Below, one piece after another: positions 1 through 64,000 of a stretch of 64,000 nt of DNA (its first letter is position 1; each line of letters opens with the position of its first letter). The notes under the pieces were generated by a model, which was not told the DNA's origin, made no database searches, and saw only the letters and a program-made list of their open reading frames with translations. The DNA is from Paracoccus methylovorus (GTDB taxonomy: Bacteria > Pseudomonadota > Alphaproteobacteria > Rhodobacterales > Rhodobacteraceae): assembly GCF_016919705.1 (NCBI RefSeq), contig NZ_CP070371.1, forward strand, positions 1,371,001-1,435,000, given 5' to 3'. Both the position numbers and the translations under genes were made by a program.

Positions 1-137
1 CATATTCAGAACAAGTCCAGGCGGCTGGTCAAAGATCGATGCCGACATCACGAACGTGCCGCCACGTCCGCCAGAGGGGCCCGGCCATCAAACTGCGTTC
101 ACGAAGACGCGAACTGGCAAAAGATGGCGAATTCGGG
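1..137. other. No gene recognised at left edge
   Basis: This stretch lies downstream of the minus-strand histidine kinase gene. The readings I checked gave no family signature, and I see no clear terminator hairpin with a T-run. Confidence 0.4.
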
Positions 138-1568
138 TCAAAATTGCAAGGGGTCCGTATCAAGGCCCGCATTTTCTTGCGTGGCACCGGGGTTGGTCAG
201 TGCCGGCAAGATGATGCGCGCCACCAGTCCGCGCGCGCCCGCGCCCTCGTCCAGGGTCAGCCGGCCGCCAAACAGGCTGGCGATTTCCAGCGTCACGGGC
301 AGGCCCAGACCCATGCCGGGCCCCGAGGTTTCGCCGCGGGCGAATCGGCTGACGACGGCGGCGCGGGATGCGGACGGAATGCCGGGACCGTTGTCCTCGA
401 CCTCCAGCACTGCGTCGGGGCCATTGCGTCCCACGCGGACTGTCACCACCGCCGCCCGGCCCGCGTGGCGCAGCGCATTCAGGATCAGGTTGCCCAGCGC
501 CTCTCCCAGCAGCAGAGGTTCGGCCCGGACGGTCACCGGCCCCTCGCCCTCAAATCCAAGGTCGATGCCGGCCTCGGCAGCGGCGGGGATATGTTCGGCG
601 GTCAGGTCACGCGCAAGTGCCGCCAGATCCAGCGGCGCAGCTAGGGCCGCGCCTTCCGCGGCATCGACCTTGGCCAGCAACAGCAATTGCGCCAGGATCC
701 GCTCGGCATGGGCGACGGCGGTGTCGCCCTTGCTGGCGGCGGATTGCGCCTCGGCCAGCGTGGCCGCCCGCGCCGCCAGCGCCAGTTGCGTGCGAACCAC
801 CGCCAGCGGCGTGCGCAACTGATGCCCGGCATTGCCGGTGAAGTTGCGCATCCCGTCCAGCGCCGATTCCAGCCGCCGCATGAAACCGTTCACCGTGCCG
901 ACCAGCCCGCGCACCTCGGACGGGACCGGCGTCCCGATCGGGCTCAGGTCGTCGGGGTTGCGCGCAGCGATCTCTTCGCCCAGCCGATAAAGCGGGCGCA
1001 GCGATACCGTTACCGCGATCCAGACGATCAGCGCCGCGCCCGCGATCATCAGCGTCAGCCGCAGGGCCGAACGCATCAGGATCGTGCGGGTCAATTCGCG
1101 CCGGGCGTTGGTGGTTTCGGCCACGGTCACCACAAAGGGCACCTCGTCGATGCCGGTCGAGGCGGCGCGCGCAAGGCTTGCCACCCGCACCGGCTCGCCC
1201 CGGAACACGCCGTCGGCATAGGCCGGCCCCGCGCCCGGCTGCGCCGGTGCCATCGGCAGATCGCCATAGCCGGTCACGATATGACCGGGCGGTCCGTCCA
1301 CGCGATAGAACACCCGGTCCTGTGCCGCCGAACTCAGCATCTCCAGCGCACCATAGGGGATCTCGATGGCGATCCGGCCCTCGTGATCCAGCGAGGCACG
1401 CTCGGCGATCACCAGCGCCGAACCGGCCAGCACCCGGTCGGCCAGCGCGTTGGCCATGTGCACCGCCTCGCGCCAGGTGTCGATCAGCGCGGCAGTTCCC
1501 AGGGCCAGCGTCCCCAGCAACAGCCAGGCCAGCAGGCGGCGGCGCAGGGAAAACGGCCGCCGTATCAA
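138..1568 (-). CDS. tctE: TctE-type sensor histidine kinase
   Basis: This 476-residue membrane kinase is the sensor of a TctDE-type two-component system that usually controls tricarboxylate uptake. An N-terminal membrane segment (about 13-30) and a second one (about 169-187) bracket a periplasmic sensing domain. A HAMP-like linker is followed by the H-box NAGHQLRTPL, with phospho-acceptor His249. The N-box (NLILNALRHAG) and the DNGPGIP ATP-lid motif follow. The start overlaps the end of the upstream response-regulator gene by 4 bases, so the two are co-transcribed and probably translationally coupled. The divergent binding protein and the tctCBA genes support a role in tricarboxylate sensing; the actual ligand is inferred. 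Confidence 0.9.
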   Translation of the reverse strand: MIRRPFSLRRRLLAWLLLGTLALGTAALIDTWREAVHMANALADRVLAGSALVIAERASLDHEGRIAIEIPYGALEMLSSAAQDRVFYRVDGPPGHIVTGYGDLPMAPAQPGAGPAYADGVFRGEPVRVASLARAASTGIDEVPFVVTVAETTNARRELTRTILMRSALRLTLMIAGAALIVWIAVTVSLRPLYRLGEEIAARNPDDLSPIGTPVPSEVRGLVGTVNGFMRRLESALDGMRNFTGNAGHQLRTPLAVVRTQLALAARAATLAEAQSAASKGDTAVAHAERILAQLLLLAKVDAAEGAALAAPLDLAALARDLTAEHIPAAAEAGIDLGFEGEGPVTVRAEPLLLGEALGNLILNALRHAGRAAVVTVRVGRNGPDAVLEVEDNGPGIPSASRAAVVSRFARGETSGPGMGLGLPVTLEIASLFGGRLTLDEGAGARGLVARIILPALTNPGATQENAGLDTDPLQF

Positions 1569-2236
1569 GGTGCCGCCCGGTCGAGGAAATATCCGATGCC
1601 GCGCGCGGTCTTGACGGTCAACCCCGCCGGCGCCAGCCGCTTGCGCAGGCGGCTGACATATTGCTCGATGGCATTGGCGGACAGGTCATCCTCAAGCGAG
1701 GTCAGCGATTGCACGATGGAATCGCGCGCCACCACCTTGCCCGCGCGCATGATCAACAGCTCCAGCAACCCGCGTTCCCGCGCCGGCAGATCCAGCGGTT
1801 GCCCCGCCAGCAAGAAGCTGCGCGCGGTCTGGTCCAGCACCAGTTCGCCAAAGCTGACGGTCGAATTGCGCAAGCCCGCCTGACGACGCAACAGCGAACG
1901 GATGCGGGCCTCGAACTCACCAATGTCGAAGGGCTTGATGAGATAATCGTCCGCACCAAGGTCAAGGCCGCGCACGCGTTCCTCGGGCGTGCCGCGCGCG
2001 GTCAGGATCATCACCGCCGCCGGGTTGCGCCGTGCGCGCATGGCGCGCAGCACCTCGAGCCCGTCCATCTGCGGCAGGTTCAGGTCCAGGATCACCAGGT
2101 CAAAGCTTTCCGCCGCCGCCAGCGCCTCGGCCGAGGCCCCGTCATGGACGACGTCCACGGCATAGCCCGACTGCCGCAGCAAAGCGGTCAGCCCCTCGGC
2201 CAGCGACAGATTGTCCTCGACAAGCAGGATGCGCAT
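1565..2236 (-). CDS. tctD: TctD-type response regulator (OmpR/PhoB family)
   Basis: The protein has 223 residues: a receiver domain followed by a winged-helix DNA-binding domain. The receiver shows the acidic pocket (VEDN), phospho-acceptor Asp51 in LVILDLNLP, the conserved Thr in ILTARG and Lys101 in LIKPFD. The C-terminal half has the RERGLLELL and YVSRLRKRL elements of the OmpR class. An open frame extends upstream, but the ATG of MRILLVEDN at 2236 is where homology begins. The gene is divergent from the binding-protein gene at 2315, leaving a 78-base shared promoter region. It probably activates the tct transport genes. Confidence 0.92.
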   Translation of the reverse strand: MRILLVEDNLSLAEGLTALLRQSGYAVDVVHDGASAEALAAAESFDLVILDLNLPQMDGLEVLRAMRARRNPAAVMILTARGTPEERVRGLDLGADDYLIKPFDIGEFEARIRSLLRRQAGLRNSTVSFGELVLDQTARSFLLAGQPLDLPARERGLLELLIMRAGKVVARDSIVQSLTSLEDDLSANAIEQYVSRLRKRLAPAGLTVKTARGIGYFLDRAAP

Positions 2237-2314
2237 TCTTCCCCCCGGTCCCATCAGCCTAGCGGGACGCGGCGGACTTGTGAACGGGCTGCCGCTTTGG
2301 CAAAGTCGCCCATC

Positions 2315-3394
2315 ATGCGCCTGTTTGCCCGCCTTATGCCAGCCATCGCCGCCGTGCTTGCACTGTGGGCGGATGCGGCATCTGCGCAGGTGACGCTGTT
2401 TCCCGCACCCAAGGGCAACCAGCAAGAGCTATCGGTCTATTCCTCGCTCGACGACGATCTGGCCGCGCCGCTGATCACCGCCTTTCAAAGCCGCAATCCG
2501 GGCGTCGCGGTGCGTTACGAGAACCTGCTGACGACACAGTTGCACGACCGGATCGTGGCCGAGACACAGGCGGGCGCAGGCACTGCCGATTTCGCCTTTT
2601 CCTCGGCCATGGACTTGCAGGTTAAGCTGGCCAACGACGGTTTCGCCCGGCCCGTCGCGACACCGGACACGCCCGACTGGCCCGAATGGGCGAACTGGCG
2701 CGACACCGCCTATGCGCTGACCTTTGAACCCGCAGTCTTTGCCTATCACAAGCCCAGCTTTACCGACCACGACCCGCCCGCCACCCGCGCCGACCTGATT
2801 CGCTGGATGGCGGAACGCCCGGACGAGGCACGGGGCCGGGTCGGCACCTATGACGTGGCGCGTTCGGGCGTGGGCTATCTGTTTCTTGCCCGCGACCAGG
2901 AACTTTACCCCGGCATCTGGTCTGTCGTCGCCGCCATGGGCCGGGCCGGGGTGCAGCAGTTCCCGACCTCGGCCGAGTTGCTGGAGCGGATCGCCGACGG
3001 GCGGCTGGCGGTGGGCTACAACCTGCTGGGGTCCTATGCCGCCGACTGGGCGCGACGCCATCCCGATGTGGGCGTGATCCTGCCCCGGGATTTCACCGTG
3101 GTCGTCTCGCGCGTGGGGCTGGTTCCCACGGCGGCGCGCTCGCCCGGGCTGGGCGGGGATTTTCTAGCCTTCCTGATGTCGCCAGAGGGGCAAAGCCTGC
3201 TGTCGCGGACGCTGCGCCTTTCGGCCGTCAGCCTTGAAGTCGCGGGCCAGACCAGCCCTGTGGGCGGGATGCAGGACCTGACCGGGTTGCGGCTGAAGCC
3301 GGTGCCCGTCAGCCCCGGACTTCTGGCCTATCTGGATCAGGCGACGCGGGCAAAGCTGCTGGCGCGCTGGAACAAGGCGCTGGCCGGAGAATAG
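2315..3394 (+). CDS. Orphan ABC-type periplasmic substrate-binding protein (iron/AfuA-like)
   Basis: The secreted protein has 359 residues. Its signal peptide is at about residues 1-24, ending in ADAASAQ. The mature part resembles extracellular solute-binding proteins of the ferric-iron/AfuA group (ELSVYSSLDDDLAAPLITAF, then a lobe with YNLLGSYAADWA). The open frame reaches far upstream, but the ATG at 2315 gives a clean signal peptide and lies just past the divergent tctD start. No permease or ATPase gene accompanies it. Proteins of this kind often sit beside tctDE, so it may deliver a ligand signal to TctE rather than feed an importer; that role is inferred. Confidence 0.8.
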   Translation: MRLFARLMPAIAAVLALWADAASAQVTLFPAPKGNQQELSVYSSLDDDLAAPLITAFQSRNPGVAVRYENLLTTQLHDRIVAETQAGAGTADFAFSSAMDLQVKLANDGFARPVATPDTPDWPEWANWRDTAYALTFEPAVFAYHKPSFTDHDPPATRADLIRWMAERPDEARGRVGTYDVARSGVGYLFLARDQELYPGIWSVVAAMGRAGVQQFPTSAELLERIADGRLAVGYNLLGSYAADWARRHPDVGVILPRDFTVVVSRVGLVPTAARSPGLGGDFLAFLMSPEGQSLLSRTLRLSAVSLEVAGQTSPVGGMQDLTGLRLKPVPVSPGLLAYLDQATRAKLLARWNKALAGE

Positions 3395-3567
3395 ATTTTC
3401 AGCGCCATGTCAGGTCCATGACAGCTTTCTGTGCTGGAAAGGCAGGACCCGCCTGCGTGCGGGTCGACCAGGAGGACCGCCCGCATTCCGGGAGAGATGC
3501 GGGCCACCAGATGAAAAACGGATAACGGGACCGGCGCAGATGCGCCCGGTCGATGCGGAGGAAGACC

Positions 3568-4509
3568 ATGAAGCAATTTGTTCTCGCCAGCCTGTTCGCG
3601 GGGGCCCTCGCGGTTCCGGCCATGGCCGATTACACCATCATCGCCCCCGCCAATCCGGGCGGCGGCTGGGATCAGACCGCCCGCACCATGCAGACCGTGC
3701 TGCAAGAGGAAGGCATCTCGAAATCGGCACAGGTGCAAAACGTGCCCGGTGCCGGCGGCACCATCGGGCTTGCGCAATTCGCCAGCCAGAACAAGGGCAA
3801 CCCCGATGCGCTGATCGTCGGCGGTTATGTCATGGTCGGGGCCATCCTGACCAACAATTCCCCCGTCTCGCTGACGGATGTGACGCCCATCGCGCGGCTG
3901 ACCGGCGAATACGAGGCGATCGTGGTTCCCGCCGCCTCGCCCATTCAGGACATCGCAGGGCTGATCGAGGCGCTGAAGGCCGATCCCGGTGCGGTCAGCT
4001 GGGCGGGCGGCTCGGCCGGGGGCACCGACCATATCGCCGTGGGCCTGATCGCCAAGGCGGCAGGCGTCGATCCCACCAAGATCAACTACATCGCCTATTC
4101 CGGTGGCGGCGAGGCACTGGCCGCGATCCTGGGCAATCAGGTGACGGCGGGCATTTCCTCGCTGGGCGAATTCGAGGCCCAGATCCAGGCTGGCACGCTG
4201 CGCCTGCTGGCCGTCACCTCGCCCGAGCGTCTTGAGGGCGTGGATGCGCCCACGCTGCAAGAAGCGGGGCTGGACGTGACGCTGGAAAACTGGCGCATGG
4301 TCGCCGCCGCGCCGGGCCTGTCGGACGAACAAAAAGCCAAAGTGACCGCCGACATGGAAAAGATGGCGAAATCCGAAGCCTGGCAAAAGCAGCTTTCCGA
4401 CAAGGGCTGGATGGACACTTGGCTGGCCGGTCCCGAATTCGAAGCGCAGCTTGAAAAGGACATCGCCGCGACCGACGCGATCCTCAGGGACATCGGTCTG
4501 GTGAAATGA
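3568..4509 (+). CDS. tctC: Tripartite tricarboxylate transporter binding protein TctC
   Basis: This is the periplasmic solute receptor of a TTT-family transporter (313 residues). The signal peptide MKQFVLASLFAGALAVPAMA is followed by DYTIIAPANPGGGWDQTAR, the typical TctC/Bug strand-loop that contacts the carboxylate. The start at 3568 is chosen because a GGAGGA-like Shine-Dalgarno lies just upstream and the signal peptide begins there. The stop overlaps the tctB ATG (ATGA). The order tctC-tctB-tctA is classic. Citrate or a related tricarboxylate is the likely substrate, but TTT receptors vary, so the substrate is inferred. Confidence 0.93.
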   Translation: MKQFVLASLFAGALAVPAMADYTIIAPANPGGGWDQTARTMQTVLQEEGISKSAQVQNVPGAGGTIGLAQFASQNKGNPDALIVGGYVMVGAILTNNSPVSLTDVTPIARLTGEYEAIVVPAASPIQDIAGLIEALKADPGAVSWAGGSAGGTDHIAVGLIAKAAGVDPTKINYIAYSGGGEALAAILGNQVTAGISSLGEFEAQIQAGTLRLLAVTSPERLEGVDAPTLQEAGLDVTLENWRMVAAAPGLSDEQKAKVTADMEKMAKSEAWQKQLSDKGWMDTWLAGPEFEAQLEKDIAATDAILRDIGLVK

Positions 4510-5000
4510 GCACGTCGGACCATGAACAGCCGCGCCGCCGGGATACGGCGGCGCTCATCATCGCCGCCGGACTGGTTGTGATCGGCGCCGTGATGCTGTG
4601 GGACAGCACGCGCCTTGCCGATCTGGGCGGCTATTCCGGCGTCGGCCCCGCCAGCGTGCCGCGCGTGGTAGGCTTGGGTCTGATGGGCCTTGCGGTCTGG
4701 ACCGTCGTCGCGGCATTGCGCGGCGACTTTCCCGAACGCCCGCCGCAGAACGTCGCGCCGGTCCTGTGGATCGTGGCGGGACTGGCGGCCCAACTGATGC
4801 TGCTGCATGTCGCGGGCTTTTCCATCGCCACCGGCATCCTTTTCGGCTGCACCGCCCGCGCTTTTGGCAAGCGCAACATGGCGATGACCATTCCCATCGG
4901 CATCGTCGTCGCCTTCTTTGTCTGGGCGATTTTCTCGCAACTGCTGATGCTGCACCTGCCTGCGGGGCCGCTTGAGCAACTGGTCTTTCCGCGGGGCTGA
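4506..5000 (+). CDS. tctB: Tripartite tricarboxylate transporter small membrane protein TctB
   Basis: This 164-residue membrane protein is the small subunit of the TTT transporter. It shows about four hydrophobic segments: AALIIAAGLVVIGAVMLW, a segment around residues 55-70, VLWIVAGLAAQLMLLHVAGF and IPIGIVVAFFVWAIF. It starts inside the tctC stop codon (4-base overlap), and tctA begins 3 bases after its stop, which indicates tight co-translation. TctB sequences are poorly conserved; the call rests on topology plus its position between tctC and tctA. Confidence 0.9.
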   Translation: MSTSDHEQPRRRDTAALIIAAGLVVIGAVMLWDSTRLADLGGYSGVGPASVPRVVGLGLMGLAVWTVVAALRGDFPERPPQNVAPVLWIVAGLAAQLMLLHVAGFSIATGILFGCTARAFGKRNMAMTIPIGIVVAFFVWAIFSQLLMLHLPAGPLEQLVFPRG

Positions 5001-5003
5001 ACC

Positions 5004-6521
<1,518 letters not shown>

Positions 6522-6548
6522 AACCCCCTTTTGCCCCCACAACCATAC

Positions 6549-6573
6549 ACCCCAGCCCCGCAAGGGCCGGGGT
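6549..6573 (+). terminator. Candidate hairpin after tctA
   Basis: An inverted repeat (ACCCC-A-GCCC, loop, GGGC-C-GGGGT) lies 28 bases after the tctA stop. The stem is GC-rich with one mismatch, but no clear T-run follows. It may be a weak or Rho-assisted terminator. Confidence 0.4.
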
Positions 6574-6689
6574 TGTCATGTGCTGGCAGCATGGCGGCCT
6601 TGCCGTTTTGCCGCGTTGCGGCAAGGCCCGGCAATCCCCATCTGTGGGTCATCGAAGATACTCGATGAACTTTACAGACAGGCAGAAAA

Positions 6690-6845
6690 ATGCACCGCGT
6701 GTTCCATTCCATCGCATCGGTCTTCTCGACCCTCCGCGCCGCCATCGCCGTCGCCGAGGCGACGGAAGCCCATCGCCACCCCGCGGCCGCCGACCTGCGC
6801 CGCCTTGGCATCGATGAGACGAAGTTCGCCGCGATCCATCTGTGA
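6690..6845 (+). CDS. Small DUF1127-like protein
   Basis: This 51-residue basic protein begins MHRVFHSIASVFSTLRAA and carries DLRRLGIDETKF near its C-terminus. That layout resembles the 40-60 residue DUF1127-like proteins common in Rhodobacterales, where an amphipathic helix precedes a DLRRLGI/RDIGL motif. Known members are linked to RNA turnover and phosphate or carbon balance; nothing here fixes the role. The ribosome site is weak (AGGCAGAAAA). It stands alone after tctA. Confidence 0.55.
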   Translation: MHRVFHSIASVFSTLRAAIAVAEATEAHRHPAAADLRRLGIDETKFAAIHL

Positions 6846-7113
6846 TCTCGCATTCGCAGGCTGCGCCTGCCCCGGCGCCGGGACGTCCCTGATACGTTTC
6901 GGCGCTTTTATTTTGTCAGGAACACTGTCGACCATCCCGCTCTGACATCCGCGAGCCACGCTTTTCGCATCGGATAGAGCTGCCCGGAATTTCCCGTCCC
7001 GTCGCCACCACGCGACGTCAGGCCCGGACCCGGAGATGGCTACGAAATTCCCGAAGAATCAGGCCTTTCGACGATCCTCGCGCCCCTTGTTCAAGGACGC
7101 GAGGCCAAGCGGC

Positions 7114-7374
7114 TTACCATAGAAAACGGCGCAGCGCGTCACCTTCCTGCGGCGAGGTGGCCGCCATGTCGCTGCGCGTGTCGACCACGCCGACATCTTG
7201 CAACAGATGCGGTGGCAGATCGGCCAGCGCCTTGCGCGTCGTGGGATCGTCCAGGGCCGCATTGCGGTCATAGCAGTCGGATAGGCTGGGCTTATGACGA
7301 CGCTCTACACCGAACAGCCAGGACAGGCTCGGCAGAAACGGGCGCCGGCGGTCACATGCAATATTATCGGGCAT
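7114..7374 (-). CDS. Small DUF1127-like conserved protein
   Basis: The protein has 86 residues: a basic N-terminus with CDRRRPFLPSLSWLFG, then LADLPPHLLQDVGVVDTRSD, a variant of the DIGL motif of DUF1127-like proteins. The start at 7374 is set by a strong Shine-Dalgarno (AAAGGAGGGC) 5 bases before ATG; the longer open frame upstream is spurious. The gene is divergent from the LysR gene at 7478, with a small palindrome between them, so it is a candidate target of that regulator. Function unknown. Confidence 0.6.
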   Translation of the reverse strand: MPDNIACDRRRPFLPSLSWLFGVERRHKPSLSDCYDRNAALDDPTTRKALADLPPHLLQDVGVVDTRSDMAATSPQEGDALRRFLW

Positions 7375-7400
7375 AGCGCCCTCCTTTCGGTGGTCATGGT

Positions 7401-7418
7401 TGATCCATGTTCGGATCA
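7401..7418. promoter_or_regulatory. Inverted repeat between divergent small gene and lysR
   Basis: TGATCC and GGATCA form a perfect 6-base inverted repeat around a 6-base spacer in the 103-base divergent region. This is the usual place for a LysR-type operator. No binding data are available here. Confidence 0.4.
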
Positions 7419-7477
7419 TGCTACTCTGCCCCCGGTTTGACCAACAAAGCCTCAGCAGGTATCCATAAGGCAGGCTT

Positions 7478-8362
7478 ATGCCAATTCCTCCGCTCGCCGC
7501 CCTGCGCGCCTTTGAGGCGGTGGCGCGGCATCTCAGCTTTACCCGCGCAGCCGAGGAACTGGGCATGACCCAGGCCGCCGTCAGTTATCAGATCCGCCTG
7601 CTGGAAGAACGCCTTGCCGCGCCACTGTTCCTGCGCAAGCCGCGCGGCATCGTGCTGACCGAAACCGGGGCGCTGTTCGCGCGCCCGACCATCGACGCTT
7701 TCGACATGCTGCGCGAAGCCTATGCCGACCCTTCGGCGGATTCGGTTTCGACGCTGTCGATCTCGACCATCCCGACCTTTGCGGGGGCATGGCTGTCGCC
7801 CCGGCTGGGCAAGTTCCAGATGAATCACCCCAATCTGGCCGTCCGGCTGGAGACCGCCGACAATCTGGTCGATTTCGGACGTGAGGATATCACCGTCGCC
7901 ATCCGCGCGGGCGAGGGCGATTGGCCGGGGCTGGAATCGCATTTCCTGATGCCCATCGAATACACGCCCATGCTGTCGCCCGAACTGGCGAAAAAGCACG
8001 AATTGCGCGAGCCTGCCGACCTGCTGAAACTGCCGCTGCTGGATCGGCTGGATCCCAACTGGGCGGTCTGGATGCGCGCGGCGGGGGTGGATTTCTGGGA
8101 AACCCCGACCCGACCCGGCCTGACGCTTTCGACCGATCTGCACGAGGCGCGCGCGGCGCTGGAAGGTTACGGCGTGGCGCTGCTGACACCGCGCTTTTTC
8201 CGGTTCGAACTGGCGACCGGTGGGCTGATCCAACCTTTCCCGCTGGTGGCGCAAACCGGCCGCGGCATTTGGCTGGTCTATCCCAAGGGCCGCCGCAACC
8301 GTCCCGCGATCCGCAAGTTCCGCGCCTTTCTGCTGGATGAAATCTCCTGCGACCCCAGCTAG
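7478..8362 (+). CDS. LysR-family regulator, GcvA-like
   Basis: The protein has 294 residues. An N-terminal helix-turn-helix (PPLAALRAFEAVARHLSFTRAAEELGMTQAAVSYQIRLLEERL, split here only as a description) is followed by a substrate-binding effector domain. The opening resembles GcvA-type regulators. The only adjacent divergent gene is the small DUF1127-like gene, which may be its target. Its end overlaps the convergent PACE gene by 4 bases. Effector unknown. Confidence 0.85.
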   Translation: MPIPPLAALRAFEAVARHLSFTRAAEELGMTQAAVSYQIRLLEERLAAPLFLRKPRGIVLTETGALFARPTIDAFDMLREAYADPSADSVSTLSISTIPTFAGAWLSPRLGKFQMNHPNLAVRLETADNLVDFGREDITVAIRAGEGDWPGLESHFLMPIEYTPMLSPELAKKHELREPADLLKLPLLDRLDPNWAVWMRAAGVDFWETPTRPGLTLSTDLHEARAALEGYGVALLTPRFFRFELATGGLIQPFPLVAQTGRGIWLVYPKGRRNRPAIRKFRAFLLDEISCDPS

Positions 8363-8799
8363 GCTGCCAGCGGCCGGGGTGCGCCGGGCAGCGGAAAGAC
8401 CCGATCGTAAACAACGTTGAAAACGAAGTTATAGACCAGATAAAAGGCCACGATCGACAGGTCGAGCAGCAGCGTCTGCCACAGCGTCATGCCCAGATAC
8501 CACGCCATCGGCGGCAAAAGCATGATCAGCAGCCCGAATTCGAACAGTGCGGTATGCATCAGCCGGTGGTACAGCGCCTTGCGGGTATGACCGTAACGCC
8601 AACGCATCGCATGGTCGAAGCCGAGGTTGAAGACAAAGGTCCAGACCGTGGCCAAGGTCGCGGCGCCCACGCCGACAACCCCCATGTCGAGGATAGGTTT
8701 GTCGTAAAGCCAGGCGGTCGCGGGCGTGATGATGGCAAGGCCGATGGTCTCGAACATCAGCGCATGCCGCACCCGGTCGGGGAAACTGCGCATCGTCAT
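8359..8799 (-). CDS. PACE-family multidrug efflux pump (AceI-like)
   Basis: The inner-membrane protein has 146 residues and four predicted helices in two tandem bacterial transmembrane pair domains. Visible hallmarks are RVRHALMFETIGLAI with its conserved Glu in helix 1, and the repeat-like second half LYHRLMHTALFEFGLLIML. Known members export biocides such as chlorhexidine or short diamines in exchange for protons. The ATG at 8799 is chosen because GGAAAG lies 8 bases upstream; an earlier TTG is less likely. It is divergent from a LysR gene, as in the aceI/aceR arrangement. Confidence 0.88.
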   Translation of the reverse strand: MTMRSFPDRVRHALMFETIGLAIITPATAWLYDKPILDMGVVGVGAATLATVWTFVFNLGFDHAMRWRYGHTRKALYHRLMHTALFEFGLLIMLLPPMAWYLGMTLWQTLLLDLSIVAFYLVYNFVFNVVYDRVFPLPGAPRPLAA

Positions 8800-8832
8800 A
8801 TTCAAATCTTTCCGTTGTGTCTTGGTTGCGCT

Positions 8833-8875
8833 GTTTCTATCTTTATTCTCGCTTAGGCAAAGTTAGTTTCTATCT
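8833..8875. promoter_or_regulatory. Direct repeat in divergent PACE/lysR promoter
   Basis: The 10-mer GTTTCTATCT occurs twice, at 8833-8842 and 8866-8875, exactly 33 bases apart (about three helical turns). It lies between the PACE efflux gene and its divergent LysR regulator, so it could bind regulator dimers on one face of the helix. This is an inference from position and spacing. Confidence 0.45.
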
Positions 8876-8892
8876 GAAAACAAGATGGGTCG

Positions 8893-9786
8893 ATGACGGT
8901 ATCGCTGGATCAACTGGAGGCTTTTGTCGCGGCCGCCCGGCATGGATCGTTCTCGGCAGCCGGTCGGGCGCTGCGCAAGGCGCAGTCGGCGATCAGCACA
9001 CAGGTTTCGAATCTTGAAGACGACCTGGGCGTGATCCTGTTCAGCCGCGAGGGGCGCAACCCTGTGCTGACTCCGGCAGGCGAGCGGTTGCTGGCCGAGG
9101 CCAAGGTGGTGCTGGACCGCCGCGAACATCTGATCGGCGTCGCCGCCAGCTTCGAGGCCCATGTCGAACATCGTCTGGTCGTCGCCATCGACGAACTTTA
9201 TCCCGAACAGGCCTTGGGCACGCTTTTCGCCGATTTCGCGGCGCATTTTCCGCATGTCGAACTGGAGCTGCTGTTCCCGATGATGGAGGACGTGGGCCGG
9301 CTGGTGCTGGACGGCAAGGCGGATATCGGCGTGATGTGGCGGCAAGAGGTGCTGCCGACCGAGATCGCTTTTCACACTCTGGGCTGGGTGCCGCTGAAAC
9401 TGGTTTGCGGCAAAGACCACCCGCTGGCCGGCACGGTGATCGACTGGGAGGACCTCAAGCGCCACCGCCAGTTGATGGTGGCAGTGCGCGGCGAGGGGCC
9501 CGAAAAACAGCGACTGCGCACGGCGGCCGAGGTCTGGTGGGTCGAAAGCCACTGGATCATCCTGCAAATGGTCCGGCAGGGGATCGGCTGGGCGCTGGTG
9601 CCCGATCACATCATCGACAACTCTCCGGTCCGGGACGATCTGGTGACGCCGCCCTTGCAATTCGACGGGGCCGACTGGCCGGTGGCGCTGGAACTGGTCT
9701 GGCACAAGCAGCGCCCCAGCGGACCGGCGGCGCGCTGGCTGCGCGAACGCTTTGCCGCCATGCGCATCAGCGGCCTTCCCGGTTAG
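8893..9786 (+). CDS. LysR-family regulator, probable regulator of the PACE pump
   Basis: This 297-residue LysR regulator begins [20 protein letters not shown] and has the helix-turn-helix [22 protein letters not shown]. The effector domain shows [19 protein letters not shown] and [16 protein letters not shown] elements. The divergent position next to the PACE pump parallels AceR, which activates aceI on exposure to its substrate. The end overlaps convergent selA by 20 bases. Confidence 0.85.
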
Positions 9787-11164
9787 CCCCGGCAAGGTCC
9801 AGCCGGTCAAGCTGGGACAGGAACGGCGCTTCGTCCTCAAGGCAGCGCAGATCCAGCAGATACTGCCCCTTATGCACCCGGCCGATCACCGGCAGCGGCA
9901 GATCGCGGAACGCCTGCGCGATACGCGAAACCGACACAGCGCCGGTTTCGGCAAAGGCCAGACCCGCGCTTGGCAACAGATCCACCGGTTGCGCACCGCT
10001 GCCGATCTGGCTGGAGCAATCGATGACCTGAACATTGGCCAGACCCGACAGTGCCGTCTGAACCTGCGGGCAAAGCCGCTGGGCCAGCGCCCGGATTTCA
10101 TCCCGCGGCCGCGTCAGCAGGCGCAGCGTCGGGATCTCGGCCCTTGCGCGCTGGGGGTCGTCGTGGCTTTGCAGCGTCTCTGCCAGCGCGGCCAGAATGA
10201 TCTTGTCCACCCGCAGGGCGCGTTTCAGCGGATTGGCCCGCATCCGGTCCACCAGCGCACGCGAGCCGGCGATGATGCCGCATTGCGGTCCGCCAAGCAG
10301 CTTGTCCCCGCTGAAGGTCACCGCATCTGCCCCGTCCCGGATCGCCTGTCGCGCCGTTGGCTCGGGTGGCAGGCCAAAGGCGTCAAGGTCGATCAGCGAG
10401 CCGCTGCCCAGATCGATCAGGAACGGAATGCCGTGACGCCGCGCCAGCGCCGCCAGATCGGCCTGCGGCACCTCGGAGGTAAAGCCCTGGATCGAGTAAT
10501 TGCTGGCGTGGACCTTCATCAGGGCGGCGGTGTCTTCGTTCACCGCATTGGCAAAGTCGCGCAGATGGGTGCGATTGGTGGTGCCGACCTCGTGCAAGCG
10601 ACAGCCGGCCCCGCTCATCACATCCGGCACCCGGAAGGCGCCGCCGATTTCGACCAGTTCGCCGCGTGAAACCACCACCTCGCGCCCGGCCGCCAACGTG
10701 TTCAGCATCAGCATCACGGCGGCGGCGTTGTTGTTCACGACCGTCGCAGCCTCGGCACCGGTCAGCCGGCAAATCAGCGCCTCGACGTGGCTGTCGCGGT
10801 TGCCCCGCGTGCCACGATCAAGGTCGTATTCCAGATTGGTCGCGCTGATCATGGCCTGAAACGCCGCATCGGCAGCGCGCCGCGACAACAGCGCACGGCC
10901 CAGATTAGTGTGGTTGACCGTCCCGGTCAGGTTCAGCACCGGCCGCAACGAGGGGCTGGCCCGCGCTGCCAGCCGGTCCGCGCATTCCTCCAGCACCCCT
11001 TGACCCGCCGCCGCGTCGCCACGGCCCGCCGCCTGACGCCGGTCCTGCAACAGGTTGCGCAGCATCCCGACCACATTGTCGCGCCCGTGACGCACGATCA
11101 GTTCCTGCGCCTCGGTCTGGCGCAAAAGCTTGTCGATCGAGGGAAGGGTGCTGCGAGGATCCAT
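9767..11164 (-). CDS. selA: L-seryl-tRNA(Sec) selenium transferase
   Basis: SelA is a PLP enzyme that converts Ser-tRNA(Sec) to Sec-tRNA(Sec) with selenophosphate. At 465 residues it is full length. It shows the N-terminal tRNA-binding region ([20 protein letters not shown]), the [18 protein letters not shown] motif and the PLP lysine Lys288 in [14 protein letters not shown]. The ATG at 11164 follows GAAAGAG; an in-frame TTG further up is less likely. Usually selB follows selA, but here the convergent LysR gene abuts and no selB, selC, selD or selenoprotein gene was recognised in the window. It is the last gene of the nrdD-nrdG-molbindin strand. Confidence 0.93.
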
Positions 11165-11200
11165 GGCTCTTTCGGTCTGGCAAGGAATTGTCGTCAAGGC

Positions 11201-11228
11201 GGGCCGCGTTGAACATGCAACGCGGCCC
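11201..11228 (-). repeat. Strong hairpin between molbindin gene and selA
   Basis: A perfect 11-base stem (GGGCCGCGTTG / CAACGCGGCCC) with a 6-base loop fills most of the 74-base gap. There is no T-run on either side, so it is not a standard terminator. It could stabilise mRNA ends, attenuate read-through into selA, or mark a processing site. Confidence 0.6.
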
Positions 11229-11238
11229 GATTATCGAG

Positions 11239-11448
11239 TTAGTCGTCCACGCCGATCATCACGTCGGAGGCCTTGATCACCGCCGAGGCACGGTCGCCTT
11301 CCTTCAGGCCAAGTTCCTCGACCGCCGTATTGGTGATCGAGGCGGTCACGATTGTTCCGCCGATATCTATACGGACATGGCTGGTCACGGCGCCCTTGAC
11401 GATTTCCGTAACCGTTCCGGCCAGCACGTTTCTTGCACTCAGTCGCAT
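11239..11448 (-). CDS. mop: Molbindin-like molybdopterin/molybdate-binding protein (Mop/TOBE domain)
   Basis: This 69-residue protein is a single TOBE domain (MRLSARNVLAGTVTEIVKGA, then SHVRIDIGGTIVTASITNTAVEELGL and SAVIKASDVMIG). Such molbindins assemble into oligomers that store molybdate or tungstate in the cytoplasm. The ATG at 11448 follows AGGAG at good spacing. It sits between nrdG and selA. Mo plus Sec genes together would fit a formate dehydrogenase pathway, though no such enzyme is in the window. Confidence 0.88.
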   Translation of the reverse strand: MRLSARNVLAGTVTEIVKGAVTSHVRIDIGGTIVTASITNTAVEELGLKEGDRASAVIKASDVMIGVDD

Positions 11449-11506
11449 GGCAAATCTCCTGTAATGGATCGCATGGAACGAATGTCGCCTGCGGCATGTG
11501 TATCGG

Positions 11507-12157
11507 TCAAGCGCGGTTGCGGCCGGCCCCTCGATCCGCAACATGCACCGGGCGATTCCGTCGCGTCCCGGCGGTGCGACAGGTTTGCAGGACATGGGCA
11601 GCCACGCCAAGCTGCGCAAGTTCGGCAGACATGCGCGCCAGTGCCGCATCGTCGATCAATTCTGGATCGACCGTCGTGCGGACCTGGTAATCCACGCCGC
11701 TGCCCAGCAGCAGCAGCAGGCTTTCCCGCGCCTTCACGCCACTGCCTGCCGCCCCGGTCACGCGGCGGTAATCGGAAAACGGCGCCTTCACGTCAAAGCC
11801 CACCCAATCGCAAAGCGGCAGCACCGCAGCCAACCGGGCGGGATAGGGACCGCCGGTATGCAAACCGACCCTGAACCCCAAGGCACGAACCGCCTGCATC
11901 GCCTGCGGCAAGCCGCGTTGAAGCGTAGGCTCTCCGCCGGAAAACACCACCCCGTCCAGCAGGCCGCGCCTTGTCATCAGAAACGCCATCACCTCAGCCC
12001 AATCCACCCCGGTTTCGGCCTCGGGCGGGATCAGGTGCGGGTTATGGCAATAGGGGCAATCCCACGGGCACCCCTGCAGGAAAAGGGTGGCGACCAACTG
12101 ACCCGGCCAGTCGCAGGTAGACAGGCGTTGCAGGCCGCCGATGCGGATTTCAGCCAA
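11507..12157 (-). CDS. nrdG: Anaerobic ribonucleotide reductase activating enzyme (radical SAM)
   Basis: NrdG uses a 4Fe-4S cluster and S-adenosylmethionine to place the glycyl radical on NrdD. The 216-residue protein has the CxxxCxxC cluster motif (Cys30, Cys34, Cys37 in GCPWDCPYCHNP) and the SAM-binding FSGGEPTLQ. The start overlaps the end of the small glycyl-radical gene by 8 bases, so activator and substrate peptide are translationally coupled. The C-terminal tail, from about residue 195, is Arg-rich and unlike the usual family end. Confidence 0.92.
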   Translation of the reverse strand: MAEIRIGGLQRLSTCDWPGQLVATLFLQGCPWDCPYCHNPHLIPPEAETGVDWAEVMAFLMTRRGLLDGVVFSGGEPTLQRGLPQAMQAVRALGFRVGLHTGGPYPARLAAVLPLCDWVGFDVKAPFSDYRRVTGAAGSGVKARESLLLLLGSGVDYQVRTTVDPELIDDAALARMSAELAQLGVAAHVLQTCRTAGTRRNRPVHVADRGAGRNRA

Positions 12158-12332
12158 GATCGGCCTGCGTTTCGCTGAAATACACCCTCTCGCGGAATTC
12201 GCCCTTCTTGCCCCGGTTGAACGAGGACATGGGGCGGTGATAGCCCATCACGCGGGTCCAGATCTCGCAGGGCTGGCGTTCCTCGTCGGCCAGCAGGATC
12301 TCTTCGGGCTTGGTTTTCTGAATATCGAACAT
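12150..12332 (-). CDS. nrdD: Separate glycyl-radical domain of class III ribonucleotide reductase
   Basis: This 60-residue gene encodes only the C-terminal glycyl-radical loop normally fused to NrdD. The motif is TRVMGYHRPMSSFNRGKKGE, with Gly30 as the probable radical site. It has its own ribosome site (AGGAG, 6 bases before ATG) and starts 16 bases after the nrdD stop in another frame, so it is not a simple read-through product. It overlaps nrdG by 8 bases. NrdG is inferred to activate this peptide, which then docks into the large subunit. It could instead be a recent frameshift, but the ribosome site and clean ends favour a stable split. Confidence 0.85.
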   Translation of the reverse strand: MFDIQKTKPEEILLADEERQPCEIWTRVMGYHRPMSSFNRGKKGEFRERVYFSETQADLG

Positions 12333-12348
12333 GGTTTTCTCCTGATAA

Positions 12349-14115
12349 TCAATGCGCGGCGGCTTGCCGCTTTTTCACGAGCAGTTCCTCGTCGCAGCGC
12401 GGGCAGAACTGGTGTTCGCCCGCGATGTAGCCGTGTTTGGGACAGACCGAGAATGTCGGGGTGATGGTGATATAGGGCAGGCCGAAATTCTCCAGCGCCC
12501 GGCGCACCAGCTTGCGGCATGTATCGGCCGAGGAAAGCTGCGTGCCCATGTAAAGATGCAGCACCGTGCCGCCGGTATATTTGCGTTGCAGCGCCTCTTG
12601 CCGCTCCAGCGCCTCGAAAGGATCGTCGGTAAAGCCGACCGGAAGCTGGCTGGAGTTGGTGTAATAGGGCTCGTGCCCGGTCCCGGCCTGAAGGATGTCG
12701 GGGAAGCGTTTTTTATCCTCCTTGGCGAAGCGATAGGTGGTGCCTTCCGCCGGCGTGGCTTCCAGGTTGTAGAGATGCCCGGTTTCTTCCTGAAAGGCGG
12801 TGATGCGCGCCCGCACATGATCCAGAAACCGCAGCGCAAAGGCATGACCCCATTCCGAGGTGATGTCATGCGCATCATCGGTGAAATTGCGGATCATCTC
12901 GTTGATGCCGTTCACACCCAGCGTCGAGAAATGGTTGCGCAACGTTCCAAGATAGCGCCGGCTATAGGGAAACAGCCCGTCGTCCATCAGTCGCTGGATC
13001 ACGCCGCGCTTGATTTCCAGACTGTCGCGGCCAAGCTCCAGCAACTGATCCAGCCGCCGAAGCAACCCCGCCTCGTCGCCCTTGTACAGATGGCCCAGCC
13101 GCGCGCAGTTGACGGTAACGACGCCCAGCGATCCTGTCTGCTCGGCGCTGCCGAACAGCCCGTTGCCACGCTTGAGCAGCTCGGTCAGGTCCAGTTGCAA
13201 CCGGCAGCACATAGAGCGCACCATGTTTGGCTTGAGGTCCGAGTTCAGGAAGTTCTGGAAATAGGGCAGGCCGTATTTCGCCGTCATCTCGAACAGCCGC
13301 ACGGCATTTTCGCTTTCCCACGGGAAATCCGGGGTGATGTTGTAGGTCGGGATCGGGAAGGTGAACACCCTGCCCTTTTCATCGCCGCGCGTCATCACCT
13401 CGATATAGGCGCGGTTGATCATGTCCATTTCAGCCTGCAACTCGCCATAGGTGAAATCCATCGGCTGGCCGCCGATGATCGGCACGTCGTCGCGCAGGTC
13501 CTCGGGGCAGACCCAGTCAAAGGTCAGGTTGGTGAACGGGGTCTGCGTGCCCCAGCGCGAGGGCACGTTGAGGTTGAAGATCAGTTCCTGCATCCCTTGC
13601 CGCACCTCGGCGTAACCCAGCCCGTCCTTGCGGATGAAGGGCGCCATATAGGTATCGAACGAACTGAAGGCCTGCGCCCCGGCCCATTCGTTCTGCAAGG
13701 TGCCCAGAAAGTTCACGATCTGGCCAATGGCGCTGGACAGGCGTTTGGGCGGGCCGGCTTCGACCTTGCCGGGGACACCATTGAACCCTTCGGTCAGCAG
13801 CGTGCGCAGCGACCAGCCGGCGCAATAGCCCGCCAGCATGTCAAGGTCGTGGATATGCAGATCGCCCTGCCGGTGCGCGTGACCGACTGCGGGCGAATAG
13901 ACATGCGACAGCCAGTAATTGGCGATCACCTTGCCCGAGACGTTCAGGATCAGCCCGCCCAGCGAATAGTCCTGATTGGCATTGGCATTCACCCGCCAAT
14001 CGGCGCGGTCGAGATATTCGTTGACCGACGAGGCCACATCGACGGCGACGTCACGCCGTTCCAAGACATGGCCGGGCTGTGCGGTTTCAGGCGCGGGTGC
14101 GATGGGCGCCGACAT
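12349..14115 (-). CDS. nrdD: Anaerobic (class III) ribonucleoside-triphosphate reductase, large part without glycyl-radical loop
   Basis: NrdD makes dNTPs from NTPs without oxygen. The catalytic barrel is clear: NLNVPSRWGTQTPFTNLTFD, SMCCRLQLDLTELLKRGNGL and GGTVLHLYMGTQLSSADTC. It ends in a zinc-site-like segment with Cys558, His561, Cys571 and Cys574, where most relatives have four Cys. The RVxGY glycyl-radical loop is missing and is encoded by the next gene. There is no N-terminal ATP-cone. The start at 14115 (MSAPIAPAPE) is a best guess, giving 588 residues; the open frame upstream runs through the riboswitch. The order is nrdD-glycyl peptide-nrdG-mop-selA. Confidence 0.9.
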   Translation of the reverse strand: MSAPIAPAPETAQPGHVLERRDVAVDVASSVNEYLDRADWRVNANANQDYSLGGLILNVSGKVIANYWLSHVYSPAVGHAHRQGDLHIHDLDMLAGYCAGWSLRTLLTEGFNGVPGKVEAGPPKRLSSAIGQIVNFLGTLQNEWAGAQAFSSFDTYMAPFIRKDGLGYAEVRQGMQELIFNLNVPSRWGTQTPFTNLTFDWVCPEDLRDDVPIIGGQPMDFTYGELQAEMDMINRAYIEVMTRGDEKGRVFTFPIPTYNITPDFPWESENAVRLFEMTAKYGLPYFQNFLNSDLKPNMVRSMCCRLQLDLTELLKRGNGLFGSAEQTGSLGVVTVNCARLGHLYKGDEAGLLRRLDQLLELGRDSLEIKRGVIQRLMDDGLFPYSRRYLGTLRNHFSTLGVNGINEMIRNFTDDAHDITSEWGHAFALRFLDHVRARITAFQEETGHLYNLEATPAEGTTYRFAKEDKKRFPDILQAGTGHEPYYTNSSQLPVGFTDDPFEALERQEALQRKYTGGTVLHLYMGTQLSSADTCRKLVRRALENFGLPYITITPTFSVCPKHGYIAGEHQFCPRCDEELLVKKRQAAAH

Positions 14116-14344
14116 CAGCAGGCCACCCCCGTTGCCCGGTTCCGGCCAAGGACGGCGCTGGCGCGCCTGCCACTTGCCGCGCTTGGGGGGATCGCCCCGG
14201 CTTTGACAAGACTGGTTATGAATACTGCCCGCATCTGTTCCCCGTGGTGCTGTGGACGGGGCAGGCACGGACGCTTTGGGCCATGGGCCGACAAGGCCGC
14301 ATCGCCAAACGCACCGCCGGACACCCCGTCCGTGGTTCATCTTC
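14116..14344 (-). other. nrdD leader between riboswitch and start codon
   Basis: About 230 bases separate the riboswitch core from the chosen nrdD start. A weak open frame crosses it, but no conserved protein is visible. It probably holds the expression platform of the riboswitch. A start further upstream cannot be excluded. Confidence 0.4.
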
Positions 14345-14530
14345 GTCGTCGCGGCAGGTCTCCTGGCTCGCAGGTCGCTGCCCTTGCCGGCCTTCCCAAT
14401 GCCTTGCGGCACCAGTGGCATGATCCGGCGCAGGCTCGCTGCTTACAGTTGCGGGGGCAGCGCCGGCCTTGCCCCGAAAGGCGCACCGGCTTCCCTCTTG
14501 GCTTTCGGGTTGGATCGACCCGAAAGAACC
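14345..14530 (-). ncRNA. Cobalamin (adenosylcobalamin) riboswitch upstream of nrdD
   Basis: Read on the minus strand, the leader contains the conserved elements in the right order: GGGAAGCCGGTGC (near 14483-14496), CGCAACTGTAAGC (near 14440-14452), GCCACTGGTGCC (around 14410) and AGCCAGGAGACCTGCC (14353-14368). Together these define the B12 element. It lies about 230 bases upstream of the chosen nrdD start. The known logic is repression when cobalamin is plentiful, so the B12-independent reductase would be made when a B12-dependent class II enzyme cannot work. The exact boundaries are approximate. Confidence 0.92.
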
Positions 14531-14541
14531 GTGACGCCCAT

Positions 14542-14571
14542 ATTTAGCGACTAAACCGATAAATTCGTCAA
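14542..14571 (-). promoter_or_regulatory. Candidate promoter of the nrdD operon
   Basis: On the minus strand TTGACG (14566-14571) and CTAAAT (14542-14547) are spaced by 18 bases and lie just upstream of the riboswitch. I saw no good FNR-type TTGAT-N4-ATCAA site over it, though anaerobic control would be expected. Confidence 0.45.
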
Positions 14572-14715
14572 GATATTGTAGGTCAGGTGCGACATTTCGC
14601 GCATGGCGGGTAAAAGAAGCACAAGGGCAACCGCCATGGGACCAGAAACCGATTGGCTATTTTTTGTCCCGAATGGTTATGACAGTCTCGCCAAGGCCAA
14701 AGACAGGCTTTCACG

Positions 14716-15915
14716 ATGACCCGCCCCTTGCTGAAAAACCGCGATGCGCGCCGGCTGTTTCTGGACCGGCATCTGCTGCTCAGGCCGGGCCGGGGGCCGG
14801 GCAAGGGCGCGGATCTGTCCGGCGTGCTGGAGGATCTGGGCTTTGTGCAGGTGGACAGCGTCAACACTCTGGCGCGGTCGCATGACCTGATCCTGTGGTC
14901 GCGTCGCGGCCAATACCGGCCGCCGGCGCTGGACAGCCTGATCGCCAACCACCGCGCCGCATTCGAGCATTGGACCCATGACGCCGCCGTCATCCCGATG
15001 CGCTTTTACCCGATGTGGCGGCTGAAGTTCGCCCGGGACGAGGCGCATATGCAGCGCCGCTGGCCGAAATGGCGGCGCGAGGGCTGGGACGCGGAATTCG
15101 ACACAGTGCTGCGCCACATCGCCGACCACGGCCCGGCCAGTTCGTCGGATCTGGGCGGGGACGAGCCCAAGGGCTCGGGCGGCTGGTGGGACTGGCATCC
15201 GTCCAAGACCGCACTGGAATATCTGTGGCGTTCGGGCAGGCTGGCGATCCGACACCGGGCAGGCTTTCGCAAGGTCTATGATCTGGCCGAACGCGTCATT
15301 CCGGCCGAGCATCTGAACACCCGGCTGGACGATGCCGAGATCGTCGACTGGGCGATGATGGCGGCGCTGGAGCGGCTGGGCTTTGCCACCAGCGGCGAGC
15401 TGGCGGCCTTTTTTGAAATCGCCAGCCGGGACGAGGCGAAATTGTGGTGCGCCGAGGCGCTAGCAGCGGGACGGATCATCGAAATCGACGTGGAAACGGT
15501 CGATGGGCAGCTCCGGCGCAGCTATTGCCGCCCAGAGGTGCCGGACCTTGCCCCCTCTCTGCCCGAGCCCTCGTCCCGGGTCCGCCTGCTTTCGCCCTTC
15601 GACCCGGCGTTGCGCGACCGCGCACGGGCCGAGCGGTTGTTCGGTTTCCGCTATCGCATCGAGATTTTCGTGCCCGCGCCAAAACGGCAATACGGCTATT
15701 ACGTATTTCCGGTCATGCAGGGCGACCGGCTGATCGGCCGGCTGGACGCCAAACGCGAGGACGGCGCACTGGCCATCCGCGCCTTCTGGCCCGAGCCGGG
15801 CGTGCGCATGGGCCAAGTCCGCCTTGCCGCGCTGGAAACCGAACTTCAGCGCATCGCACCGCTGGCCGGCGTGGACGAAATCCGCAACGCGCCGGACTGG
15901 CTGCGCGGCACCTGA
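14716..15915 (+). CDS. YcaQ-family winged-helix protein (probable interstrand-crosslink DNA glycosylase)
   Basis: This 399-residue protein belongs to the HTH_42/YcaQ family, tandem winged-helix proteins; E. coli YcaQ (AlkX) unhooks DNA crosslinks. Signature stretches include the family motif QVDSVNTLARSHDLILWSR, WTHDAAVIPMRFYP near residue 90, and the C-terminal LLSPFDPALRDRARAERLFGF. Length matches the family (about 400). It is divergent from the nrdD operon, with a 140-base gap that also holds the nrdD promoter. Activity is inferred from the family. Confidence 0.85.
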   Translation: MTRPLLKNRDARRLFLDRHLLLRPGRGPGKGADLSGVLEDLGFVQVDSVNTLARSHDLILWSRRGQYRPPALDSLIANHRAAFEHWTHDAAVIPMRFYPMWRLKFARDEAHMQRRWPKWRREGWDAEFDTVLRHIADHGPASSSDLGGDEPKGSGGWWDWHPSKTALEYLWRSGRLAIRHRAGFRKVYDLAERVIPAEHLNTRLDDAEIVDWAMMAALERLGFATSGELAAFFEIASRDEAKLWCAEALAAGRIIEIDVETVDGQLRRSYCRPEVPDLAPSLPEPSSRVRLLSPFDPALRDRARAERLFGFRYRIEIFVPAPKRQYGYYVFPVMQGDRLIGRLDAKREDGALAIRAFWPEPGVRMGQVRLAALETELQRIAPLAGVDEIRNAPDWLRGT

Positions 15916-15943
15916 ATACCCTTTGCTGATCCCGGCCCTGTTG

Positions 15944-17092
15944 CTATCCGTCCATGACTTTCAGCCCCTGCTCGGCAATGATCCGGTCCGGGACGACGAC
16001 CAGCTTTCCGACGAAATCGCCGCCGCGTTCGACAAAGATACGCTCTGCCTCGTGCAGCCGGGACAGGGGCATGATCCCGGCCAGCACCGGTTTCAGCCGA
16101 CCTGCCCGGATCCAGTCGATCAACTGCCGCGCCTCGTTGCGGGTGCCGTGCGAGACGCCAAAGATCCTGACCTGATTCAGGTAGATCAGCGTCCAGGGCA
16201 GCGAGGTCACGTTGCCGGCGCTGGCCCCCGCGATGGACAGGCGGGGCAATGTCTTCCTGCTGCGCATGTCGCGGCACATGGCCTGGATCAGGGGGACGGT
16301 CATGTCCCCGCCGACCAGATCCATCACCGCGTCGATCATTGCCCCGCCCGTCGCCTTGTCGATGGTGGCGGACCAATCGCTAACCCCGTTGCGGTCGATC
16401 ACCGATTCCGCACCCAGCGCAAGCAGTGCCTCGGCCTTGCCGGAACTGGCGATGGCATGGGGTATCGCGCCGACGACCCGGCAAAGCTGCAAAAGCGCGG
16501 TCCCGACCCCGCCCGATGCGCCGGTGACCAGAATGTGCTCTCCCTCGCGGACCCCGGCCGAGGTCATCATGCGATAGCCGGTCTGCCACGAACACATCCC
16601 CAGCGTCGCCAGTTCGGCATCGCCCAGCGCCGGATCGGCAACGGCGTGGAACTGGTCCGAAGGGAAGCAGCCATATTCCGCAAAGCCGCCATCGGCGCCA
16701 TGGCCGAAATAATCCGGCGCCAGATTCAGATCGGGGCGGGCATCGGGATAGATATTGAAATCCAGAAGCCCCCTTTCACCGATCCTTGCGGAAGAGACAC
16801 CTTCGCCCACGCCGACGACTTGCCCGACCACATCCGCACCCTGAATGCGCGGAAAGGTCAACGTGTCCCCAGCCATGGCGAACGAGGTCACGGCCCCATT
16901 ATCGGCGGTGGAATACAGCCCTTCGCGCACCTTGCGGTCGGTGTTGTTCTTGGCGCAGCCGGTGATGCGCACCAGCACCTCGCCCGGCGCGGGACGGGGA
17001 ACGGGCCAGTCCTCGTGCCATTCCAGACGTTCGACGCCGCCATGGCCGATCAGGACCATGGCGCACATCGTCCGGGGTATCGCGGTTGTCAC
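15944..17092 (-). CDS. Zinc-type alcohol dehydrogenase-like (MDR) oxidoreductase
   Basis: This medium-chain dehydrogenase/reductase has 382 residues. An N-terminal GroES-like domain (GEVLVRITGCAKNNTDRKVR, GADVVGQVVGVGEGV) is followed by a Rossmann domain (VTGASGGVGTALLQLCRVVG). The GTG at 17092 is chosen because AAAGGGGGA precedes it. The gene begins 16 bases after the transaminase stop, so it looks like the last gene of the ectoine operon. No established ectoine-pathway step needs it; it may handle an aldehyde or be a hitch-hiker. Substrate unknown. Confidence 0.8.
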   Translation of the reverse strand: MTTAIPRTMCAMVLIGHGGVERLEWHEDWPVPRPAPGEVLVRITGCAKNNTDRKVREGLYSTADNGAVTSFAMAGDTLTFPRIQGADVVGQVVGVGEGVSSARIGERGLLDFNIYPDARPDLNLAPDYFGHGADGGFAEYGCFPSDQFHAVADPALGDAELATLGMCSWQTGYRMMTSAGVREGEHILVTGASGGVGTALLQLCRVVGAIPHAIASSGKAEALLALGAESVIDRNGVSDWSATIDKATGGAMIDAVMDLVGGDMTVPLIQAMCRDMRSRKTLPRLSIAGASAGNVTSLPWTLIYLNQVRIFGVSHGTRNEARQLIDWIRAGRLKPVLAGIMPLSRLHEAERIFVERGGDFVGKLVVVPDRIIAEQGLKVMDG

Positions 17093-17108
17093 GCGGGTCC
17101 CCCTTTCT

Positions 17109-18479
17109 TCAGCCAAGGATTTCATGCAGGGATTCGGCAGTGACATCCACGATCACATCCGCCTCGGCCTGAGTCAGGCAAAGCGGCGGGGCAAGGCCGA
17201 TAATATCGCCCTGCGGCATGGCGCGCGCGATAACCCCGCGTTTCAGCATGGCCGCGACAACCTTGCCGCCCACGCCTTCGGCGGCATCGAAAAATCCGCG
17301 CGTGTCACGGTCGCGGACCAGCTCGACCGCGCAAAGCATGCCCTCGCCCCGGACTTCGCCGACATGCGCATGGCCGCCCAGGGCGGCTTGCATGCGGTCG
17401 TTCAGATAGCGGCCGATCCGGCCGGCGTTCTCGACCAGCCCAAGCTCGTCGATCAGCCGCAGGTTGGCGATGCCCGCCGCCGCGCCGATGGGATGGGCGG
17501 AATAGGTCCAGCCATGGCCCAGCACGCCATATTCGTCGGTGCCCTGCATCAGCACGTCCCAGACCTTTTGCCCGACGATGCTGCCCGAAAGCGGCGCATA
17601 GGCCGAGGTCAGCCCCTTGGCGCAGGTGATGATATCGGGCGTCATCCCGTAGTGATCGCTGCCGAACATCGAACCCAGCCGACCAAAGCCGGTCACCACC
17701 TCGTCGGCGATCAGCAGGATGTCGTGACGCGCCAGCACCTTCTGGATCGCCTGCCAGTATCCCTTGGGCGGCGGGACAATGCCGCCCGTGCCCAGCACGG
17801 GTTCTCCGATAAAGGCGGCGATGGTGTCCGCGCCCTCTGCCGCGATCAGTTTTTCCAGTTCCTCGGCGCAATGGGCGCTGAACTCTTCCTCGGTCATGCC
17901 CGCATCCTTGCGGCGGAAGTAATAGGGCGCATCGGTATGGATCACCTGCGCCAGCGGCAGGTCGAATTTCTTGTGAAACAGCTCAAGCCCGGTCAGCGAT
18001 CCGGTCATCAGCCCGGAACCGTGATAACCCCGCCAGCGCGAGATGATCTTTTTCTTCTGCGGCAACCCCCGGATATTGTTGTAATACCAGACCAGCTTGA
18101 CGTTCGTTTCATTGGCGTCCGAGCCGCCAAGCCCGAAATAGACGCGCGCCATAGCCTTGGGTGCGCGGTCCATGACCATTTTCGCCAGCGTGATCGAGGC
18201 TTCGGACCCATGCCCGGCATAGGAATGATAATAGGCCAGCTCATGCGCCTGCCGGGCGATGGCCTCGGCGATTTCGGTGCGGCCGTAACCCACGTTCACG
18301 CAGTAAAGCCCTGCGAAACCATCCAGCAGCCGGTTGCCGTCGCGGTCGATGATATGCACGCCCTCGGCACCCGAGATGATGCGCTGCGGCCCCTCGCCGC
18401 GCGCGAATTGGCCAAGGTTGGTCGAGGGGTGGAACAGGTTTTCGCGGTCCCATTTGGACAGCTCGTCATTGGTCAGCAT
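17109..18479 (-). CDS. doeD: Class III aminotransferase, probable DABA transaminase
   Basis: This 456-residue PLP enzyme of the omega-transaminase group has [20 protein letters not shown] and the PLP-lysine region [20 protein letters not shown]. In the ectoine pathway DoeD converts L-2,4-diaminobutyrate to aspartate semialdehyde. The ATG at 18479 overlaps the upstream doeC stop (TGATG) and follows AAGGAGAG; a GTG one codon earlier is also possible. Position after doeC in an ehu-eut-doe operon supports the pathway role. Annotators often call it simply aspartate aminotransferase family protein (atf). Confidence 0.85.
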
Positions 18480-19933
18480 CACGCTCTCCTTGTTTCTGCC
18501 CAGTCGCGGCAGACGTATTTTATCTCGGTAAAGGCCTCGAGGCCGTGGCGGCTGCCCTCGCGGCCAAGGCCGGATTGCTTCATGCCGCCAAAGGGGATCG
18601 GCGCGCCGGTGACCTTGGTGCGGTTCACGGCGACCATGCCGAATTCCAGTGCGCGCGACAGGCGATAGATGCGGCGCGGATCGCGGCTGTGGACATAGGC
18701 GACAAGGCCGTATTCGGTGCCGTTGGCGATCCGCGTCGCCTCGTCTTCGCTGTCGAAAGGTGCGATGGCGGCGACGGGACCAAATGTTTCTTCGCGAAAG
18801 ATCAGCGCCTCGGGCGGCACGTCGGCCAGCACGGTCGGCCGGTAAAACAGCGGCCCCTGCGGGTCGCGCGCCCCCCCGGTCAGCAGGCGTGCACCCTTGG
18901 CCAGCGCGTCTGAGACCTGTTCCTCTTGCTTCTTGACCGCGCCCTCGTTCATCAGCGGGCCAAGGTCGCGGTCCTCGATCCCCGGTCCCAGCGTCAGGGC
19001 GGCGGCGGCGGCAGTAAAGCGGCGGCAGAATTCGTCATAGATCGGCCGTTCGATCAGAAACCGGTTGGCGCCCAGACAGTCCTGCCCCGAGGTGGCGAAT
19101 TTCGCCTTGATCGCCTCGTCCACCGCCAGGTCGATGTCGCAATCGGCAAAGACGATGAAGGGGGCATGGCCGCCCAGTTCCAGCACCAGCCGCTTCACGG
19201 TCTCGGCGCTTTGGCGATACAAAAGCTTGCCCACCCGCGTCGAGCCGGTGAAGCTGAGCGCCCGCACGCGCGCATCGCCGCACCATTCGCCGACGATCTC
19301 GGGCGCGTCGCCCGTCACCACGTTGAAGACCCCGGCCGGGAACCCCGCACGATCGGCCAGTTCGGCCAGCGCCGTTGCCGAAAGCGGGGTCTCGGCCGAG
19401 GGATGCACGACCACCGTGCAACCGGCAGCCAAGGCGGCCGCCGCCTTGCGGGTAATCATCGCACAGGGGAAATTCCAGGGCGTGATCAGCGCGGCCACAC
19501 CCAGCGGTTCGCGCCAAAGCTCCATCTCGGCGGTGGAGAGATGCGAGGTCACGCTTTCGATGTTCGGACGCTTGGCTTCTTCGGAATAGAATTCGACAAA
19601 GCTGGCGGCATAGTCGATCTCTCCGCGCGATTCCGACAGCGGCTTGCCCTGTTCGGCGGTCATCAGCCGCGCCAGATCCTCGCGCGCCTCGACGATCAGC
19701 CGATGCCAGCGCATCAGCACGGCGGCGCGTTCCTGCGGCAAGAGCGCCGCCCAGCCGGCAAAGGCGGCCTGCGCGGCATCGACGGCCGCACGGGCCTGCG
19801 CCGCATCAAGCCTTGCGACCCGCGCCACGGTCTCACCCGTCGCGGGATCAGTGACGGCAAAGCGGTGGGCCGTCCCATGCCAGCGCCCGTTCACAAAGGC
19901 GTCCGCCCGCATCAGGGATTCGTCGGTCAGCAT
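18479..19933 (-). CDS. doeC: NAD(P)-dependent semialdehyde dehydrogenase, probable aspartate-semialdehyde dehydrogenase of ectoine breakdown
   Basis: The enzyme has 484 residues and resembles succinate-semialdehyde dehydrogenases of the GabD type. Motifs: [20 protein letters not shown], the cofactor loop [10 protein letters not shown], the catalytic glutamate in LELGGHAPF and the catalytic cysteine in [13 protein letters not shown]. DoeC oxidises aspartate semialdehyde to aspartate. The second ATG (19933) has GGAGGA 6 bases upstream; the first ATG at 19939 is too close to it. It overlaps doeD and follows doeB by 2 bases. Confidence 0.88.
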
Positions 19934-19935
19934 GG

Positions 19936-20946
19936 TCATTCCTCCACCTCGACGCCGATCACCGCCACGCAATCGCCGGGCTTGACGATGCCGGGGAAAT
20001 GTCGCGCCATCATCAGGCCCGACCGGCCGGCATGGACGGTGACGGGGGCAAGGCCGGTGCGCATCACCGGAAAGATGCGGGCAACGGGCTGGCCCTTTTC
20101 CAGCACATCGCCCAGATCGGCCAGAAACTCGATCAGCCCGCCATCCTCGGCAAAGGTAAAGCAATCGGCGTCCGGCATATCCAGCCATTGCGTCGGCTGG
20201 GCCTGAACCCCGCCCTTCATCACGCCGGCGGCGATCAGCAGGTTGCGCAAGCCCCGCTTGGCGATCCCGGCGGTGCGCGCGGACGAGGTCCCGCCGCCGC
20301 CAAGTTCGGTGGTGACAAAGACCTTGCCCATTTCCTCGGCCGCCGTGTCATACATGCCGACCGCGTCGATCTCGAGCATCTTGACCGACCATGGCGCCCC
20401 GAAGGCACGGACAAGATCGAATGCCGCCGCCTCTTGCCGCTTGTCGGACAGGATATGGCCGGCGCAATAGGGCAGGAAGTCCAGCGTCTTGCCGCCCGAA
20501 TGAAAATCCAGCACCACATCGGCCATGGGCAGCAGCACGCGCTGAAAGTAATCCGCGATCTTTTGCGTCACCGTGCCATCCGGCCGTCCCGGAAAACTGC
20601 GGTTCAGGTTGCCCCGGTCCAGCGGCGAGGTGCGGGTGCCCGCACCGAATGCCGGATAGTTCATCGCCGGCACGATGATGATGCGGCCGGTGACGTCTTC
20701 GGCCCGGATGGTCGCGGCAAGATCGAACAGCGCTATCGGCCCTTCGTATTCGTCGCCATGGTTGGCCCCGGTCAAAAGCGCGGTCGGCCCCTCGCCGTTG
20801 TTGACCACGGTGATGGGGATCATGATCGACCCCCAGGCCGCGTCGTCGCGCGAATAGGGCAGGCGCAGGAAACCGTGGCTGACCCCTGGCGCCGCGAAAT
20901 CCAATGTCGCCGAGATGGGCGAAGGGATCAGTTGCATCTGCAACAT
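19936..20946 (-). CDS. doeB: N-alpha-acetyl-L-2,4-diaminobutyrate deacetylase
   Basis: This zinc deacetylase of the aspartoacylase/succinylglutamate desuccinylase group has 336 residues. The zinc motif HGDEYEG (His and Glu) is followed by the second ligand in VVLDFHSGG and by the RGNLNRSFPG substrate loop. DoeB removes acetate from the product of DoeA, giving 2,4-diaminobutyrate. It begins 4 bases downstream of the doeA stop. Family length and neighbours agree. Confidence 0.93.
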   Translation of the reverse strand: MLQMQLIPSPISATLDFAAPGVSHGFLRLPYSRDDAAWGSIMIPITVVNNGEGPTALLTGANHGDEYEGPIALFDLAATIRAEDVTGRIIIVPAMNYPAFGAGTRTSPLDRGNLNRSFPGRPDGTVTQKIADYFQRVLLPMADVVLDFHSGGKTLDFLPYCAGHILSDKRQEAAAFDLVRAFGAPWSVKMLEIDAVGMYDTAAEEMGKVFVTTELGGGGTSSARTAGIAKRGLRNLLIAAGVMKGGVQAQPTQWLDMPDADCFTFAEDGGLIEFLADLGDVLEKGQPVARIFPVMRTGLAPVTVHAGRSGLMMARHFPGIVKPGDCVAVIGVEVEE

Positions 20947-20950
20947 GGCG

Positions 20951-22132
20951 TCAGTCCTTCACGAAAAGTTGGCGCGGGACATCGGCAAGGCATTCGACGC
21001 CGGTTTCGGTGATGAGAATGGATTCGGTGATCTCCAGCCCCATGTCCTCCAGCCAAAGGCCGGTCATGAAATGAAAGGTCATGCCGGGTTGCAACACGGT
21101 CCTGTCGCCGGAACGCAGGCTCATCGTACGCTCGCCCCAGTCGGGCGGATAGCTGACGCCGATGCCATAGCCGGTGCGGTTGTCCTTGACGATGCCGTAT
21201 TTCGCCAGCACGTCGAAGAAGCCCTTGGCGATGTCCTCGCAGGTATTGCCGGGTTTTGCGGCGGCAAGACCGGCCTCCATCCCCTCCAGCGTCGCCTTTT
21301 CCGCATCAAGGAAAGCCTGCGTGGGCTTGCCCAGAAACACCGTGCGCGACAGCGGAACATGATAGCGGTGGTAGCAACCGGCGATTTCGAAAAAGGTGCC
21401 TTCGCCGGATTTCATCGGCTTGTCGTCCCAGGTCAGGTGCGGTGCCGAGGCATCGCGTCCCGAAGGCAGCAGCGGCACGATTGCCGGATAGTCGCCGCCG
21501 ATCCCCTCGACCCCGCGCGTGCCTGCGTCATAGATTTCCGCCACCAGATCGCATTTGCGCATGCCGACCTCGATCCGGTCGAAAATGCGCGCATGCATTG
21601 CCTCCACGATACGCGCGGCGTTGCGCATATAGGCGATCTCCTGCGGGCTTTTCACCGCGCGCTGCCAGTTCACGAGTGCCGTGCAATCGGCAAAGCGCGC
21701 GTCGGGCAGGTTCTTGGTCAGGCTGGCAAAGGCGGCGGCGGTGAACCAATAGTTGTCCATCTCGACGCCGATGCGCTTTGCGCCCCAGCCCTTGTCGCGC
21801 AGGATGCCGGACAGATAGTCCATCGGGTGCATGGCGGGGTTCTGCACGTAATGGTCGGGATAGCCGATGATGTTTTCATGGCGCAGATAGGCAGTCAGCT
21901 TCGCGCCATTCGCGTCCTGCCCGCGGCCGTACCAGATCGGCTCGCCATCCGGCGGCACCACGACGCATTGATGGACATAAAACGACCAGCCGTCATAGCC
22001 GGTCAGCCAGTTCATGTTCGACGGATCGGTGACGATCAGCAGATCGACGCCCTTTTCCTCCATCGCCCGGCGGGTCTTGGCAAGGCGCTCGGCATATTCC
22101 TGGCGCGTGAACTTCAATGCGACTTCTGTCAT
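20951..22132 (-). CDS. doeA: Ectoine hydrolase
   Basis: DoeA opens the ectoine ring to N-acetyl-diaminobutyrate. The 393-residue protein has the creatinase/peptidase M24 fold: an N-terminal creatinase-like domain (LLIVTDPSNMNWLTGYDGWSF) and a pita-bread domain with FFEIAGCYHRYHVPLSR and MTFHFMTGLWLEDMGLEITE. The ATG at 22132 is preferred; a TTG 15 bases earlier is only an extension. It lies directly after eutC. Confidence 0.93.
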   Translation of the reverse strand: MTEVALKFTRQEYAERLAKTRRAMEEKGVDLLIVTDPSNMNWLTGYDGWSFYVHQCVVVPPDGEPIWYGRGQDANGAKLTAYLRHENIIGYPDHYVQNPAMHPMDYLSGILRDKGWGAKRIGVEMDNYWFTAAAFASLTKNLPDARFADCTALVNWQRAVKSPQEIAYMRNAARIVEAMHARIFDRIEVGMRKCDLVAEIYDAGTRGVEGIGGDYPAIVPLLPSGRDASAPHLTWDDKPMKSGEGTFFEIAGCYHRYHVPLSRTVFLGKPTQAFLDAEKATLEGMEAGLAAAKPGNTCEDIAKGFFDVLAKYGIVKDNRTGYGIGVSYPPDWGERTMSLRSGDRTVLQPGMTFHFMTGLWLEDMGLEITESILITETGVECLADVPRQLFVKD

Positions 22133-22143
22133 GGCGGTTGCTC

Positions 22144-23121
22144 TCAAAGGGTGAAGTTCTGGCCGGCCCCGGCCTTGCCCGCGCGGGCAAGGGCCAGAGT
22201 GGCGATGGCGGTGTCCTGAATGCCGGTCCCGGTCAGGTCGGCCAGGGTGATCTGCTGCGGATCGGTCCGGCCCGGCGCTTGTCCGGCAAGTATCTGGCCA
22301 AGCTCGGGGAAATCCTGCGCGGCCAGCGGCGAATGGTGCAGTTCGCCCAGTTCGCGGGTCTGGGACAGGCGGTCGGCAACGTAATGCGCGGCGGCGATCA
22401 GCTCTGGGGCGATTTCATTCTTGTGCCCGGCGTCCGAGCCCATGGCGGTGACATGGGCGCCGGGGGCAATATCCCCCACGCCAAGGATCGGCATGGTCGC
22501 AGGCGTGGTCGTGACCACCAGATCCGCCCCGCGCGTGGCCTGCGCCACGGTCGCAACGGCGTTGACCTGCATGCCAAGGCTTGCCGTCATCTGCTCTGCG
22601 AAAGCCTGCGCCTTGGCCGGATCGCGCGCCCAGACCCGCGCGCCGGTCAGCGGGCGCACCAGCGCCAGCGCCTGAAGCTGCATCCGGGCCTGCATCCCCG
22701 CGCCAAGGATCGCGGCGGTTACGGCATCCGGCCGGGCCAGAGCATCGGCGGCCACCGCGCCAGCGGCGGCAGTGCGCGCATCGGTCAGATAGCCGTTGTC
22801 CAGAAGCAACGCCTCGACCAGCCCGGTACGCGAGGACAGCACCACCATCATGCCGTTGGTCGAGGGCAACCCCAGTGAGGGGTTGTCGAAAAACCCCGGC
22901 GAGATCTTGATGGCGAAATGCGTCAGCCCCGGCACATAGGCGGTCTTTACATCGACCTCGCCCCGGTGTTCGGGAATATCCAGCCGCAGGATCGGCGGCA
23001 TGGCCACAGGTTTCGTCGCCAATGCGACAAAGGCCTCGCGGATGCAGGCGATGGCCTCGGCGTCCAGCGGCACAAGGGCGCGCAGGTCGGTTTCGGTCAG
23101 GATGGTGACGGGCGGTCTCAT
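22144..23121 (-). CDS. eutC: Ectoine/hydroxyectoine utilisation protein EutC (ornithine cyclodeaminase-like)
   Basis: The protein has 325 residues in the ornithine cyclodeaminase/mu-crystallin family, with a Rossmann motif AILGAGMQARMQLQALALVRP and conserved DNGYLTDARTAAAGAVAADAL. EutABC are thought to convert hydroxyectoine to ectoine in steps. The ATG at 23121 overlaps the eutB stop (ATGA) and follows GGAGG. A longer open frame upstream lies inside eutB and is not used. Confidence 0.92.
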   Translation of the reverse strand: MRPPVTILTETDLRALVPLDAEAIACIREAFVALATKPVAMPPILRLDIPEHRGEVDVKTAYVPGLTHFAIKISPGFFDNPSLGLPSTNGMMVVLSSRTGLVEALLLDNGYLTDARTAAAGAVAADALARPDAVTAAILGAGMQARMQLQALALVRPLTGARVWARDPAKAQAFAEQMTASLGMQVNAVATVAQATRGADLVVTTTPATMPILGVGDIAPGAHVTAMGSDAGHKNEIAPELIAAAHYVADRLSQTRELGELHHSPLAAQDFPELGQILAGQAPGRTDPQQITLADLTGTGIQDTAIATLALARAGKAGAGQNFTL

Positions 23122-24083
23122 GCGGCCTCCGAAGCGCCGGCCATGATGCGGGCATGCAATGCGGGGTCGATATTCGCACCCGACAGAATGGTGACGGTCG
23201 GGCCTTTCGGGACAAAGCGACCAGCCAGCAGGGCGGCATGGCCCACGGCAGCCGCGCCCTCGACGATATGGCCGGCGCGGCCAAGATGGCGGATGGCTTG
23301 GGCAATCTCGGCTTCGTGAAGCAGGATCACATCGTCCAGCAAAGCGCGGCACAGCGCAAAGGTGACCCGGTTCTGAAAACCGATGCCGCCGCCAAGGCTG
23401 TCGGCAAGGCTGGGGGTTTCCACGACCTCGACGGGATGACCGGCGACAAGGCTTGCGGCCATCGCCGCGCCGTTTTCCATCGTCAGGCCGATAACGCGCG
23501 TCGCGGGCGACAGCGCCTTGATGGCCACCGCGACGCCCGCCGCAAGCCCGCCGCCCGACAGGGGCACCAACACGGCCTCGGCTTCCACCGGGGCAATCTC
23601 CAGCCCCAACGTGCCTTGGCCCGCGACGACCGCCTCATGGTCAAAGGGCGGGATCTCGGTCATGCCCTCGCTGGCCACGGCGCGGGCGACCTCGACCATC
23701 GCCTCGTCCTGCGACGCGCCGATGATGCGGACCTCGGCCCCCAGATCGCGGATCGCCTGCACCTTGTTGTCCGGCACCAGCCGCGACAGGCAGATGGTCG
23801 CAGGCACGCCAATGGCCCGGGCGGCATGCGCCACCGCGCGGCCATGATTGCCGGTCGAAGCGGTAACGACACCCCGCGCCAGCGCATCGGGCGGCAGCGA
23901 CAGGATGGCATTGGTCGCGCCGCGCAGCTTGAAGGCACCCGTCGTCTGGCGGTATTCGCATTTCAGCCAGACCGGCTGCCCCAGCCGTTCCGACAGCGCC
24001 TCGTCCCGGATCAGCGGGGTTTCGATTACATGCCCGCGGATGCGCCCGGCCGCGGCGCGGATATCGTCCAGCGTCACGCTCAT
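23118..24083 (-). CDS. eutB: Hydroxyectoine utilisation dehydratase EutB
   Basis: This 321-residue PLP enzyme of the threonine dehydratase fold carries the PLP lysine in TTGAFKLRGATNAI, STGNHGRAVAHAAR and the phosphate loop LSGGGLAAGVAVA. It is inferred to remove water from hydroxyectoine as the first step. Its start overlaps the eutA stop and its end overlaps the eutC start, each as ATGA, which suggests equal coupled translation. Confidence 0.93.
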   Translation of the reverse strand: MSVTLDDIRAAAGRIRGHVIETPLIRDEALSERLGQPVWLKCEYRQTTGAFKLRGATNAILSLPPDALARGVVTASTGNHGRAVAHAARAIGVPATICLSRLVPDNKVQAIRDLGAEVRIIGASQDEAMVEVARAVASEGMTEIPPFDHEAVVAGQGTLGLEIAPVEAEAVLVPLSGGGLAAGVAVAIKALSPATRVIGLTMENGAAMAASLVAGHPVEVVETPSLADSLGGGIGFQNRVTFALCRALLDDVILLHEAEIAQAIRHLGRAGHIVEGAAAVGHAALLAGRFVPKGPTVTILSGANIDPALHARIMAGASEAA

Positions 24084-24823
24084 GCGGCCCTCATCAACTG
24101 GCCCGGCGCCACTGCGCCCGTCACGCCACAGGCGCGGGCGGCGGCCCAAAGCGTCGCGGAATTGGCCGAGACGACGGGAACGCCCACGGCATCCTCGATC
24201 CGGTCTATGATCGCGCAGGCCCGGACGGCGGTGCAGGCGATGAACAATGCCTGACTGTCAGGCGCCAGCGCCGCCCTGGCAGCCTCGATGATCGTGGCGT
24301 GGGAAATCCTCGCCATCTCGCGGTCGTCGGTCAGGTTCAGGCAGGACACGCCTTGCAGCGCAAACCCGCCGCCTTCAAAGCAATCCGCCATGGGCTGGGT
24401 GGTCCGGGGCGTATAGGGGGTCAGCAGCGTGATCCGCTGCGCCTCCAGCGCCCGCAGTGCCGCAAAGCCGGCCGAGATCGGCGTGATCGCCTGGGCCGAG
24501 GGCTTGCCCAGCCCGATCGCCTCGCGCACCGCCTGATCCCCGATCACGACCGAGGCCGAGGTGCAGCTATAGACGACCGCGTCCAGATCCTCGTCCGGCA
24601 GTATCAACGCCGCCGCCGCCGTCACGTCCCGCGCCATGGCGGCCAGCGTTTCAGGCGTTACCGGATTGGCAAAGGGAATGCGGGTGGCATAGACACCCAC
24701 GCAATGCGGGGGCAGGACCGCAAAATCGACCTCGGTGGTGTGGTCGGTGGCCAGCGTCACCAGCCCGATCCGGCGCGGCAGGGGGCGGTGGTCCAGATCG
24801 ACCGGGACAGACAGCAGGTTCAT
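24080..24823 (-). CDS. eutA: Ectoine utilisation protein EutA (Asp/Glu racemase-like)
   Basis: The protein has 247 residues and resembles arylmalonate decarboxylase/maleate isomerase proteins. The paired cysteines of this fold appear in AVVYSCTSASVVIG and LFIACTAVRACAII. It works with EutB and EutC on hydroxyectoine. It starts within the ehuD stop (ATGA) and overlaps eutB the same way. The precise reaction is not settled in the literature known to me. Confidence 0.9.
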   Translation of the reverse strand: MNLLSVPVDLDHRPLPRRIGLVTLATDHTTEVDFAVLPPHCVGVYATRIPFANPVTPETLAAMARDVTAAAALILPDEDLDAVVYSCTSASVVIGDQAVREAIGLGKPSAQAITPISAGFAALRALEAQRITLLTPYTPRTTQPMADCFEGGGFALQGVSCLNLTDDREMARISHATIIEAARAALAPDSQALFIACTAVRACAIIDRIEDAVGVPVVSANSATLWAAARACGVTGAVAPGQLMRAA

Positions 24824-25479
24824 CGTGAGCCCCCTCCATAGCGGCGTTCCAGCCAGCGTAGCACGATGACCGAGATCACGCTGACGATCAGGAACATGAC
24901 ACCAACGAGCGTCATCGGCTCGACATAGCGATAGGAACTGTTCGCCACCGATTTCGCCTGATTCATCAGTTCAAGCACCGTAATGGCCGAAAGCAGCGGC
25001 GTTTCCTTGAACATGGCCAGCAGATAGTTCGCCATGGCCGGGATCATCGGCGGCACCGCCTGCGGCAGGATCACATGCAGCCATGTCTGGCGCGTGGTCA
25101 GGTTCGTGGCCTTTGCCGCCTCCCATTGCCCGCGCGCGACCGACTCGATGCCGCCGCGATAGACCTCGGCGGTATAGGTGGCGTAATGCAGGCCCATTCC
25201 GATCACCCCGGCGGTCAGCGCCGGCAGCCGCAGGCCAAGGCCGGGCAGGACGTAAAAGATGAAGTAAAGCTGCACCAGCAGCGGCGTGCCCCGGATGAAC
25301 TCGACGACGAACCCCGTGATGCGCGCAACCCAGCGGTTGGGCGAGCGACGCAGGATGGCAAAGACCAGCCCCAGAACGGCAGCGACGATGGCGCCAAGCA
25401 CCGTGGCGATCAGTGTGATCCTGAAGCCGGACAGCAGCGTCGGCATGATCGACCAAGCAAAGTCCCAGTCCCACTCCAT
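24820..25479 (-). CDS. ehuD: Ectoine/hydroxyectoine ABC transporter permease EhuD
   Basis: The permease of a polar amino-acid type importer has 219 residues and about five membrane helices. It has the conserved EAA loop (EAAKATNLTTRQTWLHVILPQAVPPMIPAM) that docks the ATPase; the quoted stretch is one continuous loop near residues 120-150. It starts at an overlapping TGATG after ehuC. The ORF continues upstream, but that part lies within ehuC in another frame. Confidence 0.92.
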   Translation of the reverse strand: MEWDWDFAWSIMPTLLSGFRITLIATVLGAIVAAVLGLVFAILRRSPNRWVARITGFVVEFIRGTPLLVQLYFIFYVLPGLGLRLPALTAGVIGMGLHYATYTAEVYRGGIESVARGQWEAAKATNLTTRQTWLHVILPQAVPPMIPAMANYLLAMFKETPLLSAITVLELMNQAKSVANSSYRYVEPMTLVGVMFLIVSVISVIVLRWLERRYGGGSR

Positions 25480-26135
25480 CAGCGCACCCCGTCCAGACCG
25501 CGCGTCACCCGCCGCTCCAACCGGCGCATGCCGAAGGAAATGGCCGAGGACATGGCGAAATACAGCAGCAGGATCGTCACGAAGGGCAGCAACGTGCTGC
25601 CGGTCTGCGAACGCACCACCTGTGCCTGAAAGGTCATGTCGGTCAGCGAGATCAGCGAAACGACCGAGGTGGCCTTGAGAAGCTCGATGGCATTGTTGCC
25701 GAACGTCGGCAGCATCAGCGGCAGCGCCTGCGGCAGAATGATGTGACGCATGCGCTGAAAGCGGGTCAGGTTGACCGCGATACAAGCCTCATACTGGTCG
25801 CGCGGCACGGCAAGGATCGCGCCGCGCACCACCTCGGCCCCATAGGCGCCGACATTCAGGCCAAGCGCCATGACGCCGGCCTGCATGGGCGTCAGCTCGA
25901 CCCCGGTCATCGGCAGGACGAAATAGATCCAGAACAACTGGACAAAGATCGAGGTGCCGCGAAAGAACTCGATGTAAACCGTGGAAAGCCAGCGCAGCCA
26001 GGCGTGGCGCGAAATACGACCCAGCCCGGCGATGAAGGCCACGACAAGCGCCAGGGCCGAACCCATCATGGTCAGCTTGACCGTGACCCACGCCCCCTGA
26101 AGGATGAGTGTCAGATATCCTGCCCAGTCGCCCAT
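25479..26135 (-). CDS. ehuC: Ectoine/hydroxyectoine ABC transporter permease EhuC
   Basis: The second permease has 218 residues, beginning MGDWAGYLTLILQGAWVTVK, and carries the EAA-like loop YEACIAVNLTRFQRMRHIIL. About five membrane helices are predicted. The heterodimer EhuC-EhuD forms the channel. The ATG at 26135 is where homology starts; the open frame upstream is in the ehuB-ehuC gap. Confidence 0.92.
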   Translation of the reverse strand: MGDWAGYLTLILQGAWVTVKLTMMGSALALVVAFIAGLGRISRHAWLRWLSTVYIEFFRGTSIFVQLFWIYFVLPMTGVELTPMQAGVMALGLNVGAYGAEVVRGAILAVPRDQYEACIAVNLTRFQRMRHIILPQALPLMLPTFGNNAIELLKATSVVSLISLTDMTFQAQVVRSQTGSTLLPFVTILLLYFAMSSAISFGMRRLERRVTRGLDGVR

Positions 26136-26193
26136 GCGCTGTGCCTGTCCTTTTTCGTTGTCGGGATGGGCGGGGTCGTCCCCCGCCCCGATG

Positions 26194-27012
26194 TCACTCG
26201 GCGCAGAGCGCGTCGCGCGTGGTGGACATGGCCGCAGCGGCCGAGAAGCCATAGGGCTCGACGATCGCGGCGAACTCGCCCGATTCCTTCAGCTTGGCCA
26301 GTTCCACGTCAAAGGCATCGCGCAGCGCAGTGTCCTTTTTGTTGAAAGCGGCACCGTCGCAATAGACCGGCGCGCCCTCGACCGGGGCAAAAACCTCAAG
26401 ATTGCCGTCGCCCGACTTTCCCAGCAGATCGTTCAGCGACAGGACCGGCAGCGAATAGGCGTCGATACGGCCGTCCTGCACCATCTTCAGCCCCGATTGC
26501 GGATCGGGCACCACGACCAGCCGGTCGCGCGGCACGCCGGCATCCAGCGCCAGCTTTTCCTCGGTCCCGCCGCCCGGAGCACCCAGCTTGGCCGAGGCGT
26601 CAGCTGCGATATCGGCATAGGACCTGAAGCCCTTGGGGTTGCCCTTGGGCACCAAAAGCGCCTCGGCATCGCACAGGATCGGCTCGGAATAGGCCACGGC
26701 CTGACAGCGTTCGGGCTTCATGAACAGGCCGGCAGTGATCGCATCGACCCGCCCGGCCTGAAGGCTAGGGATCATCGCACCATATTCGGCGATGGAAGCC
26801 TCCAGATCCTTGATGCCCAGTTTCTCGAAAACCGCGCGGGCCACGTCCGGCGCCGCGCCCGAGACCTTGCCGTCCGAGGCGACGGCGGTATAGGGCGGCT
26901 CGTTGCCGATGGCGATGCGGACATAGCCCTGTTCCTTGAGATCATCCAGCTTGTCCGCCATGGCGGGAAGCGGTGCAGCCAGCAGGGCCGCGACAATCAG
27001 GCATTTCTTCAT
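26194..27012 (-). CDS. ehuB: Ectoine/hydroxyectoine-binding protein EhuB
   Basis: The periplasmic receptor has 272 residues. The signal peptide MKKCLIVAALLAAPLPAMA is removed to leave DKLDDLKEQGYVRIAIGNEPPY, typical of SBP_bac_3 proteins. Aromatic and acidic residues expected to hold ectoine lie in the YGAMIPSLQAGRVDAITAGLF region. A 58-base gap before ehuC is the largest in this part of the operon and may allow extra receptor expression. Confidence 0.92.
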   Translation of the reverse strand: MKKCLIVAALLAAPLPAMADKLDDLKEQGYVRIAIGNEPPYTAVASDGKVSGAAPDVARAVFEKLGIKDLEASIAEYGAMIPSLQAGRVDAITAGLFMKPERCQAVAYSEPILCDAEALLVPKGNPKGFRSYADIAADASAKLGAPGGGTEEKLALDAGVPRDRLVVVPDPQSGLKMVQDGRIDAYSLPVLSLNDLLGKSGDGNLEVFAPVEGAPVYCDGAAFNKKDTALRDAFDVELAKLKESGEFAAIVEPYGFSAAAAMSTTRDALCAE

Positions 27013-27038
27013 CGTTGTTCTCTCCTGTCGGGTTGGCA

Positions 27039-27824
27039 TCACACGCGCTGTCCTGCGGCGATGATCTTGCGCAGAAAGGACTTCGTGCGGTCCTCTTGCG
27101 GCGCGGTGAATATCTGGGCGGGCGGGCCCTGTTCGACGATGCGGCCCCTGTCGAAAAACAGCACGCGATCGGCGAAGTCATGGGCAAAGCCCATTTCATG
27201 CGTAACCAGCAGCATGGTCATGTCGGTTTCGGCGGCAAGGCGCTTCATCACCTCCAGCACCTCCTCGACGAGTTCCGGGTCAAGCGCCGAAGTGACCTCA
27301 TCAAACAGCATGATCTGCGGATGCAGCGCCAGCGCACGGGCAATGGCAACGCGCTGCTTCTGGCCGCCCGAAAGCTGCGAAGGCATGTAATCGGCCTTGT
27401 CCGCCAACCCGACCATATCCAGCAATTCGCGGGCATGTTTTTCGGCGCTGGCGCGCGCCTCACCCTTGGTCAGGACCGGCGCCAGCATGATGTTCTGCAA
27501 GACCGACTTGTGGGGAAACAGGTTGAAATGCTGAAAGACCATGCCGATGTGACGCCGCATCTTGTGCAGATGCGCCTCGTCCGCGGGAACGTCGTTTCCG
27601 TTCTTGTGCATGTGATAAAGCGGCTCGCCGCAGATCTCGATACGACCGCCCGAAATATCTTCAAGCGTCATCAGGATGCGCAGGATGGTGGTTTTGCCCG
27701 ACCCCGAAGGGCCGATCAACGCCAGCTTTTCACCCTTCATCACGTCAAAGTTCAGCCCATCGATGACGGTCAGAGTCCCAAAGGACTTGCGCAGGTTCTG
27801 GATGCGAATGATCGGCTGGTCCAA
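27039..27824 (-). CDS. ehuA: Ectoine/hydroxyectoine ABC transporter ATPase EhuA
   Basis: This 261-residue ATPase of the polar amino-acid class has Walker [10 protein letters not shown], the signature [15 protein letters not shown] and Walker [15 protein letters not shown]. It starts with TTG at 27824, because AAAGGGGG lies 6-7 bases upstream and no in-frame ATG fits. As the first transporter gene after enuR it probably has its own promoter in the 99-base gap. Confidence 0.93.
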
Positions 27825-27849
27825 ATGCGTCCCCCTTTGGCTGTCCAGA

Positions 27850-27905
27850 GGAACTTTGCAGCGAGATTATATCAGGTCAATGTTTAAATAATATCATAAC
27901 AATTT
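27850..27905 (-). promoter_or_regulatory. AT-rich promoter region before ehuA
   Basis: The 99 bases between enuR and ehuA are unusually AT-rich for this genome. On the minus strand TATAAT (27866-27871) is a good -10 element, but no well-spaced -35 is obvious, which fits an activator- or repressor-controlled promoter such as EnuR would govern. Confidence 0.45.
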
Positions 27906-27923
27906 TTTGCCGTCCCTTGCCTG

Positions 27924-29309
27924 TCAAATCAGCGGAAGCAAGGGTTCGGCAACGCCGCCCAGCGTTTCGGCGACCAGAGTCAGGCCCCGCCGCAGTTCGT
28001 CCGTCCCGGTCGAGCCAAGGGCGATTCGCACCGCATCGCGCCGCCCACGCTCGCTCAGCCGGAAGGCGCGGCCGGACGCTATGGCCACCCCGCGTTGGCG
28101 GGCCTGGGCGACGAATTCATCCTCGTCCCGGCCGGGCGGCAGTTCCAGCCAGATGTGCAGGCTTTGCGGATGCGCGCGAAAAGCGGCCGTGCCCAGAACC
28201 TCGCGGGCGATCCGGTGGCGGATGTGCAGGGCCTCGCGTTGCCAGCCGATCAGCCTGTCCACGGTGCCGTCGTTGATCCAATGGCTCAGCAACTCGACCA
28301 TGGCCGGGGTGGCCATCCAGTTCGTCACCAGATGGCGGTTGGCGGTGGCCGAGGCAAGGCGGGCGGGCGAAAGCAGCCATGCGACCCGCAATCCGGGCAG
28401 CGTGGTCTTGGTGAAGCCGTGGATATGCAGCACCCGCTCGGGCGCAAGCACGGCCATGGGCGGCGGCCGGTTCGAGATCATCGCGTTCAGCATGTCGTTT
28501 TCGATGATCAGCAGGTCGTGGCGGCGGGCGATTGCCGCAAGCTCGGCGCGCCGCTCTGCGCTGCTCATGATCGCCATCGGGTTGATGGCCGCCGGCTGCA
28601 TGTAAAGCGCACGCAGGCTGCCTTTGCGGGCCAGATGGTCCAGCGCCTCGGGCACGATACCGTCGTCATCGACCGGCAGCCCTTCCAGATGCAGGCCCAG
28701 GTATTTGCACAACGGCATCAGCAAATGATGCGTCAGCGCGCCAGCAGCCAGCGTATCGCCTGCGGGCACCGCGCTCATCACCGCGGTGGTTATGGCTGAC
28801 GTGGCGCCATCGGTTATGGTGATGTTTTCCGGCGCGGCATCTATGCCGTTGCGGCGCAGCCACTCGGCCGCGATCTGCCGGTGCTGGGGCAGGACCGAGT
28901 TGGGCCGGAACGACAATGCGGCCGGAACGGACAGGTTCTCGGCCACCCAATGCAACCCCTCGCGGAAGGTTTCGACATGCATGCGCTCGGTGACGGGTTT
29001 GAGGATCGACAGATCGACCAGTTCACCCAGCCGCTCGGCCAGATAGGGCGGCGTGTTTTCCGATCCGGCAGGCAGCACGAAAGAGCCGCGACCGACTTCC
29101 CCCACCACGAGGCCGCGGCGGATCAGCTCCTCATAGGCGCGAGAGACGGTCTGAACCGACAACCCCAGATCGTCCGCCAGCCTGCGCTGCGGCGGCAGGC
29201 GGGCGCCGGCGGGCAGCACGCCATCACGGATAGCCCGCGCATATTGTTCCGCCAAAGACAGATATGCCGGGCGATACAGGGCGCTGGAATCGGGGGTCCA
29301 TATTGTCAT
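27924..29309 (-). CDS. enuR: MocR-type regulator of ectoine catabolism EnuR
   Basis: This 461-residue protein has an N-terminal GntR winged helix (YLSLAEQYARAIRDGVLPAG, LGLSVQTVSRAYEELIRRGL) and a C-terminal aminotransferase-like domain. PLP would attach to Lys301 in IHGFTKTTLPGLRVAW. Known EnuR proteins repress ehu/eut/doe genes until N-acetyl-diaminobutyrate or diaminobutyrate binds the PLP. It is transcribed in the same direction, just upstream of ehuA. An inverted repeat over its own start codon suggests self-control. Confidence 0.93.
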   Translation of the reverse strand: MTIWTPDSSALYRPAYLSLAEQYARAIRDGVLPAGARLPPQRRLADDLGLSVQTVSRAYEELIRRGLVVGEVGRGSFVLPAGSENTPPYLAERLGELVDLSILKPVTERMHVETFREGLHWVAENLSVPAALSFRPNSVLPQHRQIAAEWLRRNGIDAAPENITITDGATSAITTAVMSAVPAGDTLAAGALTHHLLMPLCKYLGLHLEGLPVDDDGIVPEALDHLARKGSLRALYMQPAAINPMAIMSSAERRAELAAIARRHDLLIIENDMLNAMISNRPPPMAVLAPERVLHIHGFTKTTLPGLRVAWLLSPARLASATANRHLVTNWMATPAMVELLSHWINDGTVDRLIGWQREALHIRHRIAREVLGTAAFRAHPQSLHIWLELPPGRDEDEFVAQARQRGVAIASGRAFRLSERGRRDAVRIALGSTGTDELRRGLTLVAETLGGVAEPLLPLI

Positions 29310-29328
29310 GGGTTAAGATTAAGACAAT
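29302..29328. promoter_or_regulatory. Inverted repeat over the enuR start codon
   Basis: ATTGTC (29302-29307) and GACAAT (29323-29328) are a perfect 6-base inverted repeat around a 15-base AT-rich spacer, spanning the enuR start and ribosome site. It is a candidate EnuR operator; an exact copy is not visible before ehuA. Confidence 0.45.
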
Positions 29329-29467
29329 CCTGCCCAGAGACAAGAATGTTATGATTTATGCGACCGGCCAGCATCAGTGCGCCGACGCGCCCGAGGCTTG
29401 GATGATCTGGACCAAGTCGCCGACGGGGTATTCGGCAGGAAGCCTGATCTCAGCAACGTTCGTGCGT

Positions 29468-31138
29468 CTAAACGGCGCGCTCCTGAATGCCTGGCCTTTT
29501 GCGTTGTGATCCGAAAGGTCCAAATGGAATTTCCGGAGGCGCAAAACTTTCGGCACTGGCGCGTTCCCAGCGGTCGTACCAGTCGGCCAACTCGGGATAT
29601 TCATCATCCGCCAGTAGAAAGCCGTCGGGAAGGTAGGGATAAACCTCATTCCCGTCCAGAAAAACGCTGTCTTTCTGACGAAACATGAAGTGATAAGGCA
29701 TGAAGTCGCGTGGATCGCTCAGGCCGGCGGCACCGGCGATCTCGGCCAGAGCACGCATGGTGTTGCGGTGAAACCTCGCCACGCGCTCGCTTTTATCGGC
29801 CACGTCCAGCGCCTTCTGGCGCGTTTGGTCCTGCGTGGCGATGCCCACGGGGCATTTGTTGGTATGGCAGGACTGTGCCTGGATGCAGCCGATGGCAAAC
29901 ATGAAGCCACGTCCGGAATTGCACCAGTCGGCGCCAAGAGCAAATGCGCGGGCAATGTCATAGGCCGAGATGATCTTGCCCGCAGCCCCCAGCCTGATCT
30001 GATCGCGCAGGCCCGCACCCCGTAACGCGTTATGCACGAAGGTCAGCCCCTCCAGCATTGGCATGCCGACGCGATTGGCGAATTCGACCGGCGCGGCCCC
30101 GGTTCCCCCCTCGGCCCCGTCGATGACGATGAAATCAGGCAGGATGCCGGTTTTCAGCATAGCCTTGATGATGCTGAGGAATTCGCGCCGATGCCCGATG
30201 CACAGCTTAAAGCCGATGGGTTTGCCATTGGACAGCGCGCGTAGCTCTCCCACGAACTCAATCAGCCCGATGGGCGTTGAAAACGTGCTATGCGCGGGTG
30301 GAGAGATGCAATCCACGCCCATCGGGATACCACGTGCCTCGGCGATTTCAGCCGAGATCTTGGAAGCAGGCAACATCCCGCCGTGACCGGGTTTGGCGCC
30401 TTGGCTCAGCTTGATCTCGATCATCTTGATCTGCGGATCGGCCGAGGTTTTCGCGAATTTCTCGCGCGAAAAGCTGCCGTCGTCGTTACGGCACCCGAAA
30501 TAACCCGAGGCCACTTGATAGATCAGGTCGCCGCCGCCATCGCGGTGATAGCGGCTGATCCCGCCCTCGCCGGTGTCATGCGCAAAGCCGCCCTTCTTCG
30601 CCCCCTTGTTCAGCGCCAGGATCGCATTGCCCGACAGCGCACCAAAGCTCATGGCCGAGATGTTGTAGAGGCTGGCGTCATAGGGCTGCCGGCAATCCTT
30701 GCCGCCGATGTGGACCCTGAAGTCCGAATCCGGGATATGCATGGGCGTCGCCGAATGGGTCAGCCAAGAATAGCCCGAACTGTAGACGTTCTCGATGGTG
30801 CCAAAGGGGCGCTTGTCCTCGGCCCCCTTGGCGCGCTGATAGACAAGGGCGCGGGCCTGCCGGCTGAAGGGCAGTTCGTCCTGATCGCCCTCGATCATGT
30901 ATTGGCGGATCTCGGGGCGGAAGTTCTCGATCAGAAAGCGGATATGCCCAATCACCGGGTAGTTGCGCAAAATCGCATGGCGGGTCTGCATCAGGTCATG
31001 AATCCCAAGCAGCGCCAGCGGCACCAGCAACACAGCGACAAGGCTGAACCAAGGGGAAATCAAAAAGATGGCAGCCAGCGACAGGATTGCCGCCAGAACA
31101 ACAAGGGAAAAGATGGTGTAACGGGGTGGGATGATCAT
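29468..31138 (-). CDS. FMN-binding glutamate synthase-like membrane-anchored protein
   Basis: The 556-residue protein starts with about two hydrophobic segments (MIIPPRYTIFSLVVLAAILS and a second one), then carries the FMN-binding barrel of glutamate synthase large subunit (KIISAYDIARAFALGADWCN and the 3Fe-4S-like cysteines in CIQAQSCHTNKCPVGIATQ). The amidotransferase domain is absent. Stand-alone proteins of this type are widespread; the substrate is unknown. It is divergent from acxR and follows enuR by about 160 bases. Confidence 0.88.
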   Translation of the reverse strand: MIIPPRYTIFSLVVLAAILSLAAIFLISPWFSLVAVLLVPLALLGIHDLMQTRHAILRNYPVIGHIRFLIENFRPEIRQYMIEGDQDELPFSRQARALVYQRAKGAEDKRPFGTIENVYSSGYSWLTHSATPMHIPDSDFRVHIGGKDCRQPYDASLYNISAMSFGALSGNAILALNKGAKKGGFAHDTGEGGISRYHRDGGGDLIYQVASGYFGCRNDDGSFSREKFAKTSADPQIKMIEIKLSQGAKPGHGGMLPASKISAEIAEARGIPMGVDCISPPAHSTFSTPIGLIEFVGELRALSNGKPIGFKLCIGHRREFLSIIKAMLKTGILPDFIVIDGAEGGTGAAPVEFANRVGMPMLEGLTFVHNALRGAGLRDQIRLGAAGKIISAYDIARAFALGADWCNSGRGFMFAIGCIQAQSCHTNKCPVGIATQDQTRQKALDVADKSERVARFHRNTMRALAEIAGAAGLSDPRDFMPYHFMFRQKDSVFLDGNEVYPYLPDGFLLADDEYPELADWYDRWERASAESFAPPEIPFGPFGSQRKRPGIQERAV

Positions 31139-31551
31139 GGTTTTCGTCTTTTGCCCGGCGATAGGGCCGGCGGAGCGGAAGTCCCGGGGTTTGGCGAGTG
31201 AAAGGCGCCCAAGCGGCGTGATAGGCCCGCAATGCCGGCTTGGCCAGTGCCAAGGCAGACTGAACTATTCGCTTTCGGAATAACCCTGCAATGCTTACCT
31301 TCTACCTGTGGGCCGATTGGGAATTTGACGTGGTGCAGACGGCTTCTCCGGCTGGCAGGCGGGCCCGTGCCGGATAACTGCCGTCTGTCCGAACTGTCCG
31401 AAATTCGGACAACAGGTGCGGGGACGGCATTGCGATAATGATTTCTTCAAGACTTGGGTAGCCAGTCAACAGTCTGGCCGACCAAGCCGCGTCCATGCGA
31501 TAGTGCCGCCACCGGATCAAGGGAGGGGTCCGTGGCTGGCGGAGAGGGGGG
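31139..31551. other. Intergenic region between the glutamate-synthase-like gene and acxR
   Basis: These 413 bases separate divergent genes. They hold a half-site TGTCCGAA (31386-31393) and a full palindrome (31395-31411) described separately. I found no protein and no sigma-54 promoter of TGGCAC-N5-TTGC type. Confidence 0.6.
31386..31411. promoter_or_regulatory. Candidate AcxR operator upstream of acxR
   Basis: TGTCCGAA-A-TTCGGACA (31395-31411) is a perfect 8-base inverted repeat, and a further TGTCCGAA half-site precedes it at 31386. A related GTCCGA-N3-TCGGAC lies between acxR and acxA. Repetition at both promoters suggests the binding site of the encoded activator. Confidence 0.6.
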
Positions 31552-33345
31552 ATGCCGAATAGTGTTTCGAAGCAGGATTGGGAAAATTTCCGTGCAATCG
31601 GCCGGGTGCCGAAATCCGCGCGGACAGAGATCGTCGAATCGTGGAAGCGCAGCTCGGGTGTTCTGGCAACCGGGCTGACACGGGCCCCGCTGGCTGACGA
31701 GGCGCAACTGCAACGGGCCCGCGCACAGGCCGGCCGGTTCATGCGGGCTGCCCGTCCGGCATCGCAGAATGCCGGCTATCTTCTTAATCGCTCGGGAAAC
31801 ATGATCCTGCTTTGCGATTCCCAAGGCATGGTGATCGATCAGGTTGGCGATCCCGCGACACTGGAAATGGGCCGCGAAAACCACCTGCATTCAGGTGGCC
31901 GCTGGCTGGAGGAAGATATCGGCACGAATGCAATCGGCATGGCATTGCGAACCGGCATGCCCACGCAGGTCTTCCGCACCGAGCATTTTTCCGAGGAAAT
32001 CCAGCGCTGGTCCTGTTCGGCAACACCCGTCCGCGATCCCGTAACGGATCACATCCTTGGCGTCATCGATGTATCCTGGCCGGCAGAGGCATTGCGTTCG
32101 GACAGCGCCGCGCTGTCTGCCATGTTGGCCATGCAGGCCGAAACGATGCTGCGCCAACTGTTGCTGACGGAACGAGAAAAACTGACAGAGATCGCCAGTC
32201 TTCGCAGGTTGCGGCGCGGCAATACACCGTTGGCGGTGCTGGACCGCTATGGTCTTGGCGTTCTGTCGACCGACAACGCCCAGCAACTGATCGACGACGA
32301 GGCTGCATTTCAGCAACTGCGCGAAACCTTGCCCCAACTTCTGGATCAGCCGGAAGAGCAACTGGTTTCCTCGATCCAGACATTGCTGCCCGGCGTGGAT
32401 CTTGAACTGGTGCGGGACGGAGACAACCGAATCGGCATCCTGCTTAGCAAGCGACAAAGCCGCCCGACGACCACCCAGAACCCGCTGAATCTTGAAACCA
32501 TGGCGCGGGTCGGACAGGTGTTGGCACAGATCTGTTCGCAGGCCGCCCGGCTGGCGCCCATGCAACTGCCGGTCCTGATCGAGGGCGAGACCGGAGCGGG
32601 AAAGGCGACGCTGGCCGAGGCGATCCACCATGCGGGCTCCATGCCCGACCGGCCATTTGTACGGCTGGACTGTTCGCTGCTGACGGCAGAGGGGCTGCGG
32701 CGCGATCTGGCGGATGGGCTGGTCGAGCGGCTTTCGCAGGCGGGGGGAACGCTGCATCTTAAAAGCCCGGCCGGTTGTCCACCCGACGCACAGAAACTGC
32801 TGCTGAACCTTGTTGAGCAGGCGGCGCAGGCGGGCATGCGGCTTGTCACCACCTCGACCCGCTGCCTGTCGGATGAGATGAGGGCGGGTCGTTTTCGCGG
32901 CGATCTGTATTTTCGCATTGCGGTCGCTCGTCTTGACCTGGTGCCGCTGCGCGATCGGCGCGATGAGATCCTGCCGCATCTGCGTGCCATTGTCCGGCAA
33001 AAGACAGCGCCGGGACGCAATCTGAACTTTACCAACTCGGCTCTGACGGCGTTCACCGCCTATGACTGGCCCGGCAACCTGCGCGAAATGACCAATCTGG
33101 TGGAAATGCTGCTGGCCGTCGCATCCAACGGATTGATCGACCATCGCAGCCTGCCCCCAGAATTCCGCCGACCTCCGGCGCGGCACGGCGATACCCTGCG
33201 CGACGCAGAGCGCGCGCAGATCCTTGCGGCAATCGAACAATCGCAGGGCAATATGACCCAGGTCGCACGGCGGCTGGGAATCGCGCGATCGACGCTTTAC
33301 CTGAAGCTCGACGCACTTCGGATCGAGCGGCCGTCCCGGCGCTGA
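31552..33345 (+). CDS. acxR: AcoR-like activator of acetone carboxylase
   Basis: The 597-residue regulator has an N-terminal GAF-like sensing region, a central AAA+ domain and a C-terminal Fis-type helix-turn-helix (NMTQVARRLGIARSTLYLKL). The AAA+ part is unusual. Walker A is GETGAGK (Lys351), but the Walker B/DE position reads GGTLHLKSPAG (from Gly398) instead of GGTLFLDEIG, and the GAFTGA sigma-54 contact loop is missing. It lies upstream of acxABC on the same strand with shared palindromes, so it probably activates them in response to acetone, perhaps without sigma-54. The ATG follows GGAGAGGGGG. Confidence 0.85.
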   Translation: MPNSVSKQDWENFRAIGRVPKSARTEIVESWKRSSGVLATGLTRAPLADEAQLQRARAQAGRFMRAARPASQNAGYLLNRSGNMILLCDSQGMVIDQVGDPATLEMGRENHLHSGGRWLEEDIGTNAIGMALRTGMPTQVFRTEHFSEEIQRWSCSATPVRDPVTDHILGVIDVSWPAEALRSDSAALSAMLAMQAETMLRQLLLTEREKLTEIASLRRLRRGNTPLAVLDRYGLGVLSTDNAQQLIDDEAAFQQLRETLPQLLDQPEEQLVSSIQTLLPGVDLELVRDGDNRIGILLSKRQSRPTTTQNPLNLETMARVGQVLAQICSQAARLAPMQLPVLIEGETGAGKATLAEAIHHAGSMPDRPFVRLDCSLLTAEGLRRDLADGLVERLSQAGGTLHLKSPAGCPPDAQKLLLNLVEQAAQAGMRLVTTSTRCLSDEMRAGRFRGDLYFRIAVARLDLVPLRDRRDEILPHLRAIVRQKTAPGRNLNFTNSALTAFTAYDWPGNLREMTNLVEMLLAVASNGLIDHRSLPPEFRRPPARHGDTLRDAERAQILAAIEQSQGNMTQVARRLGIARSTLYLKLDALRIERPSRR

Positions 33346-33374
33346 ATTCGCGTCCGCAGCATGTCCGTCACCGC

Positions 33375-33389
33375 GTCCGAACATCGGAC
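33375..33389. promoter_or_regulatory. Candidate AcxR operator upstream of acxA
   Basis: GTCCGA-ACA-TCGGAC is a 6-base inverted repeat matching the core of the palindrome before acxR; further TCCG-type half sites lie just upstream. It sits 81 bases before the acxA start, a usual activator distance. Confidence 0.5.
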
Positions 33390-33469
33390 AACCCGGCCGA
33401 TGCGATCGGTTCCATCCTGAAACCCTGCCCGCCCCATCACGGCGGGTCTGGTCAAAGGAGGAGTTTGAC

Positions 33470-35623
33470 GTGCCACTTGACAGAAAGAGCGAACGGTCCG
33501 TTCAGGTGCTCGGCATCGATGCCGGCGGAACGATGACGGACACATTCTTTGTCGATGCGGATGGGGAGTTCGTCGTCGGCAAAGCCCAGTCCACCCCCGA
33601 AAACGAGGCGCTGGGGCTGATCGAATCTTCAAGAGAGGGGCTGGCGGCCTGGGGGCTGAGCCTTGAGGATGCGCTGTCCTCGATCCAGACCGGGGTATAC
33701 TCGGGCACCGCGATGCTGAACCGCGTGGTCCAGCGCAAGGGCCTGCGCTGCGGTCTGATCGTCAATGCGGGGATGGAGGATTTCCACCGCATGGGCCGCG
33801 CCATCCAGGCCTATCTGGGCTTTGCCTATGAAGACCGCATCCACCTGAATACGCATTACTATGATGAACCGTTGGTTCCGCGCCATCTGACGCGGGGCGC
33901 GATGGAGCGCGTCGACATGTTCGGCACGGTCGTCATCCCGTTGCGCGAAGACACCGCCCGGCAGGCCGCGCGCGAGCTGATCGAACAGGATGTCGAAGGC
34001 ATCGTCATCTCGTTGCTGCACAGCTACAAGAACCCCACCCACGAACGCCGCGTGCGCGACATCGTGCTGGAAGAGCTGAAGGCGTCGGGCAAGCAGATCC
34101 CGGTCTTTGCGTCGGTCGACTACTATCCGGTGCGCAAGGAAACCCACCGCACCAATACGACGATTCTAGAGGCTTTCGCGGCCGAACCGTCGCGCCAGAC
34201 ACTGAAAAAGATCTCGTCGGCGTTCAAGGACAACGGGTCGAAATTCGACATGCGCGTTATGGCGACCCACGGCGGCACCATCAGTTGGAAGGCCAAGGAA
34301 CTGGCGCGGACCATCGTCTCTGGTCCGATAGGCGGCGTGATCGGCGCAAAGTATCTTGGTGAAGTGCTGGGCTACAAGAATATCGCCTGCTCGGACATCG
34401 GCGGGACGTCCTTTGATGTGGCGCTCATCACCCAAAGCGAACTGACGATCCGTAACGACCCCGACATGGCACGACTGGTGCTGTCCCTGCCTTTGGTCGC
34501 GATGGATTCGGTGGGTTCCGGCGCCGGCTCATATATCCGGCTGGATCCCTATACCAAGGCCATCAAGCTGGGTCCGGATTCGGCGGGCTATCGGGTCGGC
34601 GTTTGCTGGGCGGAATCGGGGATCGAGACGGTCACGATTTCCGACTGCCATGTCATCCTGGGCTATCTGAACCCGGACAATTTCCTGGGCGGACAGGTCA
34701 AGCTGGACCGTCAACGCGCCTGGGATGCGATGAAGGAACAGATCGCCGATCCGCTTGGCCTGTCGGTCGAAGAGGCGGCGGCTGGTGTCATCGAACTGCT
34801 GGACAGCGAATTGCGCGACTACCTGCGTTCGATGATTTCCGGCAAGGGTTACAGCCCCAGTTCCTTTACCTGCTTCAGCTATGGCGGCGCGGGTCCGGTC
34901 CATACCTATGGCTATACCGAGGGGTTGGGCTTCGAGGATGTCATCGTGCCGGCATGGGCGGCCGGTTTCAGCGCCTTCGGCTGCGCTGCGGCAGATTTCG
35001 AATACCGCTATGACAAGTCGCTGGATATCAACATTCCAGAGGATGCGCCCGACGACGAAAAGGCAGCCGAGGCCAAGTTGCTGGACGATGCCTGGCAGGA
35101 ACTGGCGCAGCGCGTTCTGGAAGAGTTCGAACTGAACGGCTATTCCGCCGATCAGGTCAGGCTGACACCCGGCTATCGGATGCAGTATCGCGGCCAGTTG
35201 AACGATCTGGAAATCGAAAGCCCAATCAAGACAGCCGGCAGGCCAGACGACTGGGACAAGCTGGTGGAAGCGTTCAACGACACCTACGGCCGTGTCTATG
35301 CCGCCTCCGCGCGCTCGCCCGAATTGGGCTACTCGGTCACCGGCGCGATCATGCGCGGCACCGTGCCGATCCCGAAGCCGAAAATCCCGAAAGAGGAAGA
35401 GGGCAGCCCGATCCCGCCCGAAGAGGCGAAACTGGGTACGCGGAAATTCTATCGCCACGGCAAATGGGTCGATGCGCAGCTTTATCAGATGGAAACGCTG
35501 AAACCCGGCAACCGTATCAACGGCCCCGCGATCATCGAATCCGACGCGACCACCTTCGTCGTGCCCGGCGGTTTCGAGACGTTCCTGGACGGCCATCGCC
35601 TGTTCCACCTGAAAGAAGTCTAA
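33470..35623 (+). CDS. acxA: Acetone carboxylase beta subunit
   Basis: This 717-residue subunit belongs to the hydantoinase/oxoprolinase family. It has the N-terminal ASKHA nucleotide site (VLGIDAGGTMTDTFFVDADG) and MATHGGTISWKAKELARTIV with SGPIGGVIGA downstream. Acetone carboxylase turns acetone plus bicarbonate into acetoacetate with ATP to AMP; this subunit is thought to phosphorylate the substrates. It uses a GTG start, supported by AAAGGAGG 7 bases upstream. acxB follows 13 bases after its stop. Confidence 0.94.
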   Translation: MPLDRKSERSVQVLGIDAGGTMTDTFFVDADGEFVVGKAQSTPENEALGLIESSREGLAAWGLSLEDALSSIQTGVYSGTAMLNRVVQRKGLRCGLIVNAGMEDFHRMGRAIQAYLGFAYEDRIHLNTHYYDEPLVPRHLTRGAMERVDMFGTVVIPLREDTARQAARELIEQDVEGIVISLLHSYKNPTHERRVRDIVLEELKASGKQIPVFASVDYYPVRKETHRTNTTILEAFAAEPSRQTLKKISSAFKDNGSKFDMRVMATHGGTISWKAKELARTIVSGPIGGVIGAKYLGEVLGYKNIACSDIGGTSFDVALITQSELTIRNDPDMARLVLSLPLVAMDSVGSGAGSYIRLDPYTKAIKLGPDSAGYRVGVCWAESGIETVTISDCHVILGYLNPDNFLGGQVKLDRQRAWDAMKEQIADPLGLSVEEAAAGVIELLDSELRDYLRSMISGKGYSPSSFTCFSYGGAGPVHTYGYTEGLGFEDVIVPAWAAGFSAFGCAAADFEYRYDKSLDINIPEDAPDDEKAAEAKLLDDAWQELAQRVLEEFELNGYSADQVRLTPGYRMQYRGQLNDLEIESPIKTAGRPDDWDKLVEAFNDTYGRVYAASARSPELGYSVTGAIMRGTVPIPKPKIPKEEEGSPIPPEEAKLGTRKFYRHGKWVDAQLYQMETLKPGNRINGPAIIESDATTFVVPGGFETFLDGHRLFHLKEV

Positions 35624-35636
35624 GGGAGGAAGAACC

Positions 35637-37946
35637 ATGAATATGCAGACAAAAGTCGAGGGCCTCGTCCGTGGCGGCGAAACCCTGAAACAACACCGCG
35701 ACCGGCTGATGGAGGCAACCAAACGGACCGGCCATTATGGCGGCATCACCAAGATGGAGATGCGCGACAGCCAGCCGATCCTTTACAACAAGCTGTTTTC
35801 GCGACTTCGGGCCGGTGTGGTGGATGCGCGCGAGACCGCCAAGAAAATCGCCGCCTCGCCCATCGTGGAGCAGGAGGGGGAGCTGTGCTTCACCCTTTAT
35901 AATGCAGCGGGGGATGCGATCCTGACCTCGACCGGCATCATCATCCACGTCGGCACGATGGGTGCCGCGATCAAATACATGATCGAGAATGATTGGGAAT
36001 CGAACCCGGGAATCCGCGACAAGGACATCTTCTGCAACAACGACAGCCTGATCGGCAACGTGCATCCCTGCGACATCCACACCATCGTGCCGATCTTTCA
36101 CGAGGGTAAGCTGATCGGATGGGTCGGCGGCGTCACCCATGTGATCGACACAGGCTCGGTCGGGCCGGGCTCGATGTCCACGGGCCAGATCCAGCGGTTC
36201 GGCGACGGCTATTCGATCACCTGCCGCAAAATCGGCCAGAACGACACATTGATGCGCGACTGGCTGCACGAATCGCAGCGCATGGTGCGCACCACTCGCT
36301 ATTGGATGCTGGATGAGCGCACGCGCGTCGCCGGCTGCCACATGATCCGCAAGCTGGTCGAGGAGGTAATCGCCGAGGAAGGAATCGACGCTTATTGGAA
36401 ATTCGCCTACGAATCCATCGAACATGGACGCGTCGGTCTGCAGGCCCGCATCAGGGCGATGACCATTCCAGGCAAATACCGCCAGGTCGGTTTTGTCGAT
36501 GTGCCCTATGCCCATGACGACGTGCGCGTGCCGTCCGACTTTGCCAAGGTCGACACGATCATGCACACCCCGTCCGAAATCACCATTCGCCCCGATGCAA
36601 CGTGGCGGCTGGATTTCGAAGGCTCAAGCCGTTGGGGGTGGCATACCTACAACGCCCATGCGGTCAGCTTTACCAGCGGCATCTGGGTGATGATGACGCA
36701 ATCGCTGATCCCAACCGAGATGATCAACGACGGTGCCGCCTATGGGACCGAGTTCCGCCTGCCCAAGGGGACATGGATGAACCCGGACGACCGGCGGGTG
36801 GCCTTCAGCTATAGCTGGCACTTCCTGGTCAGTTCCTGGACGGCGCTATGGCGTGGGCTGTCGCGGTCCTATTTCGGACGCGGCTACCTGGAAGAGGTAA
36901 ACGCCGGCAATGCCAACACCTCGAACTGGCTGCAGGGCGGAGGCTTCAACCAGTATGATGAGATCCATGCAGTGAACTCGTTCGAATGCGCGGCCAATGG
37001 TGTCGGCGCATCTGCGATCAAGGACGGGATCAGCCACGCCGCCGCCATCTGGAACCCGGAAGGCGACATGGGCGACATGGAAATCTGGGAGCTGGCAGAG
37101 CCGCTGATCTATCTGGGTCGTGAAATCAAGGCATCCTCGGGCGGTGCGGGTAAATATCGCGGTGGCTGCGGATTCCAGTCGCTGCGCATGGTCTGGAACG
37201 CCAAGGACTGGACGATGTTCTTCATGGGCAACGGCCATATCAGTTCCGACTGGGGCCTGATGGGCGGCTATCCCGCCGCCTCGGGCTATCGCTTCGAAGC
37301 GCATGATACCAACCTCAAGCAGATCATTGCCGATGGCGGCGAGATCCCGCATGGCGGCGACAAGGACCCTGAGAATCCGACGTGGGACAGTCTGCTGCCC
37401 GACGCACTGATCAAGCGCGACAAACAGGCCATCACCACCGAAGCGATGTTCAAGGATTACGATCTTTACCTGAACTACATGCGCGGCGGGCCGGGCTTTG
37501 GCGATCCGCTGGACCGCACACCTCAAAGCGTGGCCGACGACGTGAATGGCGGCTATCTGATCGAGCGCTTCGCCGCTTCGATCTATGGCGTCAAACTCGT
37601 CAAGGGCGCGGACGGTCTGTTCGGGGTCGATGACGCCGCAACCAAGGCCCGCCGCGAGGAAATCCGCAAAGACCGTCTGGCAAGGGCGATTCCGACCCGC
37701 GAATGGATGGCCCGTGAACGCGAGCGGATCCTGACCAAGGATGCCGGCGTCCATGTCCAGCAGATGTTCGCTGCCAGCTTCAAGTTGGGCCCAAGGTTCG
37801 AGCAGGATTTCCGCAAATTCTGGGACCTGCCGGCAGATTGGAAGCTGATGGAGGCCGATCTGCCGATCCCCTCCTATGGACGCGAATATTCCATGGATAT
37901 CTCGGAATTGCCCGACGTCAAAACCGTCCAGTTCGTCGACGAATAA
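35637..37946 (+). CDS. acxB: Acetone carboxylase alpha subunit
   Basis: The 769-residue subunit is of the HyuB type (hydantoinase B/oxoprolinase). Visible landmarks are GAAIKYMIENDWE, NDSLIGNVHPCDIHTIVPIFHEGK (positions about 139-162, describing the metal-site region) and GGAGKYRGGCGFQS. It forms the Mn-containing carboxylation site of the alpha2-beta2-gamma2 complex. The start follows GGGAGGAAG. A terminator-like hairpin lies between this gene and acxC. Confidence 0.94.
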   Translation: MNMQTKVEGLVRGGETLKQHRDRLMEATKRTGHYGGITKMEMRDSQPILYNKLFSRLRAGVVDARETAKKIAASPIVEQEGELCFTLYNAAGDAILTSTGIIIHVGTMGAAIKYMIENDWESNPGIRDKDIFCNNDSLIGNVHPCDIHTIVPIFHEGKLIGWVGGVTHVIDTGSVGPGSMSTGQIQRFGDGYSITCRKIGQNDTLMRDWLHESQRMVRTTRYWMLDERTRVAGCHMIRKLVEEVIAEEGIDAYWKFAYESIEHGRVGLQARIRAMTIPGKYRQVGFVDVPYAHDDVRVPSDFAKVDTIMHTPSEITIRPDATWRLDFEGSSRWGWHTYNAHAVSFTSGIWVMMTQSLIPTEMINDGAAYGTEFRLPKGTWMNPDDRRVAFSYSWHFLVSSWTALWRGLSRSYFGRGYLEEVNAGNANTSNWLQGGGFNQYDEIHAVNSFECAANGVGASAIKDGISHAAAIWNPEGDMGDMEIWELAEPLIYLGREIKASSGGAGKYRGGCGFQSLRMVWNAKDWTMFFMGNGHISSDWGLMGGYPAASGYRFEAHDTNLKQIIADGGEIPHGGDKDPENPTWDSLLPDALIKRDKQAITTEAMFKDYDLYLNYMRGGPGFGDPLDRTPQSVADDVNGGYLIERFAASIYGVKLVKGADGLFGVDDAATKARREEIRKDRLARAIPTREWMARERERILTKDAGVHVQQMFAASFKLGPRFEQDFRKFWDLPADWKLMEADLPIPSYGREYSMDISELPDVKTVQFVDE

Positions 37947-37954
37947 GCGCAGCG

Positions 37955-37984
37955 GGCCGCCCCGCCGTGGGCGGCCTTTTCTTT
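37955..37984 (+). terminator. Hairpin with T-run between acxB and acxC
   Basis: GGCCGCCC and GGGCGGCC form a perfect 8-base stem with a 6-base loop, followed by TTTTCTTT. By form it is an intrinsic terminator, yet acxC starts only 15 bases later with a strong ribosome site. It may let only part of transcription through, or shield the 3' end of processed acxAB mRNA. Confidence 0.7.
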
Positions 37985-37999
37985 GATCAGGAGGAAAAA

Positions 38000-38500
38000 A
38001 TGGCTTACACGAAATCGAAGATCAAGGATCTGGTGGACGGCACAATCGATCGCGACACGCTGCACACCATGCTTTCCACTCCCAAGGACAAGGAGCGCTT
38101 CCAGATCTATCTGGAAATCCTGCAGGAAAGCGTTGCTTGGGACGACCGGATCATCCTGCCGCTTGGCCCCAAACTGTTCATTGTCCAGCGCAAGTCGGAC
38201 AATAAATGGGTGGTCAAAAGCATTGCCGGGCATGAATTCTGCGACTGGAAGGAAAACTGGAAACTGCATGCCGTGATGCGGGTGCGCGAAACCCAGCAAG
38301 AGATGGAAGAGCTGTACCCCCGGCTGATGGCTCCTACGACAAGCTGGCAGGTGATCCGTGAATATTACTGCCCGTTGTCGGGAGATCTGCTGGATGTCGA
38401 GGCACCCACACCCTGGTATCCGGTAATCCATGACTTCGAGCCTGACATCGATACCTTTTATCAGGACTGGCTTGGGCTGAAGCTGCCGGAGCGCGCCTGA
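38000..38500 (+). CDS. acxC: Acetone carboxylase gamma subunit
   Basis: The small subunit has 166 residues and begins MAYTKSKIKDLVDGTIDRDTL. Conserved parts include QESVAWDDRIILPLGPKLF and the C-terminal REYYCPLSGDLLDVEAPTPW, with Cys and acidic residues typical of the family, whose gamma subunit binds zinc. It starts after the strong ribosome site AGGAGG. Length matches acetone carboxylase gamma (about 170). Confidence 0.94.
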   Translation: MAYTKSKIKDLVDGTIDRDTLHTMLSTPKDKERFQIYLEILQESVAWDDRIILPLGPKLFIVQRKSDNKWVVKSIAGHEFCDWKENWKLHAVMRVRETQQEMEELYPRLMAPTTSWQVIREYYCPLSGDLLDVEAPTPWYPVIHDFEPDIDTFYQDWLGLKLPERA

Positions 38501-38584
38501 ACTGCCACAAGGATCAGGCGGCGGATACAGTCAATGCCGCCGCCCGATCCACGCGAATTTGTATCGTATGGTTTGACCTCGTAA

Positions 38585-38746
38585 CGTTCCGTGACGCTGA
38601 TCGTGACCGAGCTTGTGGTGATGGAGCCGACCCCGGAGGACCTCGCGCTACGCGAACGCGCGCCCGGCGTTTCAGCTGGCGAGATCGAGGCCGCGACCGG
38701 CGCGTACCTGCTGATCGCAGGGGAGGTGCCGGAAATTAGGTTGTGA
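38585..38746 (+). pseudogene. scoB: 3' fragment of 3-oxoacid CoA-transferase subunit B
   Basis: From 38591 a frame without stops reads VTLIVTELVVMEPTPEDLAL, then RERAPGVSAGEIEAATGAYL, and ends at TGA 38744-38746. This is the C-terminal end of ScoB-type CoA-transferases (usual form TPEGLVLRERAPGVS). An in-frame stop at 38582-38584 sits just upstream, and the rest of the gene (about 150 residues) is gone. The enzyme would activate acetoacetate, the product of acetone carboxylase, so an acx-sco operon probably existed here before deletion. Confidence 0.72.
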
Positions 38747-38818
38747 AGGCAGGTCTTTCCAGCTGCGTTCTGGAGTGTGGCTACGCTTTGAATAGCCCCA
38801 TGTTTCGTGGGCGCCTTC

Positions 38819-38945
38819 TTAGGCTCCAGACCCATTGATTTCAGGTGTTTGGCGTGATTCAGGCTCCGCAAGGAGACCTGATCGATGAGCAATCTTTTCT
38901 GGCTGACCGATGCGCAGATGGAGCGCCTGAAGCCGTTCTTTTCCA
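38819..38945 (+). mobile_element. Left-end relic of an IS5-family insertion sequence
   Basis: An ATG at 38885 begins MSNLFWLTDAQMERLKPFF, the conserved N-terminus of IS5-family transposases; after SK the match stops and the frame ends within about 30 residues. The preceding TAGGCTCCAGACCCATTGAT (38819-38838) looks like the terminal region of such an element. Only about 130 bases remain, so it is inactive. The relic lies next to the cut scoB gene and probably mediated the deletion. Confidence 0.62.
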
Positions 38946-39210
38946 AGACCCCAGCTTGGGTCCCGATGAGACGCACGAACCACCACGCCCGTCTCCTCCT
39001 CGCATCCCACCGAATCGTTATATTCATTCAAGCATAACGAAGGGAAGGCAAAGGGCATATTGCGGCATATTGCCCGATGCGACGAAACTCTCGCGCACGG
39101 GTGGGCGGAAAGATTGCGCCACCGACCAAGGCATCCACTTCGAAAGAAGCTTGGTTCAAAGGTCCGCGAATTCATCGCTGCTGTCTCTATGATCATCCCG
39201 GACTGCTGCG
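38946..39210. other. Unassigned sequence between IS relic and metal uptake operon
   Basis: Together with the relics this makes a region of about 700 bases without intact genes. Short open frames occur on both strands, but none shows a recognisable motif or ribosome site. It is probably debris from the same rearrangement. Confidence 0.5.
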
Positions 39211-40248
39211 TCAGTATGTCGGCTTCAGGAACTCGGCGATCTCGTTGTCGGTCAGTTCGATGCGATAGAATTTGCGATAGAAACGCCGGGTTTCCTCGCG
39301 CATGTCGATATCGGCAAGAGCGTCGGGATAAAGCGTGCTGGCCAGCCAAAGAAATTGAAGCGCCCCTTCCGAGGTTTCCCGGCACCACCAGAACAGCCCG
39401 CGCGGATTGGCGTAGACCCGGCCCTCGCGCACCGCCTTGACGTTGCGCCATTGCGGGTTGGTGCGGATTTCCTCGGCGTCCTCGGCATTCATCGAGATGA
39501 TGACATCAGGGTTTCCGGCGATGATATTCTCAAGCGAGGCAATGCCCGAGGCATAGGGCATGTCTCCGAACCAGCTTTCCGCGATATTGATCGCCCCGCC
39601 CAGATCCATCCAGTCCTGGTTCAGCGACGGTCGTCCCGAGGTCGAAAGCGGCGCGCCCGAGGCCAGGTAGACCCTCACGCGCCGATCGGGCGGGATGCCT
39701 TCCAGCCGCTCGGCGACGCGGCGGCGGTTGTCGTCGAAATAGCCTTGGTACCTCCTGGCGACTTCAAGCGCATCCGGCCCAAGCATTTCGCCGGTGATCA
39801 ACACGCGCTCGACCAGCGCGTCGATGGAATTGCTGCGAAAGGACGCCACGGCGATGCCCGCCCCCCGAAGCTGCCTGGAAACAGCGTCGGGTAACGCACG
39901 CGAGGAAAACAGGATGTCCGGCTTCAGCACCATCAGCTCCTCGACATTGACGGTGCCGTCGCCGAGCGTGGTCAGCGCCGCAGCCTTGATCGAGGGCACG
40001 AACTTTTGCATCAGCGGCATCGAGCGCGCGATGCGCGTGGTCGCGACGATGCGGTCGCCATAGCCGAGCATGGTCAGGATCGAGTTCTGCGCCTCCCAAT
40101 TCGTGGCGATCCGATCGATCTCGGGCGGCAGGCTGACGGATCGGTCGCCGTAATAGACCACCTCGCGCATGATCTCGGCCGATGCGGGTTGGGACAGAAG
40201 GGCAACTGCACAGGCGATGCACGTGGCCAGATGCCGGATCCGGAACAT
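39211..40248 (-). CDS. Periplasmic metal-chelate binding protein (FecB/BtuF-like)
   Basis: The 345-residue secreted protein has a signal peptide ending in LLSQPASA, followed by a class III binding-protein fold: IDRIATNWEAQNSILTMLGY, a long linking helix and DALADIDMREETRRFYRKFY. This class serves iron-siderophore, heme or cobalamin importers. The ATG at 40248 is chosen (GAGGAGAGG upstream); an adjacent ATG is one codon earlier. It is the last gene of receptor-methyltransferase-permease-ATPase-binding protein. Ligand unknown. Confidence 0.87.
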   Translation of the reverse strand: MFRIRHLATCIACAVALLSQPASAEIMREVVYYGDRSVSLPPEIDRIATNWEAQNSILTMLGYGDRIVATTRIARSMPLMQKFVPSIKAAALTTLGDGTVNVEELMVLKPDILFSSRALPDAVSRQLRGAGIAVASFRSNSIDALVERVLITGEMLGPDALEVARRYQGYFDDNRRRVAERLEGIPPDRRVRVYLASGAPLSTSGRPSLNQDWMDLGGAINIAESWFGDMPYASGIASLENIIAGNPDVIISMNAEDAEEIRTNPQWRNVKAVREGRVYANPRGLFWWCRETSEGALQFLWLASTLYPDALADIDMREETRRFYRKFYRIELTDNEIAEFLKPTY

Positions 40249-40258
40249 CATCCTCTCC

Positions 40259-41029
40259 TCATGCCGGGACAAAAATAATGTGGGGACCGTGACCGACCCG
40301 GGCGACCCGGACCCCATAGACCGCGTGGATGACCTGCGGCGTGAGGACCGAGGCAGGCCCGCCATCCGCGAGGATTTTCCCGCCGTCGATCAGCACCGCG
40401 CGGTCGGCGGCATAGAGCGTGTGATCGGGATGGTGGGTGGTAAAGACGATCGTATGGCCCTCGGCCGCGAGCGCGCGCATCAGGTCGAGCAAGCGGCGCT
40501 GGTTGCCGTAATCGAGGCCCACGTCCGGCTCGTCCATCAGCAGGATGCGGGCGCCCTGGACCAGCGCCCGCGCGATCAGGACAAGCTGGCGCTCGCCGCC
40601 CGAGATGCCGGTGTAGTCGCGCTGTGCCAGATGCGCGATCCCGAGCCGTTCCAGAACCGCCTGGACCCGCTTCTCGTCCCGCGCGCCGGGAAGTTTCAGC
40701 AGGCCCGAGGTCACCAGCCTGCCCAGCCCCGCGACCTGCGCCACCGTATAGGGAAAGGGCGGCGTATGATGCTGGGGCACATAGGCGACGGCAGCGGCGA
40801 TGTCGCGGCGGCGCATCGCGGCAAGCGGCATGCCATACAGAGAGACGCTGCCGCGCGCCGGCCGCAGCAGCTTCAGCATAAGCCGCAGCAGCGTCGATTT
40901 CCCCGCTCCGTTCGCGCCCAATATGGCGACGATCTCGGCCGCGCGGATAGCGAGTTCGACGTCCGACAGGACGACGCGCCGGTCGCGGTCGAAACCCAGA
41001 CCCTGCGTAGAGATGACGACCCTGCTCAT
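40259..41029 (-). CDS. Metal-chelate ABC transporter ATPase (FecE/FhuC-like)
   Basis: This 256-residue ATPase has Walker A GANGAGKST, the signature ISGGERQLVLIARAL and Walker B ILLMDEPDVGLDYGNQ, as in siderophore/B12 importers. It overlaps the permease gene by 4 bases, and the binding-protein gene starts 10 bases downstream. Confidence 0.92.
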   Translation of the reverse strand: MSRVVISTQGLGFDRDRRVVLSDVELAIRAAEIVAILGANGAGKSTLLRLMLKLLRPARGSVSLYGMPLAAMRRRDIAAAVAYVPQHHTPPFPYTVAQVAGLGRLVTSGLLKLPGARDEKRVQAVLERLGIAHLAQRDYTGISGGERQLVLIARALVQGARILLMDEPDVGLDYGNQRRLLDLMRALAAEGHTIVFTTHHPDHTLYAADRAVLIDGGKILADGGPASVLTPQVIHAVYGVRVARVGHGPHIIFVPA

Positions 41030-42039
41030 GTCCAGCCCCGGCGGACGCGCGACAGGACGAGGACGAAGATCGGGATGCCGACGATCTCGGTGACAATGCC
41101 GATGGGGATCTCGATACCCGAAAGCGACCGCGCCAGGATGTCCGCACCGACCAGAAAGGACGCTCCCAGCAGGGCCGAAGCGGGGATCAGGCGCATGTTC
41201 ATCGGACCGATCATCAGCCGCGCGATATGCGGGATGATCAGGCCGATCCAGCCGATGATGCCCACCATCGACACCGAGATCGCCGAGACCATCGTCGCAA
41301 CGGCAATGACGGCATAGCGGATCAGCGCCACCGGAACGCCAAGCGTATGGGCCTCATCGTCGCCCATCGACATTGCGTCCAGCGCGCGGCCCAGCATCCA
41401 GACGATCAGGATACCCGCGAACACCGGCAAGGCGGCCCATCGCAATTGTTCGATACGTGCGGTGCCGAGATTGCCCATCAGCCAATAGGTGATCGCGGGC
41501 AGTTGATCGCCCGGATCGGCAGCATATTTGACCAGCGTCAGCAGCGCCGAGAAAAGCGCGCCGCTGATGATCCCGCCGAGGATCAGCATCACAAGCGAGG
41601 CATTGCCGAACAGGTTCGCAATCCCGAGCGCGAACAGCACGGCCAGAATGGCGCAGGCAAAGGCCAGCAGTTGCACGACGACCCAGTTTCCCGAAATCAG
41701 GATGCCCACGGACGCACCGAAACCGGCACCGGCCAGCACTCCCAGCAGGCCGGGCGAAACCAGAGGGTTGCGAAACACCGCCTGAAACGCAGCCCCCGCC
41801 GTGGCCAGGGACGCGCCGACCAGCACCGCTGCGGCGATGCGCGGCGCACGGATGTCGAGGATCAGGTTGCTCAACAGGTCGTAGCGGTCCTGCTCCATCC
41901 GGCCCAGCCCGGTCGCGGCCAGAACGAAATCGAACAGGTCGCGGGTGCCGATCGGATAGCGCCCGATCCCGAAGGCGAATATGACGCTCACCGCTAGCAG
42001 AAGCGCCAGAAACGTCAGCGTAGGGGAACGTGCCGTCAC
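41026..42039 (-). CDS. Metal-chelate ABC transporter permease (FecCD family)
   Basis: The 337-residue inner-membrane permease has about ten helices and FecCD hallmarks: RAPRIAAAVLVGASLATAGA, FRNPLVSPGLLGVLAGAGFGA and VGIIGWIGLIIPHIARLMIG. A single permease gene implies a homodimer. It starts 4 bases after the methyltransferase stop. Confidence 0.93.
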   Translation of the reverse strand: MTARSPTLTFLALLLAVSVIFAFGIGRYPIGTRDLFDFVLAATGLGRMEQDRYDLLSNLILDIRAPRIAAAVLVGASLATAGAAFQAVFRNPLVSPGLLGVLAGAGFGASVGILISGNWVVVQLLAFACAILAVLFALGIANLFGNASLVMLILGGIISGALFSALLTLVKYAADPGDQLPAITYWLMGNLGTARIEQLRWAALPVFAGILIVWMLGRALDAMSMGDDEAHTLGVPVALIRYAVIAVATMVSAISVSMVGIIGWIGLIIPHIARLMIGPMNMRLIPASALLGASFLVGADILARSLSGIEIPIGIVTEIVGIPIFVLVLSRVRRGWT

Positions 42040-42043
42040 CCGA

Positions 42044-42868
42044 TCACGTCCCGAAACCCGCCGGATGGACCTTGTCCCACCACAGGATGCAGGTTCGCGT
42101 TTCCATGCGCAGCGCCAGCCCGTCTTGGGTCTGGCTCAGATAGGGGGCGATGTTGTCGCGGAATCGCGGCTCGTCGGTTTTGCCGATGCCCAGCCAGGAA
42201 AACCCGTCCAGAACCGCATCCCAGTCCGGGAAGACTTGGGAAAAGCCGTCGGGAACAAAACCGACGTTCACCTCAAGCCCCATCGCCACAAGGCGGTTGA
42301 AGACCAGCGCATATCCCGGCATCGGCGTAGGCTTGGCCGCCGCTGACGGCGGGGCGGGCTCGATTCCCGCCACCAAGCTGTCGTGAAAGCATTTGAGACT
42401 GGGCCCCGAAAACAGCGTCACATAGGCACGTTTGCGCGCCAGCGCATCGATCTTGCGCAGGTCGTTCATCGCGGGCGAACGCGCGGCGACCACGATGTCA
42501 TGCACCTCGACATTACCGTCCGGCTCGACGTCTTGCCATGCAAGGTCGAGCCTGCGGATATTGTCGCGCCCCGCCTGCCTTGCGTTGCGTTCCAGATGAT
42601 CCAGCATCGGCCGGGAGACATCGAGCGCGGTCACCGACCGGGCGCGGGCGGCGGCCGGAATGGCGATCCTGCCCGGCCCGGCGCCTACATCCAGCACGGT
42701 TTCGTCTACCCCGATATTCATCATGTCGATCTGCAATCCGGTATATTCGGACTGCATCGCGACATAGCCGTTGTAGCGATCCGCGAAAGCATCCCACATC
42801 GGCGACTGGGCGAAGACCGGGGGCGTCAGCAGACGGTCCAGAAGGTCCCAATCGATCAGATTACCCAT
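42044..42868 (-). CDS. Class I SAM-dependent methyltransferase in the uptake operon
   Basis: The 274-residue protein has the SAM motif TVLDVGAGPGRIAIPAAARA and the acidic end of strand 2 (VTALDVSRPMLDHL). It lies between the receptor gene (11 bases) and the permease gene (4 bases), so it is co-transcribed with uptake genes, an uncommon partner. It might modify an imported chelate to release or trap the metal, but no substrate can be read from sequence. Confidence 0.82.
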   Translation of the reverse strand: MGNLIDWDLLDRLLTPPVFAQSPMWDAFADRYNGYVAMQSEYTGLQIDMMNIGVDETVLDVGAGPGRIAIPAAARARSVTALDVSRPMLDHLERNARQAGRDNIRRLDLAWQDVEPDGNVEVHDIVVAARSPAMNDLRKIDALARKRAYVTLFSGPSLKCFHDSLVAGIEPAPPSAAAKPTPMPGYALVFNRLVAMGLEVNVGFVPDGFSQVFPDWDAVLDGFSWLGIGKTDEPRFRDNIAPYLSQTQDGLALRMETRTCILWWDKVHPAGFGT

Positions 42869-42879
42869 GGGCCGATCCT

Positions 42880-45036
42880 TCAGAACTTGAAGCTGGCCGA
42901 GAGCCTGACCTCGCGGGGCGCACCCAGAAAGGCGCTGTTCGCGCCCCGCGTCGCGCCATCGATGCTGCCGGGAAAGATCGATGCCCAGTAATGCTCATCG
43001 AAGACGTTGTTGATCGCGAGGTTGAAGACCGCGGTGGTATCCTTGGTCATCTGGCGTTCGTAGCGCAGCCCAAGATCCAGGGTGGCATAGCTGTCGACCT
43101 TGAAGCTGTTGATGTTGTTGCCCGCACGCTTGCCTGTGAAGTGCAGATTGGCGCTGGCCGAAAGCTCGGGCAGGCTCTTGAAGAAATATTCCATGAACAG
43201 GTTGGCCTGCACCTTGGGCGCGCCCACCACATCGGTATCGCTGGTCAGCGGGTTGCCGGTATTCCTCAGCTTGGGATCAAGCAGGGTGACGCCGCCATGG
43301 ATATTGAGGTTTTCCAGCAGTTGGCCGCGCAGTTCCAGTTCGATCCCCTTGTTCACCTGGTCGCCCTGGATGCGATAGACATTGTCCTCGCCGGTGAAAG
43401 CAAAGGGTCGCTCGATACGGAACACCGCCACCGAAGCATCCAGGCCGCCTAGGTCGGCCTTGACCCCAGCCTCGACCTGCTTGCTGCGCTCGGGCGCGAG
43501 CACCTGTCCGGCGTTCGCGGCCGTGGTCGGCGCGGTACCGCCGCTTTGCAGCGTGTCGACATAGGCGACATAGGTGGTGATGTTTTCGGCGGGCTTGTAG
43601 CTCAGCGCCACGCTGGGGCTTAAACCCCGCTCGCTGTATTTCTGCGTGACCGTGCCGGTTTCGTCATAGTTCTTGACGTCGAACCAAGTGTAGCTGCCCG
43701 ACAGGATGGCCGACCACTGCCCGTTGAAGGTGATGCTGTCACCCAACACCAGGCTTTGCGACATGTTGCTGAAGGATCTGTAGCGCGGCCCGTTGCGCAC
43801 CAGACCCGTCGGGGCGTCCCATTGGACCGGATTGTCGATGCTGGCATCGCCAAGATAGCCTTGCACGCTCGGATTGCCACTGCGGGGGCTGTAGTTTTCC
43901 CAGTTCACGCCGGTCGTGCCCAGATGGACGTCGTGTTTGACCCCGCCGGTGAACAGCGTGCCGTTGAGCACGGCGATATTGCTGGTGACCCGGAACTGGC
44001 CGCTGACCCCGCCATCGATGCTGTTGCTATAATTGCCGTCGTCGTCCAGAAGCGCGTTCGAGACAGATACGAACCAGCGGCTGACCCTTTGATGCTGCAT
44101 CCCGGCGGTCAAGGACCAATCCTCGTTGAACCGATGCTTGACGAGGCCGCCGACCAGCGTGTCCTCCAGCCCGTAGCCGGCGAATTTCTGACCGTAGCCG
44201 ACCTTGGTCGGATCCGGCGCATCGGGCAGGGTCACGCTGTTGTCGTAGCTGAAGCTGCCGGGAAAGCCGAACTTGTCGAAACGGTAGCGGCTGGCGTTCA
44301 GTTCTATTGTCGTCTGGTCGGTCAGGTTGATGTCGAAGGCGCCGCTGATCAGCGAGCGATCCAGATCGCTGCCCTTCACATAGCCGTCTCCCTCTTCGCT
44401 CAGCACGTTGATGCGATAGCCGAGCATGCCGTCTGCCGCATGGCCGCCGAAATCGCCATGCGCCAGCCAGGTCCCCTTGCCGGTAAAGCCGGTGTTGATG
44501 CGATTATAGGGATCTTGCGTGGGCCGTTTGCGGGTGAAGTTGAAAAGTCCGCCGGGGCTTGCCGGGCCGAAATAGGCGCCGGCGAGGCCGTGGACGACCT
44601 CGACCCTTTCATACATCTCGATGGGCTGCGCAGTGGTGGCGACGATGTTCATACCATCGAGGCGATTGTTGAAAACCGGCGTGCCCTGCATGCCGCGCGA
44701 TTGCGGACGCCCGACATCGCCGCCGCCGCGCGCCTCCATCTGCGTCGAGGGTATGTATTTCAACAGATCGGGCAAGGTTGTCGCCTGCTGGTTTTCAATC
44801 AGCGTCTTGTCGATGACGCTGACCGAATAGGGCGTGTCCTTGATCTCGCGCCGGCCAAGCGGACCAATCGTCGCGGTTTTCGCGCGCACCCCGCTCTTGC
44901 CGCTGTCGTCGCCCCCCTGGATGACGACCTGGTCAAGAACGATGGCGTCCTGTCTGGGCAGCGTCTGCGCATGACCTGCTGTGGCCAGGCAGAAAAAAGA
45001 AATCGCTATCCCACCATTCGAAACTGCGCGACGCAT
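42880..45036 (-). CDS. TonB-dependent siderophore receptor
   Basis: The outer-membrane receptor has 718 residues. Its signal peptide starts at 45036 and ends ATAGHAQ. A TonB box-like segment (DAIVLDQVVIQGG) precedes the plug (IKDTPYSVSVIDKTLIENQQ, SRGMQGTPVFNNRLDGMN). The barrel ends with the terminal Phe of LSASFKF. The chosen ATG gives the correct signal peptide; the frame above it crosses palindromic operator sequences. It is the first gene of the uptake operon and is most like ferric siderophore receptors. The substrate could be the catecholate made by the NRPS 11 kb away, but this is unproven. Confidence 0.92.
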   Translation of the reverse strand: MRRAVSNGGIAISFFCLATAGHAQTLPRQDAIVLDQVVIQGGDDSGKSGVRAKTATIGPLGRREIKDTPYSVSVIDKTLIENQQATTLPDLLKYIPSTQMEARGGGDVGRPQSRGMQGTPVFNNRLDGMNIVATTAQPIEMYERVEVVHGLAGAYFGPASPGGLFNFTRKRPTQDPYNRINTGFTGKGTWLAHGDFGGHAADGMLGYRINVLSEEGDGYVKGSDLDRSLISGAFDINLTDQTTIELNASRYRFDKFGFPGSFSYDNSVTLPDAPDPTKVGYGQKFAGYGLEDTLVGGLVKHRFNEDWSLTAGMQHQRVSRWFVSVSNALLDDDGNYSNSIDGGVSGQFRVTSNIAVLNGTLFTGGVKHDVHLGTTGVNWENYSPRSGNPSVQGYLGDASIDNPVQWDAPTGLVRNGPRYRSFSNMSQSLVLGDSITFNGQWSAILSGSYTWFDVKNYDETGTVTQKYSERGLSPSVALSYKPAENITTYVAYVDTLQSGGTAPTTAANAGQVLAPERSKQVEAGVKADLGGLDASVAVFRIERPFAFTGEDNVYRIQGDQVNKGIELELRGQLLENLNIHGGVTLLDPKLRNTGNPLTSDTDVVGAPKVQANLFMEYFFKSLPELSASANLHFTGKRAGNNINSFKVDSYATLDLGLRYERQMTKDTTAVFNLAINNVFDEHYWASIFPGSIDGATRGANSAFLGAPREVRLSASFKF

Positions 45037-45089
45037 GGCACCCTGGTCCCCCCGTGATATCTGGATCGCGTGGTTCCACGCCACCGACG

Positions 45090-45130
45090 ATCGTGAGGTA
45101 TCATCACGATATGCTTGTGTAAACATATCG
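45090..45130. promoter_or_regulatory. Two overlapping palindromes upstream of the TonB receptor
   Basis: ATCGTGA-N7-TCACGAT (45090-45110) and CGATATG-N10-CATATCG (45107-45130) are perfect 7-base inverted repeats sharing 4 bases. On the minus strand a TTGACG -35-like element follows (45136-45141). The site is 54 bases from the receptor start, suiting a repressor. It does not match the Fur, RirA or NikR consensus as I know them. Confidence 0.6.
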
Positions 45131-45141
45131 AATCGCGTCAA

Positions 45142-45458
45142 GATGCCGCGTGACGTGATTGCCAAGTTGTTATTCCGGGAGTTGTGGGGCGTATCAGATA
45201 CTGCCGCTCCCATGGACATTCTCTTCCGTGCCGGTGCTCCAGCACCCGCTACCTTGGCGCGCCGACACCACTTGGGAATCGTCCGGCCCTATCTCCTACC
45301 CCTCCTCTGCGGCACCGCTTGCAACGCTGCTTTTGGTGCCTATCCGCCTCGCACGGTATGATGCCTTTGGCTGATATGCGTCAGCATCGGCTGTTCCGAC
45401 ATCCGCTCGAGTCGGGGGCCGTTGGATACGATCGGTCGTTTCCGAAGGTCTGCCTTGC
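45142..45458. other. Gap between receptor promoter and ctaD
   Basis: About 320 bases, with only short open frames and no recognisable gene. A 49-codon frame beginning MDILFRAGAPAPATLARRHH on the plus strand has no ribosome site. Confidence 0.5.
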
Positions 45459-47216
<1,758 letters not shown>

Positions 47217-47342
47217 CTATCGGCAAGGCCAAGGGTGGAATCGAGCCTCGCGGTGATCCGCCGGGCTGCCGCCGCGCCCTTCATACAGGCCTCGACCCGT
47301 AGCCATGTTCCCCAAGGGGCGGCAGCAGGGCATGGGCAGGCT

Positions 47343-47681
47343 TCACGCGCCATCGATCTCATCCAGAACCGCAAGCGCCTTGTTGGCATGGGCATAGGCG
47401 GCCCCGGCGCGCATCTCGGCCGCGACCCAGATCGCCTCCATGATCTGCTCGTTGGTGGCACCCTCGCGGCGGGCGCCCTTGACATGGCCCTCGATGCACC
47501 AGGGGCATTGCGTGACATGGGCCACGGCGACCGCGATCAGCTGCTTGGTGCGCTTGTCCAGCGCACCGTCGGCGAAGACCACCTTCGACAGCGCCAGAAA
47601 GGCATCGTCGATGGCTGGCGCCAGCGCGTGACGTTTCGCGCCAAGCGCGGCGCTGGCCTTGGGCATGGAGATGTCGGCCAT
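47343..47681 (-). CDS. Carboxymuconolactone decarboxylase/AhpD-like protein
   Basis: This 112-residue protein has the AhpD-type core with the redox pair CPWC followed by EGHVKGARREGATNEQI. Proteins of this family act as thiol peroxidase partners or decarboxylases; the CxxC-His arrangement favours a redox role. The gap to ctaD is about 210 bases. Confidence 0.85.
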   Translation of the reverse strand: MADISMPKASAALGAKRHALAPAIDDAFLALSKVVFADGALDKRTKQLIAVAVAHVTQCPWCIEGHVKGARREGATNEQIMEAIWVAAEMRAGAAYAHANKALAVLDEIDGA

Positions 47682-47700
47682 GGTCGTCCTCCCTTCAGGT

Positions 47701-48024
47701 TCATTCGCGCCAATAGTCGTTGGCCGCGGCGATGGTCGCGAACCAGGCCGCCGCCACGGCCGAGACGTCGATCAGGCTGGCCGCATCCTCGGCATAGCGT
47801 GACCGCTGCGCCTTCAGCATCGCGACATCGGGCTGGGTCGTCCTGACCGCCCGCCGCGCCATGACGATGGCCAGATCGAAGCCCTGCTGCGGCGTATCGA
47901 CCTGCAGGGTCGGCAGCCACGTCTCTGCCACCGCTGCGCCCGTGGCAGACTGGCCGGTCTGGGCAAGGCTGGCAGGCGGCAGCAGCGCCAGCGAGGCGGC
48001 AAGGATGCAACTGGATCGGAACAT
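47701..48024 (-). CDS. Small secreted protein of unknown function
   Basis: The protein has 107 residues: a signal peptide MFRSSCILAASLALLPPASLAQ and a mature helical region (FDLAIVMARRAVRTTQPDVA) ending AAAWFATIAAANDYWRE. I do not recognise the family. It lies 19 bases upstream of the AhpD-like gene on the same strand, so they may share a transcript. Confidence 0.55.
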   Translation of the reverse strand: MFRSSCILAASLALLPPASLAQTGQSATGAAVAETWLPTLQVDTPQQGFDLAIVMARRAVRTTQPDVAMLKAQRSRYAEDAASLIDVSAVAAAWFATIAAANDYWRE

Positions 48025-48137
48025 GGAACCTCCTCCTCGATTGGATCACATGGGGCGGGCTTCGGGGCATTGGATGCGGGGCCGGCGGCAAGCGTCGCGG
48101 GATTGCATGAATAGCGGCCCGGCTTCCAGCAGCAGGC

Positions 48138-48809
48138 TCATGCGCCCTTTTCAAAGCGCGGGAACAGCACGTTGTTTTCCAGATGGATATGCTCCATCAG
48201 GTCGGCCCGCAGCTGCGCGGTCCCGGCGTAAAGCGCCTGCCAGGTCCGGCAGGCGCCCTCGGGCACGGTATGGTCCTGCGTCAGCCGCGCCAGCTCTGCC
48301 AGGAAGGCGCCGTGATCGTCGTGATCATGCCGCATCTCGGCGATGGGGACGGCAATCCGGTCCGCCGCCTGCCGGCGCATGGCCGGGAAAAGGATCAACT
48401 CTTCCTTCTTCATATGCACCTCCAACTCGCCCCATATCCGCTGCAGCAGGTCGGCCAGGCCGCCGGGCACCTCCGGGTGGCCGGCATGGACCGCCTCGAC
48501 CTTGCGCGAAAGCGCGATCAGTTCGGGGATCTGCCGGCGATGCGCCTGGTGATAGCGGGTCTGGATATGGTCGATCAGCGCCCCGGTCTCCCGTGGCGCA
48601 TCGGGGATCGCCAGGGGATCGAGGTCGCCCAGGACCGCCTCGAGCGCGCCAAGGTCCAGCTGGCGCCGATTGGCTGCCTCTGCCAGCGGCACCTCTCCGT
48701 GGCAGCAGAAATCGATGCCGAAGCGGCGGAACACGCCGGACGCGCCGGGAAGCCGCGCGGCGATCTCGCCGACCGTCCGGTCGTGCAATGGGAATGTGGT
48801 CTGGGGCAT
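48138..48809 (-). CDS. ytfE: Iron-sulfur cluster repair di-iron protein (RIC/YtfE/ScdA)
   Basis: YtfE repairs Fe-S clusters damaged by nitric oxide. The 223-residue protein has the N-terminal ScdA domain (TVGEIAARLPGASGVFRRFG, then IDFCCHG) and a hemerythrin-like di-iron domain with His/Glu ligands in HQAHRRQIPEL, HMKKEELILFPAM, HDDHGAFL and HIHLENNVLFP. The ATG at 48809 follows GGAG at 6 bases. It is divergent from nsrR with two strong palindromes between, the classical NO-response pairing. Confidence 0.92.
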   Translation of the reverse strand: MPQTTFPLHDRTVGEIAARLPGASGVFRRFGIDFCCHGEVPLAEAANRRQLDLGALEAVLGDLDPLAIPDAPRETGALIDHIQTRYHQAHRRQIPELIALSRKVEAVHAGHPEVPGGLADLLQRIWGELEVHMKKEELILFPAMRRQAADRIAVPIAEMRHDHDDHGAFLAELARLTQDHTVPEGACRTWQALYAGTAQLRADLMEHIHLENNVLFPRFEKGA

Positions 48810-48882
48810 GGCGGTCTCCATGAGCGGGGGGTGTCTGATGGTGAGTCGGGCGCCGCGGGTCAGGAGGATGCGCGAAGCCCTT

Positions 48883-48909
48883 ATATTCGGTACTTGCAAT
48901 ACCGAATAT
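48883..48909. promoter_or_regulatory. Palindromic operator 1, probable NsrR site
   Basis: A perfect 10-base inverted repeat (ATATTCGGTA / TACCGAATAT) around a 7-base spacer lies between ytfE and nsrR. It shares the core GGTA...TACC with the second palindrome 9 bases away. Position and symmetry point to NsrR. Confidence 0.75.
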
Positions 48910-48918
48910 CCTCCCACA

Positions 48919-48943
48919 TAATCGGTATTGTCAATACCAATTA
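48919..48943. promoter_or_regulatory. Palindromic operator 2, probable NsrR site
   Basis: A 25-base near-perfect palindrome with arms TAAT-C-GGTATTG and CAATACC-A-ATTA ends 9 bases before the nsrR start and just before its ribosome site AGGAG. It probably serves autorepression. Confidence 0.75.
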
Positions 48944-48952
48944 GGAGAGCCG

Positions 48953-49390
48953 ATGCGTCTTGCGACCTTTACCGACTACGGATTGCGGGTGCTGATGCGG
49001 CTGGCGGGGGCGCCGGAAAAGCCGATCTCGACCGGGCAGATCGCCAGGGAGTTCGCCATCTCGCAGCATCACCTGGCCAAGGTGGTCAGCGACCTGGGGC
49101 TTGGCGGCTTCGTGCGGTCCGAGCGCGGCAGGTCCGGCGGGCTGCGGCTGATGCGCCCGGCGCACGAGATCACGCTGGGACAGGTGGTGCGCCATCTGGA
49201 GCGCAAGTTCGCCATCGTGGAATGTTTCCGCGCCGATGGCGGCGAATGCGTCCTGAGGCCGCGCTGCCGCCTGCGGCCGCAGCTTTCCGCCGCGCGCGAG
49301 GCGTTCATGGCCGAGTTGGACCGTACGACGCTCGAGGATTGCGCCTGGCCCGGAGCGGGTCCGGGAGGGCGCGTGGTGGCGGCCGAGTGA
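48953..49390 (+). CDS. nsrR: NO-responsive Rrf2-family repressor NsrR
   Basis: The 145-residue repressor has the Rrf2 winged helix (FTDYGLRVLMRLAGAPEKPI, SQHHLAKVVSDLGLGGFVRS) and three clustered cysteines in ECFRADGGECVLRPRCRL, which bind an NO-sensitive Fe-S cluster. It probably represses ytfE and itself through the two palindromes and may cover the following genes. Start: AGGAG 8 bases upstream. Confidence 0.92.
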   Translation: MRLATFTDYGLRVLMRLAGAPEKPISTGQIAREFAISQHHLAKVVSDLGLGGFVRSERGRSGGLRLMRPAHEITLGQVVRHLERKFAIVECFRADGGECVLRPRCRLRPQLSAAREAFMAELDRTTLEDCAWPGAGPGGRVVAAE

Positions 49391-49411
49391 GGCCGGGAAA
49401 GAGAGGCGGCG

Positions 49412-49864
49412 ATGCCTGGGATCGAATTGCAGCAAGACGGCGCCCGGATCGACGCGGCCGTCCTGGCCAGGGCATTCGGGATCAGCGCCGATGATTTGCG
49501 GCAGGGCATGCGCGACGGCACGATCACCAGCCGGTTCGAGCGCGGCGCGGGCAAGGATGCCGGCACGGTGCGGCTGATCTTCTTCTCGTCCAGCCGCCGC
49601 ATTCGGATCACCGCGGACGAAAGCGGCAGGATCCTGACCTGCGGCGCGGTGGATTTCGCCGGATCATCCGGCCCCGGAAGCCGGAGGCCGGAGGCCGGCG
49701 CGGATCACGGGGCGCCTGGAAGCGGGCGTGATCCGGGACAGGCGGCCCATATCGAGACGCTTCTCGACCTGGCGTTGCAGGGAACCTTCCCTGCCAGCGA
49801 CCCCATCGCGATCAGCATCGACGCGCCGCGCCGGACATCCCTGTTGCTAGGAAAGGCGCCATGA
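49412..49864 (+). CDS. DUF6522-like protein with a C-terminal extension
   Basis: The 150-residue protein begins with a DUF6522-like region (IDAAVLARAFGI, LRQGMRDGTITSRFERG, VRLIFFSSSRRIRITADE). A Gly/Pro-rich linker then leads to HIETLLDLALQGTFPASDPI, a motif usually found in separate small proteins; the gene may be a fusion. It starts 21 bases after nsrR, so it is probably in the same NO-responsive transcript. Function unknown. Confidence 0.65.
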   Translation: MPGIELQQDGARIDAAVLARAFGISADDLRQGMRDGTITSRFERGAGKDAGTVRLIFFSSSRRIRITADESGRILTCGAVDFAGSSGPGSRRPEAGADHGAPGSGRDPGQAAHIETLLDLALQGTFPASDPIAISIDAPRRTSLLLGKAP

Positions 49865-49897
49865 TCGTCGCTCGCCCGCACGAGGTGCCGCGCCTGA

Positions 49898-50350
49898 AGC
49901 GGCCGCGGCGCTTTCCTGGCCCGCGCCGGGGGTGCTGCGCGGATCGCAACGCTGCGCATCCATCGCCTCGATCCCGACGGCATGGCCGGCCTGCGGCGGG
50001 ATACGTTCCGCGACGATCTGGACGATTGCGGGCCGATACCGCTCGACGCGCTGATCTGGATAAAGAACAGGATCGACCCGACGCTGACTTTCCGGCGTTC
50101 GTGCCGCGAGGGCGTATGCGGGTCATGCGCCATGACGATCGATGCCACGAACTGGACCGCTTGCACCTGGGCGATAGCCGATCGGGCCAAACCTGCGACG
50201 ATCTTTCTGCTGGCCAACCTGCCAGCGATCAAGGAACTGGTGCCCGACCAGACCCATCTGCTCGCCCAATACGAAATGATCGAGCCTTGGCTGAACCCCG
50301 GCCGCGCCATCGCCGAGATCAAGAAGAAAATGATCGAGCGGCAAGGCTGA
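49898..50350 (+). pseudogene. sdhB: Broken succinate dehydrogenase iron-sulfur subunit
   Basis: SdhB-like sequence runs from about 49937 (RIATLRIHRLDPDG) through DDLDDCGPIPLDALIWIKNR and the 2Fe-2S motif SCREGVCGSCAM, to IEPWL. The frame then jumps straight to NPGRAIAEIKKKMIERQG, which is the normal C-terminus. About 110-120 residues carrying the 4Fe-4S and 3Fe-4S clusters are missing in frame. The N-terminal start is also lost: an in-frame stop is at 49895-49897 and the nearest ATG (49982) is inside the domain. The product could not work as a normal SdhB. Confidence 0.82.
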
Positions 50351-50365
50351 CACGAAGGAAGCGCC

Positions 50366-50743
50366 ATGTCTCACCGCCGTCCAAAATCACCCAACATGCA
50401 GAACTACCGGCCACAGCTGACCTCCGTCCTGTCGTTCGGGCACCGGCTTTCGGGCGTGGCGCAGAGCCTCGGCGCCCTCGGCCTCGCAGCCTGGCTGATG
50501 GCCGGCGCCTCGGGCCAGGATGCGTTCGGAAGCGCGCAGGCGCTGCTGCTGTCCGTGCCTGGCCGTATTGCGCTTTTTCTTGTAACGCTGGCGCTGTTTT
50601 ACCACCTTTGCAACGGCGTCCGGCATCTGGTCTGGGACAGTGGCCGGGGCTTCGAATTGCGCGCGATCTATGCCGGCGGATGGACGGTGGTGGGGACAAG
50701 CCTGATCCTGACGCTGGCGTTGTGGACATGGGGGCTGGCATGA
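50366..50743 (+). CDS. sdhC: Succinate dehydrogenase cytochrome b556 subunit
   Basis: The 125-residue membrane anchor has three helices. It begins with the family motif SPNMQNYRPQLTSVLSFGHR and holds the heme-ligand region HLCNGVRHLVWD. It follows the broken sdhB by 15 bases and overlaps sdhD by 4. No sdhA gene is present, so its partner subunits must come from elsewhere or the gene is a relic. Confidence 0.85.
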   Translation: MSHRRPKSPNMQNYRPQLTSVLSFGHRLSGVAQSLGALGLAAWLMAGASGQDAFGSAQALLLSVPGRIALFLVTLALFYHLCNGVRHLVWDSGRGFELRAIYAGGWTVVGTSLILTLALWTWGLA

Positions 50744-51123
50744 CGATCCGCCATATCCCGCCATTCGCACGGGCACGCGGCCTTGGAGCAGCGGGGCATG
50801 GCACGGGTCGTTGGTGGGCACAGCGGGTCTCTGCCGCGGGTCTGGTGCCGCTGGTCCGGTGGTTCGCCCTGGCGTTGGCCGGCGGCGCGGCCGCGGATCA
50901 CGCGAAGCTGGTGGCCTGGTTGGCGGCGCCGCTCAATTCCGGGCTCATGATCCTGCTGTTGATGGCCGGCTTTCATCATGCGGCGCTGGGGCTCCAGGTT
51001 CTGGCCGAGGACTACATTCATTCTGGCGCGCGGTTCGTCGCCGCGGCGGCGATCCAGCTGGCCTGCTTTGCAGGTGTCGTGTTCGGCATCGCATCGGTGC
51101 TGCGCATCGCGCCGATGGCATAG
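50740..51123 (+). CDS. sdhD: Succinate dehydrogenase membrane anchor subunit
   Basis: The 127-residue anchor has three helices and the conserved heme/quinone segment HHAALGLQVLAEDYIHSGAR. ATG 50740 overlaps the sdhC stop (ATGA). The N-terminal stretch up to about residue 25 is Arg/Gly-rich. Its reading frame is intact although sdhB is not. Confidence 0.82.
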   Translation: MTIRHIPPFARARGLGAAGHGTGRWWAQRVSAAGLVPLVRWFALALAGGAAADHAKLVAWLAAPLNSGLMILLLMAGFHHAALGLQVLAEDYIHSGARFVAAAAIQLACFAGVVFGIASVLRIAPMA

Positions 51124-51135
51124 GAAGGAGTTCAC

Positions 51136-51576
51136 GTGCTTATCCAGAAATTTCTGCCCACCGCGCGCCGGCACCTGCAATCGATCGATGTGAACGCGGC
51201 GCTTCTGCAGGCGGCAAGGCGGCTTGGCGAAGGCTGCGACATGCTGCTGGTCTGCGATGCTGCCGGCCGACTGGCAGGCGTCCTGACCAAGACCGACGTG
51301 GTGCGCCAGACAGGTCGCTGTACCGGCGCCAGCTGCACCGCACCTGTCATCGAGGCGATGACGCGCGACGTCACCACCGTGACCCCGGACGGTTGGCTGC
51401 AGGATGTCTGGGACATCATGAAGGCCCGCGGCTTCAAGAACATTCCGATCGTCGATGCAAACCGCCACCCGCTCGGCGTGCTGAATGCGCGCGATGTTCT
51501 TCAGACGCTGCTGCAGGAAGTGCGGGAGGAGGAAAACCTGCTGCATGATTATGTCATGAATATCGGCTACCGCTGA
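51136..51576 (+). CDS. CBS-domain pair protein
   Basis: The 146-residue protein is a pair of CBS domains: LLVCDAAGRLAGVLTKTDVV and IPIVDANRHPLGVLNARDVL. Such pairs sense adenosyl nucleotides or related ligands. GTG start with GGAAGGAG 5 bases before. It follows sdhD by 12 bases and may be in the nsrR transcript. No effector domain is attached, so its partner is unknown. Confidence 0.83.
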   Translation: MLIQKFLPTARRHLQSIDVNAALLQAARRLGEGCDMLLVCDAAGRLAGVLTKTDVVRQTGRCTGASCTAPVIEAMTRDVTTVTPDGWLQDVWDIMKARGFKNIPIVDANRHPLGVLNARDVLQTLLQEVREEENLLHDYVMNIGYR

Positions 51577-51954
51577 GCGGGCGCAAGGGAACGCCCATGT
51601 CTCTTGCATCGGCATGGGCCCTTCGCCGGCAATGGCGCAATGCACCCCTGCCTAGGATGTGGCCGGGCGATGATCCTTCCGCAGGCGATGCCCGCGAACA
51701 ACGCGGCCGACAGGATACCGCCTGGAGGCACCGACAACCGCTATCCCCTTGCCTTAGGCCAGCCTGTTCCCGTGCATCGGTCGCCCGGCGATGATCGCCC
51801 GCAAACCGGCGCCGGAGCAGTAATCAGCGCAGGCAGAGGCTGTAGTGTCGGCACGATAAAGTTCCCCCCGGCAATCGCCATTGCCGTCCTGACGCAGCGA
51901 CATCCAGCTACTGCCAACGCATCATTGCGTTATCAGCGGGTGTTCCTGTCCGGA
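51577..51954. other. Gap between CBS gene and siderophore ABC genes
   Basis: These 378 bases lie between convergent genes. I see no recognisable protein and no clear intrinsic terminator. Confidence 0.45.
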
Positions 51955-53742
51955 TCACGCCCGACCCGACCAGATCTTCGCCGCCTGCTGCGCCTCCCAC
52001 ATCGCGCGGTAGCGGCCCGGCCGCGCCAGCAGCGCGGAATGCGTGCCGAGTTGGACGACGCGCCCGTCATCCACGACAGCGATCTGATCCGCGCCGGCGA
52101 TGGTCGACAGCCGATGGGCGATCACGATGACCGTGCGGTCGCGCACGACGGCATCGATGGCGCGCTGAACGGCACGTTCGCTTTCGGTATCCAGTGCCGC
52201 AGTCGGCTCGTCCAGGATCAGGATCGGCGCGTCCTTCAAAAGCGCGCGCGCGATCGAGATGCGCTGACGCTCCCCTCCTGACAGGCGGCTGCCGATCTCG
52301 CCCAGGGGCGTATTCCAGCCAAGCGGAAGCCGCTCGATGAAATCGAGGCATTGCGCGGCACGGGCAGCCTCGCGGACCTCGGCCTCGGTCGCATCCGGGC
52401 GGGCCATGCGGATATTGGCCATGACGGTGTCGTTGAACAGATGCACGTCCTGGAACACCACGGACAGCATCCCGCGCAGGGCGCTTTCGGGGATCTGGCG
52501 CAGATCCGCCCCGCCGATCAGGATGCGGCCCTTCTGGGGATCGGCATGGCGCAGGATCAGTCGCGCCAGCGTGGTCTTGCCCGATCCCGAGGGGCCGACG
52601 AATGCGGTCAGGCTGCCCTCGGGGATCGTCAGATCGACATCGCGCAGGGCCGGGGCATCGGCCCCTGCATAGGCAAAGCTGGCAGCTTCGAATCTGATGC
52701 CGCAGTGTGCCGGCGTTCGCGCGGGCAATGCCTGATCCAGGGGTGAAATGGCAAGCAGCGCCTTGATCCGGTCCAAGGCTGCCTCGATCAATTCCAGGAT
52801 CGCGGTATAGAGAATGAAGGTCGCCAGCGGCTCGGACAGCCGCACCACGATCACCAGAAGCGCGGCGAGAAGCGCGAGATCCATCTCTCCCGCGACCACG
52901 AAGGCCACGCCGAGCCCAAGCATCAGGACCAGCCCGAGCTCGACAACGGTCGAGACGATGAGATTCGGCTTTTCTCCCTTGCGATGCCCGTAGATCTGGA
53001 TCTCCTCCAGCTTGCGGAACGTCCGTTCAAGCCTGCCGGCGCGCGCTCCGGCCTGCAACGCGGCGCGCAGCACGGGCAGGCCCTGCGTGTATTCCAGCAC
53101 ATCCGCATTCGCCTGCTGGTGGGCGGCGCCCAGAATGCGCTTGCCACGCCCGATCGCGGGCCGGCGCCAGCGATACAGGGGCAGGATGGCGGGAAACACC
53201 ACCAGGACCAGCAGCCCTGCGCGCCAGTCCAGCACCAGCAGCGCCAGCCCCGTCACCAGCGGCGTGACGACCGAGATGAAGATCAGGTTGAGAATGGTCA
53301 GCGTGGTCAGAAGGTTTTCATCGACGTTGTTGATGACCATCGAGTTCAGCTCGCCGGTGCGGTGGCCGTGCAGCATTTCCAGCGGCATGCGCCGCATCTG
53401 CTCGCCCAGCCGCAGCCGGACACGATGCGTGGCCGCGGCCATGCGGCCGTTGAAGTCGAAGCCCTGCGCCCACCACCTTGCCGCGGTCGCCGCGACCATG
53501 AGGATCGTGCAGATCCCCAGCCAGCGCAATGCGCCCGGCCAGTCCCTGCCGTCGAAGGCTGCGACAAGGACCGGCGCGATGGCAGCCAGCGCCAGCCCCT
53601 GCAACGCTGCGGCAAGCAAGAGGCCAAGAATGGCAGCCCGCAAGCGCGGGGCGTCCTCGCCCACGCTGTCCTGCAACTGGCGCCAGGTCTCGCGGATCGC
53701 GGTTGGGCCGGGGCGGCCGGCCGGGATGGTGCGCCCGGTCAT
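51955..53742 (-). CDS. ABC transporter with fused membrane and ATPase domains (siderophore type, YbtQ/IrtB-like)
   Basis: The half-transporter has 595 residues: six membrane helices (to about residue 320) and an ATPase with Walker [10 protein letters not shown], signature LSGGERQRISIARALL and Walker B ILILDEPTAALD. It starts within the stop of the upstream ABC gene (ATGA), so the two form a heterodimer. Pairs like this next to siderophore NRPS genes (YbtPQ, IrtAB) import ferric siderophores, although they have exporter folds. Direction here is inferred. Confidence 0.87.
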   Translation of the reverse strand: MTGRTIPAGRPGPTAIRETWRQLQDSVGEDAPRLRAAILGLLLAAALQGLALAAIAPVLVAAFDGRDWPGALRWLGICTILMVAATAARWWAQGFDFNGRMAAATHRVRLRLGEQMRRMPLEMLHGHRTGELNSMVINNVDENLLTTLTILNLIFISVVTPLVTGLALLVLDWRAGLLVLVVFPAILPLYRWRRPAIGRGKRILGAAHQQANADVLEYTQGLPVLRAALQAGARAGRLERTFRKLEEIQIYGHRKGEKPNLIVSTVVELGLVLMLGLGVAFVVAGEMDLALLAALLVIVVRLSEPLATFILYTAILELIEAALDRIKALLAISPLDQALPARTPAHCGIRFEAASFAYAGADAPALRDVDLTIPEGSLTAFVGPSGSGKTTLARLILRHADPQKGRILIGGADLRQIPESALRGMLSVVFQDVHLFNDTVMANIRMARPDATEAEVREAARAAQCLDFIERLPLGWNTPLGEIGSRLSGGERQRISIARALLKDAPILILDEPTAALDTESERAVQRAIDAVVRDRTVIVIAHRLSTIAGADQIAVVDDGRVVQLGTHSALLARPGRYRAMWEAQQAAKIWSGRA

Positions 53743-55541
53743 TCGGCGGCTCCCTTCCTCATGTATCCCAGGGTCCAGGCCTGCGCCTCGGCATGGCTGG
53801 CCCAAAGCCGTGCATAGCGCCCCGGCTGTGCCAGCAGGTCGTGGTGGCGACCCGCCTGGACAAGCCGGCCCGCATCGAAGACCAGGATCTGGTCGGCATG
53901 GACGACGCTTTGCAGGCGGTGGGTGACCGTGATCACCGTCTTGCCACGGGTGAGTTCGCCAAGCGCACGGATCAGCGCGGCCTCGTTTTCCGGATCTGCA
54001 AAGGCCGTCGCTTCGTCCAGGACAAGGACGGGCCGGTTCTGCAGGATCGCACGGGCGATGGTGATGCGCTGCCGCTGGCCGCCCGACAGCAGCGCGCCCC
54101 GCTCGCCGGCCGGCGTGTCGTAACCCTGGGGGAGCGCCGCGATGAAATCATGCGCCTGCGCGGCGCGGGCCGCGGCGATCACCTCCTCATCGGTCGCATC
54201 GGGACAACCGAGCCTGATATTCTCGGCGATGCTGTCGGAAAACAGGAAGGTATCCTGAAAGACGAAGGCCACCTGCCGCATCAGGTCGTCGGCGCCCATG
54301 TCGCGAATATCGACCCCGCCGATCAGGATGCGGCCGCCGGTCACGTCCCAGAACCGCGGGATCAGCCGCGCAACGGTGCTTTTGCCCGCGCCGGACGGCC
54401 CGACCAGCGCCGTCACGCTGCCGGGTACGGCAACGAAGCTGACATGGCGCAGCGCCTCGGTCTCGTCGGGGCCATAGCGAAAGCTCACATCGTCGAAGAC
54501 CACGCCGGAATCCGCCGGCCGGCGCGAGTGGCCCTGCGCCGGGACCGGCAACAGCGGCGCGGCCAGCACGTCATGGATGCGCGCGATCGACAGCCGCACC
54601 TTGTCGATCATGTGGCGCAGCATCATCATCGGCATGACCGATTCGGCCATTCCGGTGCATAGCAGAAGAATTGCCAGCCACCGCACCGCGTCCAGCTCGC
54701 CCTCCCGGACCTGCCAGAGCCCCAGCCACAGCACGACGGCCAGCGTCGGAAGCGGGCTGAGGATCGCCCAGGTCATGCGGACCGAACGGCCCGAGTCACG
54801 ATACCACCGCGCCAGCACCGCCAGATAGGCGTCGAGCGCCTGCTGATACCGGCCAAAGCTGGAATGGCCGGTGTCGAAATTGCGCACCACCGGCATCGCC
54901 TGCACGAACTCGACCACCGCTGCGCTGACCTTCTCGCGCGCCTCGTTGTACAGCCGCGCCATGTTGCGCCGGCGCTTCTGCGCGCCGCGCATCGACAGGA
55001 TGCCCAGGCCCAGAACCGCCAGCACCGCCAGCGCCAACCGCCAGTCGAGCCAGAACAGGATCGCCGCCGTGGCCAGCGGCGTGACATAGGCGCGGGCATA
55101 AAGCGGCGTGCTGTCGGCGACGAAGACGTGCAAGGCCTTGACGTCGTCGTGGATCACCTTGGTCAGCCCGCCGGCGCCCAGGGCCTGGATATAGCCCAGG
55201 GGAACCTCGGCCATCCGTTCGGCCAGACGGCTTCGCAGGATACGCTCCAGCCGGAAGGCAGCATAGTGGGACTGGTTGAACGCACCCAGCCGGGCCAGAT
55301 AGCTGGCGACCGTCCCCGCCAAAGCACCCAGCATCCAGACCCACGGCACCTGGCCCGGATGATCGCGCAGCGCCAGGACCGTCATCGCCAGGCAGATCAT
55401 CGTGGCAAGGACCGCCAGTCCCGAAACCGCGCCCAACCCCATCGCAAGGCGGATCTGGCGACGCACGGGTTCCATGATGGCCCAGGCCCGGTCGTCGTCA
55501 TCCCCGCGCTCGGGCCTTGCGGCATGGCTGGCAGCTCTCAT
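53739..55541 (-). CDS. ABC transporter with fused membrane and ATPase domains (siderophore type, YbtP/IrtA-like)
   Basis: The 600-residue partner has an N-terminal membrane domain and an ATPase with Walker A GPSGAGKST, signature LSGGQRQRITIARAIL and Walker B VLVLDEATAFADPEN. The second Asp/Glu after Walker B is preserved. It is co-translated with the downstream ABC gene and lies 250 bases from the carrier protein gene. The two proteins are clearly related but not near-identical. Confidence 0.87.
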   Translation of the reverse strand: MRAASHAARPERGDDDDRAWAIMEPVRRQIRLAMGLGAVSGLAVLATMICLAMTVLALRDHPGQVPWVWMLGALAGTVASYLARLGAFNQSHYAAFRLERILRSRLAERMAEVPLGYIQALGAGGLTKVIHDDVKALHVFVADSTPLYARAYVTPLATAAILFWLDWRLALAVLAVLGLGILSMRGAQKRRRNMARLYNEAREKVSAAVVEFVQAMPVVRNFDTGHSSFGRYQQALDAYLAVLARWYRDSGRSVRMTWAILSPLPTLAVVLWLGLWQVREGELDAVRWLAILLLCTGMAESVMPMMMLRHMIDKVRLSIARIHDVLAAPLLPVPAQGHSRRPADSGVVFDDVSFRYGPDETEALRHVSFVAVPGSVTALVGPSGAGKSTVARLIPRFWDVTGGRILIGGVDIRDMGADDLMRQVAFVFQDTFLFSDSIAENIRLGCPDATDEEVIAAARAAQAHDFIAALPQGYDTPAGERGALLSGGQRQRITIARAILQNRPVLVLDEATAFADPENEAALIRALGELTRGKTVITVTHRLQSVVHADQILVFDAGRLVQAGRHHDLLAQPGRYARLWASHAEAQAWTLGYMRKGAAE

Positions 55542-55792
55542 GCGCCCTGCTCCCTTGGCATGCAGAGGGGCCGGATGAGGGCTATCCCGGCCCTTGGGGC
55601 AGGCGGGTCAGAACCCGTCGCCGGATCGATTCCGCGGACCCGGCGGTTGACCGCCCTGCAATATCGGGGGCGTTCGTCGACGAGGGTGTGGGCACAGCCA
55701 TGGACTCCATCCAGTTCGATGCCGTGTAGGTCACGCGGGCCTTGGGGACCGTCTGTCCGAGCAAACGTGTCAACCAGATCGCACGTCATGAT

Positions 55793-56041
55793 CTAGGGCC
55801 GCCGCGCCTGGATCAGGCGCCACCAGCCCTCGATGCTGGGCTCGTGAAGCAGTTCCCGCGCGCTCAGCGTGATGCCCGCCTGCTTCAGCTCGGCGACCAG
55901 CTTCAGCACCGACAGCGAATCCAGCCCCAAGAATAGCAGGTTTTCATCGGAACCAATATCCGCCTCGTCGGGAATAAGGGCCCACACGCGCGCTTCCAGC
56001 CATGCCCGGTCAAGCGTTTCGATAGATCCGATGTCGTTCAT
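55793..56041 (-). CDS. Free-standing aryl/peptidyl carrier protein
   Basis: The 82-residue protein is one phosphopantetheine carrier domain. Ser42 in LFLGLDSLSVLKL is the attachment site, and SDENLL before it is typical of aryl carrier domains as in EntB/VibB. It would hold an activated aryl acid (salicylate or dihydroxybenzoate) for the adjacent NRPS. It is divergent from the NRPS gene with a 99-base shared promoter region. The aryl-AMP ligase is not in the window. Confidence 0.87.
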   Translation of the reverse strand: MNDIGSIETLDRAWLEARVWALIPDEADIGSDENLLFLGLDSLSVLKLVAELKQAGITLSARELLHEPSIEGWWRLIQARRP

Positions 56042-56084
56042 TCCGATCCCGTCCTGTCCTGTCCTGCGCAGCCAAGGCCGTTCC

Positions 56085-56118
56085 TTGACATCGCCATTAG
56101 TTGAGTATTTTTATCAAC
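56085..56118. promoter_or_regulatory. Promoter and iron-box-like repeat between carrier and NRPS genes
   Basis: TTGACA (56085-56090) is a good plus-strand -35. GTTGA-N9-TCAAC (56100-56118) contains TGA-N9-TCA, the form of RirA-type iron-responsive operators in alphaproteobacteria. It overlaps the expected -10, so iron-dependent repression is plausible. Confidence 0.5.
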
Positions 56119-56140
56119 CACTATCGCCAGACGCAAGGGG

Positions 56141-59100
56141 ATGAACATGGACCTGACCGCCATGCAGGCAGCCTATTGGACCGGGCGCGATTGGAAGGGG
56201 CCGGGCGGCGGCGTATCCGCGCATCTGCATACCGAGTTCCAGCCGGCGGGGCTGGAGCCGCGGCGGCTGGACCGCGCGGTGCGCGGGCTGTTCCGCCGGC
56301 ACCCGATGCTGCGGCTGCGGGTCACGGCCGCGGGCCAGCAGGTGATCCAGCCGCTAGACGACCGCCACGCCTTGCGGCTTGACGACCTGCGGGAACTGGC
56401 GCCGGACCAGGCACAGGAACGGCTGGCCGCGACACGGCGGCGGATGACGCATCAGCGGCTGGACATCGCCTCGGGCGAAGCGGCAGAGTTCCGGCTGAGC
56501 CTGCTGCCCGGCGGCGAACAGCGGCTGCATATCGACCTGGACATGATCGCGGCCGATCCGTCCTGCTTCGGGCTGGTCATGGACGACTTGGCCCGGCTTT
56601 ACGAGGATCCGGCCGGGATCGCTGCGTCCGAGGAACCCGAGAGCTGCTATTTCGACTACCTGGCCCGGCTGCCCCCCGACCCGGCCGAGGTGGCGGACCG
56701 GGAATGGTGGCGGGCGCGGCTACGCGACCTGCCGTCGCCGCCCTCGCTGCCGCTGCGCGACCAGGCCGGCGCGCCGGAAAGCACCCGGATCTCGGCCCTG
56801 CTGCCGCCGGCGCGGGCCGCGGCGCTGCGGGGGCTTGCGCGTGAATTGCGGGTCACGCAGACCGCGCTTTACCTGGCGGTCTTTGCCGCCGTGCTGGCGC
56901 GGGCGACGGGCGACCGGGCCTTTCGCCTGACGCTGCCGGGCTTCTTCCGCGCCCCGGTGATGCGCGGCGCCTCGCGGCTGGTCGGGGATTTCACCAATAT
57001 CCTGCCGCTCGGCCTGCGGGTCGGGCCCGAGGCCACGCTGACCGGACTGGCGCGCGAGGCAGGGCGCGAGATCGCCGAGGCGCTGTCGCATCAGGCCTGC
57101 CCCGGCGTCGCCGTGCTGCGCGAGATGTCACGCGGCGGCCAGGGCGTGGAATCCGCGCCGGTGGTCTTTACCAGCGGGCTCGACCTGGACGGGGCGCAGC
57201 GCCAGCTGCTCAGCCCGCGCGTCGGCCGGCTGTTCGGGCGGCTGGTCTGGAGCGTGTCGCAGGCGCCGCAGGTCGCGCTGGACGTGCAGGTCGCCGCGCT
57301 GGCCGAGGGCGTGCTGCTGAATTGGGACCTGCGGCTGGACGCGTTGCCCGAGGACTGGGTGCGCGCCGGTTTCGATGCCTGCCACGCGGCGCTGTGCCGG
57401 CTGGCCGATGCGCCCGATCTGGCGGCGGCGCCGCTGTCGGACTGGTTGCCAGCGCCGATGCGGATGCGGCGGCTGGGCGAGCTGCAAAAGGCCTATCTGC
57501 TGGGCCGCGAGGCCGAGCTGCCGCTGGGCCGCACCGCCATGCAGGAATATCGCTGCTATCGCGGCCCGCTGGATGCCGAAGCCCTGGCGCGCCGGGCCAA
57601 GGCGCTGATCGAGCGGCATGAGGCGCTGCGCTGCCGGCTCGACCCTGAATATTCGGCGCTGCGCGTGCTGGACGAAGCCGAACCGCCGCTGGAACGGATC
57701 GACCTTTCGGATATGGGTGCCGATGAGGCCGAGGCACGGCTGGCCGCCCTGCAGGACGAGTTCGCCCGCGCGCCGCTGCCGCTGGACGGGCTGCTGTGGC
57801 GGCTGGTGCTGGTCGAGATGCCGCAGCCCCGCGACCAGGCGCTGCTGGTCAAGATGGACGCCCTGCCGCTGGACGGCGCCGGGATCGCGCAGGTCGTCGC
57901 CGAATTGCTGGCGCCCGAACTGCCCCCGGCCTGCGCCCTGCCCGCACCGCCCCTCGAACAGGCCGACCGCGCCGCCGATGCCGCCTGGTGGCGCGCGCGT
58001 CTGGCCGGCGTCGAGGGGCCGCCCTGCCTGCCCTGGCGGCAGCCGCTGGACGGCATCGACCGCCCGCGCTGGCGCCGCGACAGCCGCCGCATCCCGCGCG
58101 ATCAGCTGGCGCGCCTGGCCCGGCTGGCGGCGGCGCAGAAACTGACCCGCAACAGCATCGCCATGGCCGTGGTGCTGGAGGTGCTGGCGCGCTGGACCCC
58201 GGACCTGGCGCCCTGTGTCGCGGTGCCGGTGGCGCCGCCGCCGGGCGGGGCGCTGGCCAACCGCTCGTCCTTCGTCGCCGTCGATTATCGCGCCGACCGG
58301 GGCAGCTTCCTGGATCATGCCCGCCGGCTGCAAGAGGACCTGTTGGAGGGAATGGCGCATCCCGGCCTGTCGGGCATCGGCCTCAGCCGGCTGCTGCTGT
58401 CGCAGATGGGCGGTCGGATCGCGCTGCCGGTGGTGCTGACCAACGGCATGGGCTGGGACCGGGTGCCCGCCGATGCCGGGCTGCGGCTGGTGGACGGGCT
58501 GGTGCAGACCCCGCAGGTCGCGCTGGACCTGCGGCTGGCGCTGGATGCGGAGGGTGCGCTGCTGCTGCAAGCCGATCACGTCGAGCAGGCGCTGGAGCCT
58601 GCGGTCGTCGGCGCGTTGCTGGACGCCGCCGCCCGCGCCTTCGCCGCGCTGGCCGAACGGGACGAGCTGACCCTGGCCGGCGCCGATTTCCTGCCGCCGC
58701 CGCCCGCGGCCCCCGCCGGGGCGGAACATGCCGGCCCCGGCCATCTGGAGCGCATCGCGGCGCAGCTGTTCGACGGCTATCCCGACCGCACGGCCCTGAT
58801 CTGCGACACCCGCAGCACCAGCTACGGCGCGCTTGGCCTGCGGGTGCGGCGCGTGATGGCCGGGCTGGCCGCGCGCGGGCTCGCGCCGGGCGACATGGTC
58901 GCGATCTGTCTGCCGCGCGGACCCGAGCATCTGGTGCTGACGCTGGCCTGCGCCTTCTCGGGGCTGGTCTGGGTGCCCATCGACGCCGCCGCGCCGCCCG
59001 AGCGGCGCGACTACCTGCTGCGCAATTCCGCGCCGCGGCTGGTCGTGGCCGGGACCGACCTGCCCGGCTGGCCGCTGGCCTCGCCCCGCACCCTCGAAGC

Positions 59101-61105
59101 GCATGACCCGGCCCCGATCCCGCAGGGACTGGCCGCGCTGTCCCGTTCCGAAGCGGCGGCCTATTACCTTTACACCTCGGGCACCACCGGGCGGCCGAAA
59201 TGCGTGGTGCTGAACAACCGCGCCACCGCGAATGTCATCGGCCATACGCTGGATGCCTGGGGGATCGGGGCCCAGGACGCGGTGATCTCGGTCACGCCGC
59301 TGCATCACGACATGTCGGTCTTCGACCTGTTCGGCACCCTGGCCGCCGGCGCGCGACTGGTCATGCCCGCGCCGGCCGAGGAAAAGGACGCCCTTGCCTG
59401 GAACCGTCTGGTGCGCGACCACGGCGTGACCGTCTGGTGCTCGGTCCCCGCCATCGTCGAGATGCTGCTGGCCTGTGCGCCGGATGACGGGCTGACCTCG
59501 CTGCGGCTGGTGGCGCAGGGCGGCGACTACATCAAGCCGGCGGTGATCGACCGGCTGCGCCGGCTGCGGCCCGATGCGGCGCTGTGGTCGCTGGGCGGCC
59601 CGACCGAGACCACGATCTGGAGCATCTGGCACCGGATCGGCCCCGAGGACGACCGCATCATCCCCTATGGCCGCGCCCTGCCCGGCAACCGCTACCTGCT
59701 GCTGAACCCGCAGGGCGAACCCTGCCCCGAGGGCGTGGCCGGCCGCATCCACACCACGGGCGTGAACCTGGCGCTCGGCTATCTGCGCGACGGCGCGCTG
59801 GAACAGACCGACTTCACCGAGGTCGGGGGCATCCGCGCCTTTCGCAGCGGCGACCTGGGGCGGCTGCGCGGCGACGGCACCATCCTGTTCGACAGCCGGG
59901 TGAACGGCTATGTCAAGGTGCGCGGCGTGCGCATCTCGCTGGCCGATGTCGAGGCCGAGCTGGCCGCCCATCCCGCCGTCGCGCAGGCCCTGGTCGTGGA
60001 CATTCCCGACGCGCGGGGCGAGACGGTGCTGGCCGCGCTGGTCGCCGGCCGCGATCTGCCCGAACCGGCCGCGCTGCGCGCCTTCCTGCGCGAACGGCTG
60101 CCGCAATCGCACCTTCCCGACCGCATCCTTGCAATCCCGGCGCTGCCGCTGTCGGCCAACGGCAAGCCCGACCGCCGCCGCGCGCGCCAGATCGCGGGCC
60201 AGCCCGGCCCCGAGCCGACCGCACCGCCAGAAGCGCCAGGTGCCGAGCCGGCGGACGCGCTGACGGGCCTGATCCTAGCCGCCTTCCGCGAGGCGCTCGG
60301 CGCGCCCGGAATGGGGCCCGAGGACGATTTCTTCGACCATGGCGGGCATTCGCTGGTCGCGACCCGGATCATCGGCAGGCTGCAGGCCGAGCATGGCATC
60401 GCCCTGCGCTTCACCGACATCTTCCGCCATCCGACCGCCCTCGCGCTGGCCGGGATCGCCACCCGCAGCGCGCCGGCCGCACCGATGCCCGCAGCCGGGG
60501 ACGACGCGGCCGGGCCCCAGGCGGCGCCCCTGTCGCTGGCGCAGCAATCGCTGTGGAGGGTCCAGCCCCGGGATGCCGTTGTCGTCCAGAAGCAGCCGCA
60601 CCCGCACGCCGCGCTGTGCCGCCCGGTGCAACGCGTCCAGAAGCAGCAGGCCCGAAGTGTCGTCGTGCCAGATGTAATATTGCGCGTCGATCGAGGTCTC
60701 GGCCAGATCGGCCAGGGTCAGGCGGCTGGCCAGCGCATCATGGCCGTTGCCAAGCGCGACCACGCCGGTCTGGCCGGGATGGGCCGCGATCTGCTCCGCG
60801 AAAGCGCGGCCGATCCGGCCCTGCGCATCCGGCGGCAACGCGGTCTCATGCGGGCGGGCAGAAACATCCGGCAGCGGAAAGACCAGCCGCAGGATCAGGA
60901 TCGCCGCCCCTGCGACCAGAACTGCCAGCAAAAGCCATTTCAGGATCTGCATGTAGGCTGTCCTCCTGCGATTGGGGGCGTTGACCGATCCCCGCCGGGA
61001 TCTCGAGGCTGCCGCCGCGGGCGATATCCGTCAAGGAAGAGCGCAACCGAAGCCCGGAGATGGGCCGACCGCTCCCGAGCCGACAAGGGGTTGCGCAGTC
61101 CATAG
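56141..61105 (+). CDS. Truncated siderophore NRPS with tandem heterocyclisation domains (chimeric 3' end)
   Basis: The open frame has 1654 codons, but only about residues 1-1472 are NRPS. Order: Cy1 (about 1-430; D-X4-D at Asp134/Asp139), Cy2 (about 440-850; Asp573/Asp578), adenylation (about 870-1370; YLYTSGTTGRPK near 1011 and GGPTET at 1152), and carrier (Ser1404 in DHGGHSLVATRII). The start of a further condensation domain (LSLAQQSLW) then breaks off. After about 60555 the frame runs antisense through a phospholipase-D-like gene. The Cy-Cy-A-PCP-C order matches VibF-type enzymes making aryl-oxazoline siderophores. My reading of the A-domain pocket (Asp, Met, Phe...) gives no firm amino acid. 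Start at 56141, or 56147. Confidence 0.8.
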   Translation: MNMDLTAMQAAYWTGRDWKGPGGGVSAHLHTEFQPAGLEPRRLDRAVRGLFRRHPMLRLRVTAAGQQVIQPLDDRHALRLDDLRELAPDQAQERLAATRRRMTHQRLDIASGEAAEFRLSLLPGGEQRLHIDLDMIAADPSCFGLVMDDLARLYEDPAGIAASEEPESCYFDYLARLPPDPAEVADREWWRARLRDLPSPPSLPLRDQAGAPESTRISALLPPARAAALRGLARELRVTQTALYLAVFAAVLARATGDRAFRLTLPGFFRAPVMRGASRLVGDFTNILPLGLRVGPEATLTGLAREAGREIAEALSHQACPGVAVLREMSRGGQGVESAPVVFTSGLDLDGAQRQLLSPRVGRLFGRLVWSVSQAPQVALDVQVAALAEGVLLNWDLRLDALPEDWVRAGFDACHAALCRLADAPDLAAAPLSDWLPAPMRMRRLGELQKAYLLGREAELPLGRTAMQEYRCYRGPLDAEALARRAKALIERHEALRCRLDPEYSALRVLDEAEPPLERIDLSDMGADEAEARLAALQDEFARAPLPLDGLLWRLVLVEMPQPRDQALLVKMDALPLDGAGIAQVVAELLAPELPPACALPAPPLEQADRAADAAWWRARLAGVEGPPCLPWRQPLDGIDRPRWRRDSRRIPRDQLARLARLAAAQKLTRNSIAMAVVLEVLARWTPDLAPCVAVPVAPPPGGALANRSSFVAVDYRADRGSFLDHARRLQEDLLEGMAHPGLSGIGLSRLLLSQMGGRIALPVVLTNGMGWDRVPADAGLRLVDGLVQTPQVALDLRLALDAEGALLLQADHVEQALEPAVVGALLDAAARAFAALAERDELTLAGADFLPPPPAAPAGAEHAGPGHLERIAAQLFDGYPDRTALICDTRSTSYGALGLRVRRVMAGLAARGLAPGDMVAICLPRGPEHLVLTLACAFSGLVWVPIDAAAPPERRDYLLRNSAPRLVVAGTDLPGWPLASPRTLEAHDPAPIPQGLAALSRSEAAAYYLYTSGTTGRPKCVVLNNRATANVIGHTLDAWGIGAQDAVISVTPLHHDMSVFDLFGTLAAGARLVMPAPAEEKDALAWNRLVRDHGVTVWCSVPAIVEMLLACAPDDGLTSLRLVAQGGDYIKPAVIDRLRRLRPDAALWSLGGPTETTIWSIWHRIGPEDDRIIPYGRALPGNRYLLLNPQGEPCPEGVAGRIHTTGVNLALGYLRDGALEQTDFTEVGGIRAFRSGDLGRLRGDGTILFDSRVNGYVKVRGVRISLADVEAELAAHPAVAQALVVDIPDARGETVLAALVAGRDLPEPAALRAFLRERLPQSHLPDRILAIPALPLSANGKPDRRRARQIAGQPGPEPTAPPEAPGAEPADALTGLILAAFREALGAPGMGPEDDFFDHGGHSLVATRIIGRLQAEHGIALRFTDIFRHPTALALAGIATRSAPAAPMPAAGDDAAGPQAAPLSLAQQSLWRVQPRDAVVVQKQPHPHAALCRPVQRVQKQQARSVVVPDVILRVDRGLGQIGQGQAAGQRIMAVAKRDHAGLAGMGRDLLRESAADPALRIRRQRGLMRAGRNIRQRKDQPQDQDRRPCDQNCQQKPFQDLHVGCPPAIGGVDRSPPGSRGCRRGRYPSRKSATEARRWADRSRADKGLRSP
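60556..60952 (-). pseudogene. 5' fragment of a phospholipase D/cardiolipin synthase-like gene
   Basis: The fragment begins with a membrane anchor (MQILKWLLLAVLVAGAAILI) and continues to ETSIDAQYYIWHDDTSGLLL and GVRVRLLLDDNGIPGLD, the first half of a PLD-type domain before the first HKD motif. At about 60555 it runs into antisense NRPS sequence, so both HKD catalytic motifs are lost. The formal open frame continues to 60275 but only as NRPS antisense. Confidence 0.78.
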
Positions 61106-61262
61106 AGCAGTTCCATGTGGATCGAGCCACCAGCAGGGACAGGAACTGCCCGGTCGCCACCGCCACGGAAGTGTCGATCAAGTCGAGCTCCCCCTCGTCC
61201 TGCGCCGCTGCAAGCATCTCGGGCGGCCTCGTTGCCGCCAGAAAGACGAGATTTCGGGCGTC
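61014..61262 (-). pseudogene. Frameshifted C-terminal fragment of a TetR-like regulator
   Basis: Two minus-strand frames join near 61127 to give RNLVFLAATRPPEMLAAAQ and TSVAVATGQFLSLLVA, then GSIHMELLYGLRNPL and ERSAHLRASVALFLDGYRP. This resembles the C-terminal domain of TetR-type repressors with one frameshift. No N-terminal helix-turn-helix was found in the 170 bases upstream. It would have preceded the PLD-like gene. Confidence 0.5.
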
Positions 61263-61383
61263 TCGACCGCGCACCGGACGGGCCGCCGCAGCCCCGCACG
61301 GATTTGTGATCCCGCCGATTTTTCGCTGTTGTTCGCTCCCGGTTGCTTCCGGTGTGATTCCGGAGCGGCTGGAGCGCGAATGC

Positions 61384-61406
61384 AAAAAGCCTCCCAAGGG
61401 AGGCTT
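61384..61406 (-). terminator. Intrinsic terminator after tRNA-fMet
   Basis: On the minus strand AAGCCTCCC-TT-GGGAGGCTT is a 9-base stem followed by TTT. It lies 27 bases beyond the tRNA 3' end and ends the rRNA operon. Confidence 0.85.
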
Positions 61407-61432
61407 AAGCGCTTGATATTGCTTGCATTTCT

Positions 61433-61509
<77 letters not shown>

Positions 61510-61551
61510 CCGTTTTTCATCGTTTTGAGAGATATCATCGCGTCTTTTCAG

Positions 61552-61667
61552 GTCTGGCGGTGACCTACTCTCCCACGTCTTTTGACGCAGTACCATTGGC
61601 GCGACGGCACTTAACTGCCGAGTTCGGGATGGGATCGGGTGTTTTGCTCGTGCTAAAGCCACCAGAC
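61552..61667 (-). rRNA. rrf: 5S ribosomal RNA
   Basis: About 116 bases whose ends pair (GTCTGG with CCAGAC). Internal conserved parts include CCCGATCCCATCCCGAACTC and GGGAGAGTAGG. It lies between 23S rRNA and tRNA-fMet. Confidence 0.96.
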
Positions 61668-61782
61668 CAGAAAAGAAGCGATAATCGGCGTTTCCCGAGG
61701 GAATGGTTGTCCAAGGATGCTTTTGGAAGCGAGACATTTGCTTGCATCTGCAAGCGTCTGGTCTGTCTTCTTCCGGATCAAA

Positions 61783-64000
<2,218 letters not shown>

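Follow-up and report, generated by a model that had tools for sequence, protein, structure and literature searches.

A class III ribonucleotide reductase with its glycyl-radical loop encoded by a separate small gene in Paracoccus methylovorus and other bacteria

In class III ribonucleotide reductases (RNRs) of the ordinary kind, the radical glycine of NrdD is carried on a C-terminal loop within the barrel, after a zinc ribbon (PMC11226230; PMC4493059). The zinc site has the form CxxxHx6CxxC in T. maritima NrdD (PMC4493059), and the finger-loop motifs have been described as being of the MCCR or MGCR type (PMC9669993). When glycyl radical enzymes are cleaved by oxygen, the cleavage occurs at the radical (PMC2795772; PMC3019208). 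In the spare-part system of pyruvate formate-lyase (PFL), the activation of YfiD requires the presence of its partner, and spare parts have been suggested for glycyl radical enzymes beyond PFL (PMC8683613). A separate radical subunit of NrdD was not found described in literature titles, abstracts and passages, and an earlier description is possible. The Paracoccus methylovorus locus considered here, which lies in a window of 64,000 nucleotides (the whole stretch of DNA that was analysed), very likely encodes such a system, a two-chain class III RNR in which NrdD provides the barrel and zinc ribbon, a second chain provides the radical glycine in trans and NrdG acts as the activase.

Organization of the locus and domain content

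The three genes, the motifs within them and the upstream riboswitch are listed in Table 1. An earlier note, made from the sequence alone, had described an nrdD that ends after a zinc-site-like region, with RVMGY and its Gly30 placed in a separate 60-residue gene 16 nt downstream, and the ORFs and Pfam matches confirm this layout. The small gene was also said to have its own ribosome site, to lie in another frame and to overlap nrdG, which holds as well: AGGAG is contained in the sequence upstream of its start (TTATCAGGAGAAAACC), and it shares its last 8 nt with the beginning of nrdG, whose start codon is TTG. The large chain stops 14 residues past the zinc ribbon, with a C-terminus that reads ...CPRCDEELLVKKRQAAAH in the ORF translation, and is classed as split, having no radical-loop motif itself.

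Table 1. Features of the nrdD locus (positions within the window)
Feature	Positions	Strand	Details
nrdD large chain	12349..14115	-	588 aa; ATG at 14115, stop 12351-12349
Finger-loop motif S-M-C-C-R, residues 301-305	13201..13215	-	double-cysteine MCCR type
Zinc ribbon CxxH...CxxC, residues 558-574, near large-chain C-terminus	12394..12444	-	sequence pattern
Gap from nrdD to small gene	12333..12348	-	16 nt; ribosome-binding site AGGAG at 12339-12343
Small glycyl-radical gene	12150..12332	-	60 aa / 60 codons; frame differs from nrdD
Radical loop RVMGY, residues 27-31	12240..12254	-	Gly30 codon 12243-12245
nrdG, radical-SAM activase NrdG2	11507..12157	-	TTG start at 12157
Cobalamin riboswitch, upstream of nrdD	14336..14548	-	RF00174, 126.8 bits (gathering 31.5)

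The large protein matches the Pfam family NRDD (PF13597, 562 positions) over positions 2-532 with 574 bits, and the small protein matches the same family over positions 531-562 with 32.6 bits (cut-off 26.2); the two pieces therefore tile a single NRDD domain. The large chain also matches NF006126 (1042.9 bits), and the third gene is identified as NrdG2 (TIGR02495, 192.1 bits, cut-off 131.15). In a Pfam search of the small protein at E<=1, NRDD was the sole match and the PFL-type Gly_radical family (PF01228) was absent; a structure search with the same protein found no solved structure at E<=1. The window contains the NRDD domain, the finger-loop cysteine motif, the pre-loop zinc ribbon and the nearby NrdG of a class III enzyme, but the radical glycine is found on a separate ORF and not at the C-terminus of the same chain, so the locus is filed as a two-chain variant of class III RNR. 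The finger loop SMCCR is invariant in the NrdD alignments made, and the zinc ribbon is a predicted metal site. An ATP-cone is absent from the window NrdD, unlike the NrdD of C. necator and Stutzerimonas.

Elsewhere in the window genome, three further loci match PF02867 (class I/II-type RNR large chain). These other RNR genes and the cobalamin riboswitch upstream of nrdD point to an enzyme that probably serves under anaerobic conditions when B12 is scarce. Matches to an FNR-type box with at most two mismatches number 19 in the window compared with 12.3 expected, and none lies just upstream of nrdD. A search of the whole genome with PF01228 at E<=0.01 gave no match, so there is no PFL-type partner for the small protein, and the control search was positive in 3 of 14 genomes.

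Conservation, distribution and evolution of the split

With the large protein as query, at least 80 close NrdD loci were found in public genome contigs. Among the 80 listed, the radical loop has a downstream ORF of its own in 75 and is fused in four (L050, L065, L080, and L082), and one (L051) is undecidable as its contig stops 135 bases past nrdD. The split is thus common but not universal, with 4 of the 79 decidable close relatives fused. An nrdG match is present in 78 of these 79, and the CxxH...CxxC pattern in 79 of the 80 NrdD chains, including the four fused ones. Record titles place split loci in alpha-, beta-, and gammaproteobacteria, which extends the conservation check beyond Rhodobacterales, and the split is also found in Campylobacterota, on a named plasmid; the arrangement is therefore not confined to Rhodobacterales. 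The earlier note's proposal of a permanent trans-acting glycyl-radical domain for NrdD is supported by these mostly proteobacterial loci, and the outcome that would have told against it, fused genes in close relatives of a strain-specific split, came out the opposite way. A sequencing error or strain-specific frameshift in a normally fused nrdD, for which the four fused homologues might speak, is refuted by the conservation of the split and is vanishingly improbable, as the split is common to 75 of the 80 loci and occurs in complete plasmid records, spacing and frame vary freely, and unlinked copies exist.

Starts of the small gene were called for 73 of the 75 split loci (the exceptions, L003 and L035, were excluded by a filter for open frames of more than 300 aa). 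All 73 starts are ATG with a Shine-Dalgarno-like site, a count with an upward bias because the script picks the best of several starts. Across the same 73 loci, the distance from the nrdD stop to the small gene ranges from -41 to +298 nt, and the small gene occupies the three relative frames in 26, 27, and 20 cases. The use of all three frames with a spacing of up to 298 nt is not the pattern that frameshifting or read-through would be expected to leave. Production of a fused protein from the two frames, through programmed frameshifting, read-through of the stop or a similar signal, could be imagined because the genes are close (16 nt in the window) and overlap in a few loci, but it was rejected in view of the conservation of the split, the frames and spacing, and the unlinked copies; with the genes on different contigs in three draft genomes and orphan copies in records without nrdD, it is extremely improbable.

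Over 43 core codons of the small gene, dN is lower than dS in seven of seven comparisons, with dN/dS of about 0.07 to 0.6; the comparisons were made with six same-genus genomes and a named P. denitrificans plasmid, and two of the seven gave identical figures. Judged from these substitution ratios, the small gene is under selection.

Natural fusions, which have 74-79% identity, join the two pieces directly in the alignment. In a tree of 107 NrdD chains (95 split and 12 fused), the split/fused label needs six changes. A 100-row clade (support 81, not starred) contains 94 split and six fused rows, and its sister group consists of four fused rows together with the split Sulfuricurvum. The well-supported branches force only two label changes, and some rows are long-branched. 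The fusions within the clade may therefore represent either re-fusions or several origins of the split.

Within the genus of the window, 8 of 101 genomes, counting the one that contains the window, gave a match at E<=0.001. One of these matches (G020) is doubtful, with an E-value of 7.8e-4 and 43% identity inside a 416-aa frame, and was left out as a member; the remaining six loci examined all have the order nrdD-small gene-nrdG. A class-level search matched 42 of 385 genomes, a phylum sample 16 of 398, and the class of genome G766 33 of 369. Among 30 loci from the class search, one of them that of the window, the small gene adjoins nrdD in 21, is fused in two, lies beside nrdG only in one and stands alone in six. 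Fifteen further places comprise four beside nrdD, five fused, none beside nrdG only, and six alone, two of the latter being the weak second matches in G290 and G169 (L137 and L138; 41 and 44% identity) that were left out as members. Similarly, 30 loci from the class of G766 comprise 26 beside nrdD, one fused, one beside nrdG only, and two alone. L311 lies at a contig end, and its status as "alone" is unsure.

Short homologous proteins form 2096 clusters at E<=1e-3, and the names among the 120 clusters listed are "anaerobic ribonucleoside-triphosphate reductase", hypothetical or unknown function. The closest matches on named plasmids come from Paracoccus. The annotation of named plasmids, among them those of C. 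necator H16, Bradyrhizobium ottawaense, and Sulfuricurvum kujiense, gives the name nrdD to the small gene and calls its large neighbour ribonucleoside triphosphate reductase. Databases therefore already list the small piece as nrdD, without an explanation of it. The nrdDG locus of C. necator H16 is described as essential for complete denitrification (PMC2864759), and this locus has the split form, which makes activity of the split system very probable.

Unlinked, plasmid-borne and viral copies

The two genes can also occur apart. In three draft genomes (G203, G373, and G399), nrdD is followed by more than 1.4 kb of sequence with no radical loop there, and the sole small gene found is on a different contig from nrdD, in G373 beside nrdG. 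All three are draft assemblies, and provided that these are correct, the two partners have to come together as separate proteins. Another genome (G477) has the small gene with no NrdD match, and at 96% completeness a gap is possible. Five genomes (G102, G173, G385, G463, and G190) have one operon copy each and one to three extra copies, which have no nrdD or nrdG match within the fetched piece. The nrdD of the G463 operon copy is cut by a contig end, and the G385 orphan (L127) is less sure because its contig ends about 0.4 kb upstream of it, although this genome has only one NrdD match. An endolysin gene lies near the G173 orphan, and a primase/anti-restriction gene near one of the G102 orphans. 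A lone copy is also carried by the Allochromatium vinosum plasmid pALVIN01 and the A. tepidum plasmid pAt1, with no other NRDD match in either plasmid.

When IMG/VR was scanned with the small protein, 51 loci emerged. In 50 of these, neither NrdD nor NrdG is matched within the fetched sequence (up to 4 kb on each side of the locus, and shorter where a contig ends), and the other is a fused NrdD. A second scan with an alignment kept 80 of 258 relatives, 48 of them new. Among the 99 distinct viral loci, 97 lack an NrdD or NrdG match (seven of these with a variant motif), and the exceptions are L233, which is fused, and L235, which has nrdD upstream. A search of whole records with PF13597 covered 90 of the 99 (42 + 48) and found the C-terminal part of NrdD only in 87, two of these matches being just below the cut-off; NrdD is present in two (L233 and L235), and L269 has a further match below the cut-off (11.5 bits). 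None of the viral records is rated >=90% complete, so they may be fragments. Of the 164 ORFs listed around the viral loci, 129 (from 20 loci) were scanned, and the families matched include terminase, DNA polymerase, helicase, baseplate, integrase, and endolysin; single scans also showed portal and tail proteins. At L193 and L211, the small gene is close to terminase and portal genes. A search of 50,697 GenBank phage records found no free-standing copy, the one match at E<=1e-3 being annotated as NrdD, and two relaxed phage searches found only NrdD-type genes, one of them annotated as class III RNR. The relaxed match in MT835493.1 is, by its reading frame, a fused NrdD.

The radical glycine (Gly30) is retained at all 99 viral loci and throughout the 15 members of alignment A1, and the residues that surround the radical loop are conserved alike in operonic and orphan small proteins. 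Cys22 is kept in 93 of the 99 viral loci, a figure biased by the presence of Cys22 within the search patterns. All 15 members of A1 match phrog_4132, a phage family of unknown function. The small protein might instead have a regulatory or decoy role, binding to NrdG or NrdD, with the large chain working by other means; it is short and often unnamed or hypothetical, and orphan copies could be inhibitors. The retention of Gly30 and its surroundings in operonic and orphan copies alike makes this very improbable, as do the absence of a radical-loop motif from the split large chains themselves and the natural fusions that restore a standard NrdD.

For the free-standing copies, a reading whose chances appear evenly balanced is that phages and plasmids carry only the 60-residue radical part, which would replace the host's oxygen-cleaved subunit and restart dNTP synthesis in infection. 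Alternatively, the operonic small protein would be the radical subunit and the viral and plasmid copies would be passengers or inhibitors, not replacement parts. The viral contigs have no linked host and the free-standing copy is unseen in the GenBank phage records, both of which fit passengers or inhibitors, but the same residues are conserved, glycine included, and the viral and plasmid copies appear to derive from more than one acquisition, at least four label changes being forced by the supported branches of a poorly resolved tree. This tree of the small protein has too few columns to resolve most forks. Passengers or inhibitors are, on this evidence, rather unlikely, if a serious alternative. 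The replacement reading, if true, would make the small gene a phage-borne spare part for ribonucleotide reductase, and an exchangeable radical subunit would be exploited by phages and plasmids.

Proposed mechanism and comparison with known systems

In the two-chain enzyme as proposed, the large NrdD chain would form a ten-stranded barrel with the MCCR finger loop and end with the zinc ribbon, and the 60-residue chain with the radical loop would dock into the open barrel in trans. NrdG would then turn Gly30 into a glycyl radical, either on the small chain alone or once it is docked, and the radical would move to the finger-loop cysteine as in ordinary NrdD. Since oxygen cuts at the radical, only the 60-residue chain would need replacing, and a fresh small chain may take the place of the cleaved one, which is the least certain step; a small chain that is replaceable after cleavage would explain why viruses and plasmids carry the small gene alone. 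A predicted model of a natural fused homologue (mean pLDDT 69.2) has the radical-loop residues 588-633 below 50 and is uninformative on docking, and its fold, which matches NrdD structures (top match 4u3e), adds little.

The conserved, separate radical chain, which many uncultured viral sequences have by itself, suggests a replaceable radical part for the making of DNA building blocks. If this is true, the radical-bearing part of a central enzyme is separated from its catalytic body, and radical installation, docking and oxygen damage become testable on a 60-residue protein. Many proteobacterial enzymes whose annotation gives NrdD as the single chain would depend on a second subunit for activity, which matters for expression or deletion work, phrog_4132 would gain a role and the suggestion of spare parts beyond PFL (PMC8683613) would be directly testable.

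The window proteins share the NRDD domain, finger-loop cysteines, zinc ribbon, loop sequence and adjacent NrdG with the class III NrdD/NrdG systems known from the T. maritima, P. copri, and T4 structures. In class III enzymes with structures, the loop is the C-terminus of the same chain (PMC11226230; PMC4493059), whereas in the window it is a separate gene product. A catalytic subunit encoded by two consecutive genes is also known from the Pseudomonas aeruginosa RNR NrdJa/NrdJb, in which the genes are 16 bp apart, compared with 16 nt in the window; NrdJa/NrdJb, however, is a cobalamin-dependent class II enzyme, and its split isolates no glycyl radical (PMC4860495; PMC4009431). Similarly, nrdD is in pieces in Aeromonas phage phiAS4 and Lactococcus phage 949, but there it is broken or intron-interrupted in single phages, and a conserved separate radical subunit is not described in the relevant passages of that source (PMC3653736).

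The nearest functional parallel is provided by the PFL spare parts GrcA/YfiD and T4 Y06I, which are likewise small free-standing glycyl-radical-loop proteins with phage-borne forms (PMC8683613). Like these, the window small protein would work in trans with an activase. The parallel with GrcA/YfiD drawn in the earlier note stands in part: the spare-part idea is backed by the orphan copies in bacteria, plasmids and viral contigs, but Pfam gives no sequence relationship. The window small protein belongs to another family than GrcA/YfiD and T4 Y06I (no PF01228 match), and its partner is a ribonucleotide reductase. Unlike the partner of GrcA/YfiD, the window partner chain is without a loop of its own from the start, so the small chain would be a required subunit and not merely a repair part.

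Gene order and the start of nrdD

In the window, selA is located downstream of nrdG, and a tRNA-Sec was looked for within the same stretch and not found. The nrdD gene is directly preceded on the same strand by a cobalamin riboswitch; an alternative longer ORF of 690 aa, starting at 14421, would overrun this element, and the ATG at 14115 is therefore the likelier start of nrdD.

Coordinates of the features discussed
Feature	Location	Strand	Match or annotation
selA	window 9767-11197	-	TIGR00474, 579 bits
nrdD	window 12349-14115	-	
Cobalamin riboswitch	window 14336-14548	-	RF00174, 126.8 bits
Lone small gene, Allochromatium plasmid	L146 3986-4195		nrdD
Lone small gene, Allochromatium plasmid	L087 2460-2645		nrdD
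Unlinked small gene, draft genome G203	L120 1336-1710		
Radical-loop frame with in-frame TGA, viral	L229 about 4001-4135		

Small genes apart from nrdD

A cysteine-rich N-terminal extension ahead of the radical loop occurs in five of the 90 viral small proteins encoded without an nrdD or nrdG match nearby (L204, L226, L227, L228, and L246), where it perhaps provides a metal site of their own. In G203, the open frame of the unlinked small gene is longer, at 124 aa, and includes additional cysteines ahead of the loop. The 8.1-kb viral piece L229 contains only two ORFs of at least 100 aa, and its in-frame TGA lies inside the radical-loop frame; a recoded stop codon is possible at this locus. Despite the nrdD annotation of the lone small genes, no further NRDD match was found on either Allochromatium plasmid.

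ATP-cone in split NrdD proteins

In contrast to the window NrdD, in which no ATP-cone match was found, the split NrdD proteins of C. necator H16 and Stutzerimonas (loci L083 and L062) both show such a match.
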